Program-made: the position numbers and the translations under genes
Notes under the pieces: model-generated
Database searches by the model: none
Seen by the model: only the letters and a program-made list of their open reading frames with translations
What the model was told of the DNA's origin: nothing
In this document: piece by piece, positions 1-52,112 of the stretch
Position numbering within the stretch: position 1 is the first letter of the stretch
How the letters are laid out: the number at the start of each line of letters is the position of its first letter
NCBI RefSeq assembly: GCF_000455125.1
Contig: NZ_AUWR01000013.1
Coordinates: 1 to 52,112, forward strand
Direction of reading: 5' to 3'
From: Mycobacterium sp. UM_WGJ
GTDB lineage: Bacteria; Actinomycetota; Actinomycetes; Mycobacteriales; Mycobacteriaceae
DNA: 52,112 bases

Positions 1-103
1 CCTCGCTGAACCGCCGAGTTGGCGGCACAGTGTGGCGGGCAACTGCTTGAATACTCTTGAATGCCTCTAGGCAGATCGAAGGCGCCGCGGTGCGCGGCAG
101 ATG

Positions 104-119
104 CGCGGGTTACCCCGCG
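104..119. other. small inverted repeat in the leader of the DUF349 gene
   Basis: A perfect 6-bp stem (CGCGGG / CCCGCG) with a 4-nt loop lies just upstream of the AAGGG Shine-Dalgarno-like stretch and the GTG start at 129. It could fold in the mRNA leader, but such stems are common in high-GC DNA. The rest of positions 1-103 shows a repeated CTTGAAT (46-52 and 56-62) and no gene. Confidence 0.2.
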
Positions 120-128
120 AAGGGTTAG

Positions 129-1484
129 GTGACGACAGCGATGACCACTGACAGCGGTTCACCCGCCCCCACCCCCCGGCCGGGGCCCCGTCCCGGTCCC
201 AGGCCCGGTGCCCACCTCGGGCCGAAGCCCGGTGCCCGGCCTGCCCCGGCCGTTATCGGGCCGCCCACCGTTGACCCGCACCGATTCGGGCGGATCGACG
301 ACGACGGCACGGTGTGGCTGGTCACGTCGACCGGTGAGCGTCAGATCGGCTCCTGGCAGGCCGGCGACCCCGAGGCCGCGTTCGCCCACTTCGGCCGCCG
401 GTACGACGACCTGAGCACCGAGGTGACCCTGCTCGAGGAGCGGTTGTCGTCCGGCAGCGGCGACGCCCGCAAGATCAAGGCATCCGCTGCGGCGCTGGCC
501 GAGCAGTTGCCGACGGCCAGCGTCCTCGGGGACGTAGAGGCGCTGGCCGCTCGGATCGCGGCGGTTAGCGAGCACGCCGACAGCGTCGCCGCGGCCGGCC
601 GTGCGCAGCGCGATGAGCATCGAGCGGCGGCGACCGCACGCAAGGAGGCGCTGGCCGCCGAAGCCGAGGAGTTGGCCGCGACCTCGACACAGTGGAAGGC
701 CACCGGCGACCGACTGCGCGCCATTCTCGACGAATGGCGCACCATCACCGGCCTGGACCGCAAGGTCGACGACGCGCTGTGGAAGCGCTACGCCGCGGCC
801 CGCGACGGCTTCAACCGGCGCCGCGGCTCGCACTTCGCCGACCTCGATCGCGGCCGCGCCGGGGCGCGCGAGGAGAAGGAACGACTGTGCAAGCGGGCCG
901 AGGAGCTGTCGGGGTCCACCGACTGGGCGTCCACCAGTGCCACGTTCCGGCAGCTGCTGGCCACCTGGAAAACGACGGGGCGGGCCTCCAAGGACGTCGA
1001 TGAGGCACTGTGGCAGCGGTTCAAGGCCGCCCAGGACACGTTCTTCTCAGCCCGCAACGCCGCGAACGCCGAACGCGACGCCGAACTGGAGGCCAATGCC
1101 ACCGCCAAGGAGGCCCTGCTGGCCGAGGCGGAGCGGATCGACCCGACCAACCAGAACGCCGCGCGCGCCGCGCTGCGCTCGATCGTCACCAAGTGGGACG
1201 ACCTGGGCAAGGCGCCCCGGGAGCGTTCCGCCGAGTTGGAACGGCGACTGCGGGCGGTGGAGAAGAAGGTCCGCGACGCCGGTGCTGCCGCAGAGGCCGC
1301 CGTGGTGGATCCCGAAGCAGAAGCCCGGGCCGCGCAGTTCCGCACCCGCGCCGAACAGTTCGAACGTCAGGCGCTCAAGGCCCAGGCCGCGGGCCGGGAC
1401 AAGGAGGCCGCCGAGGCCACCGCCAACGCCGAGCAGTGGCGGCAATGGGCCCAGGCCGCCGAACAGGCGCTCAACCGGCGCTGA
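129..1484 (+). CDS. DUF349 domain protein (Rv2731-like)
   Basis: This 451-residue protein is close in length to M. tuberculosis Rv2731 and sits in the same place next to the Rv2732c/miaB pair. Residues about 10-45 are a low-complexity Pro/Arg/Gly tail with PRPG repeats. From about residue 95 it is Ala/Glu/Arg-rich and predicted to be all helical, with three DUF349-type helical repeats that begin with Trp near residues 203 (WRTITG), 280 (WKTTGR) and 356 (WDDLGK). There is no signal peptide or membrane segment, so it is probably cytoplasmic. The GTG start at 129 follows AAGGG by about 5 nt; an ATG at 141 is an alternative. The molecular function of DUF349 proteins is not established; the family call is firm, the role unknown. 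Confidence 0.9.
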
Positions 1485-1489
1485 CCACC

Positions 1490-1511
1490 TGCCGATGTTT
1501 GAGCATCGGCA
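1490..1511 (+). terminator. hairpin terminator after the DUF349 gene
   Basis: A perfect 8-bp stem (TGCCGATG / CATCGGCA) with a 6-nt loop starts 5 nt after the stop codon. There is no U-tract, which is usual for mycobacterial terminator-like hairpins. It separates the DUF349 gene from the following pair. Confidence 0.6.
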
Positions 1512-1564
1512 CCGCCGGGCTACCACCCCCAGTGAGACAACAACCAACTCACTGGAGGTGACGC

Positions 1565-2020
1565 ATGAGCAATATCACCGCAGCACTCGACGTCAAGCGC
1601 CCGATCCGGACGGTCTACAACCAATGGACCCAGTTCGAGTCGTTCCCGAAGTTCATGGAGGGCGTCGAACAGGTACAGCAACGCGACGCCACCCACCTGC
1701 ACTGGAAAATCAAGGTAGGCCCGGCGTCGCGTGAGTTCGACGCGACGATCACCGAGCAACACCCCGAAGAACGGGTCGCGTGGCGTTCCGACAGCGGCCC
1801 GAGCCACGGCGGCGTGGTCACCTTCCACAAGATCGACGATGGCACCACCCGGGTGACTACGCAGATGGACATCGACCCCGATGGTGTGCTGGAGAACGTG
1901 GCCGACAAGCTGAACATCCTCGACCACCGTGTCCATGCGGATCTCAAGCGGTTCAAGGACTTCATCGAGAGCCAGCCCGCCGAAACCGGTGGTTGGCGCG
2001 GAGATGTACCGCGCCAATGA
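1565..2020 (+). CDS. SRPBCC (polyketide cyclase/dehydrase-like) family protein
   Basis: A 151-residue protein that matches the START/SRPBCC small-ligand-binding fold seen in bacterial cyclase/dehydrase-like proteins. Recognisable features are the start with a membrane/ligand-facing strand (VKRPIRTVYNQWTQFESFPKF), the central strand HWKIKVGPASREFDATI, and the C-terminal long helix (VHADLKRFKDFIES). Related bacterial proteins are often stress-linked and may bind lipids, but the ligand cannot be read from sequence. A strong GGAGGTG Shine-Dalgarno lies 5 nt before the ATG. The stop overlaps the next start (ATGA at 2017-2020), so the two genes are probably translationally coupled. Confidence 0.82.
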   Translation: MSNITAALDVKRPIRTVYNQWTQFESFPKFMEGVEQVQQRDATHLHWKIKVGPASREFDATITEQHPEERVAWRSDSGPSHGGVVTFHKIDDGTTRVTTQMDIDPDGVLENVADKLNILDHRVHADLKRFKDFIESQPAETGGWRGDVPRQ

Positions 2021-2730
2021 TCGACCCGGCCAGGTGGGTGTTCCGCTGGGGCGCCGCGCTGCGGCATCGCCGGTTTTTCCATCCCGACGGTGTGCTGGCG
2101 ACGGGCTCTCTGGAACGCGACGCACCGGCAGACGAAGGTCTGCCGGTGCCGTCAGCCCCCGTCGTTGCCCGGATCTCCAAAGCCACGGGCACGCCTGGCC
2201 GGCTGCCCGACGCCGTCGGCCTGGCGCTTCAGATTCCGGAGCCGCAGCATGACCCCAGTTGCTGGGACATCTTGCTGGTCTCGGCGGGCTCCGGGGTGAT
2301 CGGCCGAACGCTGGGCGTACGGCCCGCGGTGTCGTGGTCGGGGCTGCGGATGACCACCCTCATGCCGCTGCAGTATCGAGAGCAGCTGTGGTGGCTGCGA
2401 GCCCGGCTGACGACGCGGGTGGACGGCTACGGATTGGCGTTGAGCAGCATCCGCAAGCAACTCGACGGCGGCCATATCCGCTTCGAAATCGACCAGGCCT
2501 GCGGTACCGGCGAATTCCGACCGCTGGCCTACCTGGTTCTGCACAGACATGAGGAGACCGACGGGGCGGGCCACGACGTCTCGTTCGACCCGATCGTGCA
2601 CACCGCGCCGGGGGTTCAACTGCGTCCCGGGTGGCTCGCCGAGTTGCGCGCCCGCGCCTATCGCGGAAGCCGCGAAGGCCGGGCCGGGGCCAGAACTACT
2701 CGCTCGGCGGCGGGTCCTCGGGACGGCTGA
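2017..2730 (+). CDS. catalase-fold-like protein of unknown function
   Basis: A 237-residue protein whose ATG overlaps the TGA of the SRPBCC gene by 4 bp. The N-terminal part follows the pattern of catalase-like proteins: a HPDGVLATG stretch, then a short strand with VVARISKATGTPGRLPD, then GLALQIPEP. A typical catalase has about 500 residues and an active-site His before this region, which is not evident here, so catalase activity should not be assumed. Cytoplasmic by appearance. The C-terminus is Arg/Ala/Gly-rich and its last 35 bp overlap the 3' end of the convergent membrane-protein gene. A longer reading from 1780 was rejected because it would lie inside the SRPBCC gene. Confidence 0.6.
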   Translation: MIDPARWVFRWGAALRHRRFFHPDGVLATGSLERDAPADEGLPVPSAPVVARISKATGTPGRLPDAVGLALQIPEPQHDPSCWDILLVSAGSGVIGRTLGVRPAVSWSGLRMTTLMPLQYREQLWWLRARLTTRVDGYGLALSSIRKQLDGGHIRFEIDQACGTGEFRPLAYLVLHRHEETDGAGHDVSFDPIVHTAPGVQLRPGWLAELRARAYRGSREGRAGARTTRSAAGPRDG

Positions 2731-3292
2731 GATCGTCCAACAGGTTTCGTGACTGCAGCTGCGCGGTGCTCTGCCGGCGCTGGGCCTCGGCCGCGAGCTG
2801 CAGGGCGGTGCGTGACCAGACCACGCGGGCCCAGTGGAACGTCAGCACGATCAGCGTGATCCAAGCCAGGATCAGCCCGATGCCCGGGCCCGGGTCGCCC
2901 GGCACCGCGGTCTGACGAGACCACACGGCCAGGAGTCCGGCTGCGGAGGCCACCGCCGAACCCGCCAGTGCCACCCAGGCCACCGTCCAGCGCCGGGTCA
3001 CCAGGGCCAGCAGCGAGAACCCCACCCCGAATACCAACGCCAGCCACATGAACAGCTGCGACGGCAGCGTCACCAGAGCTTCGTCGGTGCCCTGGCCGGG
3101 AAACAGGACATCCCAGCCGCGGACGGAACCGGTGTGCGGCAGCAGGAACGAGCCGAGCAGCACGAAGACGCAGATCGCGACGACCAGCCCCCTGCCGCCG
3201 GGGTCGATTTCCCCGGCGACACGCCGCTCAGCGGCCTCGATGTCGGCGCGGTAGGCCTCGAAGTTGTGCTGATTGTCTCGGTTGCCTCTCAT
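2696..3292 (-). CDS. conserved membrane protein (Rv2732c-like)
   Basis: A 198-residue protein with a charged N-terminal cytoplasmic segment (residues 1-32) and about four hydrophobic segments (near 33-52, 75-95, 98-118 and 128-148), followed by a charged Gln/Arg-rich tail. Position and length agree with M. tuberculosis Rv2732c. Its ATG overlaps the miaB stop codon by 4 bp (3289-3292), so it is co-transcribed with and coupled to miaB. No catalytic motif is visible and the function is unknown. Confidence 0.85.
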
Positions 3293-4755
3293 CGCGCCAC
3301 CCCCGGCATCTTCGGCATGCCCAGTCCGACACCGGGCGTTGGTTCGGCATGGCTGTCACCGGCCCTGGTACGCCGATGGCTCAGCAGGGCACCGTCAGCG
3401 AGCAGGTGGTGCGGTGCCGCTCCGGTGACCGTCGTGGTCACCACGTCACCGGGGCGCACCTGTGCGGTCCCCGGGGCGAAGTGCACCAGCCGGCCGTCGC
3501 GCGCTCGGCCGCTCATCCGCGCCGTCTGGGCGTCCTTGCGGCCTTCACCGACTGCCACCAGCAGTTCGACGGTGCGCCCGATCTGGGCCTTGTTCTCGTC
3601 CCAGGAGATCTGTTCCTGCAGCTCGATCAGCCGGTCGTAGCGTTGCTGGACAACCTCTTTGGGCAGCTGATCGGCAAGCTCGGCGGCCGGTGTTCCGGGC
3701 CGCTTGGAGTACTGGAAGGTGAATGCGGCCGAGAATCGCGCGGCGGCCACCACCTCAAGGGTCTCGTCGAAGTCCTGCTCGGTCTCACCGGGGAAACCGA
3801 CGATCAGGTCGGTGGTGATGGCGGCGTCCGGAATGGCGGCCCGAACCCTGTCGAGGATGCCCAGATAACGCTCGGCGCGATAGGAGCGGCGCATCGCCCG
3901 CAACACTCTGTCCGAGCCGGACTGCAGCGGCATGTGCAGTGTGGGGCACACGTTGGGGGTCTGGGCCATCGCCTCGATGACGTCGTCGGTGAATTCGGCC
4001 GGATGCGGCGAGGTGAAGCGGACCCGCTCCAGGCCGTCGATGTCTCCGCAGGCCCGCAGCAGCGACGCGAATGCACCGCGGTCGCGCGGCAGTTGCGGGT
4101 CGGCGAAGGAGACGCCGTAGGCGTTGACGTTCTGGCCCAGCAGGGTTACCTCGAGAACGCCTTCGGCGGCCAGCGCCCGCACTTCGGCGAGGATGTCCTC
4201 GGGATTGCGATCCACTTCCCGGCCACGCAACGACGGCACGATGCAGAAGGTGCAACTGTTGTTACAGCCCACCGAGATGGACACCCACGCCGCATAGGCC
4301 GAGTCCCGCGCGGCGGGCAGCGACGACGGGAATTCCCGCAGCGATTCGACGATCTCCACCTGGGCGCTCCGGTTGTGCCGGGCGCGCTCCAGCAATGCCG
4401 GCAACGATCCCAGGTTGTGGGTGCCGAAGACGACGTCCACCCACGGCGCGCGGCTCAGCACGCTGTCCTTGTCCTTCTGGGCCAGGCAGCCCCCGACGGC
4501 GATCTGCATGTCGGGGTTGCTGCGCTTGTTGGGGGCCAGGTGACTCAAGTTGCCGTAGAGCTTGTTGTCGGCGTTCTCCCGCACCGCGCAGGTGTTGAAC
4601 ACCACCAGGTCGGCGTCGGCGTCATCGGCTGCCCGCCGGTAACCGGCCTGCTCGAGCATGCCGGCAATGCGTTCGGAGTCGTGCACATTCATCTGACAGC
4701 CGTAGGTACGCACCTCGTAGGTGCGCATCTGTTCGGAAAACACCGGCAAACTCAC
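3289..4755 (-). CDS. miaB: tRNA-2-methylthio-N6-dimethylallyladenosine synthase MiaB
   Basis: MiaB is a radical-SAM methylthiotransferase that adds a methylthio group to N6-isopentenyl-A37 of tRNAs reading UNN codons. The 488-residue protein has the three N-terminal cysteines of the auxiliary 4Fe-4S cluster ([21 protein letters not shown]), the radical-SAM CxxxCxxC motif ([11 protein letters not shown]) and a C-terminal TRAM domain (from about residue 385, [18 protein letters not shown]). The GTG start at 4755 is supported by a TACCAT -10 element 7 bp upstream, which predicts a leaderless mRNA; an internal ATG 27 nt downstream is the alternative. It is followed, with a 4-bp overlap, by the Rv2732c-like gene. 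Confidence 0.96.
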
Positions 4756-4762
4756 CCGGTCT

Positions 4763-4768
4763 ATGGTA
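4763..4768 (-). promoter_or_regulatory. predicted -10 element of miaB (leaderless)
   Basis: TACCAT on the minus strand ends 7 bp before the GTG at 4755. No Shine-Dalgarno precedes the start, so transcription probably begins at the start codon. Confidence 0.5.
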
Positions 4769-4830
4769 CGGCGGGCGAGTCGATCGGAGTGACCAGGCCG
4801 ATAGCGGCGCTCGCGCCACGTCTTCCTGGG

Positions 4831-4836
4831 TAGGGT
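4831..4836 (+). promoter_or_regulatory. predicted -10 element of gluA
   Basis: TAGGGT ends 8 bp before the ATG at 4845. It lies back to back with the miaB -10 in the same 89-bp intergenic region. Confidence 0.45.
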
Positions 4837-4844
4837 CAGGTCCC

Positions 4845-5603
4845 ATGACCAGCGGCGGGCCGGATCTGGTGCCGATGATCGCCATCCACCACGTCAACAA
4901 GTACTTCGGCGGCCTGCACGTGCTCAAAGACGTCAACCTCGAGGTCGCTCGCGGCGAGGTGGTGGCGATCCTGGGCCCGTCGGGGTCGGGCAAGTCCACC
5001 CTGTGCCGCACCATCAACCGGCTAGAAGTCGTCGACTCCGGCGCGATAGCCGTCGACGGCCAGCCGCTGCCGGCCGAGGGTGCGGCGCTGGCCCGGCTGC
5101 GGGCCCAGGTCGGCATGGTGTTCCAGTCGTTCAACCTGTTTCCGCACAAGACCATCCTGGACAACGTCACACTGGCACCGATGAAGGTGCACAAGATGCC
5201 CCGAACGCAGGCACAGCACCAGGCGATGGCGCTGCTGGAGCGGGTTGGGGTGGCCGACCAGGCCCACAAACACCCCGCACAGTTGTCCGGCGGACAGCAA
5301 CAGCGGGTGGCGATCGCACGTTCGTTGGCGATGAACCCGAAGGTGATGCTGTTCGACGAGCCGACCAGTGCCCTGGACCCGGAGATGATCAGCGAGGTGC
5401 TCGATGTGATGACCGCGCTGGCCGACGACGGGATGACCATGGTGGTGGTCACCCACGAGATGGGCTTCGCCCGCCGTGCAGCTGACCGGGTGGTGTTCAT
5501 GGCTGACGGCGCCATCGTCGAGGAAGCCGCCCCCGCAGAGTTCTTTGGCGCGCCGAAATCCGCACGGGCCCAAGACTTTCTCGCAAAGGTCCTCGACCAC
5601 TGA
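4845..5603 (+). CDS. gluA: glutamate-type amino-acid ABC transporter, ATP-binding protein
   Basis: The 252-residue ATPase drives uptake by the GluBCD importer at the inner face of the membrane. It has a Walker A (GPSGSGKST, residues 44-52), Q-loop ([10 protein letters not shown]), ABC signature (LSGGQQQR, about 147-154), Walker B with D-loop ([12 protein letters not shown]) and H-loop (VVTHE). It belongs to the polar amino-acid subfamily (GlnQ/GluA). The ATG at 4845 is favoured by the -10 just upstream; ATG 4875 would remove ten residues without damaging the fold. Its stop TGA overlaps the gluB ATG by one base, and the four genes form one operon. M. tuberculosis has no such operon here. Substrate assignment rests on operon similarity to Corynebacterium gluABCD. 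Confidence 0.9.
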
Positions 5604-6424
5604 TGCCAGCGGCGCGAACCCTGCACGTGCTGGCACGGTCCTGGGCGGTCCTGTCAGTGGTGTCCGCATTGGCCGCGCTCTGCACGGCGTGTACCGCGCA
5701 CGACAGCGGCAAGATCACCGTCGGCGTCAAGTTCGACCAACCCGGCTTGAGCGTCAAGAAGCCCGACGGCACGCTCGGCGGATTCGATGTCGAGGTGGCC
5801 CGCTACGTGGCGGCCCGACTGGGCTACCCGCCCGACCGCATCACCTGGATCGAAGCCCCGTCCGGTCAGCGCGAGATGCTGCTGCGCAATGGCCAGGTCG
5901 ATTACCTGGTGGCCACCTATTCGATCACCGACTCCCGGCGTCAGAAGGTCGACTTCGCCGGCCCCTACCTGCTCACCGGCCAGTCGCTGCTGGTGCGGGC
6001 CGACAACACCGACATCACCGGCAGCGCATCACTGCAGCGGCACAAGAAACTGTGCTCGGTCTCGGGCTCCACCCCCGCGCAACGGATCAAAGACCGCTAT
6101 CCCGGGGTGCAGCTGCAGCGCTACGACACCTATTCGGCGTGCGTGGAGGCACTGCGCAACGGCGCGATCGACGCGGTGACCACCGATGACGTCATCTTGG
6201 CCGGTTACGCCGCGCAGAGTCCCGGGACCTTCAAGCTGGTCGGCGAACGCTTCTCAAAGGAGCTCTACGGGATAGGTGTGCAAAAGGGCAACGACGGGTT
6301 ACGCCGGCGGATCAACGACGCCCTCGAGGAGATGGAACGCGACGGTTCGTGGCGAGCGGCGTTCGTGGACAACTTCGGCCCGGCCGGCTTCGCGGTGCCC
6401 GAGCCGCCGCCGATCGAGCGATGA
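5603..6424 (+). CDS. gluB: glutamate-type ABC transporter, substrate-binding lipoprotein
   Basis: A 273-residue extracytoplasmic solute-binding protein of family 3. The N-terminus has a positive start, a hydrophobic stretch and a lipobox-like CTAC with Cys30 as the likely lipidated residue, so it would be anchored outside the membrane. The mature part has the typical opening (ITVGVKFDQPGL), GGFDVEVARYVAARLGY, an Arg-containing ligand site in TYSITDSRRQKVDFAGPY and the C-terminal lobe return. It captures an amino acid, probably glutamate or a similar acidic amino acid, and delivers it to the two permeases. It overlaps gluA by 1 bp and gluC by 4 bp. Confidence 0.9.
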   Translation: MPAARTLHVLARSWAVLSVVSALAALCTACTAHDSGKITVGVKFDQPGLSVKKPDGTLGGFDVEVARYVAARLGYPPDRITWIEAPSGQREMLLRNGQVDYLVATYSITDSRRQKVDFAGPYLLTGQSLLVRADNTDITGSASLQRHKKLCSVSGSTPAQRIKDRYPGVQLQRYDTYSACVEALRNGAIDAVTTDDVILAGYAAQSPGTFKLVGERFSKELYGIGVQKGNDGLRRRINDALEEMERDGSWRAAFVDNFGPAGFAVPEPPPIER

Positions 6425-7098
6425 TGTTCGCCGAGTATCGAGGACAGATCCTCCAATCCTTCACTGTCACCGTCGAGTTGGCGGTGCTGTCCGGCACGCT
6501 CGCACTGGCCTTGGGTACCGGGTTGGCCGCCATGCGGCTGGCCCCGGTCCCGGTACTGCGGTGGATCGGCGGCGGCTATGTCCATCTGGTGCGCAACACC
6601 CCGCTGACCCTGCTGTTATTGCTGTGCTCGTTCGGACTGGCTCAGACACTGGGAGTCTCGCTGACCGATCCGCAGTCGCCGACGTCGATCGACGACAGCA
6701 ACTTTCGCCTGGCCGTACTAGGACTGGGTGTGTACACGGCGTCGTTCGTGTGCGAGGCGGTGCGCTCCGGCGTCAACACGGTGGGCATCGGCCAGGCCGA
6801 GGCGGCCCGCTCACTGGGGTTGAGCTTCACTCAGAATCTTCGGATCATCCTGCTCCCCCAGGCTTTTCGAGCGGTGATCATCCCGCTGGGCTCGGTACTG
6901 ATCGCGCTGACGAAAAACACCACCTTGGCCTCAGCGATCGGGGTTGCCGAGGCGGCGCTGCTGATGAAGTCGATGACCGAGAACACCGCGGCGCTGCTCG
7001 GGGTCGGTGCGGTGTTCGCCACCGGATTCGTCGTACTGACCCTTCCGTTGGGCCTGGTGTTCGGATATCTGGACCGCCGCTGGGCGGTGTCGCGATGA
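6421..7098 (+). CDS. gluC: glutamate-type ABC transporter, permease 1
   Basis: A 225-residue integral membrane permease of the His/Glu/Gln/Arg family with about five hydrophobic segments and the EAA loop that contacts the ATPase (QAEAARSLGLSFTQNLRII, LPQAFR). The ATG at 6421 is chosen because it overlaps the gluB stop (ATGATG, stop at 6422-6424); the open frame extends further upstream inside gluB but this is not needed. It ends with a 4-bp overlap with gluD. Confidence 0.88.
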   Translation: MMFAEYRGQILQSFTVTVELAVLSGTLALALGTGLAAMRLAPVPVLRWIGGGYVHLVRNTPLTLLLLLCSFGLAQTLGVSLTDPQSPTSIDDSNFRLAVLGLGVYTASFVCEAVRSGVNTVGIGQAEAARSLGLSFTQNLRIILLPQAFRAVIIPLGSVLIALTKNTTLASAIGVAEAALLMKSMTENTAALLGVGAVFATGFVVLTLPLGLVFGYLDRRWAVSR

Positions 7099-7979
7099 GG
7101 CCCGCGCCGCGCGCGACGGTGCTGTTCGACACGCCGGGGCCCCGCGCCCGCGCCCGCTACCACGCTTTGTCGGTGGCGACAGTCGTGGTTGCCGGACTGC
7201 TTGGGTGGGTGATCTATTCGCGGTTGTCAGCCAAAGGCCAGCTGACCGCGGAGAAGTGGACGCCGTTTCTGACCGCGGACCTGTGGCGCACCTACGTGCT
7301 GCCCGGGGTGGTGGGCACACTGACCGCGGCCGCCTGGTCGATCGGGCTCGCGCTGATCCTCGGCGTCGGGCTCGGGGTCGGCCGGCTCTCGCAGATCAGA
7401 CCGTTGCGCTGGAGTTGCGCGGTGATCGTGGAGTTCTTCCGGGCGATTCCAGTGCTGATCATGATGATCTTCGCCTATTTCATCTACGGGCTGCTCAACG
7501 TCTTCCCGCCGCAACAGATCGCGCTGGCCGGGGTCGTCACCGGGCTGACCCTCTACAACGGCGCCGTCATCGCCGAGATCGTGCGCGCCGGGGTCAAGGC
7601 CCTGCCCGCCGGTCAGTCCGAGGCGGCCGCTGCGCTGGGGCTGGGCTGGGGCGCCTCGATGCGACTGGTCCTGTTGCCGCAAGCCGTCACCGCGATGCTG
7701 CCGGTGCTGGTGTCACAACTGGTGGTGGTGCTCAAAGACACCGCGATCGGCTACCAGATCACGTTTGTGGAGATGGTGCGCCAAGGCACCGTCGTCGGCT
7801 CCCAGTACAGCAATTACCTGCCCGCATTGCTGGTGATCGCGGCGCTGATGATCACCGGAAATCTGGCGCTCTCGGCAGGTGCCATCGGACTGGAGCGGCG
7901 GCTGCGCCAAGCCCGCCACTCCCCCTTGGGGGCAGCCACAATTGAGCCGGAGGGTACCCCGGGCACCCGGGTCGTTTAG
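7095..7979 (+). CDS. gluD: glutamate-type ABC transporter, permease 2
   Basis: A 294-residue permease with an N-terminal cytoplasmic segment, about six hydrophobic segments and a conserved EAA loop (QSEAAAALGLGWGASMRLV, LLPQAVTAML). It should form a heterodimer with GluC across the membrane. The ATG at 7095 overlaps the gluC stop by 4 bp. A longer upstream reading in this frame would run through most of gluC and was rejected. The C-terminal tail (about 25 residues) is hydrophilic. The operon appears to end here; a 63-bp gap with its own promoter follows. Confidence 0.88.
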   Translation: MRPAPRATVLFDTPGPRARARYHALSVATVVVAGLLGWVIYSRLSAKGQLTAEKWTPFLTADLWRTYVLPGVVGTLTAAAWSIGLALILGVGLGVGRLSQIRPLRWSCAVIVEFFRAIPVLIMMIFAYFIYGLLNVFPPQQIALAGVVTGLTLYNGAVIAEIVRAGVKALPAGQSEAAAALGLGWGASMRLVLLPQAVTAMLPVLVSQLVVVLKDTAIGYQITFVEMVRQGTVVGSQYSNYLPALLVIAALMITGNLALSAGAIGLERRLRQARHSPLGAATIEPEGTPGTRVV

Positions 7980-8005
7980 GGACTGCGCGCACGGTGTCCG
8001 GCGTC

Positions 8006-8011
8006 TAGAGT
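8006..8011 (+). promoter_or_regulatory. candidate -10 for the small helical protein gene
   Basis: TAGAGT lies 31 bp before the ATG at 8043 and leaves room for a short leader with the AGGAGA Shine-Dalgarno. Confidence 0.3.
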
Positions 8012-8042
8012 CGGACTCGACAGCTAACGACAGGAGACTCGG

Positions 8043-8273
8043 ATGGCCATCACCCCCAAGGACGCATTCAACGCTGCGCGCGACATCGCCGCACACGCCG
8101 TCGAGAAGGCCTCGGACATCGTCGAGGACGCCGGCGACATCATTCGTGGGGACATCTCCGGTGGAGTCAGCGCGATCGTCCAGGACTCCGTTGAGATCGC
8201 CACGCACGCCGTCGAACGGACCAAGGAAGTCTTCACCGGCACGGACGCGGCCGAGGACTCCGAAGAGGTCTGA
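8043..8273 (+). CDS. small helical hypothetical protein, 76 aa
   Basis: The ATG follows a good AGGAGA Shine-Dalgarno by 6 nt, and coding bias is like that of the neighbours. The protein is acidic and almost wholly amphipathic helix, with an internal repeat: AHAVEKASDIV near residues 19-29 and THAVERTKEVF near residues 60-70. There is no signal peptide or membrane segment. I do not recognise the family. It lies between the glutamate transporter and the convergent recX, with 14 bp to the recX stop codon. Confidence 0.72.
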   Translation: MAITPKDAFNAARDIAAHAVEKASDIVEDAGDIIRGDISGGVSAIVQDSVEIATHAVERTKEVFTGTDAAEDSEEV

Positions 8274-8287
8274 GCCGGCCCCTCACC

Positions 8288-8812
8288 TCACACCCGGCGG
8301 CGCTCCCGTTCGGCGGCCAGCTCGGTGCTGACCACGTCGTAGGCCATCGACGGGCTGTAGCCGCGCCGAGCCAGCATCGCCACCAGCCGGCGGGTGACCT
8401 TCACGTCATCATCGCCGAGTGCCTCGCGGCGCAGCTTGGCATGCACCAACTGCTCGGCGCGGTCACGCTCGGCGCCGGCGTCGATGCCGGCCAGTGCTCC
8501 GGCGATCACGTCCTCGTCGACACCCTTGGTGCGCAGCTCAGCGGCCAGCGCCTTGCGGCCCTTGCCCGCGTGCTCGCGCCGGGACCGCACCCACTGTTCG
8601 GCGAAATCGGCGTCGTCGATCAATCCGGCGGTGGTCAGTCGGTCCAGCACCCGGTCACTGACGTCGTCGGGATACCCGCGTTTGGCCAGCTGGCCGGCGA
8701 GTTCGGCGCGGGTGCGCGCCCGGGCGGTGAGCAGGCGAAGGCACAGTGACTTCGCCTGCTCCTCACGCTTCGGTTCGGAGGGCTCAGAAGTCGACGGGAG
8801 CGGGCAGGACAT
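8288..8812 (-). CDS. recX: regulatory protein RecX
   Basis: RecX binds RecA filaments and inhibits strand exchange and ATPase activity. The protein is built of repeated three-helix units typical of RecX ([20 protein letters not shown], then [20 protein letters not shown], then [18 protein letters not shown]). With the ATG at 8812 it has 174 residues, the same length as I recall for M. tuberculosis RecX. This start lies inside the 3' end of recA (29-bp overlap), the usual mycobacterial arrangement, so RecX is translated from the recA message. An ATG at 8827 would add five residues. Confidence 0.94.
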
Positions 8813-10937
8813 CGTCGGCCAAATCATCGGTCAGCACGGCACCGATGCCGAGCTTCTCCTTGATCTTCTTCTCGATCTCGTTGGCCACGTCGACATTGGT
8901 CAGCAAGTAGTTACGGGCGTTCTCCTTGCCCTGCCCCAGCTGTTCGCCGTCATAGGTGAACCAGGAACCGGACTTGCGGATGAAGCCCTGGTCCACGCCC
9001 ATGTCGATCAGCGAACCCTCACGGCTGATGCCCCGGCCGTACAGAATGTCGAACTCGGCCTGCTTAAACGGCGGCGACACTTTGTTCTTGACCACCTTGA
9101 CCCGGGTCCGGTTGCCGACCGCATCGGTGCCGTCCTTGAGGGTCTCGATCCGCCGAACGTCCAGGCGCACCGAGGCGTAGAACTTCAAAGCCTTTCCACC
9201 CGTGGTGGTTTCGGGAGAGTTGTGCACCATCACCCCGTCGGCGAAGTAGTTGTGCGAGCCCTCGACCTCGATATCGAAACGATCCATCTTTTGGTAATCG
9301 GTCTTCGATTCAATCTCTGTGACGCGGGCCGGCATCAGCTGCATCGTTTGTTCCACGAACTGCGGCGCTACCGCGCCATATCCGCGAAACCGAGGCAACA
9401 GCTTGTACCCCATTGATGGAGCCATATACGGCGCCACCAGCTCTTGGAACTTCGCGGATGCCTCAGTGGAGAACTGCAGCACCGCTTTGCCGGCCTTTCC
9501 CGGATAGCGCAATTTCACGTCCAGCCCGTAGTTGTCACGCAGGTAGTCGCAAAGCCGCTCCCGCGTTCCTTCCGTCATGGCCTCGACACAGATTTCGATT
9601 CGTCCACTGCCGCCGGCGGTACGTTCCTGCAATCCCTTGGAGCGCACGGTGAATGAGCCGTCATCCATGTACCAGATGGCCAACGATAGCGGGGTGAGCG
9701 CCTTGAGGTAGTCCTCGGAGAGGAACTTCTTGCCATCGCCGAGGTAAACCGCACTTCGCAATTCGTGCAGTTCCGCGAGAGGGGTGAAGTCGGCAAACAC
9801 TGCGCCCTTGCTATTGACAGTACGACTGTGCGGAATGTTCCCCAGCAGGGAGACCTTCCAGTCGAGATATTCCGACTGCTTCGCCGCATGCCCCATACGG
9901 AGTCGTGCACTCTCTGAATCATGCCGAACTGGCGAGGACAAGCAGCCATCGCCCATCAGTGAGCCCAGTACGACTTCCCACTGCTGATCGCTCAGCAGAG
10001 CCGGCTGAGCCAGCATCACACGGTCACCAACGCAGATGTCTTCAGCTTCTCGCCAACCGCCAGGAGTTCGGATGAGGTGGTTGCGGGTCATCGCCAAGCT
10101 AGCGTGTCCACGCCCCGTTCCGCCCCCTGCTCGATCAACCTTGAAGTGCAAAAATTCTTCGGTCTTACCGTTGTTGAACCAGTTGATTACTCGCCGTGGC
10201 TCGATACGCCCCGTTTCAAAGTCATAGGACAAGACCTCGACATCCATCTTCTGATTCACAATCTTGCCGAGCTTTTCCGTCGACCCGTCAGCCAGAGTGA
10301 CATTGGTGTACCAGGATCCACATCCGAACATCACCCCGATCTTCTCCCGCAGCTGGTTGATGAAGATGGCGGTGGTACCCGAGTTGTTCAGCGCGCCGGT
10401 CATCTTCCGCAGCGCCTGGCTCATCAGCCGGGCCTGCAGGCCGACGTGACTGTCCCCCATCTCGCCCTCGATCTCCGCGCGCGGCACCAGGGCGGCCACC
10501 GAGTCGATGACCAGGATGTCCAGCGCGCCGGAGCGGATCAGCGTGTCGGCGATCTCCAGCGCCTGCTCCCCGGTGTCGGGCTGGGACACCAGCAGCGAAT
10601 CGGTGTCCACGCCGAGCTTCTTGGCGTATTCGGGGTCCAGTGCGTGCTCGGCGTCGATGAACGCCGCGATCCCGCCGGCGGCCTGGGCGTTGGCCACCGC
10701 GTGCAGCGCCACGGTGGTCTTACCGGAGGACTCTGGGCCGTAGATCTCGACGACCCGGCCCCGGGGCAGACCGCCGATGCCCAGCGCCACATCCAGGGCG
10801 ATCGAGCCGGTCGGGATGACCGAGATCGGCTGACGCACCTCGTCCCCGAGGCGCATCACCGAGCCTTTGCCGAAGTTCTTGTCGATCTGGGCCATCGCCA
10901 GTTCGAGTGCTTTTTCGCGATCGGGCGCTTGCGCCAT
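8784..10937 (-). CDS. recA: recombinase RecA precursor containing an intein
   Basis: RecA forms filaments on single-stranded DNA, catalyses strand exchange and triggers LexA self-cleavage. The precursor has 717 residues: N-extein 1-205, intein 206-573, C-extein 574-717, so the spliced protein has 349 residues. Walker A is GPESSGKTT (67-75) and Walker B is near 141-145 (ILVID). The intein splits loop L1/L2 territory between GVMFG and SPETT, a highly conserved site where unspliced RecA would be inactive. The ATG at 10937 follows AGGAGAGG; an open frame to 11045 lacks support. Two DNA-damage elements lie upstream: a RecA-NDp-type promoter and a LexA box. recX follows with overlap. At the M. tuberculosis intein site (position 9080/9081) the sequence is uninterrupted, with Val where the intein Cys would be. 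Confidence 0.97.
9219..10322 (-). mobile_element. RecA intein with LAGLIDADG homing endonuclease (RecA-b site, M. leprae type)
   Basis: The 368-residue element starts with Cys206 and ends with His-Asn573, followed by Ser as the +1 nucleophile, so all splicing residues are present. Block A is [13 protein letters not shown], block B contains [12 protein letters not shown], and block F/G is [15 protein letters not shown] then VMVHN. Two dodecapeptide motifs, LGSLMGDG and IWYMDDGS, each keep the acidic residue, so the homing endonuclease looks intact. By recall it matches the M. leprae RecA intein closely in site, length and many segments, and differs from the M. tuberculosis one in both site and sequence. 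One 60-nt line inside (9781-9840) counts 55% GC against 67% in an extein line (10501-10560). Confidence 0.96.
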
Positions 10938-10993
10938 GATGCCTCTCCTGTGGTTCGGTAGTTCGGTGACCGGTTCTCGGTCGGTTGGCCGTG

Positions 10994-11016
10994 ACGCTAG
11001 CGACGGGGTCTGACAG
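10994..11016 (-). promoter_or_regulatory. recA damage-inducible promoter of RecA-NDp type
   Basis: On the minus strand the sequence reads CTGTCAGAC, eight bases, then TAGCGT, matching the mycobacterial RecA-NDp pattern (TTGTCRGTG-N8-TANNNT) except for the first base and part of the weak GTG. In M. tuberculosis such promoters are activated by PafBC independently of LexA. It lies 57-79 bp before the recA ATG. Confidence 0.8.
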
Positions 11017-11050
11017 ACCCGCCGAGCCAAACGAACTGCCTCCACAGTAG

Positions 11051-11066
11051 GCGAACGAATGTTCGA
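11051..11066. promoter_or_regulatory. LexA (SOS) box upstream of recA
   Basis: GCGAACGAATGTTCGA matches the mycobacterial SOS box TCGAAC-N4-GTTCGA at 11 of 12 defined positions. It lies about 115 bp upstream of recA and would let LexA repress a second recA promoter. Confidence 0.8.
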
Positions 11067-11114
11067 ATCAAGTTCGACACGCGGCGTGTCGGCGTGTCGA
11101 CTTTTGACGTCCGG

Positions 11115-12341
11115 TCAGGCCACCGCCATGACGTGCGCGGACGCCCCGATCGTGGTGTCGCCGGCGCCCATCATGGTGCGCATGAACTCCTCCTGCTCGC
11201 GCCGCCCGCGCTCCGCCGCGCGATCCAGGCCGCCGGGCAGCGCCAGCGCCGCGGCGCTGCGGGCCAGGTTCACCGGCATCCGCAGCAGCGGGTACCACGG
11301 CAGCACGAAGACCGGCAGGCCCAGCTTTCGCATCGTCCGCGGCCCAAGAAAGCTGCTGGTCAGGGAGAGATGCTGGGCACGTGCGATACGGCGCCGCACC
11401 CCGGCCAGGGCGCCGAAGTGCCATCCGAGCGGATCGTCGGCCATCGGGGCCGCCAACTGCTTGGTGCTTTCGTCGGGGGCGGAGAGTGCGCCGAGGGTCT
11501 GATACAGGATGCGGACACCGTCCCGGAAGCTGCGGGGCAGCCAGTCGTCGCGGACCCCCATCAGCCAGCCGACGTAGCGGGTCAGGTGCGCGATGTCCTC
11601 CAGTTCGGCCGGCGACATCACGATTCCCAATGCCAGCCCGCCGGCCGGTGGCGCGATCAGCGCGCCCACCAAGGTGGCGGCCATGTCGGTCTGGTTGACC
11701 GGCAGACCCCACTCCGCACTGCGCCAGTCCGGCAGCGCGGACACGTGCCGACGAACGAACTCATGGATCAGCCGGACCCGGACAGTGGCCTGATAGCCGA
11801 CGCCGAGCGGCTCCAATCCTCCTTCGGCGCTGACGTCCAGCGCCCACTGCAGGGTCTCGGCGAAGCGCTTGTTCGAGCCCTTCTCGAGCACACCGGTGCG
11901 CAACAGCGTCTTGTTGAACGAGGAGAACTGGTAGCCGCCGAGGAACGACACGTCCCGGGCGATGTAGGTGCCGTCAGCACCGCCACGGCGCAGCGCTCGC
12001 TGGCCCCGCCGCACCCGGGCCAGGTCGACCCAGTCCGGGATCGGCTCGAACTCGCCGAAGAACTCGCGCAGCGGCGCAGGCGCATCCGGCACGCTGTCCA
12101 GGCCGTGGGCCAGTATCTGTTCGAAGATCGGCCGCGTCTCGGCGGCTCCGGTACTCGACATCCACTCGACCAGTCGCTGCATCGGTTCGTCTCCGGCAGT
12201 CAGGTCTTCGCCGATCTTGCGCCACCGCTCGGGCGTGGGTTTGGCGATCGCCAACGCGGTCGCCAGCACGCGAATACTGACCGGAACGGCACCGGGTCCA
12301 GCGGGGTGACGGGTGGGGACGGTCAGCGCGGATGCGTTCAT
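11115..12341 (-). CDS. MpaB-family (DUF2236) oxygenase-like protein
   Basis: A 408-residue protein of the MpaB / latex-clearing-protein-like family, whose characterised members are heme oxygenases acting on isoprenoid or rubber-like substrates. Typical features are the DWVDLARVRRGQRAL segment, RDVSFLGGYQFSSFNKTLL, the helix with LIHEFVRRHV carrying a conserved His, and NQTDMAATLVGAL. No signal peptide is apparent; the hydrophobic helices may associate with the membrane. The ATG at 12341 has no good Shine-Dalgarno. The divergent TetR gene starts 71 bp away and probably controls it. Substrate unknown. Confidence 0.78.
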   Translation of the reverse strand: MNASALTVPTRHPAGPGAVPVSIRVLATALAIAKPTPERWRKIGEDLTAGDEPMQRLVEWMSSTGAAETRPIFEQILAHGLDSVPDAPAPLREFFGEFEPIPDWVDLARVRRGQRALRRGGADGTYIARDVSFLGGYQFSSFNKTLLRTGVLEKGSNKRFAETLQWALDVSAEGGLEPLGVGYQATVRVRLIHEFVRRHVSALPDWRSAEWGLPVNQTDMAATLVGALIAPPAGGLALGIVMSPAELEDIAHLTRYVGWLMGVRDDWLPRSFRDGVRILYQTLGALSAPDESTKQLAAPMADDPLGWHFGALAGVRRRIARAQHLSLTSSFLGPRTMRKLGLPVFVLPWYPLLRMPVNLARSAAALALPGGLDRAAERGRREQEEFMRTMMGAGDTTIGASAHVMAVA

Positions 12342-12373
12342 CGGGCGGCCTCCAGCGTCATTTTGGACAACAA

Positions 12374-12392
12374 CCGTATTCCGAATCTACGG
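12374..12392. promoter_or_regulatory. candidate TetR operator between the MpaB-like and TetR genes
   Basis: An inverted repeat CCGTA-N9-TACGG sits in the 71-bp divergent intergenic region, immediately upstream of the TetR gene -10. Placement and symmetry fit an autoregulatory operator that also controls the oxygenase gene. Confidence 0.4.
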
Positions 12393-12399
12393 CCGCTAG

Positions 12400-12405
12400 T
12401 AGGGT
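12400..12405 (+). promoter_or_regulatory. predicted -10 element of the TetR gene (leaderless)
   Basis: TAGGGT ends 7 bp before the ATG at 12413, which favours that codon over ATG 12407. Confidence 0.5.
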
Positions 12406-12412
12406 GATGTCA

Positions 12413-13063
12413 ATGAAACGCCCTGAGGTGGTGCGTGACTACGGCGGAATCAGCGCGGTGGACCGCCGCGCCGAGCGCCGTAGCAAGCTGCTGGCCGCCG
12501 GGCGCCAGATCTGGGGTGAATCCGGCATCGGCGAGGTCACGGTCCGCGGCGTCTGTACCGCGGCCGGGCTCACCCCGCGCTACTTCTACGAGCAATTCCC
12601 CAGTCGCGACGCGCTGTTCTTCGCGGTCTCCGACGACGTCCGCGACCAGTTGCTCGAAGCGATGGTCACCGCCGGTATCGGCGACCCCGGCACACTCGCC
12701 GACAAGCTGCGGTCCGCGCTGACCGCATTTCTCGACCTCATTGCCGCCGACCCCTGCATCCACCGCATCGCCACCAGCGACCTGTCGGCGATCCCGGGAC
12801 TCAACGAGCACCGTGCGGGCATCCTCGACATGATCACCGATGCGATCGTCGAACATGCCCCCGGCGTTCTCGACGGTCAGAATCTCGCACCGCAAGAACT
12901 CCGCCGCGGTGCCCTGTTCATTGTCGGCGGCGTCAACCAGATCATCGAAACCTGGCTCGCCGATCCGGTCGAGACCACGACCGAGCTTGCCGCGATCTGC
13001 TCAGACCTCTCCGTCGCCCTGGTGCGCAGCATCGTGGCCCGCAGCGATCAGTCTCACCACTGA
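12413..13063 (+). CDS. TetR family transcriptional regulator
   Basis: A 216-residue regulator with a TetR helix-turn-helix in residues about 20-65: RSKLLAAGRQIWGESGI, then VTVRGVCTAAGLTPRYFYEQF with the typical recognition helix ending in YFYEQF. The C-terminal ligand-binding domain is divergent. The start at 12413 is placed by a -10 element 7 bp upstream. It is divergent from the MpaB-like oxygenase, its likely target, and its last 10 bp overlap the convergent DUF3046 gene. Confidence 0.88.
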   Translation: MKRPEVVRDYGGISAVDRRAERRSKLLAAGRQIWGESGIGEVTVRGVCTAAGLTPRYFYEQFPSRDALFFAVSDDVRDQLLEAMVTAGIGDPGTLADKLRSALTAFLDLIAADPCIHRIATSDLSAIPGLNEHRAGILDMITDAIVEHAPGVLDGQNLAPQELRRGALFIVGGVNQIIETWLADPVETTTELAAICSDLSVALVRSIVARSDQSHH

Positions 13064-13248
13064 TCGCGCGGCACGTCGAAGTCGGAGCACAGCGCCCACC
13101 ACACATCACGAGGCTCCACACCGTCCTCGATGGCCTGCGCCGCGGTCCGTCCGCCCACCGCGGCCAGCACGTGATCTGCCAGTACCGAGGCGCCATAGGC
13201 GGTACCGAAACGCATCGCGACCCGTTCGTGGAATTCGGTCAGGCGCAC
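13054..13248 (-). CDS. DUF3046 protein (Rv2738c-like)
   Basis: A 64-residue protein with the DUF3046 pattern: MRLTEFHERV at the start, GASVLADHVLAAVGGRTA in the middle and DVWWALCSDFDVP near the end. It is nearly always found close to recA in mycobacteria, but its function is unknown. The GTG at 13248 has a TAGGTT -10 element 6 bp upstream, predicting a leaderless transcript. Its 3' end overlaps the TetR gene by 10 bp. Confidence 0.92.
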   Translation of the reverse strand: MRLTEFHERVAMRFGTAYGASVLADHVLAAVGGRTAAQAIEDGVEPRDVWWALCSDFDVPRDQW

Positions 13249-13254
13249 ACACCC

Positions 13255-13260
13255 AACCTA
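13255..13260 (-). promoter_or_regulatory. predicted -10 element of the DUF3046 gene (leaderless)
   Basis: TAGGTT on the minus strand ends 6 bp before the GTG at 13248 and overlaps the stop codon of the glycosyltransferase gene. Confidence 0.45.
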
Positions 13261-14430
13261 CCCAGTGCCTGACAGCGCCTGGTGGCACACCCGTACCGGA
13301 TCGGCGACGTCGGCGGCCGTGACCGCAGCCCGCCGCGCGGCATCGCGATAGCCCGGCGACGCCAACACGGCGCCCACCGCGTCCGCCAACGCCGGCCCGG
13401 TCAACGGCCGGATCAGCCGCCCACTGCCTTGGCGCACCACGCGATTGGCGATCTCCCACTGGTCGCCGCCGCCGGGCACCACCACCAGCGGCACCCCAGC
13501 CAGCAGCGTCTTGGCGACCATGCCATGCCCGCCGCCGCAGACCACCACGTCGGCGTGCGTCAACAGCTCGTCCTGGCGCCCCAACCCGGCGACAGCCCAC
13601 GACGGCAGCTCCAAGGGTGCACCGCCCAGCCGCGACACCGCCAGCCGGGCGCCGTCGGGCAGGCCGGCACCGGGCACCAGATGCTCCACGGCGAGCTCGG
13701 CCAGCCCGGCAGCTCCGGTGGATGCCGTAGACGGCGCCACCACCACCAGCGGGCCCGAACCCGGCGGCACGGCCAGCACCTGCTCGGTCGGCTCGAAGTG
13801 CAGCGGCCCGACGACAACGGCCTCCGCGGGCCAGTCCGGCCGGGGCACCTCGAGCGCGGGCAGCGTGGCGATCAGGCGCCGCAGCGGCCCGGGGTCGTCA
13901 CCCGGCAGACCGATACCCACCCGCGCTTGGGCGCGCTGGCGCAAACCGCTGCGCACCGACCGTGCCGTCAACGAGCGCATCAGCGTGTCCCGCAGCCGGC
14001 CGCGCACCCCGGTGCCCGGCGCCAGCCCACTGCCGATCGGCGGCAGCCCCTTCGACGGCAGGTACAACGGGTGCGGACTGAGTTCAACCCAGCCGATGCC
14101 GAGCAGCTCGGCGGCCATTCCCCCACAGGCCGTGATGACGTCGGAGACCACCAGATCCGGCGCCAGAGCCCGCAGCTGATCGCGGTTTTCCACCGCCATC
14201 CGCGCCGCCCGGTAATGCAGCTTCGCCCCGTCGTCGGCGTCGTCATCGGCGGCGGTGGGATCGAGCCCCAGCAGCTCCGCGGCGTCCACCCCGGCGGCCC
14301 GCGCGGTATCGAGCCACTGCACCCCGGTCAGCAGCGTCGGCGTGTCTCCGGCCGCCGCGAAGCGCTGGCACAGGGCGATCGCCGGGAACGCGTGACCGGG
14401 ATCTGGCCCGGCAACCACTACGACTCGCAT
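13258..14430 (-). CDS. MGT-like glycosyltransferase (Rv2739c-like)
   Basis: A 390-residue GT-B fold, UGT-like transferase. The N-terminus is the acceptor-side Rossmann strand with the glycine/histidine of this family (MRVVVVAGPDPGHAFPAIAL), and the C-terminal half has the nucleotide-sugar site (LTHADVVVCGGGHGMVAKTLL, VPLVVVPGGGDQWEIANRV). The C-terminal CGGGHG replaces the more usual histidine/glycine signature. Position equals Rv2739c. Acceptor and sugar donor are unknown. The ATG at 14430 starts the fold directly; the 91-codon extension upstream would overlap the divergent ephG promoter and gene and was rejected. Confidence 0.85.
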   Translation of the reverse strand: MRVVVVAGPDPGHAFPAIALCQRFAAAGDTPTLLTGVQWLDTARAAGVDAAELLGLDPTAADDDADDGAKLHYRAARMAVENRDQLRALAPDLVVSDVITACGGMAAELLGIGWVELSPHPLYLPSKGLPPIGSGLAPGTGVRGRLRDTLMRSLTARSVRSGLRQRAQARVGIGLPGDDPGPLRRLIATLPALEVPRPDWPAEAVVVGPLHFEPTEQVLAVPPGSGPLVVVAPSTASTGAAGLAELAVEHLVPGAGLPDGARLAVSRLGGAPLELPSWAVAGLGRQDELLTHADVVVCGGGHGMVAKTLLAGVPLVVVPGGGDQWEIANRVVRQGSGRLIRPLTGPALADAVGAVLASPGYRDAARRAAVTAADVADPVRVCHQALSGTG

Positions 14431-14459
14431 CGGCCTACCGTGCCACAGCCCCACGGGCC

Positions 14460-14465
14460 TAGGGT
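14460..14465 (+). promoter_or_regulatory. predicted -10 element of ephG (leaderless)
   Basis: TAGGGT ends 7 bp before the ATG at 14473, with no Shine-Dalgarno between. Confidence 0.5.
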
Positions 14466-14472
14466 GGCAGGC

Positions 14473-14919
14473 ATGACCGAACTGACTGGCCAGCCGAACG
14501 CTGTCGAGGCCACCGCCAACATCCGCATCGTAGAGACCTTCCTCGAAGCCCTGCGCGATGAGGACCTTGACACCGCGGCGGCGGCCCTCGCCGAGGACGT
14601 GGTGTACCAGAATGTCGGACTGCCGACCATCTACGGCCGCAGCGCCACCATCCGGGTGTTTAAGCGGATGGCCGGCCGGGCGGGCTTCGACGTGAAGATC
14701 CACCGCATCGCCGCCGACGGCTCGTCAGTGCTCACCGAGCGCACTGACGTGCTGACGTTCGGACCGCTGCGCCTGCAGTTCTGGGTGTGCGGGGTCTTCG
14801 AGGTGCATCACGGCCGTATCACGCTGTGGCGCGACTATTTCGACTTCCTGGACATGTTCAAGGCGACGCTGCGGGCGGTGGCGGCCACCGTGTTCCCGGC
14901 ACTGCGGCCGACGTTCTAG
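14473..14919 (+). CDS. ephG: limonene-1,2-epoxide-hydrolase family epoxide hydrolase (EphG-like)
   Basis: A 148-residue protein, the length of M. tuberculosis EphG (Rv2740), found in the same place. It hydrates epoxides in a cone-shaped alpha+beta pocket. The catalytic Asp-Arg-Asp arrangement of limonene-epoxide hydrolases is visible in LTERTDVLTF (Arg and Asp) and LWRDYFD (Asp). Tyr and Asn of the water-binding site fit VVYQNVGLPT. The natural substrate may be a sterol or fatty-acid epoxide. Start supported by the -10 at 14460-14465. It is divergent from the glycosyltransferase and is followed after 10 bp by the DUF5313 gene. Confidence 0.93.
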   Translation: MTELTGQPNAVEATANIRIVETFLEALRDEDLDTAAAALAEDVVYQNVGLPTIYGRSATIRVFKRMAGRAGFDVKIHRIAADGSSVLTERTDVLTFGPLRLQFWVCGVFEVHHGRITLWRDYFDFLDMFKATLRAVAATVFPALRPTF

Positions 14920-14922
14920 GGT
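14917..14922 (+). promoter_or_regulatory. predicted -10 element of the DUF5313 gene (leaderless)
   Basis: TAGGGT shares its TAG with the ephG stop codon and ends 7 bp before the GTG at 14930. Confidence 0.45.
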
Positions 14923-14929
14923 CAGCTCT

Positions 14930-15352
14930 GTGCGTCAAGTTTCAAAGCCTCAGCGCCCCAGCCCGATCCAATACCTCCGGTACTGCTACGGGCGCCCGCT
15001 GCCCCCCACGCTGCTGGACTGGGTCCGCAATGACCTGGCGGGCCCGGGGGCCACCGTCCGGATGATCATGCGCGCCGTCGTGCCGACGACCCTGATCCTG
15101 ATCCCGTTCTGGTTCTTGCCGGCGGACTTCATGACGCACTTCACCATGACGTTTCCGATCTGGTTCATGGTGATTCTGTTCGCACACGCGCTCAACAAGG
15201 TGTGGCGCACGCACATGCTGCGGATGCACGGCCTGAACCCGGAGCTCGCCAACGCACGTAAACGCGAGCGCGACGCCCACATTCACCGGGCCTACGAGGA
15301 ACGCTACGGACCGCGACCGGAATCGGTCGATCAGCGCAGCGACGACATCTAG
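14930..15352 (+). CDS. DUF5313 family membrane protein
   Basis: A 140-residue protein with a basic N-terminus containing the family pattern PSPIQYLRYCYGRPLPP, a segment LDWVRNDLAGPGATVRMI, two hydrophobic segments (about 48-66 and 73-92) and a long charged C-terminal helix (ELANARKRERDAHIHRAYEE). It is probably an inner-membrane protein with both ends cytoplasmic. DUF5313 is restricted to mycobacteria-like actinobacteria and has no known function. The GTG start is supported by the TAGGGT -10. Its stop codon is CTAG-symmetrical with the stop of the convergent pspM gene: both stop codons occupy 15349-15352. Confidence 0.83.
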   Translation: MRQVSKPQRPSPIQYLRYCYGRPLPPTLLDWVRNDLAGPGATVRMIMRAVVPTTLILIPFWFLPADFMTHFTMTFPIWFMVILFAHALNKVWRTHMLRMHGLNPELANARKRERDAHIHRAYEERYGPRPESVDQRSDDI

Positions 15353-16185
15353 ACGACCCGGGGCAACTCGGCCAGTTCGTCGAAGGCCTGCGCCCAACCC
15401 AGCATCTTCTCGGTCGCACCGGCCAGCTCCTCGCGGTAGCGTCGCTGCGACATCGGGGAATTCGCCGGATCGCCGGCCGACGTGGTCGAGCCGTCGTTCG
15501 CCGACGCCACCAGTTGCGCTGCGGCGGTGACCATCTCGTTGTACTGGCGTACACCGGCGCTGAGCTGAGCGGTAAACGCGTTGATCGTCGGCACCAGATA
15601 CTGACGGGACTGCACGCTGTGCTGCACGGCACGCTCCATGGACACCACCTCAGCGGCGGTGGCCGCCATGGTGGACGCGGCGCGGTTGACCGCGGCCGTA
15701 AGTTCGGTGATCTCATCGGCGGGCAACAGCCGGCCCCGCTCAAGCACACCCAGTAGCGAGACCATCCCCCGCTCGGAGGCGCCCAGCGCGTACATCGCCG
15801 GCCGGGCCGCCGACCCGGGCGGCGGCAGGCGCCGCGCCGCGGTGGAGCGCACAGCCGGCAACGGCGCCGCGCGCAGCCAGCGATAGCGCAGCAGCAACAG
15901 CGTCGCCGGCGCGGAGGCACCCGCGGCCACCAGCCCGGTGATCAGCAACACCCACGCCGGCGTCGACCACGACGCCAAAACGGCGGTCGCCAACGTCCAG
16001 AATCCGCACGTGACGGCGAAGAACAGGCCCAGCCGCAGCGCCCAACGGCGCTTACGCAGCATCCTGGCCCTCGGGTCGGCGATGGCACCCAGCTTGTCGG
16101 CGAGCAGGTCGGCGGCCTCACTGGCTCGGTCGACGACACGCTGCAGCAGTGGGTGCCGTGCGCTACCTCCCAGTGTCGCGGCCAC
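15349..16185 (-). CDS. pspM: phage-shock envelope-stress membrane protein PspM
   Basis: A 278-residue homologue of Rv2743c by position and architecture. After a cytoplasmic N-terminal region it has two hydrophobic segments (near residues 44-62 and 68-92) and then a long helical, Ala-rich cytoplasmic part. In M. tuberculosis PspM binds PspA and works with ClgR in the response to envelope damage. The GTG at 16185 lies 4 nt after the pspA stop, the natural operon start; the upstream open frame runs inside pspA. In M. tuberculosis pspN (Rv2742c) follows; here the operon ends at DUF5313, so pspN is absent from this locus. Confidence 0.83.
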   Translation of the reverse strand: MAATLGGSARHPLLQRVVDRASEAADLLADKLGAIADPRARMLRKRRWALRLGLFFAVTCGFWTLATAVLASWSTPAWVLLITGLVAAGASAPATLLLLRYRWLRAAPLPAVRSTAARRLPPPGSAARPAMYALGASERGMVSLLGVLERGRLLPADEITELTAAVNRAASTMAATAAEVVSMERAVQHSVQSRQYLVPTINAFTAQLSAGVRQYNEMVTAAAQLVASANDGSTTSAGDPANSPMSQRRYREELAGATEKMLGWAQAFDELAELPRVV

Positions 16186-16189
16186 CTGA

Positions 16190-17014
16190 CTACCGTCCCA
16201 GCGGATTCTCGGGGGTGGGGTTGGTGCCAGATTGCGGGGTTGCCGGAGTGGCCTGGCCCGCGGCGGTGGTAGAGCCACCCGCCGGCAGCGACTCGCCCCG
16301 CATGGACGCCCGGATCTGCTCCAGCCGGGAATGACCGGCCATCTGCACACCTGCCTGCTCGACCTCGAGCATCCGGCCCTGCACCGAGCCCTGCGCCAAC
16401 TCGGCTGCCCCGATCGCATTGGCGTAACGCCGTTCGATCTTGTCGCGCACCTCGTCGAGGCTGGGAGTGGTTCCGGGAGCAGCGATCTCGCTCATTGAGC
16501 GCAGCGAGGCGCTGACCTGCTCCTGCATCTTGGCCTGCTCAAGCTGGCTGAGCAGCTTGGTGCGCTCGGCGATCTTCTGCTGCAGCACCATGGCGTTCTG
16601 CTCGACGGCCTTCTTGGCCTGCATCGCCGCGGACAGCGCCTGGTCGTGCAGCGCCTTGAGGTCTTCCACGCTCTGCTCGGCGGTGACCAGCTGGGCGGCG
16701 AACGCCTCCGCGGCGTTGTTGTACTCGGTGGCCTTCGCGGCGTCGCCGGCGGCTGTGGCCTGGTCGGCCAGGGTCAGGGCCTGGCGCACGTTGACCTGGA
16801 GCTTCTCGATGTCGGCCAGTTGCCGGTTCAGACGCATCTCCAACTGCCGCTGGTTGCCGATCACCTGCGCCGCCTGCTGGGTCAGGGCCTGGTGCTGACG
16901 CTGCGCCTCTTCGATCGCCTGCTGGATCTGCACCTTGGGATCCGCGTGCTCGTCGATCTTCGAGTTGAACAGCGCCATCAAGTACTTCCACGCCTTGACG
17001 AACGGGTTGGCCAT
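16190..17014 (-). CDS. pspA: phage shock protein A (PspA, 35-kDa antigen)
   Basis: A 274-residue PspA/IM30/ESCRT-III family protein. It opens with an amphipathic membrane-binding helix ([20 protein letters not shown]) followed by a long coiled coil (about 25-185) rich in Ala, Gln and Glu with the conserved [16 protein letters not shown]. It assembles on the inner face of damaged membranes. The C-terminal 40 residues are Gly/Pro/Thr-rich. It lies between clgR and pspM in the stress operon. The 105-bp leader after clgR has a GGAGCT Shine-Dalgarno before the ATG and a CCGGTACCGG palindrome (17058-17067) of unknown relevance. Confidence 0.94.
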
Positions 17015-17119
17015 CAGTCAGCTCCGTCTGCTTGTTTCCAGTGTTGTGGCTCTACCGCCGGTACCGGTGATCAATTTATCGGGTCGACGGTGCTCGGGTG
17101 GGTGTTCAGCCCGGGCGCG

Positions 17120-17470
17120 TCACGCCGAGGCTACCGATGCCAGCGTCCGAATCGGCGGGATCACCACCTTGGTGCCGGCGTCGATGCGGGTCACCTCGCC
17201 GCTGCGGGCGTTGCGCACTGCCAGTTCGGCCCGCTCGGCCTGCGCCAGCCGGGTTCCGGCGTCGAAGAGCACCGTCGACAACGGGATCCGCAACGCCGCG
17301 CAGATCGCGTTGAGCAGCTCGCTGGACGCTTCCTTGCGGCCCCGTTCGACCTCCGAGAGGTAACCCAGACTGACTCGCGCCGCGTCCGACACCTCACGCA
17401 GCGTGCGGCCCTGAGAGGTCCGGGCTTGACGCAGCACCTCGCCGACCGACTCCCGCAGCAATGTCGTCAT
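17120..17470 (-). CDS. clgR: transcriptional regulator ClgR
   Basis: A 116-residue XRE-type regulator with helix-turn-helix at residues 9-62 ([40 protein letters not shown]). ClgR activates clp protease genes and, in mycobacteria, its own operon with pspA and pspM under envelope stress; it is itself degraded by Clp protease. The C-terminal LASVASA fits a Clp degradation tag. The ATG at 17470 follows a GGGGAG Shine-Dalgarno. A SigE-like promoter lies 51 bp or more upstream. Confidence 0.95.
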
Positions 17471-17520
17471 CGTGCACTCCCCTCACGGGCCAACCTTGGA
17501 AAACCGAACAGTCACCAAGG

Positions 17521-17550
17521 TCAACGTGCGCGGCACCCGAATGGGTTCCC
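17521..17550 (-). promoter_or_regulatory. SigE-type promoter of clgR-pspA-pspM
   Basis: On the minus strand GGGAAC, an 18-bp spacer, and CGTTGA fit the mycobacterial SigE pattern (GGRAC-N18-19-SGTT). In M. tuberculosis clgR is transcribed from a SigE-dependent promoter. Confidence 0.65.
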
Positions 17551-17564
17551 GGATTCGGCAGTTT

Positions 17565-18152
17565 TCATGCGGCGCCGCGCAGGTCGGTCACCGCCGAAAC
17601 GATGTAGTCCAGGCCGGTCAGTACCGTCAGGACCACCGCCGCGGTCATCACCGTCCAGGCCGTCACCAGCCAGGGACCTTGCAGCGGCAAGACGAGCAGG
17701 CCGATACCGACCGCCTGCACCAGGGTCTTGAGCTTGCCGCCGCGGCTGGCCGGGATCACCCCTCGGTGCAGCACGGCGAACCTGAGCAGGGTGATCCCGA
17801 TCTCGCGGACCAGAATCACCACCGTCACCCACCACCACAGGTCGCCCAGCATCGACAGGCCGATCAGCGCCGCGCCGATCAGCGCCTTGTCGGCGATCGG
17901 GTCGGCCAACGTGCCGAACTCGGTCACCATGCCGTAGTTACGGGCCAGGGCGCCGTCCAGCCGGTCGGTGATGATGGCAACGGCGAAGATGACGAATGCC
18001 GCGATACGGGTCTTGGGATCGTGGCCGCCCTCGGCGAACAGCGCCAGCAGGAAGACCGGGACCAGCCCCATCCGCATGACGGTCAACGCGTTCGCGAGGT
18101 TGACCACGGGGACATGCGTCACCGCTGGACCGGTCTTTGGCTGTCCCGACAC
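17565..18152 (-). CDS. pgsA3: CDP-alcohol phosphatidyltransferase (PgsA3-like)
   Basis: A 195-residue inner-membrane enzyme predicted to transfer a phosphatidyl group from CDP-diacylglycerol to an alcohol, most likely glycerol 3-phosphate. The family motif is complete: D63-x2-D66-G67-x2-A70-R71-x8-G80-x3-D84-x3-D88, in DRLDGALARNYGMVTEFG and the following residues. Four to five hydrophobic segments surround it. The GTG at 18152 is chosen because a TATTCT -10 lies 7 bp upstream; the open frame to 18284 would enter the divergent argA gene. Position equals Rv2746c. The 3' end is 94 bp from the clgR start. Confidence 0.88.
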   Translation of the reverse strand: MSGQPKTGPAVTHVPVVNLANALTVMRMGLVPVFLLALFAEGGHDPKTRIAAFVIFAVAIITDRLDGALARNYGMVTEFGTLADPIADKALIGAALIGLSMLGDLWWWVTVVILVREIGITLLRFAVLHRGVIPASRGGKLKTLVQAVGIGLLVLPLQGPWLVTAWTVMTAAVVLTVLTGLDYIVSAVTDLRGAA

Positions 18153-18159
18153 GGAGGTC

Positions 18160-18165
18160 AGAATA
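18160..18165 (-). promoter_or_regulatory. predicted -10 element of pgsA3 (leaderless)
   Basis: TATTCT on the minus strand ends 7 bp before the GTG at 18152. Confidence 0.5.
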
Positions 18166-18195
18166 TCTGTTGCCCTGCCCGAAATGAGAAACCGA

Positions 18196-18201
18196 TACTG
18201 T
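18196..18201 (+). promoter_or_regulatory. predicted -10 element of argA (leaderless)
   Basis: TACTGT ends 6 bp before the GTG at 18208, and no Shine-Dalgarno is present. Confidence 0.5.
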
Positions 18202-18207
18202 GCAGCT

Positions 18208-18732
18208 GTGAGTCTTGCGGCAGATCCACCGGCGGGGCAGCCTGTGGTCCGGCGTGCCCGCACCTCGGACGTCCCGGCGATCAAGCAGCTGGTGGACGTC
18301 TATGCCGGCAAGATCCTGCTGGAAAAGAACCTGGTGACGCTGTATGAGGCGGTCCAGGAATTCTGGGTTGCCGAGGACGCCGATCAGCAGGTGGTGGGCT
18401 GCGGCGCGCTGCATGTGTTGTGGTCCGACCTCGGCGAGGTCCGCACCATCGCGGTGGACCCGACCCTGACCGGTCGCGGTATCGGACACGCGATCGTCGA
18501 CCGGCTGCTTCAGGTCGCCCGCGAACTGCAGTTGCAGCGGCTGTTCGTGCTGACCTTCGAGACCGAGTTCTTCGCCAGCCACGGCTTCACCGAGATCGAC
18601 GGCACGCCGGTGACCGCGGAGGTGTTCGAGGAGATGCAACGCTCCTACGACGTCGGTGTGGCCGAATTCTTGGACCTGAGCTACGTCAAGCCCAATACCT
18701 TGGGCAACACCCGGATGTTGCTGGTCCTCTAG
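18208..18732 (+). CDS. argA: L-glutamate/L-glutamine N-acetyltransferase ArgA (GNAT)
   Basis: A 174-residue GNAT acetyltransferase, the same length as I recall for M. tuberculosis ArgA (Rv2747), and near-identical to it in remembered stretches such as ARTSDVPAIKQLVD and LLEKNLVTLYEAVQEFWV. It makes N-acetylglutamate, the first step of arginine synthesis. The acetyl-CoA loop is TGRGIGHAIV in the Q/RxxGxG position, and the C-terminus SYVKPNTLGNTRMLLVL is conserved. The GTG start is fixed by the -10 element just upstream. It is divergent from pgsA3 with a 55-bp gap. Confidence 0.95.
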   Translation: MSLAADPPAGQPVVRRARTSDVPAIKQLVDVYAGKILLEKNLVTLYEAVQEFWVAEDADQQVVGCGALHVLWSDLGEVRTIAVDPTLTGRGIGHAIVDRLLQVARELQLQRLFVLTFETEFFASHGFTEIDGTPVTAEVFEEMQRSYDVGVAEFLDLSYVKPNTLGNTRMLLVL

Positions 18733-18738
18733 CCTCCC

Positions 18739-19248
18739 CTAGTCACTGACGAGATCGCGTGCCCGGCGGGGGGCGCCGATGAGAAAACTGAACTGTCCGT
18801 CGGATTCCATCCGACCCTCACGGACTACCGACAGGTCGGCGATCCCCTGTTTGCGCGCCTGCTCGCGGACCTGCTCCTCGGTGATCATCTCTTTGCGCAT
18901 ATTGGCGTAGAGGAAGGCGCCGTCGTAGATCACCAACAGCGGCCCCGGTCGCAGGACCCTCGCCACCGAAGGCCAGCGGTGCGCCATCCAATTCAGCAGG
19001 TAGGACCAGCCGATGATCACCCCGACCAGCAGGATGCCGTCACTGATCGATCGGTAGCCACCGGCCATCCCGTTCTGCGCCGCGTCGGCGATCAACACCA
19101 CGACGATGAGATCCGTGATGCCGTTGGTGCCTGCCTCGCGTTTCAGTACCACCCGCAGCAGCGCATATATCGCGATGTAGATGACGGTTCCGCGGATAAA
19201 GATCTCCGAGGGCGGGGTATCGAAAGCGAAAAGTCGTGCCCAATCCAC
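18739..19248 (-). CDS. DUF421 (YetF-like) membrane protein
   Basis: A 169-residue protein with three N-terminal hydrophobic segments (about 16-33, 45-58 and 68-88) and a C-terminal soluble DUF421 domain (PGPLLVIYDGAFLYANMR, EEQVREQARKQGIADLSVV). The mid-segment ALLRVVLKREAGTNGITDLI is the family signature. DUF421 proteins are integral membrane proteins of unknown function, linked in Bacillus to spore and envelope traits. GTG at 19248 is supported by a TAATCT -10 6 bp upstream. Convergent with argA, 6 bp between stops. Confidence 0.87.
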   Translation of the reverse strand: MDWARLFAFDTPPSEIFIRGTVIYIAIYALLRVVLKREAGTNGITDLIVVVLIADAAQNGMAGGYRSISDGILLVGVIIGWSYLLNWMAHRWPSVARVLRPGPLLVIYDGAFLYANMRKEMITEEQVREQARKQGIADLSVVREGRMESDGQFSFLIGAPRRARDLVSD

Positions 19249-19254
19249 GTGGCG

Positions 19255-19260
19255 AGATTA
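19255..19260 (-). promoter_or_regulatory. predicted -10 element of the DUF421 gene (leaderless)
   Basis: TAATCT on the minus strand ends 6 bp before the GTG at 19248. Confidence 0.45.
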
Positions 19261-19290
19261 CGCGCGATTCCGGCCTGGGAAAACCGCTGG

Positions 19291-19312
19291 TGTCCGGTCC
19301 GTATCCGGTCCG
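19291..19312. repeat. tandem 11-bp repeat in the DUF421 / acyltransferase intergenic region
   Basis: Two adjacent copies of TCCGGTCCGT(A/G) with one base difference, followed by a partial third (TCC). The period is one helical turn, as expected for a regulator that binds direct repeats. The surrounding 182 bp (19249-19430) holds no gene. Confidence 0.4.
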
Positions 19313-19430
19313 TGTCCAGCATGTGTCTGGTGGGTGCCACGGCCGCCGAAACCGGGGACTTCCGGCCCTGCCGCGCGCCGGCGGAACAGGAGATAGTGGT
19401 ACTGACAGTTGCAGACAACTGGAGGTAGCC

Positions 19431-20795
19431 GTGGCCGAGTACCTGAGCCCCCTGAACGCCGGCTTTCTGGGCGTCGAGGATTCCGACCACAACGTCAGCA
19501 TGGCCACCGGAACGCTGGCCGTCCTCCACGGTCCGGTTCCCGACCACGCCTCGCTGCAGGCAACGCTGGCCGAACGCCTGCGCGCCTGCCCGCGGTTCGG
19601 GCAGCGCCTGGTGCGCCATGCTTTGGACCTGAGCGCACCCGAGTGGGTGGACGACCCCCACTTCGACCTCGCCCACCACATCGGCCGGGTAGCGGCGCCC
19701 TCCCCCGGCGGAGACGCCGAACTGCACACGGTGGTTGCCGACGTGATGTCGTGGCGGTTGGACCGCAACCGTCCGCTGTGGGAGATCTGGGTGATCAGCG
19801 GTCTCAGCGGTGACAGGTGGGCGCTGCTGATGAAGGTGCACCACTGCATCGCCGATGGCACTGCGGCCGCACACATGCTGACCGGCTTGTCCGACAACGG
19901 GTTCGCCCATTTGGCGGCCCACGCCGCCGCGGCGCCGCGCGAAGCGGCGCAGCCCCCGCGCAGTCGGCCGGTGCTGGACCTCAACCCGGTGCATTGGATG
20001 TACAACCTGCGCGGCGCGGTGGAACTCGCGACCGGCTTGCTGCAACCGAGTTCGTCGTCGCTGAACGGTCCGATCACCAGCCGCCGCCGCTACAGCGCAG
20101 CACGGGTTCCGCTCGGCGACATCGAGCAGGTCTGTCGGGTCTTCGATGTGACCGTCAATGACGTGGTGTTGGCAGCCCTGACCGAGAGCTACCGCGACTT
20201 CATGATCCGTCGTGGCCAAGTGCCCCAATCCGATTCGCTACGCACTCTGGTACCCGTTTCGGCCGGCTCTGCCGATGCGCCGGGCTATCCCGACAACCGG
20301 GTGTCGTTGCTGTTGCCGCGTCTGCCGATCGAGGAGTCAAACCCGGTCAAGCGGTTGCTGGCCGTGCGCTCCCGGCTGGCGCAGGCCAAAGCCGGCGGGC
20401 AGCGGCACGCCGGACGCGCGATCATGTCGGCCGCGGGCCTGCTGCCCGTCGCATGGTCGGCCTGGGCGGCCCGGTTGCTCGGACAGGTCCACCAGCGCGG
20501 CGTGGTGGCGTTGGCGACCAACGTCCCCGGCCCGTCAGAACCGTTGCAGATCATGGGGTGCGACGTGGCCGCGGTGCTGCCGGTACCGCCGATCGCCATG
20601 CAGCTTCGCACCGGCGTGTCGGTCCTCAGCTACGCCGGGGAACTGTTCGTCGGGATACTGGCCGACTTCGAATTCGCTGCGGTCGACGAACTGACCCGTG
20701 GGTTAGAGGCCGCGGTGGCCCGGCTGGTGGCACGCAGCAAGCGGCGCAAGCCGTTGCGCGACTGGCATGGTCTGGCCTTGGTGCACAGCGCGTAA
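19431..20795 (+). CDS. wax ester synthase / diacylglycerol acyltransferase (WS/DGAT)
   Basis: A 454-residue acyltransferase that esterifies diacylglycerol or fatty alcohol with acyl-CoA, giving storage lipid. The catalytic motif HHxxxDG is HHCIADG (residues 137-143) after the family opening EYLSPLNAGFLGVED. Later conserved blocks are NDVVLAALTESYRDF, GYPDNRVSLLLPRLP and VALATNVPGPSEPLQIMGC. Mycobacteria have many paralogues; this locus in M. tuberculosis lacks one. The GTG follows a GGAGG Shine-Dalgarno by 5 nt. It is convergent with ftsK, 6 bp between stops. Likely membrane- or droplet-associated without a true membrane segment. Confidence 0.92.
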   Translation: MAEYLSPLNAGFLGVEDSDHNVSMATGTLAVLHGPVPDHASLQATLAERLRACPRFGQRLVRHALDLSAPEWVDDPHFDLAHHIGRVAAPSPGGDAELHTVVADVMSWRLDRNRPLWEIWVISGLSGDRWALLMKVHHCIADGTAAAHMLTGLSDNGFAHLAAHAAAAPREAAQPPRSRPVLDLNPVHWMYNLRGAVELATGLLQPSSSSLNGPITSRRRYSAARVPLGDIEQVCRVFDVTVNDVVLAALTESYRDFMIRRGQVPQSDSLRTLVPVSAGSADAPGYPDNRVSLLLPRLPIEESNPVKRLLAVRSRLAQAKAGGQRHAGRAIMSAAGLLPVAWSAWAARLLGQVHQRGVVALATNVPGPSEPLQIMGCDVAAVLPVPPIAMQLRTGVSVLSYAGELFVGILADFEFAAVDELTRGLEAAVARLVARSKRRKPLRDWHGLALVHSA

Positions 20796-20801
20796 CCGCG
20801 A

Positions 20802-23402
20802 CTAGAACTCGTCGTCGCCGTCGTCGTCGGGGGCGGCGCCGCCGCGGATCAGCATCAGCGTCGCGGCCAGCTCATCGGGCTTGACCAGCACCTGCCGGGC
20901 CTTAGAGCCCTCGGAGGGGCCGACGATGTCGCGGGTCTCCATCAAGTCCATCAGCCGGCCCGCCTTGGCGAAGCCGACCCGCAACTTTCGCTGCAGCATC
21001 GAGGTGGAACCGAACTGGCTCGACACCACAAGTTCGACGGCCTGCAGGAAGACATCCATGTCGTCGCCGATGTCGGGGTCGACATCGGCCCGGTCGCCGC
21101 TGGGCTTCACGGCGGTGACGCCCTCGGTGTACTCGGGCTCGGCTTGGTCCTTGCAGGCGCTGACGACGGCCTGGATCTCCTCGTCGGAGATAAACGCCCC
21201 CTGCAGCCGGATCGGCTTGTTGGCGCCCATCGGCAGGAACAACCCGTCGCCCATGCCGATCAGCTTTTCGGCGCCCGGCTGGTCGAGGATGACTCGGGAA
21301 TCGGTGAGCGACGACGTGGCGAACGCCAGCCGAGACGGCACATTGGTCTTGATCAGACCGGTGACGACGTCCACCGACGGCCTCTGAGTGGCCAGCACCA
21401 GGTGGATGCCGGCGGCGCGGGCCTTCTGGGTGATCCGCACGATCGCGTCCTCGACGTCGCGCGGTGCGGTCATCATCAGATCGGCGAGTTCATCGACGAC
21501 CGCGAGGATGTAGGGGTAAGGCCGGTAAACCCGTTCACTGCCCAGTGGCGTGGTGATCTCCCCGGAGCGGACCTTGTCGTTGAAGTCGTTGATGTGGCGC
21601 ACCCGGGAAGACTTCATGTCCTGGTAGCGCTGCTCCATCTCCTCGACCAGCCAGGCCAGCGCCGCGGCTGCCTTCTTCGGTTCGGTGATGATCGGGGTGA
21701 TCAGGTGCGGAATGCCTTCGTACGGCGTGAGTTCCACCATCTTCGGGTCGATCAGGATCATCCTGACCTCTTCGGGGGTGGCGCGCGCCAGCAGCGACAC
21801 CAGCATCGAGTTGACGAAGCTGGACTTACCCGAACCGGTGGAGCCGGCCACCAGCAGGTGCGGCATCTTGGCCAGGTTGGCGCAGATGAAGTCACCCTCG
21901 ATGTCCTTGCCCAGTCCGATCACCAGCGGATGGTGATCGCCGCGGGTGGACGGCGCGGTCAGCACGTCGGCCAGTCGCACCAGTTCGCGGTCGGTGTTGG
22001 GCACCTCGATACCGACGGCGGACTTGCCCGGGATGGGGGCCAGCATCCGCACACTCTCGGTGGCCACCGCGTAGGCGATGTTGCGCTGCAGGGCGGTGAT
22101 CTTCTCGACCTTGACTCCGGGCCCCAGCTCCACCTCATAGCGGGTGACGGTGGGACCGCGGGTGCAGCCGGTGACCGCCGCGTCGACTTTGAACTGCTCC
22201 AGCACCGAGGTGATCGCATCGGCCATCTGGTCGTTGGCGGCGGTGCGCGTTTTCGGCGGGTCCCCGGCGACCAGCAGACTCAGCGCGGGCAGCGTGTAGG
22301 GGCCCTCCACCACCCGGTCGAGGACGACTGTGGCGTCGGTGGGTTTGGCCGACTTGGGTTCCTTCGCGGCCTTTCGGCGCACGGGTTTGACCGGGGGCGC
22401 CGGCGCGGGGGGCTCTTCATCGAGCGGGTAGTTGTCCAGCGGGGTGCGTGATTGCCAGTCCGGAGCGTCGTCGACTCGAGCGTCCGGATCGAGGGTGCCG
22501 AACCGGCTGGTGCCGCCGGCCTGGTTGCCGACTCCGGTGTCGCCGGCGTCGACGTCCTCGGCGCCGTCGTAGTCCTGGCCGTAGTCCTGGCCGTAGTCCT
22601 GGTCGTCGTCGTAGTCGTAGTCGTCGTAGTCGTCGTAATAGCCGTCGTCGTAGTCGCCGCGGAACATCGTTCGCAACGTCTCGGGCGCCTCACGCAGGGT
22701 GGTCCCGGTCAGCAACAACACGCCGAACAGCACACCGATGCACAACAACGGCGCGGCGATCCACGCCGTGAGTCCGTCGGCGAGCGGGCCGCCGATCGCG
22801 AACCCCACAAAGCCGGCGCCATGCAGACGGCCGTCGGGGCTCTGCGGTGCCCCCGACCACAGGTGCCACAGCCCCAGGATCGGCAGCCCGATCATGGCCG
22901 ATCCGAGGATTAGCCGGGGCCGGTTCTCCGGGTCGGGTTCGGTGCGCATCAGCAGCACGGCGCCCGCGGCGGCCAGCAGCGGGAGCAGCACCACCGCTCC
23001 GCCGATCACGGCGCGCAGACCGGTGTCGATCCACGCCCCGACCGGCCGGGCGGCATCCAGCCAGCAGCTGGCGGCGGTCACCACGGCAAATCCCAGCAGA
23101 GCCAGCGCGATGCCGTCGCGGCGATGGCCGGGGTCGATGTCGTGGGCGCGGCCCACCGAGCGTGCCGCGCCGCCAGCACCCTTGGCGACCATCAGCCAGG
23201 TGGCGCGGGCGAGGCGTCCGCAGGCCATCCCGAGCGCCACCGGAGCCGAATGCTGCCGGGTGGAGCGGCGCGGCTTGGCTGCCGGGCGGGACCGAGCGGG
23301 CCGCGAACCACCCTTGGCGGTGGCCTTGGAACCGGCTTTTGCCCTGGTCGTTCGGGTACCGGAACGCGCGGGAGCCCTACTAGCAGCGGTCTTACTAGCC
23401 AT
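20802..23402 (-). CDS. ftsK: DNA translocase FtsK/SpoIIIE
   Basis: An 866-residue septal DNA pump for chromosome segregation. After a basic Ala/Lys/Arg N-terminus it has about four membrane segments (residues 80-220), an acidic Tyr/Asp/Gly-rich linker (about 245-285), the motor with Walker [10 protein letters not shown] (about 519-527) and Walker [12 protein letters not shown], and a C-terminal gamma winged helix ([19 protein letters not shown]) that reads polar sequences. Domain order and length agree with Rv2748c. The ATG at 23402 is chosen because it starts a MASKT sequence recalled from mycobacterial FtsK and has a TAGGCT -10 7 bp upstream. Confidence 0.96.
22569..22656. repeat. low-complexity tandem repeat in the FtsK linker
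   Basis: Three copies of a 12-bp unit (GTAGTCCTGGCC on the plus strand; the third ends in TC) at 22569-22604, followed by irregular GTCGTA/GTCGTC triplets. In FtsK this gives an acidic tract of repeated QDYG and of DY/DD residues, a stretch prone to length change by slippage. Confidence 0.75.
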
Positions 23403-23409
23403 AGCGGCA

Positions 23410-23415
23410 AGCCTA
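23410..23415 (-). promoter_or_regulatory. predicted -10 element of ftsK (leaderless)
   Basis: TAGGCT on the minus strand ends 7 bp before the ATG at 23402. Confidence 0.5.
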
Positions 23416-23492
23416 GTCGCAATTACCCCATCTGCACCATAAGCCACACTGGCCCCGACGGATCGGTTCAGGGCGCATTGGGCCACAGGCTG

Positions 23493-23519
23493 GGTAGGGT
23501 GACCGGTGAATCCCCTACC
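23493..23519 (+). promoter_or_regulatory. inverted repeat with -10 element upstream of the ABM gene
   Basis: GGTAGGG and CCCTACC form a perfect 7-bp inverted repeat separated by 13 bp. The left arm contains TAGGGT (23495-23500), a good -10 that would give a leader of about 30 nt with the AAGGAG Shine-Dalgarno. It may be an operator or a leader hairpin. Confidence 0.35.
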
Positions 23520-23536
23520 TGCCAAGGAGTCGCAAT

Positions 23537-23851
23537 ATGCCCGTGGTCGTCGTCGCCACCTTCGCCGTCAAGCCGGAATCGGTCGAGGCCGTCCGCGAGA
23601 TCTGCACCAAGGCGGTGGCACAGGTGCACGAAGAACCGGGCTGCCAGTTGTACTCCCTGCACGAGGCCGACGGGTCGTTCGTCTTCATCGAGCAGTGGGC
23701 CGACGCCGAGGCCCTGAAGGCTCACTCGACCTCGCCTGCCTCCGGCGAACTGTTCGGCAGCCTCGGCGAGCACCTGGCCGGCGCGCCCGAGATCAAGCTG
23801 CTCAACGCTGTACCGTCGGGCGACCCGGCTAAGGGCCAATTGCGGCCGTGA
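23537..23851 (+). CDS. antibiotic biosynthesis monooxygenase (ABM) domain protein, Rv2749-like
   Basis: A 104-residue single ABM domain (dimeric ferredoxin-like barrel). The sequence follows the family: [20 protein letters not shown], then [20 protein letters not shown], then [12 protein letters not shown]. Members oxidise quinol/anthrone-like rings without cofactor or degrade heme, but the substrate here is unknown. It has an AAGGAG Shine-Dalgarno, and its stop overlaps the GTG of the next SDR gene by 4 bp, so the pair is co-translated, as Rv2749-Rv2750. Confidence 0.9.
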
Positions 23852-24681
23852 TGTCCCGACCCTCGGACGGTGTCCTGCGCGGGAAAGTCGCGCTGATCAC
23901 CGGCGCGGCCCGCGGCCAGGGCCGCGCCCATGCCCTGCGATTGGCCGCCGACGGAGCCGACATCATCGCTGTCGACCTGTGCGAGCAGATCGACAGCGTG
24001 CCCTATCCGCTGGCGGACGCCGAGGACTTGGCGGCCACGGTCAAGCTGGTCGAAGACACCGGCGCGCGCATCGTGGCCCGCCAGGCCGATGTGCGTGATC
24101 AGGTGGCGTTGGGCGCCGCAGTGCAGGCCGGCATCGACGAGCTGGGCCGGCTGGACATCGTGGTGGCCAACGCCGGCATCGCCCCGATGGCCGCGGCCGA
24201 CGGCTGGCACGACGTCATCGACGTCAATCTGACCGGGGTTTACCACACCATCGAGGCCGCGATTCCGACGATGATCGACCAGGGCGACGGCGGGTCGATC
24301 GTGCTGATCAGCTCGGCCGCCGGCCTGGCCGGCATCGGCAGCCACGATGCCGGGGCCATCGGTTACACCGCGGCCAAGCACGGGCTGGTAGGACTGATGC
24401 GGGTCTACGCAAACCTGCTGGCGCAGCACAGCATTCGAGTGAATTCGGTGCACCCGGCCGGAGTCGACACCCCGATGATCAACAACGACTACGTCCGGGG
24501 TTGGCTGGCCGACCTCGCCACCGCGACAGGTACGCCACCGGACATGGGCAATGCGCTGCCGGTTCAGGTGCTGGAACCGGAGGACATCGCCAATGCGGTG
24601 GCCTGGCTGGTATCCGATGCGGCCCGCTACATCACCGGCATCACCTTGCCCGTCGACGCCGGGTTCATCAACAAGAGGTAG
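23848..24681 (+). CDS. short-chain dehydrogenase of the mycofactocin-coupled type, Rv2750-like
   Basis: A 277-residue SDR. The cofactor loop is [13 protein letters not shown], followed by the 20- to 30-residue insert ([20 protein letters not shown]) typical of mycofactocin-coupled SDRs that hold NAD(H) without exchange. The catalytic Ser is in LISSAAG, and the Tyr/Lys pair in [11 protein letters not shown]. Substrate probably an alcohol or ketone, unknown. The GTG at 23848 overlaps the ABM stop; ATG 23851 is an equivalent start. In M. tuberculosis Rv2751 follows; here the next gene is RNase J. Confidence 0.92.
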
Positions 24682-24699
24682 CCCGTCGGCTCAGACCTC
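24675..24699. terminator. bidirectional hairpin between the SDR and rnj genes
   Basis: GAGGT-AGCC pairs with GGCT-ACCTC around a CGTC loop, with a 3-nt bulge (CAG). It spans both stop codons of the convergent genes and could terminate both transcripts. Confidence 0.5.
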
Positions 24700-26367
24700 G
24701 ATCACCGTCGGCACGATCATCGGCTGACGCCGGTAGACCTCACCCACCCACTTGCCCACCGTGCGGCGCACCGCCTGAGCGATCCGGATCGGATCGGTGA
24801 CTTGCTCTGCGGCAAGTGATTCCAACTCGGCCTCGACCTTGCGGGCCGCCGGCTCCAGCGCCTTGGGGTCTTCGGAGAAGCCGCGCGAGTGCAGGTACGG
24901 CGGCGCAACCGGCTTGCCCGTCCCACGGCGCACCACCACCGTGACCGCGACGAATCCGCTGGACAGGATCAACCGCTCCCCCAGAGTCGCATCGCCGACA
25001 TCGCCGTCGACGAGCCCGTCGACGAACATCTTGCCGGTCGGCACAGCCCCGGCGATGCGTGCCTGACCGGCGATCAGGTCCACACTGACCCCGTTCTCGG
25101 CCAGCAGAATGGATTCCTCCGGCACCCCGGTACGGACGGCCAGCGCGGCGTTGGCGCGCATCATCCTCCAAGTGCCGTGTACCGGCATCACGTTGCGGGG
25201 CCGAATCCCGTTGTAGAGGAACAGCAGTTCGCCGGAGTAGGCGTGCCCGGAGACATGGACGCGCGCCTGGGCATTGGTGACCACCCGGGCACCGATCTTG
25301 GCCAGTGCGTCCATCACGCCGTACACGGCTTCCTCGTTGCCGGGAATCAACGACGACGACAACACCACCAGATCGCCGGCAGTCAGCGTGATGGACCGGT
25401 GCTCGCCTCGCGACATCCGTGACAGCGCCGACAGCGGTTCACCCTGCGTACCGGTGGTGACCAGCACCACCTTCTCCGGCGGCATCATCTCGGCTGCGCC
25501 GATGTCGACCAGATCCGAGTCCGCCACCCGCAGGAAGCCCAGGTCCTTGGCGATGCCCATGTTGCGGACCATCGACCGGCCGACGAACGCGACTCGTCGG
25601 CCCAGCGCGACCGCGGCGTCGACGATCTGCTGGACCCGGTCCACGTTCGAGGCAAAGCAGGCCACGATCACCCGGCCCTCGGCGCCGCGGATCAGCCGGT
25701 GCAGGGTGGGGCCCACTTCGCTCTCGCTGGGACCGACACCGGGAATCTCGGCATTCGTCGAGTCGCAGAGGAACAGGTCCACGCCCTTGTCGCCCAGGCG
25801 CGACATCCCGGGCAGGTCGGTGGGCCGCCCGTCCGGGGGCAGCTGGTCGAGCTTGATATCGCCGGTGTGCAGCACGGTCCCCGCGCCGGTGTGGACCGCG
25901 ATCGCCAGTGCGTCCGGGATGGAGTGGTTCACCGCGAAGTACTCGCATTCGAACACCCCGTGGGTGCTGCGCTGGCCTTCGGCCACCTGGACGAAGACGG
26001 GCTTGATGCGGTGTTCCCGGCACTTGGCCGCGACCAGGGCCAGGGTGAACTTCGAACCGACCACCGGGATGTCGGCCCGCAGTTTGAGCAGGAACGGGAT
26101 GGCGCCGATGTGGTCTTCGTGGGCGTGGGTCAGCACCAGCGCCTCGACGTCGTCGAGCCGGTCTTGGATGTGGCGAATGTCCGGCAGGATCAGGTCGACG
26201 CCGGGCTCATCGTGGCCCGGGAAGAGTACGCCGCAGTCGATGATCAGCAGCCGGCCGAGGTGTTCGAAAACGGTCATATTGCGGCCGATTTCGCTGATGC
26301 CGCCGAGCGCGGTGATGCGCAGGCCGCCTTCGGTCAGCGGACCCGGCGGGGAGAGATCGTCAGTCAC
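24691..26367 (-). CDS. rnj: ribonuclease J
   Basis: A 558-residue metallo-beta-lactamase/beta-CASP RNase with 5'-3' exonuclease and endonuclease activity in mRNA decay and rRNA processing. The metal motif HxHxDH is THAHEDHIGAIPF (about residues 79-85), with further ligands in AIAVHTGAGTVLHTGDIKLD. The beta-CASP part has FVGRSMVRNM and VLVTTGTQGEPLSALSRMS, then SGHAYSGELLFL and the C-terminal dimerisation domain. The GTG at 26367 is 7 bp after the dapA stop, so dapA and rnj form an operon, as Rv2753c-Rv2752c. Confidence 0.96.
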   Translation of the reverse strand: MTDDLSPPGPLTEGGLRITALGGISEIGRNMTVFEHLGRLLIIDCGVLFPGHDEPGVDLILPDIRHIQDRLDDVEALVLTHAHEDHIGAIPFLLKLRADIPVVGSKFTLALVAAKCREHRIKPVFVQVAEGQRSTHGVFECEYFAVNHSIPDALAIAVHTGAGTVLHTGDIKLDQLPPDGRPTDLPGMSRLGDKGVDLFLCDSTNAEIPGVGPSESEVGPTLHRLIRGAEGRVIVACFASNVDRVQQIVDAAVALGRRVAFVGRSMVRNMGIAKDLGFLRVADSDLVDIGAAEMMPPEKVVLVTTGTQGEPLSALSRMSRGEHRSITLTAGDLVVLSSSLIPGNEEAVYGVMDALAKIGARVVTNAQARVHVSGHAYSGELLFLYNGIRPRNVMPVHGTWRMMRANAALAVRTGVPEESILLAENGVSVDLIAGQARIAGAVPTGKMFVDGLVDGDVGDATLGERLILSSGFVAVTVVVRRGTGKPVAPPYLHSRGFSEDPKALEPAARKVEAELESLAAEQVTDPIRIAQAVRRTVGKWVGEVYRRQPMIVPTVIEV

Positions 26368-26374
26368 CCGCGCC

Positions 26375-28073
<1,699 letters not shown>

Positions 28074-28080
28074 AGCACTC

Positions 28081-28086
28081 ACCTTA
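28081..28086 (-). promoter_or_regulatory. predicted -10 element of thyX (leaderless)
   Basis: TAAGGT on the minus strand ends 7 bp before the GTG at 28073. It also resembles a Shine-Dalgarno (AAGG at 8 nt spacing), so either reading is possible. Confidence 0.4.
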
Positions 28087-28103
28087 AGCGTGCCGGGCCT
28101 GTG

Positions 28104-29153
28104 TCAGCGCCAACGCGCCCACACGTAGGGCACCAGCGACCGCAGGAACTCCAGATCCGGGCCGGGGCGGGCCTCGGCGAATGCCCGCTCGAAGTACTCC
28201 CGGGCCGCCAGCAGAATGCCCTCGGCGTACTGGCGGGTGAACGCGATGCTGCCGTAGTCGTCCATCAGAGTTCGCACCCGTCGCACCAGCGCGGCCGAGC
28301 GCTGTGACCGACTGCGGTGCAGATAGTCCGCGAGCAGGTCCCGATCGGGCCTCCGCGCCACGGTCAACAGATGGATCAGCGGCAGCGTCCGCTTCCCTTC
28401 GTAGAGATCGCCCAAGATCTCCTTGCCGTAGATCCGTTCGTCGCCGGCCAGGTTCAGCAGGTCGTCGCGGATCTGAAACGCGGCGCCGAAATGAAACCCG
28501 AACCGCACCAGCGGCCCCAGCTCGGCGGTGCCACGCGATCCCACGATCGCCCCCACCCGCAGCGGGTGGATGGTGGTGTACCAGCAGGTCTTGTGCAGGA
28601 TCAGATTCAGATAGTCCTCGGGCCGCAGATCATCGACATTGTCGGCCTGCCAGCCCACTTCGATCGCCTGCCCCTCCAGTGTCCGCAGCGCCATGGTGTC
28701 GAACTCAGCCCACACCAGTTCGGCCAGATCACGGTCAAGCTGCCGGGTTGCTCGCCGCAGTACCTGCCCGGCGACCAATGCCAGTGCATCACCGGTGTTG
28801 ATCGCCGTCGCCATGCCGTATATGGCGCCCAAAGTCGGCCTGCCCCGGCGCATTTCACTGCCATCGGCGACGTCGTCGTGGACCAGGAAGGCGTTGTGCA
28901 GCAACTCGATCGCGACGGCGACACCGAGTAACGCGTCGGTATCCGCGCCGAAAGCCCGGCCGGCGGACAGGCATAGGGCGGGCCGCAGCGCCTTGCCCGG
29001 CCGCTGGGGGTATGCCCGCAGCGGTGCATACAGCCACTTGGCGGGCTCACCGTCGGGCAGGGCGTCGAGCATGGCGCGGCGGACAATTCTGGCGACTTCA
29101 CCCAAGCGCTCATCGACCCCGGCCACCGATCCGCGGTCGGCGATGTCGGTCAC
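28104..29153 (-). CDS. trans-isoprenyl diphosphate synthase (polyprenyl synthetase family)
   Basis: A 349-residue prenyl-elongating enzyme predicted to condense isopentenyl diphosphate with allylic diphosphates. The first Asp-rich motif is D93-D94-V-A-D97 (HDDVADGSEMRRGRPT). The second is RDDLLNLAGD (D230-D231 with Asn234), as in some GGPP synthases. The substrate-binding GKRxRP motif is changed to GKALRP (residues 53-58), an Ala at a usually basic position. Ala88 five residues before the first motif argues against a short-chain FPP synthase, but product length is not decided by this. GTG at 29153 overlaps the stop of the upstream helical/beta protein gene by 4 bp (GTGA), so the two are coupled. 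This gene belongs to the divergent six-gene locus. Confidence 0.9.
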   Translation of the reverse strand: MTDIADRGSVAGVDERLGEVARIVRRAMLDALPDGEPAKWLYAPLRAYPQRPGKALRPALCLSAGRAFGADTDALLGVAVAIELLHNAFLVHDDVADGSEMRRGRPTLGAIYGMATAINTGDALALVAGQVLRRATRQLDRDLAELVWAEFDTMALRTLEGQAIEVGWQADNVDDLRPEDYLNLILHKTCWYTTIHPLRVGAIVGSRGTAELGPLVRFGFHFGAAFQIRDDLLNLAGDERIYGKEILGDLYEGKRTLPLIHLLTVARRPDRDLLADYLHRSRSQRSAALVRRVRTLMDDYGSIAFTRQYAEGILLAAREYFERAFAEARPGPDLEFLRSLVPYVWARWR

Positions 29154-29815
29154 GACTCTTGCGCCGCGACGGTGAGCACCACGGGCAACCACAGAGCCGG
29201 GCACCCGATCGCCAGCAGGGTGCCGCGGTAGGTACCGGGGCAGACGTCGGGGCCCACGTCGACGGTGATCTGCACGCCCCGACTGGACCGTCGCGGCATC
29301 GGCACCACGGCGGGGTCGATTCGCACCGCGCCGGCGTCGATCGCGCGGCCACCGTGACCGAGCAACTCACCGCAACGCAACCGGACCGCCACGCGGTCCT
29401 CGGACTCCCGGTTGTGCAGCCACACCTCGCCGGTGGCCGAACCCGGCCCGGTAACGGACAGCGTCAATGCGTCCTTGGATGCTGATGCATCGAGTTCCAG
29501 CGCCACGGACCCGTCCGCGCCGGGTGGCCGGACCGGCTGCGACCGAAGCAGGAACTGCCCGGCCGCCGACCACCAGGCCCGGGTCAGCTGTTCCCACTGC
29601 GGCAGCCCGGTCGGCTCGGCCCCATTGCCGTGTTCGGCAGAGCCGCGGTCCGGCGAGATCTCGGCCGCTTGGGCGAATCGATCGATGATTCGGCGAGCCG
29701 CCCGGAATCCTTCAGCCTGGATGGCACTGAGGGCGCGCGCATTGGCCGCGGGATCGAAAATTGACGCCCACGGCAAATCATCGATAGTGCCGTCACCGAA
29801 CGTTTTGTCAGCCAC
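29150..29815 (-). CDS. uncharacterised helical-plus-beta protein A of the isoprenoid locus
   Basis: A 221-residue protein with no recognised family. Residues 1-95 are helical; residues about 105-215 look like a beta sandwich and end with PGTYRGTLLAIGCPALWLPV and VLTV. The same two-part design and a GTYRG near the C-terminus occur in the 167-residue protein at 31375-31878, so the two are probably paralogues. There is no signal peptide. The GTG at 29815 has a strong AAGGAGGG Shine-Dalgarno 5 nt upstream; longer readings run into the divergent gene. It overlaps the prenyl synthase start by 4 bp. Confidence 0.72.
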   Translation of the reverse strand: MADKTFGDGTIDDLPWASIFDPAANARALSAIQAEGFRAARRIIDRFAQAAEISPDRGSAEHGNGAEPTGLPQWEQLTRAWWSAAGQFLLRSQPVRPPGADGSVALELDASASKDALTLSVTGPGSATGEVWLHNRESEDRVAVRLRCGELLGHGGRAIDAGAVRIDPAVVPMPRRSSRGVQITVDVGPDVCPGTYRGTLLAIGCPALWLPVVLTVAAQES

Positions 29816-29932
29816 CGATTCCCTCCTTAAGGAAATCAGCCTTACTCTGCTAAAAAATACGCTTTGCCAAGCTTGCCGGTAAACGACCCGAACGCCGTAT
29901 ACTACCTGCTTAATCGGGAGATCGGAGGCCCA
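29816..29932. promoter_or_regulatory. divergent promoter region of the isoprenoid/cyclase locus
   Basis: A 117-bp region, clearly more AT-rich than its surroundings, between the two arms of the locus. On the plus strand TTGCCG (29873-29878) and TATACT (29898-29903) form a possible promoter with a 19-bp spacer. The palindrome TCCTTAAGGA covers the Shine-Dalgarno of the minus-strand gene. No repeat that clearly marks an operator was found. Confidence 0.45.
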
Positions 29933-31378
29933 ATGGTGGCGACCGATATGGCAACTGCTGCTCAATCTCTGCTGGCGCTTTACGGCGCTCTCGATCAAGC
30001 GGTCATCAACACCGGAGACCCGGAAATCGAAGCCACTGTCGAGCGTTATCTTCCGGGCAGCACCGGAGCTAATGCCGGGTGGTACGACGAATTGCTCGGC
30101 TTCCTGGGCCAGTCGCACGATTTCGACCCCGAGCGGCCCGAATCACCGGCGGTGCCCGATTTGAGCCAGGCATTGACCGTCTTGCAGAACCAGGCGACAA
30201 CGCCGGCCCGGTCTCAGCCGATGACCGACGCCGGCCCCTTCGCCGCCGCCGCCGCCGCGCCGCAGCCCGCGCAGCTGACGTCGGTTGAGTTGTCCCGCAT
30301 GGTTTATGCGATCGGTGCGTTGAGTCACCTGCCGTCTTACTACCCGCCGGGTGAGTGGGACGCGGCCTTCACCCAGACTCTCGCCTTGGCCGGAGCCGGC
30401 GACGGAGCCGAACTGCTCGAGATGCTGCGCAACGAGTTCGGCGGCCGCGACGACTGGACGCAGGTGGTGTTGTCGGGTTCGTTGAACGCCGACGTCGCCG
30501 TAGTCCCGCTGTGCAACGCCAAACCCAAGTGGGTGCGCGGGCGGCTGTGCGTGGTGCTGACCACGGAATTCAGCAGCACGAAGGTGTCGCTGAACGACCT
30601 GAAAGACGTCATCGACCCGCTGAACTGGGCGCGCTGCCTGCCGTTCTTCTGCGCGATGGACGCCATGCCGACCCGCCCCGACGGCTGGAGCCGGGTGCTC
30701 GAACACTTCAGCACCACCTGCGGGATCGCCGGCATGCCGCAGATGCGGACGCCGCTCAAGTACTGGAAGGGGCCCGCGGTCGGCGCCCCGGTCCCCAAAC
30801 CCACGGCCTGGGTCGACTACACGCTCGACGACGACCCGGCGCCCGGGGAGCACGGCGACGGCGCCATGGTGATCGACGAAGGCTTCATCCGGATGACGTC
30901 GACAGTCGACGATCCGACGCTGCACGGTGTGCAGGTGCGCACCAGGAAAGTCGTGGGCTTCCGCAACCTGGGCTGGTTTCCCACCGCCCTGTTCGCCTGC
31001 GTGCTGGGTTACGGCGACCAGGGTGTCGAGATGTTGCTCGGCGGCGTGGCCAAGCGGGCGCAGGAGGGCCCGGCGGGTTGGACCCCGTGGCAACCGTCCA
31101 CACCGACCGCCGGCCAGCAGGGTGGCCCAACGGCGCCGGCGCCCCCGGCCGAGCCGGACCCGACGCAGCGGGCGATCACGGTGGCCATCGAGATGCTCGA
31201 CGAATGCATCGACGAGATGTCGCAGCGCAGCGCGGCGTTGGCCGCCAAATACGCGAGCGGCGTACCTCCGGTCGAGGAGTCGATCGCGTTCGCCGCCGAT
31301 CTGACCGCCCGGCTGGTGACCGACCCGTGGCGCTACCTGCAGCGGATGCGCACTCCACCTCAGGGCGGTGGCGCATGA
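29933..31378 (+). CDS. uncharacterised 481-aa protein of the isoprenoid/cyclase locus
   Basis: I do not recognise a family. The protein has an N-terminal helical part (about 1-85), a Gln/Ala/Pro-rich linker (about 85-120), a globular middle (about 120-370) with LSRMVYAIGALSHLPSYYPP, WARCLPFFCAMDAMP and VDYTLDDDPAPGEHG, a Pro/Gly/Thr linker (about 385-410), and a final helical domain. No signal peptide or membrane segment. The ATG at 29933 follows GGAGG by 4 nt; GTG 29936 is equally possible; a TTG at 29864 is less likely. The stop overlaps the next ATG by 4 bp. It is the first gene of the four-gene plus-strand arm. Confidence 0.75.
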   Translation: MVATDMATAAQSLLALYGALDQAVINTGDPEIEATVERYLPGSTGANAGWYDELLGFLGQSHDFDPERPESPAVPDLSQALTVLQNQATTPARSQPMTDAGPFAAAAAAPQPAQLTSVELSRMVYAIGALSHLPSYYPPGEWDAAFTQTLALAGAGDGAELLEMLRNEFGGRDDWTQVVLSGSLNADVAVVPLCNAKPKWVRGRLCVVLTTEFSSTKVSLNDLKDVIDPLNWARCLPFFCAMDAMPTRPDGWSRVLEHFSTTCGIAGMPQMRTPLKYWKGPAVGAPVPKPTAWVDYTLDDDPAPGEHGDGAMVIDEGFIRMTSTVDDPTLHGVQVRTRKVVGFRNLGWFPTALFACVLGYGDQGVEMLLGGVAKRAQEGPAGWTPWQPSTPTAGQQGGPTAPAPPAEPDPTQRAITVAIEMLDECIDEMSQRSAALAAKYASGVPPVEESIAFAADLTARLVTDPWRYLQRMRTPPQGGGA

Positions 31379-31878
31379 AAGACATCACCGAGGGCATTCA
31401 CCAGTACGCGCAGCGGTCGCGACAGCTGGTCGACCAGGCCGGAGCCATCGTGCGCGACGCGGACCAGCGGATCGGCGAGGGCACGTTCGGTTCAGCACAG
31501 TGGGCGCAGTCGGTCCGCCAACTGGTCAATCTGGTTGCCACCGCGGGTTACGAGATGTCCGGCGCCGTGCTGGCGCAGTGCGGCGCGCAGTGCTCCGACG
31601 TCGAGCTCTCCGAATTTCTCGAGGCGCCGCCGGGTCCCGGATACGAGCGGGTGCTGTCGGTCGCCGCACCCTTCGTCGCCGAGGGAACCTCGTACGCGCT
31701 CCCGCCGCAGGCACTGGTGTTGGTACCGGGTGTGCTACGGCCCTATGCCACCCGATTCCGGGTGGGGGTGCGCGGGCCGACTTACGTCAGCGGCACCTAT
31801 CGCGGCCGGATTCGGTTGTCCTGTCTGCCGCCCGCCACCGCACCGGCCCAGATAATGGACGTCATCGTCGACCTATGA
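31375..31878 (+). CDS. uncharacterised helical-plus-beta protein B of the isoprenoid locus
   Basis: A 167-residue protein with an N-terminal helical region (HQYAQRSRQLVDQAGAIVRD) and a C-terminal beta domain ending in SGTYRGRIRLSCLPP and a final strand (DVIVDL). Helix-then-beta order and the GTYRG turn match the 221-residue protein encoded on the other arm. Cysteines near residues 69 and 73 (QCGAQCSD) have no known role. It overlaps its upstream and downstream neighbours by 4 bp each, so its dosage is tied to the cyclase. Confidence 0.72.
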   Translation: MKDITEGIHQYAQRSRQLVDQAGAIVRDADQRIGEGTFGSAQWAQSVRQLVNLVATAGYEMSGAVLAQCGAQCSDVELSEFLEAPPGPGYERVLSVAAPFVAEGTSYALPPQALVLVPGVLRPYATRFRVGVRGPTYVSGTYRGRIRLSCLPPATAPAQIMDVIVDL

Positions 31879-34800
31879 GCGTCAGCGAGGAGCCCGCCGA
31901 GATCGACGAACTGCTGGATCACGCGATTCAAGCGGCGAACAGCGGCGACCGCGCCACCGCCAGCGCACTCGCCGAGCAGGTGCTCACCGTCGACATCGGC
32001 AACCAGGACGCCGAAGACCTGCTCTGCGCACCACTCGCGGGCTCCGGTGAACTACGCAGGCTGACGATACTTTTCGCTGATGTGGTCAACTCGACAGCAT
32101 TGTCGACCCGAATCGAGCCGGAGATCTATCGGACGGTGATCGGCCGCTACCGCCAGCAGGTCGACGAGATCGTGAACCGCTATGAAGGCCACGTCTTCTC
32201 CACCAAGGGCGACGGGCTGCTCGCCGTGTTCGGCCACCCCAGCGCCCACGAGAACGACGTGCGGCGAGCGGTACAGGCCGGCCTCGACATCACCCGCGAA
32301 GTGGACCGCCTCAGCGATCGGGTGCGAGCGCGGTTCGGTTTCGACATCGCAGTCCGGGTGGGCGTGCATCGCGGCATGGTGTATCTCGATGTGGCACAGG
32401 ACGACGTGTACGGACTGGGCGCCAACCTGGCCTCTCGCGTCTCAGGCCTGGCCCCGCCCGGCGGTGTCGTGGTGTCGGCGGCCGTTGCACCGTTGGTGGC
32501 CGGCCACTTCGAGCTCGAGGCCCAACCGGCTCAACCGGTCAAGGGCATCGACGAGCCGGTCGAGCACTATCGCGTCGTCAAGGAACACGTCGGCCGCTCT
32601 CGGGTTCCGCTGGGCCGGCTGGTCGGCCGCGACCTCGAGCTCACGCACCTGCGAGACGCCTGGAATCACGCCCGGCACGGTGTGTTGAGCGTTCCGGGGA
32701 TCTGCTTCAGTGGCGAGGCGGGCATGGGCAAGAGCCGATTGGCCACCGCCGCAGCAGAACTGGCCGAACAGTCCGGCAGGCCGGTGCTCGCCCTGATCGG
32801 ATCGCCGTTTCACGCCGACGCCGGGCTCCACCCCATTCGCACCCTGCTGGAACAGCGGGCCGGGATCGAGCGGACGACGGCACAATCCGACCGGCTGCGA
32901 CTTCTCGAAGACGAGGTCACGGCGCGCGGCTTGGATCCGGTCACGATGGTGCCGTTGTTGGCTGCCGCATTGGAGATTCCGGCCGAAGGTGGCTATCAGC
33001 CCACCCGGGCCGAGGGCGCCAAGCTCTACGGGCAGGTCATCGAGGCCGTCGTCGGCTACCTGCTCGCCTGCGCCGGTGCTGGGCCGGCGGTGCTGTTGGC
33101 CGAAGATCTGCAGTGGTTCGACCCATCGACACGCGATGTGGTCGCGTCGTTGCTCGCGACCGCCCCGGGAACGCTGCTCATGGTGTTGACCGCCCGCGAG
33201 CTGAACTCGCTGCCGGATCTGCCCCAGCTCAAGGTGTTCGAGCTCGCACCGTTGACGGCGACACAGACCGATGAGTTGATCGCAGTGCTGAATCCTGCCC
33301 TGCCCGGCGCCGAACGCGCCGAGGTTCAGCGGCGCTGCGACGGTGTGCCGCTCTATATCGAAGAGGTGGTCGCCAAGTTGCACGAGCAGCCGCAGGACGC
33401 GGCGGGGTGGGCGCGGGTTCCCGACGCCCTCTACGAGCCGCTGTTCTCTCGGCTTCGCGCCAGCAGCAACACGATTCAGGTGGTCGAAGCCGCCTCCACC
33501 GTCGGCAGGGAATTCGATCGCGCCATGCTCGGCGCAGTCCTCGACCTCGCAGCCGGTGATCTCGAGGATGCTGTTGCAGCCCTGGTTGCGGCGCGGGTCT
33601 TCGAGCCGGTGACCAAGGACCGCTGGCGTTTCCGGCATGAGCTGCTCCGCGAGGTCGCCTACGAGTTGCCTCCGCCCAGCGTTCGGCGCCAGCTGCATGG
33701 TCGAGTCGCCGACACCCTGGTCAGCGACTCAGACAATCCGGATTGGCATCTGGTCGCCCTGCACTACCGGGTGGCGGAGCGGTTCGAGGCCGCCGCCGAC
33801 GCCCACCAGAAAGCTGCGTACGACGCCCGGCAGCGCGGTGCCCTCGACGAGGCCCGCGCCTGCCTCAGCCAGGCCATCGAACAACTCCGGCTAGCGGCGG
33901 AGGGACCGTCTCGCGATCGCCGCGAAGTGCTGTATCGGCTTCGGCGTGGCTTCCTCACCTCGGCGGTGGAAGGTACTGCCAGCCCGAAGGCGGCCAAGGA
34001 CTTCGAATGCTGCCTGAAGCTCGGGGCCACCGATCCCCGACAGGACTGCTTCATGTCGACGATGACTGCGTTGTGGGCCTACTACCTGCCCCGTGGCGAC
34101 CTGCGCCGCGCCCTGCGCGTGGCCGAGTACGCCAGATCGAAGCGACCCGATGAGCGGAAGTGGTTCGGTCCGACAAACGCCGCGGCGTTCGGCATGGTCG
34201 CCTGGTTTCTTGGTGACTTCGGCAAGGCCCGAGCGCTGTTGGAGCAGGCCGTCGCGGAGATGAAGGAAGCGCCCCTGCCCGATTTCGAATCTCTGTGGTT
34301 CATTCCCAGCGATGCGCTCGCTTCCATGCACATGCACTTGGCGATGGCACGATTCGTCCAAGGCGATCTCACCGGCGCCGACGAGCAGTTATCCGAAACC
34401 GTCAGGCGGGCAGAAGATATCGGCTTCCCGCAAGGCCCATTCAGCCACTGCTACCAACGATTCACCGAGATCTACATGTGCATGGAGGCCGGCCTACTCG
34501 AACGCGCCGGCGAGGTGGTGACGGTACTGGCTGCGCAGGCCGAGCGGCACGGATTCGAGTACTGGACGATGATCGCGGCCAATCAGCGCGGCGCCGTCGA
34601 CGCGTTGTCGGCGCTGGCGGGCGAGCACACCGACCCAGCCCGGTTGGCACCCCACATCGCGACGATGACCGAAATCGGTTCTGCCTTGCGGGCGGCCGAG
34701 GTCAAGCTGTTCTCTACCTACTACGACGGGGTACTGGCCCGGTTGCTGATTGCCGTCGGCGACACCGCGCAGGCCCACGAATGCCTCAACGGCGCGCTGG

Positions 34801-35078
34801 CGTTGGCCGATGAGACCGCGGTGAACTTCTACCGCGCCGAATTGCTGCGGATACGGTCACACACCCGCGGTGACGCCGCGGCACGCGACCGCGATCTGCG
34901 CTGCGCCATCGAGACGGCACGCCGGCAGGCGGCGCACATCTACGAACTGCGCGCGGCGATGGATCTTGTCGACCTGCAGGGGGATTCCGCACGTGACCTG
35001 TTGGCCGGCGCCATGACGCACTTCCTCGCCGATTCCGACTGGACGGAGCTGGATCGAGCCAGAACGCTGCTCAGGTGA
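31875..35078 (+). CDS. class III nucleotide cyclase fused to a AAA/STAND ATPase and helical repeats
   Basis: A 1067-residue multidomain signalling protein. A class III cyclase domain (about 55-220) has metal Asp in LFADVVNSTAL (about 69) and KGDGLLAVFG (about 112), a Lys beside the latter, and the Asn/Arg pair in GLGANLASRVSG, so it appears catalytic. An ATPase domain follows with Walker A GEAGMGKSRL (about 280) and Walker B-like VLLAEDLQWFD (about 405). From about residue 600 the protein is TPR-like helical repeats. The architecture recalls Rv1358/Rv0386-type proteins but no LuxR domain is present. The ATG at 31875 overlaps the preceding stop by 4 bp; its own stop overlaps the FAD gene start by 4 bp. 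Confidence 0.93.
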   Translation: MSVSEEPAEIDELLDHAIQAANSGDRATASALAEQVLTVDIGNQDAEDLLCAPLAGSGELRRLTILFADVVNSTALSTRIEPEIYRTVIGRYRQQVDEIVNRYEGHVFSTKGDGLLAVFGHPSAHENDVRRAVQAGLDITREVDRLSDRVRARFGFDIAVRVGVHRGMVYLDVAQDDVYGLGANLASRVSGLAPPGGVVVSAAVAPLVAGHFELEAQPAQPVKGIDEPVEHYRVVKEHVGRSRVPLGRLVGRDLELTHLRDAWNHARHGVLSVPGICFSGEAGMGKSRLATAAAELAEQSGRPVLALIGSPFHADAGLHPIRTLLEQRAGIERTTAQSDRLRLLEDEVTARGLDPVTMVPLLAAALEIPAEGGYQPTRAEGAKLYGQVIEAVVGYLLACAGAGPAVLLAEDLQWFDPSTRDVVASLLATAPGTLLMVLTARELNSLPDLPQLKVFELAPLTATQTDELIAVLNPALPGAERAEVQRRCDGVPLYIEEVVAKLHEQPQDAAGWARVPDALYEPLFSRLRASSNTIQVVEAASTVGREFDRAMLGAVLDLAAGDLEDAVAALVAARVFEPVTKDRWRFRHELLREVAYELPPPSVRRQLHGRVADTLVSDSDNPDWHLVALHYRVAERFEAAADAHQKAAYDARQRGALDEARACLSQAIEQLRLAAEGPSRDRREVLYRLRRGFLTSAVEGTASPKAAKDFECCLKLGATDPRQDCFMSTMTALWAYYLPRGDLRRALRVAEYARSKRPDERKWFGPTNAAAFGMVAWFLGDFGKARALLEQAVAEMKEAPLPDFESLWFIPSDALASMHMHLAMARFVQGDLTGADEQLSETVRRAEDIGFPQGPFSHCYQRFTEIYMCMEAGLLERAGEVVTVLAAQAERHGFEYWTMIAANQRGAVDALSALAGEHTDPARLAPHIATMTEIGSALRAAEVKLFSTYYDGVLARLLIAVGDTAQAHECLNGALALADETAVNFYRAELLRIRSHTRGDAAARDRDLRCAIETARRQAAHIYELRAAMDLVDLQGDSARDLLAGAMTHFLADSDWTELDRARTLLR

Positions 35079-37153
35079 GTCCGCCGGGTGGCAAGGTAGT
35101 CATCCTGGGCGGAGGCATGGCCGCGCTGAGTGCCGCCTGGCGGCTTAGCGAACCCGGTTGGCGAGACCGCTTCGACTCCATCACCGTCTATCAACGCGGT
35201 TGGCGCCTCGGCGGCAAGGGAGCTTCCAGCCGTGGCCGGCACGGACGCATCGAAGAGCACGGCCTGCATATCTGGCTGGGCTCTTATCAGAACGCCTTCG
35301 CCCTGCTTCGCGAGTGCTACACCGAACTCGACCGGGCCACAACTGATCCGGCAGCACCGATCAGCACTTGGGACCAAGCGCTGATTCCGGCGGACAACGT
35401 GGGGCTGGCCGACCGGCTCGGCAGCGAGTGGTTGATCTGGCTGGGCACCTTCACCCGAACCGACGGGTCACCCGGCGCTCCCGGCGGCACCGGCCGGGAG
35501 ATGACGGTGGTGGAGTTCACCGTCCGGGCACTGCGTCTCGTTCGCGATTTCGCCGAATCGCTGCGCGGCACCACCGCGCCCGGAATCACGTTGTCCGTCC
35601 ACCCGGAGCCGCCGCCCACGCAGCGATGGATCGAGGCGGTGACCGATGCGGCCGTGGCAATACTGCTCGCCCTGGGCGATCCGCAGGCCGCCGGCGCCGG
35701 CCTGCCCGGGAAGGTCGACGGCGCGGTGGCGGCGGTGCGCGCCGCCCTGGACTATGAGCGACGGCCCGACCACCGGCGGTCCTGGCTGCTGCTCTCGCTG
35801 ATGACCGCGGTGATCCGCGGAATCCTCGCCGACCACCTGGTCACCGACCCGCGCGGAATGCGGGCGATCAACGACGAAGATTTCAACGACTGGATCCTGC
35901 GCCACGGCGCGCACCCCGATGTCACCGAATTCGCTTTGGTACGTGGCATGTACGACCTGGTGTTCGGGTACCGCGACGGCGATCCCGACCAGCCCGCGTT
36001 CGCCGCGGGGCTGGCGGTGTTTCTGACCGGCCAGGTGCTGTTCGGCTACCACGGGTCGATCTTCTGGAAGATGACCGCCGGAATGGGCGACGTCGTCATC
36101 GCTCCGCTGTACCAGGCGTTGCGGCGTCGCGGTGTCACCTTCGAGTTCTTCCACCGCCTCGATGCCCTCCACCTGGACGCCGCGCGACGAGCAGTCGACA
36201 CCATCACGCTGGGGCGGCAACTGCACCTGGCCGACGGCCTGACAAGCTACGAGCCGTTGACCACGGTGCGGGGGCTGCCGGTGTTCCCCAGCACGCCGCT
36301 GACCAACCAATTGGCGGCACCTGACCAGGTCCCCCCCGATGGTTGGCATGCGCTGGAAACGCACTGGTCGGACTACCCCGACGCCGAGTCACGGGTGCTG
36401 CGTAGGGGTGTCGACTTCGATCACGCCGTCCTGGCCGTATCCCTGGGCATGCTGCCGGTGGTCGCCACCGAGCTGATCGAAGACCGGCCCGAGTGGCGAC
36501 GGATGACCACGGAGGTCCGCACCGTCGCCACCCAGGCCTTCCAGATCTGGTTGCGCCCGGATGAACCGGCACTGGGCTGGCAGGAGCCCGGCGTGACGCT
36601 CAGTGCCTACGTTCCCCCGTTCGAGACGTGGGCCTCCATGCCGCAGACGCTGTGGGCCGAAGACTGGCCCGAGCATGATCGCCCCGGCACAGTGGCCTAC
36701 TTCTGCGGCACCCTGGATGCGGCGTGGCCCACCGATGAGACCGGTCCGGGCTACCTGCACCGACATCGGCAGCAGGTTCGGGGACAAGTCGCCCACCACC
36801 TCGACCGTCACCTACACCGGTTCCTTCCCGGCGCCGTCAGCGAAGCAGGCTTCGACTGGCGGTTGCTCAGCGGGTCCGACGGCGAAACCGACTGCGCAGC
36901 ATTGGAAACCCAACACATCAGCGTGAATGTCGATCCCTCGGACCGGTATGTGCAGTCGATCCCGGGAACCGACCGGTACCGGTTGCGCGCCGACGAAAGC
37001 GGCTACGACAACCTGGTTCTGGCCGGCGACTGGACCGACTCCGGCATGAACGCCGGGTGCATCGAAGCGGCCGTCATGTCTGGACTGCAGGCCGCGAACG
37101 TCCTGGCGGGGCGACACCGATACCACCGCATTCGGGGCCTATACCTGCCCTGA
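35075..37153 (+). CDS. FAD-dependent desaturase/amine-oxidase-like protein
   Basis: A 692-residue flavoprotein of the phytoene-desaturase/amine-oxidase superfamily. The dinucleotide fold is VVILGGGMAALSAAWRL (about 8-24), followed by WRLGGKGASSRG and EHGLHIWLGSYQNAF, as in plant-type carotene desaturases. The FAD is closed by the C-terminal GDWTDSGMNAGCIEAAVMSG. It is about 150-200 residues longer than usual desaturases, with an inserted helical part at about 115-290. With the nearby prenyl synthase, an isoprenoid substrate is a reasonable inference. GTG at 35075 overlaps the cyclase stop. It ends 2 bp from the convergent lipoprotein gene. Confidence 0.86.
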   Translation: MSPPGGKVVILGGGMAALSAAWRLSEPGWRDRFDSITVYQRGWRLGGKGASSRGRHGRIEEHGLHIWLGSYQNAFALLRECYTELDRATTDPAAPISTWDQALIPADNVGLADRLGSEWLIWLGTFTRTDGSPGAPGGTGREMTVVEFTVRALRLVRDFAESLRGTTAPGITLSVHPEPPPTQRWIEAVTDAAVAILLALGDPQAAGAGLPGKVDGAVAAVRAALDYERRPDHRRSWLLLSLMTAVIRGILADHLVTDPRGMRAINDEDFNDWILRHGAHPDVTEFALVRGMYDLVFGYRDGDPDQPAFAAGLAVFLTGQVLFGYHGSIFWKMTAGMGDVVIAPLYQALRRRGVTFEFFHRLDALHLDAARRAVDTITLGRQLHLADGLTSYEPLTTVRGLPVFPSTPLTNQLAAPDQVPPDGWHALETHWSDYPDAESRVLRRGVDFDHAVLAVSLGMLPVVATELIEDRPEWRRMTTEVRTVATQAFQIWLRPDEPALGWQEPGVTLSAYVPPFETWASMPQTLWAEDWPEHDRPGTVAYFCGTLDAAWPTDETGPGYLHRHRQQVRGQVAHHLDRHLHRFLPGAVSEAGFDWRLLSGSDGETDCAALETQHISVNVDPSDRYVQSIPGTDRYRLRADESGYDNLVLAGDWTDSGMNAGCIEAAVMSGLQAANVLAGRHRYHRIRGLYLP

Positions 37154-37155
37154 CG

Positions 37156-37854
37156 TCAGCGGTTGGGCACTTTGGCTGCGATCTGCTCAGCGATGACCAC
37201 CGCGGTGTTCTTGGGATCCGCGCTGCAGGTGTTGACGTCAATCACGACGTTGTTGACCACGGTCAGCGCCCGCCCGCAGGCCCAGCTCACCTCGTTTCCG
37301 GCATTGTCTTGGGTCGCGACGGTGCTGAGCATGCCGTCGGCGTTGACGATGGGGCCGGCGATCCAGGTGGTGCCGCTCTGCACATGGCTGTATTCATGGC
37401 AGGCCGGCCATTGCCGGGTGGCGTGGGCAAGAAATGCGGCGGCTTGCTTGGCCGACGGAAACGCCACTACGGCCTGTTCGGCGAAGTGTTCGAAATCGTC
37501 GCCCTCACTGAGCGTCTGGTCCCGCACTGCGATGTAGCCGCTGTCGGCGTATACCGGCTCCTGAGCCGCACCGTCGATCGCCAGGCACTCTTGAGGTTGC
37601 ATGGTGGCGCTGTCGTCCGACAGGGCGGTATGGGTACGGGTGACGGCCATGTCGGTCGCCTCCATGATCGGGTTGATCTGCTCGGGGCTGAGCAAAAGAG
37701 CGCGCAGGGCGTCCTCAGCGACGGGCGCTGCCGTCACGGTGGCGGTTGGCACCGACGATGTGGTGCTCGACACGACTTTGAGTTCGTGACTTCCACATCC
37801 GGCGGCCAGCACCGCACCCCCGACAACAAGCCCCCACGCAGAAGAAACCCGCAT
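37156..37854 (-). CDS. PknH-like sensor-domain lipoprotein
   Basis: A 232-residue exported lipoprotein: signal peptide residues 1-19, lipobox LAAGC with lipidated Cys20, Ser/Thr/Val-rich spacer, then a sensor domain of the type found outside PknH. Family features are LLLSPEQINPIMEATDM, ECLAIDGAAQEPVYADSGY, SEGDDFEHFAEQAVVAFPSA and a late conserved CGRALTVVNNVVIDV. Four Cys residues (about 90, 151, 195 and 212) probably form the two disulfides of this fold. It may bind an extracellular ligand; no kinase is nearby. Mycobacteria have several such lipoproteins. Confidence 0.88.
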   Translation of the reverse strand: MRVSSAWGLVVGGAVLAAGCGSHELKVVSSTTSSVPTATVTAAPVAEDALRALLLSPEQINPIMEATDMAVTRTHTALSDDSATMQPQECLAIDGAAQEPVYADSGYIAVRDQTLSEGDDFEHFAEQAVVAFPSAKQAAAFLAHATRQWPACHEYSHVQSGTTWIAGPIVNADGMLSTVATQDNAGNEVSWACGRALTVVNNVVIDVNTCSADPKNTAVVIAEQIAAKVPNR

Positions 37855-37979
37855 ACAACCACCCCGACAACGCCCGACCCCGGATCGGCACGCCAGTCAT
37901 CAGCGCGGCCGATCAACTCCCCGTCGCCACCCTAGCGCCGGCGGCCGAGATTCGCCGGTGACGACCGGTCCGCCCACCT

Positions 37980-38004
37980 CGACGTTGACGGTCGACGTTT
38001 ACGG
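37980..38004. repeat. direct 12-bp repeat upstream of the DoxX gene
   Basis: CGACGTTGACGG and CGACGTTTACGG differ by one base and are separated by one T. They lie about 95 bp before the DoxX start and may be a regulator site. The 243-bp region 37855-38097 has no gene. Confidence 0.4.
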
Positions 38005-38049
38005 TGTAAGCCCCAACGGGTATCCCGAGCCAAGGCCGCTGCGGAATCA

Positions 38050-38065
38050 GGCACGCGAGCGTGCC
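38050..38065. other. hairpin in the DoxX gene leader
   Basis: GGCACGC and GCGTGCC form a perfect 7-bp inverted repeat around GA. It may be an operator or an mRNA stem. Confidence 0.3.
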
Positions 38066-38097
38066 GAACAGTAATCCGACCGGCGATAGGGGCCCCA

Positions 38098-38823
38098 GTG
38101 TTGCTACGGAAGATCGCACGTCCACTGCTCGCGGCAGCGTTTATCGGTCAAGGCGTGGACGCGTTGCGCCGGCCGCAGCAAGCCGGGCAGGCGGCGCGTC
38201 CAGCGTTCGACGGCCTCAAACAGTTACCCGACGAGGTAGCGGCCAAGGTGCCTTCCGATGTCGAAGCATTCGCCAAGGCGAACGCGCTGGCACAGATCGG
38301 TGGCGGCGTCCTGCTGGCCAGCGGCAGGCTGCCACGGGTTGCGGCTGCGGTGCTGGCATGCACGGTCATTCCAGGGAGCGCCGGGGCGCACATGTTCTGG
38401 ACGGAATCCGACCCCGAACGCAAGAACGAACAACGCAAAGCGTTCTTGACCGACGTCAGCCTGATCGGCGGATTGTTGATCGCGGCCGCCGACACCGAAG
38501 GAAAGCCTTCGCTGGGCTGGCGGGCCCGTCGCGCCTATCGTCGCGCAACCGACGCCTTGCCCACTTCCTCCGGCGATGCCGTGCTGGAGACCGTCGGTGA
38601 GAAGGTGAGCACGAGCCTGCTCGCCGGCGTGGAGCATGGCCGCGAGCTGGCCGAGGCGGTCGGGGAAAAGGCCGGACCGTTACTGGAGTCGGCCGGCGAA
38701 CGGGGAACACAGCTCGCGGAAGTCGCCGCGGACCGGGGAACCGAGCTGGCGCACGCGGCCCGCGACGGTGCGATCACGCTCGCCGACAGCGCCCGCCGCC
38801 GCATGCGCCGGCACCTCCCCTAG
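38098..38823 (+). CDS. DoxX family membrane protein
   Basis: A 241-residue protein. Residues 1-140 form a four-helix DoxX membrane domain (LLRKIARPLLAAAFIGQGVD, QIGGGVLLASGRLPRVAAAV, AHMFW, TDVSLIGGLLIAAAD). The C-terminal 100 residues are a separate charged helical tail with repeated GE/GT motifs (VGEKVSTSL, VGEKAGPLLESAGERGTQLA, ADRGTELAHAARDG), roughly an 11-residue pattern typical of amphipathic helices. DoxX proteins in mycobacteria are linked to redox and thiol stress with SodA and SseA; those genes are not here. The GTG has no clear Shine-Dalgarno. Confidence 0.86.
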   Translation: MLLRKIARPLLAAAFIGQGVDALRRPQQAGQAARPAFDGLKQLPDEVAAKVPSDVEAFAKANALAQIGGGVLLASGRLPRVAAAVLACTVIPGSAGAHMFWTESDPERKNEQRKAFLTDVSLIGGLLIAAADTEGKPSLGWRARRAYRRATDALPTSSGDAVLETVGEKVSTSLLAGVEHGRELAEAVGEKAGPLLESAGERGTQLAEVAADRGTELAHAARDGAITLADSARRRMRRHLP

Positions 38824-38827
38824 TCCG

Positions 38828-40069
38828 TCACGCGCGGGTGGCGTCCGCGGGGCCGGGAAGCACCCGCCGGCGCAACTCGGCCACCAGATCCCCGCGATCC
38901 CCGACGCTGACCTGACTCAACCCGAGCCAGGACGCCATCGACCACAGTTCGGTAGCCAGTGCCTCGGCCACCCGTTCGCGTGGTTGCCCCGCTTCGGCGA
39001 ATGCCCCGATGACGTGCAGCACCCCCTGTTGCCGATCGGCTTTGAGGTCGACCCGGCCGACAAGCTCACCGTCCAGCAGGAGTGGCCACACGTAGTAGCC
39101 GTACTGGCGTTTGGGCGCCGGGGTGTAGATCTCGATGCGGTAGTGAAAGCCGAACAGTCGCTGCACCCGCGGCCGGAAGAAGATCAGTGGATCGAATGGG
39201 CACAGCAGCGCGGTGCCGCGATCGGTTCGCGGAATCGCCTGCCCGGCACGCAGATAGGCCGCGGTGTCCCAACCATCGACTGCCACCGGTTCCAACTCGC
39301 CGGCCGCCACCAACGCGGCGATCGCGGGTTTGACCTGGGTGGCCGACAGCCGGAAGTAGTCGCGCAGGTCGGCCTCGGTGGCTATGCCCAAAGCGCCGGC
39401 GGCGCGGCGGACCAGCTCGCGGATCGCCTCGTCGTCATCGACCTGAACAGCCAGCACCTGCGGTGGCAGCACGTTCTCCACCAGGTCGTAGTGCCGGGCG
39501 AACCCGACCCGGGTGGCGGTGGTGAGCACCCCCGCAGCGAACAGCGCCTCGGCCACCCATTTGGTGTCGCTGCGGTTCCACCACGGCCCCTTGCCGGCCC
39601 GCCCGGACGCGGCAGCCAGGTGCTCTTCGATCTGACCGGCGGTGGCCGGACCCAGTTCGCCGACCGCGGCGGTGACGTCGGTGACCAGTTGCGGGTTGGC
39701 CCGCACGATGGCCGACCCCCACCGGCCATGGGGCCACTGCCGCATCCGCCAGCGCAACAGCGGCCAGTCTTCGACGGCCATCAGCGCCGCTTCGTGCGCC
39801 CAGTACTCGACCAGCAGCCGCGGCGAACGGGCGCTGTGGCTCCATGCGGCTCGGTCCAGCACGGTGCGGTCATAGGGCCCGAGCCGGCTGAACACCGGCG
39901 CGTAGTGGGCGCGTACCGCCACCGAGACGGAGTCCAGCTGCAGTACCTGTATGCGGGAGATCAGCCGTTTCAGGTGCGCCCGGGTGACCGTGGCAGTGGG
40001 TTTGGGATCTGTGAAGCCCTGTGCGGCAACGGCGATCCGGCGCGCCTGCGCGGCGGTCAGGACTGGCAC
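38828..40069 (-). CDS. AlkX/YcaQ-like DNA glycosylase (winged-helix HTH_42 family)
   Basis: A 413-residue member of the HTH_42 family that includes interstrand-crosslink glycosylases. It has the catalytic-loop motif QLD at residues 44-46 (VLQLDSVSV), the Q-phi-D type of the AlkX branch rather than Q-phi-Q of AlkZ. Three winged-helix units and a C-terminal beta part ([18 protein letters not shown]) follow. The GTG at 40069 overlaps dfrA by 13 bp; the frame is open to 40147 but this would overlap dfrA more deeply. It is the third gene of a thyA-dfrA-alkX operon. Confidence 0.82.
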
Positions 40070-40551
40070 GAAGTCCGGTGGTAGGTCAGATAGCGGTACC
40101 GCAGTCCGGTTCGGCTGGTCAGCCACTCCCCCGTGCTGGCCTGCCAAGACTGATCGAGTACCGGCGCCACGGCGTCACCGTCCTGCACCGGCAGGTCGAT
40201 GTCGACCTCGGTCACTTCGCAGCAGCCGGCCAGCGGCAGCGCCAACGCGTAGATCTCGGCTCCGCCGACCACCCAGATGTCGTCACCCTGCAGGGCCTGA
40301 TCCAGGGTGCCTACCACGGTGGCACCGTCGGCGACATAGCCCGGGTCGCGAGTGAGCACGACGTTGCGCCGATCCGGCAACGGCCGGACCTTGGCCGGCA
40401 GCGACTCCCAGGTCAGCCGCCCCATCACCACGGTGTGGCCCACGGTGAGCTGCTTGTAGCGGGCCTGATCCTCGGGCACCCGCCAGGGAATGCCGCCGGC
40501 CCGCCCGATCACCCCGGACTTCGATTGAGCCCAGATCAGACTGATCGTCAT
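40057..40551 (-). CDS. dfrA: dihydrofolate reductase
   Basis: A 164-residue DHFR that regenerates tetrahydrofolate with NADPH. Conserved features are [18 protein letters not shown], active-site Asp28 (PEDQ; Asp27 in M. tuberculosis), [23 protein letters not shown] and [14 protein letters not shown]. Its ATG overlaps the thyA stop by 4 bp, so ThyA, which oxidises the folate, and DHFR, which reduces it, are coupled. Same order as Rv2764c-Rv2763c. Confidence 0.97.
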
Positions 40552-41348
40552 ACCGCCACGGGCGCCTTGATTGCGGGGTGCGGGTCGTAGTCGCGGATCT
40601 CGATGTCGTCGAAGGTGTAGTCGAAGATCGATTCACGCGGGGCCAGAACCAACTGCGGATACGGACGCGGCTCGCGACTCAGTTGTTCGGTGACCTGGTC
40701 GACGTGATTGTCGTAGATGTGGCAGTCGCCGCCCGTCCAGATGAACTCCCCGACGCCCAGCCCGGACTGCGCAGCCATCATGTGGGTCAGCAGCGCATAG
40801 CTGGCGATGTTGAACGGCACGCCGAGGAACAGATCCGCGCTGCGCTGATAGAGCTGGCAGGACAGCTTGCCGTCGGCGACGTAGAACTGGAACAGCGCGT
40901 GACAGGGGGCCAGCGCCATCTGGCCGATCTCGCCGACGTTCCACGCCGAAACGATGATGCGGCGAGAATCCGGATCGGTGCGCAGCAGGTGCAGCGCGGC
41001 AGAGATCTGGTCTACGTGCTCACCCGCCGGAGTCGGCCACGACCGCCACTGCACTCCGTAGACCGGACCGAGATCTCCTGTCTCAGAGGCCCATTCATCC
41101 CAGATGGTGACGCCATGCTCGTTAAGCCAGGCGATGTTGGAGTCACCGCGCAAAAACCACAGCAGTTCATAGATCACCGACTTCAGGTGCACCTTTTTGG
41201 TGGTGATCAGCGGGAATCCGGCGGCCAGGTCATAACGCAACTGGTGGCCGAAGAGGCTGCGCGTGCCGGTACCGGTGCGATCCGCCTTCGGTGTTCCCTC
41301 GGCCAAAACGAGCCGCAACAGGTCCTCGTACGGGGTCGCGATCGACAC
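40548..41348 (-). CDS. thyA: thymidylate synthase ThyA
   Basis: A 266-residue classical thymidylate synthase converting dUMP to dTMP. The nucleophile is Cys149 ([12 protein letters not shown]), preceded by [13 protein letters not shown]; phosphate and nucleotide contacts include [12 protein letters not shown] and [18 protein letters not shown]. The GTG at 41348 is supported by a TAAGCT -10 7 bp upstream. The open frame reaches 41543, but this would overlap the divergent dienelactone hydrolase gene. Confidence 0.97.
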
Positions 41349-41355
41349 GGCGCCT

Positions 41356-41361
41356 AGCTTA
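41356..41361 (-). promoter_or_regulatory. predicted -10 element of thyA (leaderless)
   Basis: TAAGCT on the minus strand ends 7 bp before the GTG at 41348. Confidence 0.55.
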
Positions 41362-41445
41362 GCGGCGATCACAAAGCGTGGCGAAGCCACGCGCCGCGGG
41401 TCGCCGCATTGAGTCAAACGTTCATAGCGGAGTACAACGGAGGCC

Positions 41446-42186
41446 ATGCCCACGATCACCGACACCATCACCACGCCCGACGGGGACTGCCCGGTTCGTC
41501 TGTTCACTCCGGAGGGCGCTGGGCCCTGGCCCGGCGTTGTCATGTATCCCGATGCGGGCGGGGTGCGGCCGACCTTCGACGAGATGGCCGCCGAACTGGC
41601 CGGTTACGGCTACGCCGTGCTGCTTCCCGATGTGTACTACCGGCACCCCGACTGGGCCCCGTTCGACATGGCGACGGTGTTCGCCGACGCCAAGGAGCGC
41701 GGTCGGCTGTTCTCGATGATCGGCGACGTGACCCCGGACCGGATGGCCACCGACGCGCAGGCGTTCTTCGACTATCTGGCCGGCCGGCCCGAAGTCCGCG
41801 GCGAGAAATTCGGGGTGTGCGGCTACTGCATGGGTGGACGTACCTCGGTCGTGGTCGCCGGACGCGTGCCCGACCGGGTGGCAGCGGCCGCGTCGTTCCA
41901 TGGTGGTGGACTGGTCACCGACTCCGCCGACAGCCCCCACCTGCTGGCCGATCAGATGACGGCCACCGTCTATGTGGCCGGCGCCGAGAACGACGCGTCG
42001 TTCACCAAGGCGCATGCCACAGCCCTGGACGAGGCGCTGAGCGCCGCGGGCGTCCCGCACACCGTCGAGTTCTACCCGGCCGCGCACGGCTTCGCGGTGC
42101 CCGACAACGGGCCCTATGACGCCGACGCCGCGGCCCGGCACTGGGCGGCGATGCGGGACGTCTTCGGAGTCGCGCTCGGCGGTTAG
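41446..42186 (+). CDS. dienelactone hydrolase family protein, Rv2765-like
   Basis: A 246-residue alpha/beta hydrolase. The nucleophile elbow is GYCMGG with Cys128, typical of dienelactone hydrolases; the His is in AAHGFAVPD, and the acid is likely in [11 protein letters not shown]. Members open cyclic enol lactones or related esters; the substrate here is unknown. ATG after GGAGG at 5-nt spacing. It is convergent with the MFS operon and followed by the 30-bp direct repeats. Confidence 0.93.
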
Positions 42187-42255
42187 CGAGGCTCGACGAA
42201 GGAGAGGCGAAGCTCGACCTATATCAGCGAGGCTCGACGAAGGAGAGGCGAAGCT
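42185..42255. repeat. two exact 30-bp direct repeats
   Basis: Identical 30-bp copies at 42185-42214 and 42226-42255 (AGCGAGGCTC-GACGAAGGAG-AGGCGAAGCT), period 41 bp. Similarity continues for five bases (CGACC and GGACC). The first copy begins within the stop codon of the hydrolase gene. Each copy can form small CGAG-CTCG hairpins. The copies fill most of the 93-bp gap before the convergent MFS gene. Confidence 0.85.
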
Positions 42256-42279
42256 GGACCGCCGAAACAGCCCCGGCAA

Positions 42280-43650
42280 TTAGACGTCCACGAGTTCGGC
42301 GTCCTTGGTCTCCTGCATGGCCAGCAGAGCCACGAACGAGCACGCGGCCGCGATGGACAGATAGCCGCCCACCCAGACAACGCCGTAACTGGTGGCCAGC
42401 CAGGTGGTGATGAACGGCGCCACCGCCGCGCCCAGGATGCTCGCCGCGTTGTAGGCGACACCCGAACCGGTGTAGCGGACATTGGTCGGGAACAGTTCGG
42501 GCAGTACCGCGCTCATCGGCCCGAACGCCAAGCCCATCAACGTCATACCGATGATCAGAAAAGCCAGCGTCACGCCGACGGACGCGGTCGGATTCAGGAA
42601 TACGCCGAAGGTGGCCCCGTACACCATGATCCCGGCGGTGAAGGCCAACAGCAGCGGGCGCCGGCCGAAGTGGTCGGCCAGCCTGCCGACGATCGGCAGT
42701 ACCGCCACGAAGAACAGCACGGCGATCAGCTGCAGCCCGAGGAACTCGGCGTAGCCATAACCCAACCCCACACCCTCGGGGGGACGCTTAGCGGTCCCGT
42801 AGCTCAGGCTCCAGGTCGTCACGGTGTAGAAGAGCGTGTAGGGCACCACCATCGCCAGCGTGCCGATGACCAGCCGGCGCCAGCTGCCCCGCAGCAGCAC
42901 TGCGATCGGAGCATTCACCGGCGCACCGGTGGCCTTTGCCTGCGCGAACACCGGAGTTTCGGTGAGCCGCAGCCGGACGTACAGTCCGACGGCCACCATC
43001 ACGGCGCTCAGCAGGAACGGAATGCGCCAGCCCCAGGTGAGAAAGGGCCCGGTCCCGTCTACCCCGGGGTTGGACTGTCCCAGCCACAGGAACAGGATCA
43101 GAAAGATCGTGGTGGCCAGCAGGTAGCCCAGGGGCGCACCCAGTTGCGGCCAGATTCCCGCCGTCGCCCGCCGGCCGGGTTTGGCGGTTTCGGTGGCCAG
43201 CAGCGCAGCACCGCTCCATTCACCGCCGAGCGCCAGGCCCTGGCAGAACCGCAGGGCGGCCAGCAGTACCGGGGCGAGCAGGCCAATGTGGTGGTAGGTG
43301 GGCAGCACGCCGATCAGGAAGGTGGCGACGCCCATGAGCAACAAGGAGGCCACCAGAGTGGATTTGCGACCCAGCCGATCACCGAAGTGACCGAACAGGA
43401 TTGACCCGACCGGTCGGGCCACGAACGCCAAGCCGAACGTTGCCAGCGAAGCCAGCAGCGCCGCAGTGGGATTGCCCTTCGGGAAGAACAGGTGCGGGAA
43501 GACGGTGACCGCGGCGGCAGCGTAGACGTAGAAGTCGTAGAACTCGATCGTGGTACCGACCATCGCCGCCACCGCGATCCTGCGGCGCGGCACACCGTCG
43601 ACAAGGTCCGCCCCGCCGGCGGCCGCGCCGGCGCGATACGACGTGCTCAT
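42280..43650 (-). CDS. MFS transporter, metabolite:H+ symporter family
   Basis: A 456-residue transporter with about 12 membrane segments. The cytoplasmic loop 2-3 motif is GHFGDRLGRKSTLV, and the first helix starts with IAVAAMVGTTIEFYDFYVYA, typical of the MHS (ShiA/ProP-like) family. Probably imports an organic acid with protons. The ATG overlaps the stop of the kinase-like gene by 4 bp; it is the last gene of the catabolic operon, so it may bring in the operon substrate. Confidence 0.9.
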   Translation of the reverse strand: MSTSYRAGAAAGGADLVDGVPRRRIAVAAMVGTTIEFYDFYVYAAAAVTVFPHLFFPKGNPTAALLASLATFGLAFVARPVGSILFGHFGDRLGRKSTLVASLLLMGVATFLIGVLPTYHHIGLLAPVLLAALRFCQGLALGGEWSGAALLATETAKPGRRATAGIWPQLGAPLGYLLATTIFLILFLWLGQSNPGVDGTGPFLTWGWRIPFLLSAVMVAVGLYVRLRLTETPVFAQAKATGAPVNAPIAVLLRGSWRRLVIGTLAMVVPYTLFYTVTTWSLSYGTAKRPPEGVGLGYGYAEFLGLQLIAVLFFVAVLPIVGRLADHFGRRPLLLAFTAGIMVYGATFGVFLNPTASVGVTLAFLIIGMTLMGLAFGPMSAVLPELFPTNVRYTGSGVAYNAASILGAAVAPFITTWLATSYGVVWVGGYLSIAAACSFVALLAMQETKDAELVDV

Positions 43651-44681
43651 CTGGCGATGCCCGCCTCGTCGGCGACCTCACGCGCCTTGTCGACCAAGGC
43701 GTCGATCCACGCGGTGATCGGGGTACCCGCAGCGGCCTTGTTCGCCGGGTTGTCGAGCACCCGCCGCACGATTCCCTCAGCGATGATGGCGACCTTCCAC
43801 AGTCCCAGTGCATGCCAGTACTGCAGTGTCGCCGCGTCGCGCCCGGTCTCTTCGAGATATACCCGGGCCAGCTCCGCGCGGTCCGGGAAACCCTCCAGGG
43901 TGCTGATGACGAACTCCCCGGCGATGTGCTCTTCACCCACCTGCGGCCAGTAGGCCAGCAAGCTGCCCATGTCGGCCAGCGGGTCGCCCAGGGTGGACAA
44001 CTCCCAGTCCAGCACCGCGATCACCTCACCGGTCTGCGGCGAGGTGATCACGTTGCGCAGGTGGAAGTCCCCGTGCACGAGCGTCAGTTCCTGCTGCTGC
44101 GGCACGGCGTCGGTCAGCCGCCGGGTCAGGTCATCGAGTGCCGGTAACTCGCGCGTCTTGGACTTCTCCCACTGCCCGGCCCACCGTTTGAGCTGACGCT
44201 GGGCGTACGGCTTGTGGCTGGCCAGATCATCCAGGCCCACCGCGGTGATGTCGACGGCGTGAATCTTGGCCAGGGTCTTAGGCATCGACAGCCCGATCTG
44301 TCGGCGCCGTTCCGGGGAGAGCGCCTGCGCTACCGACATCCGGTCTGCCACCACGCCGTCGACGAACTCCATCAGCAGTAGCGGCGTGCCTTCGGAGTCG
44401 CGGGTCAGCCCGTACACCTGCGGTGTGGGGACTTCGGTATCGCCCAGTGCCGCAAGGATTCGTGCTTCCCGGGCCACGTCGTGGGCCGAGGCCAGCAGCG
44501 TTCCCAATGGGGGCCGGCGCAGCACCCAGCTGTGACCGGCGTCGTCGAACACCCGGTAGGTCAGATTGGACTGTCCGATACCGACCCGCTCGAAGCTCAG
44601 CGGCCCGGCCACGGGCAGGCCCAGCTCGGTGATCCACGCGGTCGCAGCCGCCGGATCGATGCCCAGTGGCTCGTCAGCCAC
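43647..44681 (-). CDS. APH-family phosphotransferase (ACAD10/11-kinase-like)
   Basis: A 344-residue kinase-like protein. Nucleotide-loop residues lie in IGQSNLTYRVFD and WVLRRPP; the catalytic loop is LVHGDFHLRNV with Asp and Asn, followed by the metal motif AVLDWELSTLGDP. This group is the bacterial equivalent of the kinase domain of mammalian ACAD10/ACAD11 and of LvaA, which phosphorylate 4-hydroxyacyl-CoA. GTG at 44681 has a GGGGAGG Shine-Dalgarno at 5 nt and overlaps the SDR stop by 8 bp. Confidence 0.9.
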   Translation of the reverse strand: MADEPLGIDPAAATAWITELGLPVAGPLSFERVGIGQSNLTYRVFDDAGHSWVLRRPPLGTLLASAHDVAREARILAALGDTEVPTPQVYGLTRDSEGTPLLLMEFVDGVVADRMSVAQALSPERRRQIGLSMPKTLAKIHAVDITAVGLDDLASHKPYAQRQLKRWAGQWEKSKTRELPALDDLTRRLTDAVPQQQELTLVHGDFHLRNVITSPQTGEVIAVLDWELSTLGDPLADMGSLLAYWPQVGEEHIAGEFVISTLEGFPDRAELARVYLEETGRDAATLQYWHALGLWKVAIIAEGIVRRVLDNPANKAAAGTPITAWIDALVDKAREVADEAGIAR

Positions 44682-45450
44682 CTGAACCTCCCCGGAATCC
44701 TGTTGCGTCACCAAGGATCTGACCGCCGTCCATGACCAGGGTCTGCCCGGTGATCCAGCTCGCCGCATCGGACACCAGGAACAACACGGCGTCGGCCACG
44801 TCGACCGGCTCGCCGATCCGGCCCAGCGGTATACCGGTCGACAATCCCTGCTCGTGTTCCTTCCACAGCACCTCGGCCAGCTTAGTGCGCACGACGCCGG
44901 GACAGATCGCGTTGACCCGGATCCCCGGGGAGAGTTCCAGCGCAAGCTGTTTGGTGACGTGGATCAACGCCGCCTTGGTGGCGTTGTACATGCCCATCAG
45001 CGGCGCGAAACTCATCCCGCCGATGGAAGCCGTGTTCACCACCACACCGCCGTGGTCGCCCATCCATGCCTTGACCGCGCATGACGTCCACAGCAGCGGC
45101 CCCCACAAGTTGACCTCGAAGATCTTGGCGAACCGGGCGTGGTCCTGGTCGATCAACGGCCCGAACGCCGGGTTGGTGCCGGCGTTGTTGACCAGGATGT
45201 CGACAGTGCCGAATCGTTCCAGGGTGGTGTTGATGCAGCGCTGGGCAGCCTCGTCGTCGGCGACGTGGGCGGCCACACCCAATGCGTTGCCGTTGACCTG
45301 GGCCGCCGCCGCATCGGCACTCTCCTGATCGCGTGAGGTCAGGACCACATTGGCGCCCGCTTCGGCCAGTCGCTGCCCGATCGCCAACCCGATCCCCCGC
45401 GACCCGCCGGTGATGATCGCGGTGCGCCCCGCGAAGTCCGGTGCCGTCAT
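44674..45450 (-). CDS. short-chain dehydrogenase/reductase
   Basis: A 258-residue SDR: NAD(P) loop [13 protein letters not shown] (residues about 13-25), structural NNAGTNP, catalytic Ser in NTASIGG and Tyr/Lys in YNATKAAL. Likely oxidises a hydroxyacyl or alcohol intermediate of the pathway encoded by the operon; cofactor and substrate are not settled. It overlaps the dehydrogenase gene upstream by 4 bp and the kinase gene downstream by 8 bp. Confidence 0.92.
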
Positions 45451-46667
45451 CGAGCGTTCTCGCGATACTTACCCAGCTCCTGACGCGCGATGGCGCGCTT
45501 GTGCACCTCGTCGGGGCCGTCGGCGAGCCGCAGTGTGCGCAGGTGGGCCCAGAAGCCGGCCAGCGGGAAGTCTTCGGTGACTCCGCCGGCGCCGTGCACC
45601 TGGATGGCCCGGTCGACGATCTTGAGTGCGATGTTGGGCGCTGCGACCTTGATCGCTGCGATCTCGACCTGCGCTGCCTTGTTGCCGACGGTGTCCATCA
45701 GGTACGCGGTCTTGAGCGTCAGCAGCCGGATCATCTCGATGTCGATGCGCGCCTCGGCGATCCAGTCACGGATGTTGGCGTTGTCCGAGACCGGCCGGCC
45801 GAAGGCGATCCGGGACTGGGCGCGCCTGCACAGCAGCTCCAAGGCCCGCTCGGCCATGCCGATGGCCCGCATACAGTGGTGGATGCGGCCGGGACCGAGT
45901 CGGGCCTGGGCGATGGCGAACCCCTCGCCCTCGCCCTTGAGCACGTCCTTGGCGGGCACGCGTACGTCTTTGAAGTCGATCTCAGCGTGGCCCTCGCGGT
46001 CCTGGTAACCGAAGACCGGCAGTCCACGCATGACGGTGACGCCCGGTGCGTCGATGGGGACCACCATCATCGACTGCTGGCGGTGGGTAGCGGTGTTCGG
46101 ATCGGTCTTGCCCATCACGATCATCACCTTGCAGTTCTGATGCAAGGCGTTGGACGCGAACCATTTCCGGCCGTTCAGCACGTAGCCGTCACCGTCGCGC
46201 ACCATCGACAGCTGGACATTGGTGGCATCGGAGCTGGCCACCTGCGGCTCGGTCATCGCGAAGGCCGAACGGATGGTGCCCTCCAGCAGCGGCTTGAGGT
46301 ATTTCTCCTTGTGTTCGTCGCTGCCGAACAGCGTGAACACCTCCATGTTGCCGGTGTCGGGCGCGCTACAGTTGCAGGCTTCCGGCGCCAGATGCGGGCT
46401 CCGGCCCATGATCTCGGCCAGCGGCGCGTATTCGAGGTTGGTCAGCCCCGGCCCCCATTCCGGGTGGGGGTGAAACAGATTCCACAGGCCGCGCTCACGC
46501 GCTTGGGCCTTCAGCTCCTCCAGGATCGGGGGCTGGAAGTGCGGGTTGCCGGCTTCGGCCATCTGCGTCTCGTAGACCGCTTCGGCCGGATAGACGCACT
46601 CGTCCATGAACTCCAGCAGATCGGTCTGGTATTTCTTTGCGCGCTCGGATATTTCGAACAGGGACAT
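45447..46667 (-). CDS. acyl-CoA dehydrogenase, ACAD10/11-like
   Basis: A 406-residue flavoenzyme. Family features are [16 protein letters not shown] (FAD/acyl-site loop), [16 protein letters not shown], the helix pair [20 protein letters not shown], and the end [20 protein letters not shown], which is characteristic of the ACAD10/11 and FadE2 group rather than standard beta-oxidation enzymes. With the kinase, SDRs and MFS it forms one operon. In ACAD10/11 and LvaC the enzyme acts on 4-phosphoacyl-CoA to give an enoyl-CoA. A GAGGAG Shine-Dalgarno precedes the ATG. Confidence 0.92.
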
Positions 46668-46680
46668 ACAGGCTCCTCAC

Positions 46681-47502
46681 CTAGGAATTTTCGGAGTCGA
46701 GCAGGCCGCGCTGGTAGCGGCGCATGCCGCGCAACCAGCGGTCGTAGTCGCCTGCCTTGTGCCGGAACATCTCCAGCACCACGGGGTGCGGCAGGATCAG
46801 GAAGCGCTCGTCATCGATGGCGGCGAGCACCTCGGCGGCAACGTCCGCGGGCTCCAGCACCTCGCCGGCGGTGGTGACCGCACGGGTGGCCAGGTCGCCC
46901 AGCGGGTCCCCGGATTGCTCACCGGCGTAGAGCAACTTGGTGTTGACACCCATCGGGCACAGGCAGCTGACCCGCACACCCTGGTCGCCGTAGGTGATGT
47001 TGAGCCACTCGGCGAATCCGACAGCCGCATGCTTGGTCACCGAGTAGGTGGCGGCGCCGAGTTGGGTGAGTAGTCCGGCGGCTGATGCGGTGGAGACGAA
47101 ATATCCCTCCCCGCGGCGCACCCAGTCGGGGATCAGCAGCTGCGCGGCGCGGATGTGCGAGCGCAGGTTGACGTCGATGGCCTGGTCCCAGTCGGCCTCG
47201 CCGGGCAGGCCGGGGGCACCGGTGATTCCGGCGTTGGCGAAGTAGAAGTCCACCGGGCCGTAGCGCTCCTGCGCCAACGCGATCAGCTCACGAATGGTCT
47301 CGGTGTTGGAGACGTCGCCGCCATGACCGATTGCGGCACCGGGATGCGCGGCGCTGATCTCCTCGGCTACCGCCGCCGCGGCGTCCGCGTCGAGGTCGGC
47401 CACCACCACTTTGGCTCCGGCCTCGACCAGCGCCGCGGCCAGTGCGCCGCTGATACCGCCACCGCCACCGGTGACGATCGCGACCCGCTCGGCAACCTTC
47501 AT
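46681..47502 (-). CDS. short-chain dehydrogenase/reductase (first operon gene)
   Basis: A 273-residue SDR with NAD(P) loop VTGGGGGISGALA, NAGITGAPG, catalytic Ser in STASAAG and YSVTKHAAV. The C-terminal LILPHPVVLEMFRHKAGDYD extension is typical of the long-chain alcohol/hydroxyacid SDR group near ACAD10/11 genes. The ATG at 47502 lies 56 bp after the TetR stop. The gap 47503-47558 holds an imperfect GAAT-N10-ATTC inverted repeat and no clear promoter. Confidence 0.9.
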   Translation of the reverse strand: MKVAERVAIVTGGGGGISGALAAALVEAGAKVVVADLDADAAAAVAEEISAAHPGAAIGHGGDVSNTETIRELIALAQERYGPVDFYFANAGITGAPGLPGEADWDQAIDVNLRSHIRAAQLLIPDWVRRGEGYFVSTASAAGLLTQLGAATYSVTKHAAVGFAEWLNITYGDQGVRVSCLCPMGVNTKLLYAGEQSGDPLGDLATRAVTTAGEVLEPADVAAEVLAAIDDERFLILPHPVVLEMFRHKAGDYDRWLRGMRRYQRGLLDSENS

Positions 47503-47558
47503 AAGCGACGTCCCCGTTCTTCAGTGCGCAGCGGCAGTGACATTAGTTGAATCCGATC

Positions 47559-48215
47559 TCATATTCGATTACTGACGGAGCGGAACTGCAGGGCGTTCGC
47601 CCACAACCGGGTGACTGTGGCGACCAGAGTCTCGAAGTCGGCGCCTGACGCGTGCTCGGCCTCCTCGCCGACGAAGGTGCCGTAGGCGAGCCTGCTGACC
47701 ATTCCCGACAGCGCCCGCGACGCCAGCAGCGGATCGACATCGGCGCCGGCGATGCCCCGCTTCTGCAGATCGGCGATGCCGGCGGCGTTGCGCTGCACGA
47801 ACGCGTCGGCTCGCCGCGCACGGAAGGCGCGGAACTTCGGGTCGATCTGGGCCACCTGTTCGAGCAGCCCCATCAACTGGGCATTGCGTCGATACGCCTC
47901 GAGGTAAGCGCGATTGCTCGCCTCCAGCACCGCAAAGGGATCGTCGGAATCGCTCACCCGGCCCATGCCCGGATGCATCATGTCCTGCTGGGCCTGTTCG
48001 AGGACCGCGGCGAAGATCTCCTCTTTGTTCGCGAAGTAGGTGTAGAAAGACCCGGTCGCACACCCGGCGGCCTTGGTGATGTCGGTCAGCTTGGCGTCGA
48101 GGTAGCCGTCCCGTTCGAAGACCTTGCGGGCCGCGGCGACCAGCCCCGCCCGGGTGCGCGCCCCGCGCACCGTCGCCGGCAACTGGCGGGCCGGGGCGGC
48201 CGGGACGGCATCCAT
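47559..48215 (-). CDS. TetR family regulator of the catabolic operon
   Basis: A 218-residue TetR protein. The helix-turn-helix (about 18-65) includes RAGLVAAARKVFERDGYL, LTDITKAAGCATGSFYTYF and NKEEIFAAVL. The ligand domain has no known match but may sense an acyl-CoA, as related regulators do. It lies immediately upstream of, and on the same strand as, the SDR-ACAD-SDR-APH-MFS genes. The ATG at 48215 has a TAGTCT -10 6 bp upstream inside the end of rmuC. Confidence 0.88.
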   Translation of the reverse strand: MDAVPAAPARQLPATVRGARTRAGLVAAARKVFERDGYLDAKLTDITKAAGCATGSFYTYFANKEEIFAAVLEQAQQDMMHPGMGRVSDSDDPFAVLEASNRAYLEAYRRNAQLMGLLEQVAQIDPKFRAFRARRADAFVQRNAAGIADLQKRGIAGADVDPLLASRALSGMVSRLAYGTFVGEEAEHASGADFETLVATVTRLWANALQFRSVSNRI

Positions 48216-48221
48216 CCGGGC

Positions 48222-48227
48222 AGACTA
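48222..48227 (-). promoter_or_regulatory. predicted -10 element of the TetR operon (leaderless)
   Basis: TAGTCT on the minus strand ends 6 bp before the ATG at 48215 and overlaps the rmuC stop codon. Confidence 0.45.
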
Positions 48228-49472
48228 ACTGAATTCGATGTCAACTTCACTGACTTCTTCGGTACCGCCGCCGAGTTCACCGAGCATGGCGTCGGCCTCT
48301 GATTCGGGCAGCGACTCCACCCCGCGCAGCTTGCGTTCGATGGCCCGGGTGCGGACTCCGGCGGTGTCGATGGTGTTGCGGGCGGTGTCGAGCTGCTTGC
48401 GGGTCTTCTCCAGCACCGCCGCGAATTTTCCGAACTCGGTCTTGACCGCGCCGAGCACCTGCCAGACCTCGCTGCTGCGCTGTTCGATCGCCAGGGTGCG
48501 AAAGCCCATGCGCAGGCTGTTGAGCAGCGCAGCCAGCGTGGTCGGGCCGGCCAGGGTGACGTTGTACTTGGCCTGGATCTGCTCGAACAACCCCGGCTGG
48601 CGCAGCACCTCGGCATACAGACTCTCGGTGGCCAGGAACAGGATCCCGAAGTCGGTGGTGTGCGGCGGATCGAGGTACTTGTCGTGGATGTCGCAGGCCT
48701 CGGCTTCGATCCGCCGGATCAGCGCTTGGCGTGCCGCGGCCTCCCCCACGCTGTCGGCGTGTTCCTGCGCGTCCAGCAGTCGCTCGAAATCCTCACGCGG
48801 AAACTTGGCGTCGATCGGCAACAACACCTCACGCGCGCCGGTGGCTCCCGGCAACCGGATCGCGAATTCCACCCGGGCGCTCGACCCCGGCACCGTGATG
48901 ACGTTGGTGGCGTACTGCTCGGGCGTCAGCGTCTCGGCCAGCAGGGCGGCCAACTGCGTCTCGCCGAAGATGCCGCGCGTCTTGACGTTGGTCAGCACCC
49001 GCTTCAGATCCCCCACCCCGGTGGCCAGCGTCTGCATCTCCCCCAGCCCCCGCTGCACCGCCTCCAGCCGCTCCGAGATCTGCGTGAACGATTGCGCCAG
49101 ACGGGTTTCCAATGTGGCCTGCAGCTTCTCGTCCACCGTGGCGCGCATCTTCTCCAGTTGCGCGGTGTTCTCGGCCTGCAGGCTCCGCAGCTGCCGATCC
49201 AGCGTGGCGCCCAGTTTGTCCTGGGTGCCCTGCAGGGTCGATCCGAAGCGATGCAGGGTCAGCTGCCACTGGTGAAAGGCCTGGGCGAGTTCGGCCCTCC
49301 CGGCATGCTGCTCTTCGCGCAGGGTTCGCTCCACGCGTTCACTGTCGCCGCGCAACGCCGAGAGCTGTGCAGGCGAGATCTCCCCGCCGGCGGGGCGCAC
49401 CAGCACCACCACCTGGAGGATCACCGCCAGCAGCGCCAGTGAGGTGAGGAGGATCAGCAGTGCTGTGTCCAT
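48225..49472 (-). CDS. rmuC: DNA recombination protein RmuC
   Basis: A 415-residue protein with an N-terminal membrane anchor (about 3-25), a long coiled coil (about 30-140) and the RmuC nuclease-like domain (about 140-380; VKTRGIFGETQLAALLAETL, VLLPIDAKFPREDFERLLDA, FLATESLYAEVLRQPGLFE, LAGPTTLAALLNSLRMGF). RmuC limits DNA inversions at repeats and resembles restriction endonucleases. The ATG at 49472 has a TACCTT -10 6 bp upstream. It is followed after 9 bp by the TetR gene. Confidence 0.92.
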   Translation of the reverse strand: MDTALLILLTSLALLAVILQVVVLVRPAGGEISPAQLSALRGDSERVERTLREEQHAGRAELAQAFHQWQLTLHRFGSTLQGTQDKLGATLDRQLRSLQAENTAQLEKMRATVDEKLQATLETRLAQSFTQISERLEAVQRGLGEMQTLATGVGDLKRVLTNVKTRGIFGETQLAALLAETLTPEQYATNVITVPGSSARVEFAIRLPGATGAREVLLPIDAKFPREDFERLLDAQEHADSVGEAAARQALIRRIEAEACDIHDKYLDPPHTTDFGILFLATESLYAEVLRQPGLFEQIQAKYNVTLAGPTTLAALLNSLRMGFRTLAIEQRSSEVWQVLGAVKTEFGKFAAVLEKTRKQLDTARNTIDTAGVRTRAIERKLRGVESLPESEADAMLGELGGGTEEVSEVDIEFS

Positions 49473-49478
49473 GCCGGC

Positions 49479-49484
49479 AAGGTA
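49479..49484 (-). promoter_or_regulatory. predicted -10 element of rmuC (leaderless)
   Basis: TACCTT on the minus strand ends 6 bp before the ATG at 49472. Confidence 0.45.
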
Positions 49485-49508
49485 GCGCGCCCCACCGACA
49501 ACTCCCGG

Positions 49509-51041
49509 TTAGCGCAGCGGCGAGCCCCAACGCACCTGATCGCGCAACTGCGCCTTGAGCAGCTTGCCGCTGGCCGTGCGGGGCAGCGCCTCGCTCACCA
49601 CGGTGATGTACTGCGGCACCTTGAAGTCCGCCAATTGGCCGCGGCAGTACTCCAGAACCGCCGCCACATCGATCTCGAGCTGGTCGCCGAGCAGCACCGC
49701 GCCGACCTTCTCCCCCATCACCTCGTCGGGCACCGCGAGCACACACGCGTCGGCCACGCCGGGAGCCGACAGCAGGGCGGCTTCCACCTCTACGCTGGAG
49801 ACGTTCTCACCGCCGCGGTTGATGATGTCCTTGAGCCTGTCGATGATGTGCACCCGGCCGGCGTCGTCGACGCGCACCACATCGCCGGTGTGCAGCCAGC
49901 CGTCGATGATGGTGGCGGCGGTCGCCTCGGGCCGGTTCCAGTAGGCCCGCATCACATTCGCGCCGCGCACCACCAGTTCTCCGGTGCCCGGATCGTCGCC
50001 GAGTGGCACGACGCCGATATCGCCCGACGGCACCGCGTAGCCGACCGAATCGGCGTGCGCCACCGCGTCGGAGTCCGGCAGCACCGTCATGAGCGAGGCG
50101 GTCTCGGTCATGCCGTAGCCGTTGAACACCGTTGCCGCGCCGAATGCCTCGCGCAGCGCACGCACCAGCGCAGGTGCCGTCGGCGCCCCGCCGTAGCCGA
50201 CCCACCGCACCCGGCTGACGTCGACGTTGGCGAAGTCGGGATGCCGAAGCAGCAGCGCGTAGATCGCCGGCACCGTCACCATCGATGAGATCCGCTGCGC
50301 GGGAAGCGTTGCGATCAACTCGGGAAGACTCAGTGACGGCATGATGACCGCGGTGCCGCCGGTGTAGGCGGCGACCAGCAGTTGGGAGTTGCAGCCGGTC
50401 ACATGGAACAGCGGGACCGAGATCAGCGTGCGGTACTCCTCGGCCAAGGTCCGGGTCCGACCCAAGGCGCGCATCATGTTCTCGGCGTTGGTCACAAACG
50501 CCTCGTGGGTGGTGGGCACTCCTTTGGGGCTGCCGGTGGTACCAGAGGTGTAGAACAGCGCCGCGGTGTCGCCCGCTTCGAGCCCGTCCACCACATACGG
50601 TGGGCCATCGGGCAGTGCGGCGCCGGGAGCCAGGTCCACCCGAACGCCGGCATCGGTGAGTATGAAGTCGACTTCCGGTGCGGCCGACCGGGTATTGACG
50701 GCAACCGGTATCCCGCCGGCCATCAGCGTGCCCCAGAACGCCAGCACCCAGTCCAGTCCCGCTGGGTAACGCAACGCGACCCGATCACCGCGCGCCAGAC
50801 CGTCGCCTCGCAGCCCGCCGGATACGCGCGCGGCCCGCTGCCACAACTGCCGGTAGGTCAGCCGATCGCCCGCAAGTTCCACCACGGCTTCGCTGTCGGG
50901 CCGCTGCTCGGCCTGCTCGGCCAACACATCGAGCAGCGTCGCCGGCAGCTGCTGGTAATGCGCGACACCGTTGTGGTCGCGGGTCACCCCGGTTGCCGGA
51001 AAAGGGTTGCCGCGCCGTGGGATTTCGACGACGTGCGACAT
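49509..51041 (-). CDS. acyl-CoA synthetase (class I adenylate-forming, FadD-like)
   Basis: A 510-residue AMP-dependent ligase that activates a carboxylic acid to acyl-CoA through an acyl-AMP. Motifs: P-loop YTSGTTGSPKGV (about 165), substrate loop NGYGMTETASL, adenosine-binding DGWLHTGDVVRV, hinge IIDRLKDIINRGGENV and catalytic Lys in RTASGKLLKAQ near the C-terminus. The substrate chain is unknown. It starts 10 bp after the membrane-protein gene stop and is likely cotranscribed with it. Confidence 0.94.
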   Translation of the reverse strand: MSHVVEIPRRGNPFPATGVTRDHNGVAHYQQLPATLLDVLAEQAEQRPDSEAVVELAGDRLTYRQLWQRAARVSGGLRGDGLARGDRVALRYPAGLDWVLAFWGTLMAGGIPVAVNTRSAAPEVDFILTDAGVRVDLAPGAALPDGPPYVVDGLEAGDTAALFYTSGTTGSPKGVPTTHEAFVTNAENMMRALGRTRTLAEEYRTLISVPLFHVTGCNSQLLVAAYTGGTAVIMPSLSLPELIATLPAQRISSMVTVPAIYALLLRHPDFANVDVSRVRWVGYGGAPTAPALVRALREAFGAATVFNGYGMTETASLMTVLPDSDAVAHADSVGYAVPSGDIGVVPLGDDPGTGELVVRGANVMRAYWNRPEATAATIIDGWLHTGDVVRVDDAGRVHIIDRLKDIINRGGENVSSVEVEAALLSAPGVADACVLAVPDEVMGEKVGAVLLGDQLEIDVAAVLEYCRGQLADFKVPQYITVVSEALPRTASGKLLKAQLRDQVRWGSPLR

Positions 51042-51051
51042 GGTCAGCCTG

Positions 51052-51501
51052 TCATCGCCGACGCCGCCAGCTGTGCGTTACCACCCGCAAGGTCCCCCGC
51101 AGCGCGTAGACCGCGGACACGATGCACGCGAGGATCAACACCACGAACATCGGCAGCCAATTACCGCGGTCATGGTTGATGTGCCACCAGACATAGGTGA
51201 ACAGCACCGAGGAGACGAAGAAGACCACGTCACGCCAATTGCCCTGATAGGACAGCGCCGCCGCCCGCAGCGTCCTGGTGCGATCGGAGGCCGCGACCAA
51301 GTCGTCGATGCGCTCGTCGATGGTGCGCTGCAAATCCGCGCGCCGCTGGGTCTGTTCCGCGGGAAGCCGGTCGAGCAGGTCGAGGTCCTGTTTGATCAGC
51401 GCGCGTACGTCGGGGCCTTTGAGCTGCCCGGCCGCCGCCGTCAGCAGGGCTCCGCCGAAGATCGGTGCCGCGCCCAGCGCCGTACTCAGCAGTGAGGGCA
51501 T
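51052..51501 (-). CDS. hypothetical membrane protein
   Basis: A 149-residue protein with a short hydrophobic N-terminus (about 3-24, possibly a membrane anchor), a charged helical middle (DVRALIKQDLDLLDRLPAEQ and QRTIDERIDDLVAASD), two C-terminal hydrophobic segments (about 92-110 and 116-135) and a basic end. I do not recognise the family. The ATG at 51501 follows AAGGAA. It is the upstream partner of the acyl-CoA synthetase gene. Confidence 0.72.
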   Translation of the reverse strand: MPSLLSTALGAAPIFGGALLTAAAGQLKGPDVRALIKQDLDLLDRLPAEQTQRRADLQRTIDERIDDLVAASDRTRTLRAAALSYQGNWRDVVFFVSSVLFTYVWWHINHDRGNWLPMFVVLILACIVSAVYALRGTLRVVTHSWRRRR

Positions 51502-51546
51502 CGTCGTGCCGTTCCTTTCGCCTTACTTCCCGGCCACCCTACGACC

Positions 51547-51977
51547 TCAACCGAGACTTACCGTGCCATCCGGCGCGATCCGCCAGCCGGGGTTATGGGC
51601 GATCTCCCAGATCAGACCGTTCGGGTCTTGGATGTGGGCGTGGGGAACACGCCACCGAACTGGCCGGGTCGCGGCGACTTGATCATCGTGCCACCGGCGG
51701 CGGCCATGGCATCGGCCAGCGCGATCACGGCGTCGGGGCTGTCGACGTTGTGCGCCATGGTGACCCCGGAGACCCGGGAATGGTCGCCGGGCAGCGCCAG
51801 GTCTTCGTTGAACTTCTCGGCGTCAAAGAACCCCAGCACCTGGCCCGGCGCCACCTGATAGAAGACGATCTCTCCCTCGACCTCCAGCAGCGGCTGCCAA
51901 CCCAGCGCACCGTAAAACTTGCTGGTCGCGTCCAGATCGGTGGCCGCGATGGTGACGAAGTGCACCTGCTGCTCCAT
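51547..51977 (-). pseudogene. VOC (glyoxalase/bleomycin-resistance) family gene with a frameshift
   Basis: The first part (from ATG 51977) is a good VOC domain: HFVTIAATDLDATSKFYGAL, GWQPLLEVEGEIVFYQ. The open frame stops at 51612 with an unrelated tail. In another frame the expected VOC ending continues immediately: [20 protein letters not shown] and on to a stop at 51547. Total length is 3n+2, so two bases were gained or one lost, most simply at the run of four G at 51642-51645. It is either a recent pseudogene or a sequence error. The start is supported by a TAGGCT -10 7 bp upstream. Confidence 0.85.
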
Positions 51978-51984
51978 ACGGTCG

Positions 51985-51990
51985 AGCCTA
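51985..51990 (-). promoter_or_regulatory. predicted -10 element of the VOC gene (leaderless)
   Basis: TAGGCT on the minus strand ends 7 bp before the ATG at 51977. Confidence 0.45.
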
Positions 51991-52082
51991 GAGCGACGGA
52001 GCATCCTGTCGGACTCGCACTCATCAGGTGCGCGTTGTGGATAACGCGACCCTGTCAGAAAGTTTGAGTCAGTGGATTCGGG

Positions 52083-52088
52083 TATAGT
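52083..52088 (+). promoter_or_regulatory. candidate -10 element at the right-edge gene
   Basis: TATAGT ends 7 bp before the ATG at 52096 and touches the LexA box, so LexA binding would block it. Confidence 0.5.
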
Positions 52089-52103
52089 CGAACGTATGTT
52101 CGA
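52088..52103. promoter_or_regulatory. perfect LexA (SOS) box
   Basis: TCGAACGTATGTTCGA matches TCGAAC-N4-GTTCGA at every defined position. It covers the predicted transcription start and the ATG at 52096. Confidence 0.9.
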
Positions 52104-52112
52104 TACGGATCT
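52096..52112 (+). CDS. 5' end of an SOS-regulated gene, truncated by the window (possibly 13E12/DUF222-HNH family)
   Basis: Only five codons plus two bases are seen (ATG TTC GAT ACG GAT). A LexA box laid over ATGTTCGA is the arrangement of the 13E12-repeat (DUF222/HNH) genes of mycobacteria, many of which begin with Met-Phe-Asp/Glu. The family assignment is an inference from the control region alone. Confidence 0.4.

What the first reader, a model, noticed from the sequence alone, without database searches (positions are those of the whole stretch)
28104..37153. Divergent six-gene isoprenoid / cyclic-nucleotide locus with complete translational coupling
Seen: two arms diverge from one 117-bp AT-rich region. 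Minus arm: helical/beta protein A then prenyl synthase, 4-bp overlap. Plus arm: 481-aa orphan, helical/beta protein B, cyclase-ATPase-TPR protein, FAD desaturase-like enzyme, each with a 4-bp overlap. Known: M. tuberculosis lacks this block between thyX and dfrA. Inference: the prenyl synthase makes a chain that the FAD enzyme modifies, and the cyclase/ATPase senses or controls the process; coupling of unknown proteins to both suggests a complex with fixed stoichiometry. No phytoene synthase or terpene cyclase is present, so this is not a standard carotenoid cluster.
Basis: partly seen in the sequence, partly recalled or inferred. Interest (0 to 1): 0.78.

Follow-up and report, generated by a model that had tools for sequence, protein, structure and literature searches.

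The report
Conserved isoprenoid-cyclase six-gene module
Some mycobacteria carry a block of six genes that is inherited as a unit and joins an enzyme that builds isoprenoid chains, an enzyme that may modify them, a sensor that may make a signal molecule and three proteins of unknown kind; what it makes is still unknown.

Summary
In detail: six ORFs in two arms diverge from a 117-bp region, with 4-bp overlaps at all four junctions. In 201 Mycobacteriaceae genomes the FAD enzyme and protein A occur in the same 5; orphan and B in those 5 plus one genome with a 3.6-kb fragment. 54 six-gene loci (one a duplicate) were collected at about nine or ten sites; A-prenyl overlaps by 4 bp in 53 of 54 and cyc-FAD in 50 of 50 with that order.

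New here: A and B share a C-terminal domain (P 7.5e-6, best of six comparisons). A is fused to the prenyl synthase in one other actinomycete; an extra orphan and B are fused in one genome. In other phyla the FAD enzyme often lies near an ADC-family protein (8 of 14) and a STAND-type signalling protein (11 of 14) whose output domain varies.

Best reading: a sensor-controlled assembly that makes and modifies an isoprenoid. Genetic linkage is shown; chemistry, complex and signal are inferred. The orphan's fold stays unknown. Tests against four known systems failed. Listings of nine paper searches showed no description.

The parts
28104..29153 (-). polyprenyl diphosphate synthase, 349 aa from GTG at 29153
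   Evidence: PF00348 E 4.6e-57, over cut-off; first Asp motif DDxxD in 54 of 54 and second motif DDxLN in 54 of 54; best PDB matches are GGPP and polyprenyl synthases
29150..29815 (-). protein A, 221 aa: conserved amphipathic helix and a beta-sandwich-like C-terminal domain; partner of the prenyl synthase
   Evidence: no Pfam match at E up to 1; with E up to 10, 31 of 37 relatives match GH123_N PF22680, best E 6.4e-5, the window's own only 0.24 and below cut-off; fused to the prenyl synthase in L091; hydrophobic moment 0.79 at residues 35-52, no control
29816..29932 (.). 117-bp divergent region with promoter-like elements
   Evidence: 50.4% GC; most common 7-mer of 55 divergent spacers is TAGCATA/TATGCTA, in 35 of 55, no shuffled control; the window reads TATACTA; CRP-like sites not in excess of shuffles
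29933..31378 (+). orphan protein, 481 aa, fast evolving, most conserved in the centre (residues 186-384)
   Evidence: no Pfam family shared by more than one of 52 members, none for the central region, no PDB relative; remote homologue in L091, P 4.5e-10
31375..31878 (+). protein B, 167 aa: helical-looking N-terminus and a C-terminal domain related to that of A
   Evidence: C-terminal domains of B and A: P 7.5e-6, probability 84%; whole profiles P 7.6e-4, probability 25%; an ORF at this place in 59 of 59 loci with both neighbours, chosen mechanically; profile finds it in 6 of 201 genomes
31875..35078 (+). class III nucleotidyl cyclase - AAA_16 (STAND-type) ATPase - TPR-like protein, 1067 aa
   Evidence: PF00211 E 1.3e-18 and PF13191 E 5.2e-15, both over cut-off, TPR models below cut-off; both metal Asp, NxxxR and Walker A residues in 54 of 54
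35075..37153 (+). FAD-dependent amine-oxidase/desaturase-like enzyme, 692 aa
   Evidence: PF01593 E 3.7e-15, over cut-off; best NCBIfam model HpnE 73.7 bits, cut-off 283.05

Best explanation
A sensor-controlled isoprenoid-making and -modifying assembly carried as one six-gene module. Shown: the six genes are co-inherited in a nearly fixed neighbourhood with conserved overlaps; A pairs with the prenyl synthase (overlap, one fusion), orphan with B (overlap, one fusion, one duplicated pair) and cyclase with FAD enzyme (overlap). Inferred: (1) the synthase makes a prenyl diphosphate; (2) A holds the synthase at a membrane or lipid surface by its amphipathic helix; (3) orphan and B scaffold or carry the hydrophobic chain; (4) the FAD enzyme desaturates, isomerises or dehydrogenates it; (5) the STAND-type protein senses substrate, product or a stress ligand and reports by a cyclic nucleotide to a receptor outside the locus.
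For: Same 5 of 201 genomes for FAD and A, those 5 plus one for orphan and B; one of the 5 is the window's own genome. 54 six-gene loci, distances of the six proteins correlate at r 0.65-0.90, about nine or ten sites. Overlaps. Fusions and duplication: L091, L054, L041. Catalytic motifs kept. Elsewhere the FAD enzyme lies near an ADC-family protein in 8 of 14 loci and a STAND-type protein in 11 of 14.
Against: No substrate, product or complex was measured. L025 and L044 have a broken prenyl frame and L059 no cyclase. No prenyl synthase found in 8 of 14 non-mycobacterial FAD loci. No cyclic-nucleotide receptor among the six proteins and no excess of CRP-like sites. The cyclase has Ser where Ma1120 has a Lys that I recall as base-specifying, so its product is uncertain. 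The second prenyl motif ends in Asn. The orphan's relation to SRPBCC lipid carriers was tested and not found. Correlated distances could partly reflect species phylogeny; no unlinked control gene was run. No signal-peptide or membrane predictor was run; a hydrophobic 19-residue window above 1.8 occurs in the FAD enzyme of 44 of 54 loci and the cyclase of 12 of 54, so a membrane anchor is possible.
Confidence: 0.42

Rival explanations
1. A constitutive specialised-lipid biosynthetic cluster: the cyclase is an ordinary regulator, and A, B and orphan are enzymes or carriers of unrecognised fold, without a scaffold or sensor complex.
For: Prenyl synthase and desaturase-like enzyme together. An oleate hydratase working with an ADC-family enzyme on unsaturated fatty acids is a described precedent (PMC9241672, start of abstract seen in the listing; that the hydratase uses FAD is recalled).
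Against: A is fused to the synthase in L091 and matches only a beta-sandwich model weakly; orphan and B diverge more than the enzymes, mean pairwise distance 0.70 and 0.74 against 0.23 for prenyl, 0.34 for FAD and 0.47 for cyc; cyc-FAD overlap in 50 of 50.
Confidence: 0.25
2. A sensor-triggered stress or defence module: the STAND-type cyclase is the detector, and the FAD and prenyl enzymes make a membrane-active or signalling lipid on triggering.
For: STAND-type ATPase with a cyclase; PADLOC Pycsar-cyclase models match the cyclase domain, best E 6.1e-13; sporadic, orphan in 6 of 201 genomes; fast orphan and B; two unrelated versions at the thyX site.
Against: The other five proteins have no PADLOC match below E 0.05, the best being A at 0.051; no known effector among the six. 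Flanking genes look like housekeeping ones (thyX, dapA and RNase J are my naming, recalled; DoxX).
Confidence: 0.15
3. A, B and orphan coat an intracellular lipid or polyisoprenoid granule on which the enzymes dock.
For: Amphipathic helix in A; weak likeness of orphan C-terminus and B N-terminus, P 0.0013; an ADC-family protein and a FAD-dependent oxidoreductase are listed in a cyanobacterial lipid-droplet proteome (PMC12923008, passages seen), whose relation to the present families was not tested.
Against: No phasin family among the Pfam matches of A, B or orphan relatives; nothing measured.
Confidence: 0.12
4. Chance adjacency of unrelated genes.
For: The six proteins belong to different families.
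Against: Same genomes in the 201-genome sample and 54 six-gene loci at several sites.
Confidence: 0.01

Closest known systems
Family 2 encapsulin systems with polyprenyl transferase cargo (NF041169; PMC8346489, passages seen)
   Same: best-scoring NCBIfam model for the prenyl synthase, 191.7 bits; cyclic-nucleotide-binding domains occur in some of those shells
   Different: cut-off is 450; no shell gene among the proteins scanned at the locus; the one SrpI-like gene found in the genome is on another contig (only PF19307 was searched)
TOMM system kinase/cyclase fusion (TIGR03903)
   Same: residues 57-1033 of the cyclase protein align, 287.7 bits
   Different: cut-off is 705.75; no kinase domain
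Hopanoid HpnE and carotenoid desaturase pathways
   Same: FAD enzyme is distantly alike: HpnE 73.7 bits, phytoene desaturase 33.4 bits
   Different: cut-offs 283.05 and 569.4; no squalene or phytoene synthase among the six
Pycsar defence
   Same: cyclase domain matches PycC models
   Different: cyclase is joined to a STAND-type ATPase; no effector among the six
FAD-enzyme loci of Azospirillum, Catenovulum, Rufibacter, Qingshengfaniella, Granulosicoccus and a Bacteroidetes MAG (no name found)
   Same: same FAD enzyme family, 33-39% identical to the window's; a STAND-type protein near FAD in all of these except Catenovulum
   Different: ADC-family protein near FAD in all of these except Rufibacter; no orphan found; prenyl synthase only in Granulosicoccus

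Membership tests
Polyprenyl diphosphate synthase | PF00348 over cut-off and first Asp-rich motif DDxxD | tested here: met
   E 4.6e-57; motif in 54 of 54
Polyprenyl diphosphate synthase | second Asp-rich motif DDxxD | tested here: inconclusive
   DDxLN in 54 of 54, last Asp is Asn; whether that matters was not tested
Class III nucleotidyl cyclase | PF00211 over cut-off, two metal Asp, NxxxR | tested here: met
cAMP-specific adenylyl cyclase | Lys at the base-specifying position (role recalled) | tested here: not met
   Ser in the window and in 41 of 54 loci at the position of Ma1120's Lys; a Lys lies two residues later in 53 of 54
STAND-type ATPase | AAA_16 domain with Walker A and B | tested here: met
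   PF13191 E 5.2e-15; motifs kept in 54 of 54
STAND-type ATPase | C-terminal repeat (TPR) sensor region | tested here: inconclusive
   TPR models match only below cut-off
FAD amine-oxidase/desaturase superfamily | PF01593 over cut-off, glycine-rich FAD-binding start | tested here: met
HpnE hydroxysqualene dehydroxylase | TIGR03467 over cut-off | tested here: not met
   73.7 against 283.05 bits
Carotenoid or hopanoid cluster | phytoene or squalene synthase beside the desaturase | tested here: not met
   none among the six and two downstream proteins; further flanks were not scanned
Family 2 encapsulin cargo | NF041169 over cut-off and adjacent shell gene | tested here: not met
   191.7 against 450 bits; PF19307 match on contig C22, window is C13
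TOMM kinase/cyclase | TIGR03903 over cut-off with kinase domain | tested here: not met
   287.7 against 705.75 bits; no Pkinase
Pycsar | cyclase with a dedicated effector | tested here: not met
   only the cyclase protein matches
SRPBCC lipid carrier (orphan centre) | profile relation to Polyketide_cyc2 | tested here: not met
   P 0.23; shuffled columns 0.084 at best of 20; positive control 1.9e-27
SRPBCC lipid carrier (orphan centre) | helix-grip fold | not testable with these tools
   structure prediction switched off

The most novel reading that the evidence does not exclude
An undescribed class of modular system: a STAND-type sensor with an exchangeable output domain (cyclase, GGDEF or histidine kinase) wedded to one FAD enzyme family across phyla, which in mycobacteria has joined a scaffolded isoprenoid-synthesis unit (A with prenyl synthase, orphan with B) and works as one lipid-surface machine that makes and senses an unknown isoprenoid.
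Probability: 0.3. Interest if true: 0.85.

Novelty: new variant of a known kind. Interest (0 to 1): 0.6.

Why it matters
If the reading holds, dozens of mycobacterial species have an unknown isoprenoid product and a direct link between isoprenoid enzymes and nucleotide signalling. Mycobacteria have many class III cyclases whose inputs are unknown (recalled); this one has an obvious candidate partner, so its input can be tested. Three uncharacterised protein families gain a first functional context.

Tried and rejected
Orphan as an SRPBCC lipid carrier: the strand and helix pattern looked right by eye, but the profile test against 19 Polyketide_cyc2 stretches of the same genome gave P 0.23 (reversed 0.39, best of 20 column shuffles 0.084, positive control 1.9e-27). 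Orphan as a divergent ADC-family protein: profile against profile P 0.7; two single-sequence comparisons gave 0.096 and 0.01, the last a short stretch of the L072 protein; not accepted. cAMP-CRP loop at the divergent promoter: best-site mismatches in 55 spacers resemble shuffles. Encapsulin system. A fused to the prenyl synthase in L074 and L075: I first took it so from ORF lengths, but the prenyl frame holds no A and A lies in another, overlapping frame. L072's 262-aa gene as an A relative: P 0.0043 only; left open. L074's 761-aa gene as an orphan relative: P 0.44. Structure prediction and fold search were planned; the predictor is off, so no fold search was made.

Limits of the counts. The genome scan used two short peptide patterns and FAD as bait, so its 63 loci are a lower bound and test the other five genes, not FAD. 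Of 68 loci L010-L077, 53 hold all six genes; 15 do not: L012, L023, L029, L039, L057, L077 cut by contig ends, L025 and L044 with a broken prenyl frame, L059 without cyclase, L069 and L072-L076 distant. With the window this makes 54; L011 and L070 have identical FAD genes, so one is a duplicate. Starts and B ORFs were chosen by rule. Site groups come from single linkage of 3-kb flanks. The tree was shown without support values. Of 11 plasmid records with a FAD relative, 4 were opened. Searches for prenyl synthase near distant FAD genes used tblastn with the window's protein and could miss remote ones.
Full report
WHAT IS THERE. The window is one contig of an unnamed 4.47-Mb genome. For the FAD enzyme its nearest relatives are Mycolicibacter strains (87-88% in L015, L016, L020, L042). 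The genome has two further polyprenyl synthase genes elsewhere.

THE SIX PROTEINS. Over Pfam cut-off: PF00348 for the prenyl synthase, PF00211 and PF13191 for the cyclase protein, PF01593 (and PF13450) for the FAD enzyme; A and B have no match and the orphan only one below cut-off (VG15, E 0.081) at E up to 1, and TPR matches are below cut-off. Scanned relative by relative at E up to 10, 31 of 37 A proteins match the GH123 N-terminal beta-sandwich model (best E 6.4e-5; the window's own 0.24), while 52 orphans and 41 B proteins match no family more than once. Orphan searches of the PDB gave nothing convincing. Of six domain pairs compared, A and B C-termini are related (P 7.5e-6, probability 84%), orphan C-terminus and B N-terminus weakly (P 0.0013), the other four not; whole A and B profiles give P 7.6e-4, probability 25%.

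CATALYTIC MOTIFS in 54 loci. Prenyl synthase: DDxxD and DDxLN in all, so the second motif ends in Asn. Cyclase: both metal Asp, NxxxR and the Walker residues in all; the position of Ma1120's Lys is Ser in 41 of 54, with a Lys two residues later in 53 of 54 (alignment; the role of that Lys is recalled). FAD enzyme: glycine-rich start in all, C-terminal FAD motif in all but one copy cut by its contig end.

CO-OCCURRENCE. In 201 Mycobacteriaceae genomes, window's own included: orphan 6, FAD 5, A 5, B 6. The five are the same; the sixth, G032, holds orphan, B and part of the cyclase on a 3.6-kb contig, and its FAD and A were not found elsewhere. In 396 genomes across the phylum: orphan 3, FAD 6. 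The block is sporadic but tightly linked.

NEIGHBOURHOOD. A scan of the species-genome collection with FAD gave 63 loci. With five and the window, 54 of 69 hold all six genes. Pairwise distances of the six proteins correlate at r 0.65-0.90; an unlinked control gene was not run. Flanks fall into 10 groups on the left and 9 on the right. Eight loci besides the window lie at the thyX site; one of them, L065 from M. shimoidei, falls elsewhere in the cluster tree, which suggests replacement or a second insertion at one place. In L014, L041, L048 and L056 FAD precedes the cyclase; they form one clade.

OVERLAPS, FUSIONS, DUPLICATION. Four-bp overlap: A-prenyl 53 of 54, orphan-B 40 of 54, B-cyc 37 of 50, cyc-FAD 50 of 50; with FAD first, FAD-cyc 1 of 4 and B-FAD 0 of 4. 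L091, another actinomycete, has orphan relative (P 4.5e-10), cyclase, FAD, and one 548-aa protein joining an A relative (P 6.1e-13) to a prenyl synthase. In L074 a separate A relative (tblastn E 1e-4) lies before the prenyl gene. In L069 and L075 an ORF in the same place is assigned to A from its position and from a GxYxG motif in a forced alignment, which is not an independent test. In L054 an extra orphan and B share one 869-aa ORF; in L057 the corresponding pieces are in different frames, so this fusion rests on one genome. L041 has two orphan-B pairs, the extra B recognised by reading.

OUTSIDE MYCOBACTERIA. I examined 14 FAD loci: L067, L069, L072-L076 and L087-L093. A STAND-type relative of the cyclase protein was seen in 11 of 14: with cyclase and ATPase regions in eight (L067, L072, L073, L074, L075, L087, L089, L091), only its C-terminal part in L076, where the contig ends, with kinase, GAF and GGDEF in L093, and with kinase, GAF, PAS and histidine kinase in L088. 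It was not seen in L069, whose contig begins just before FAD, nor in L090 and L092. An ADC-family protein was seen in 8 of 14 (L072, L073, L074, L076, L087, L088, L090, L092), fused to FAD in L087 and L092; L073 and L092 score below Pfam's cut-off, L074 is a tblastn match without a clean ORF, and L088 and L090 rest on their record's annotation. A prenyl synthase was seen in 6 of 14 (L067, L069, L072, L074, L075, L091) and the orphan in 2 of 14 (L067, L091). In L087 a Crp/Fnr gene follows the cyclase. Two more class-level searches found only their centre genomes (1 of 24; 1 of 189).

MECHANISM. Shown: linkage and the pairings A-prenyl, orphan-B, cyclase-FAD. Inferred: an intracellular assembly in which A holds the prenyl synthase at a lipid surface (moment 0.79, no control), orphan and B carry or scaffold the chain, the FAD enzyme alters it, and the STAND-type protein senses the process or its trigger and emits a cyclic nucleotide. 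No receptor is among the six proteins, and CRP-like sites are not in excess. No signal or membrane predictor was run; the highest 19-residue hydropathy in the window's proteins is 2.14 (A, C-terminus), and the FAD enzyme has a window above 1.8 in 44 of 54 loci, so one part may sit in a membrane. Confidence 0.42 for the whole chain, above 0.9 that the six genes are one unit.

LITERATURE. Nine paper searches ran. In the titles and abstract starts they listed I saw no description of this locus; one search listed 12 of 142 papers, and the library holds open-licence papers only. PMC8346489 and PMC12923008 were seen in passages, PMC9241672 only as the start of its abstract.

VERDICT. The chemical interpretation remains open. 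Tests against four known systems (encapsulin cargo, TOMM kinase/cyclase, hopanoid or carotenoid cluster, Pycsar) failed, while the three enzymes are members of known enzyme families. I call it a new variant of a known kind, with a categorically new system not excluded.

Noticed in passing
L041:3581-15303: Two orphan-B pairs; the first lies between the prenyl gene and A, so the usual A-prenyl pair is split.
   Followed up: partly
L054:2140-4749: An extra orphan and B in one 869-aa ORF; the related pieces in L057 are in different frames.
   Followed up: partly
L059:9992-13301: A mycobacterial locus with the other five genes but no cyclase; by reading, a saccharopine-dehydrogenase-like gene follows FAD on the other strand. 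L072 has a gene with that domain beside its cluster.
   Followed up: no
L065 (M. shimoidei), thyX site: A distantly related version of the block at the same site as the window's.
   Followed up: partly
L096 (G000:C22:43550-44278): SrpI-like encapsulin gene elsewhere in the window's genome.
   Followed up: no
L093:11996-16939 and L088:3964-9723: STAND-type proteins beside the FAD enzyme with GGDEF or histidine-kinase output in place of a cyclase.
   Followed up: partly
L025 and L044, prenyl gene: The prenyl synthase match is split over two frames in these two loci; whether real or a sequencing error is unknown.
   Followed up: no
window 38098-38823: DoxX-family protein whose C-terminal part weakly matches a phasin model (E 0.048, below cut-off).
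   Followed up: no
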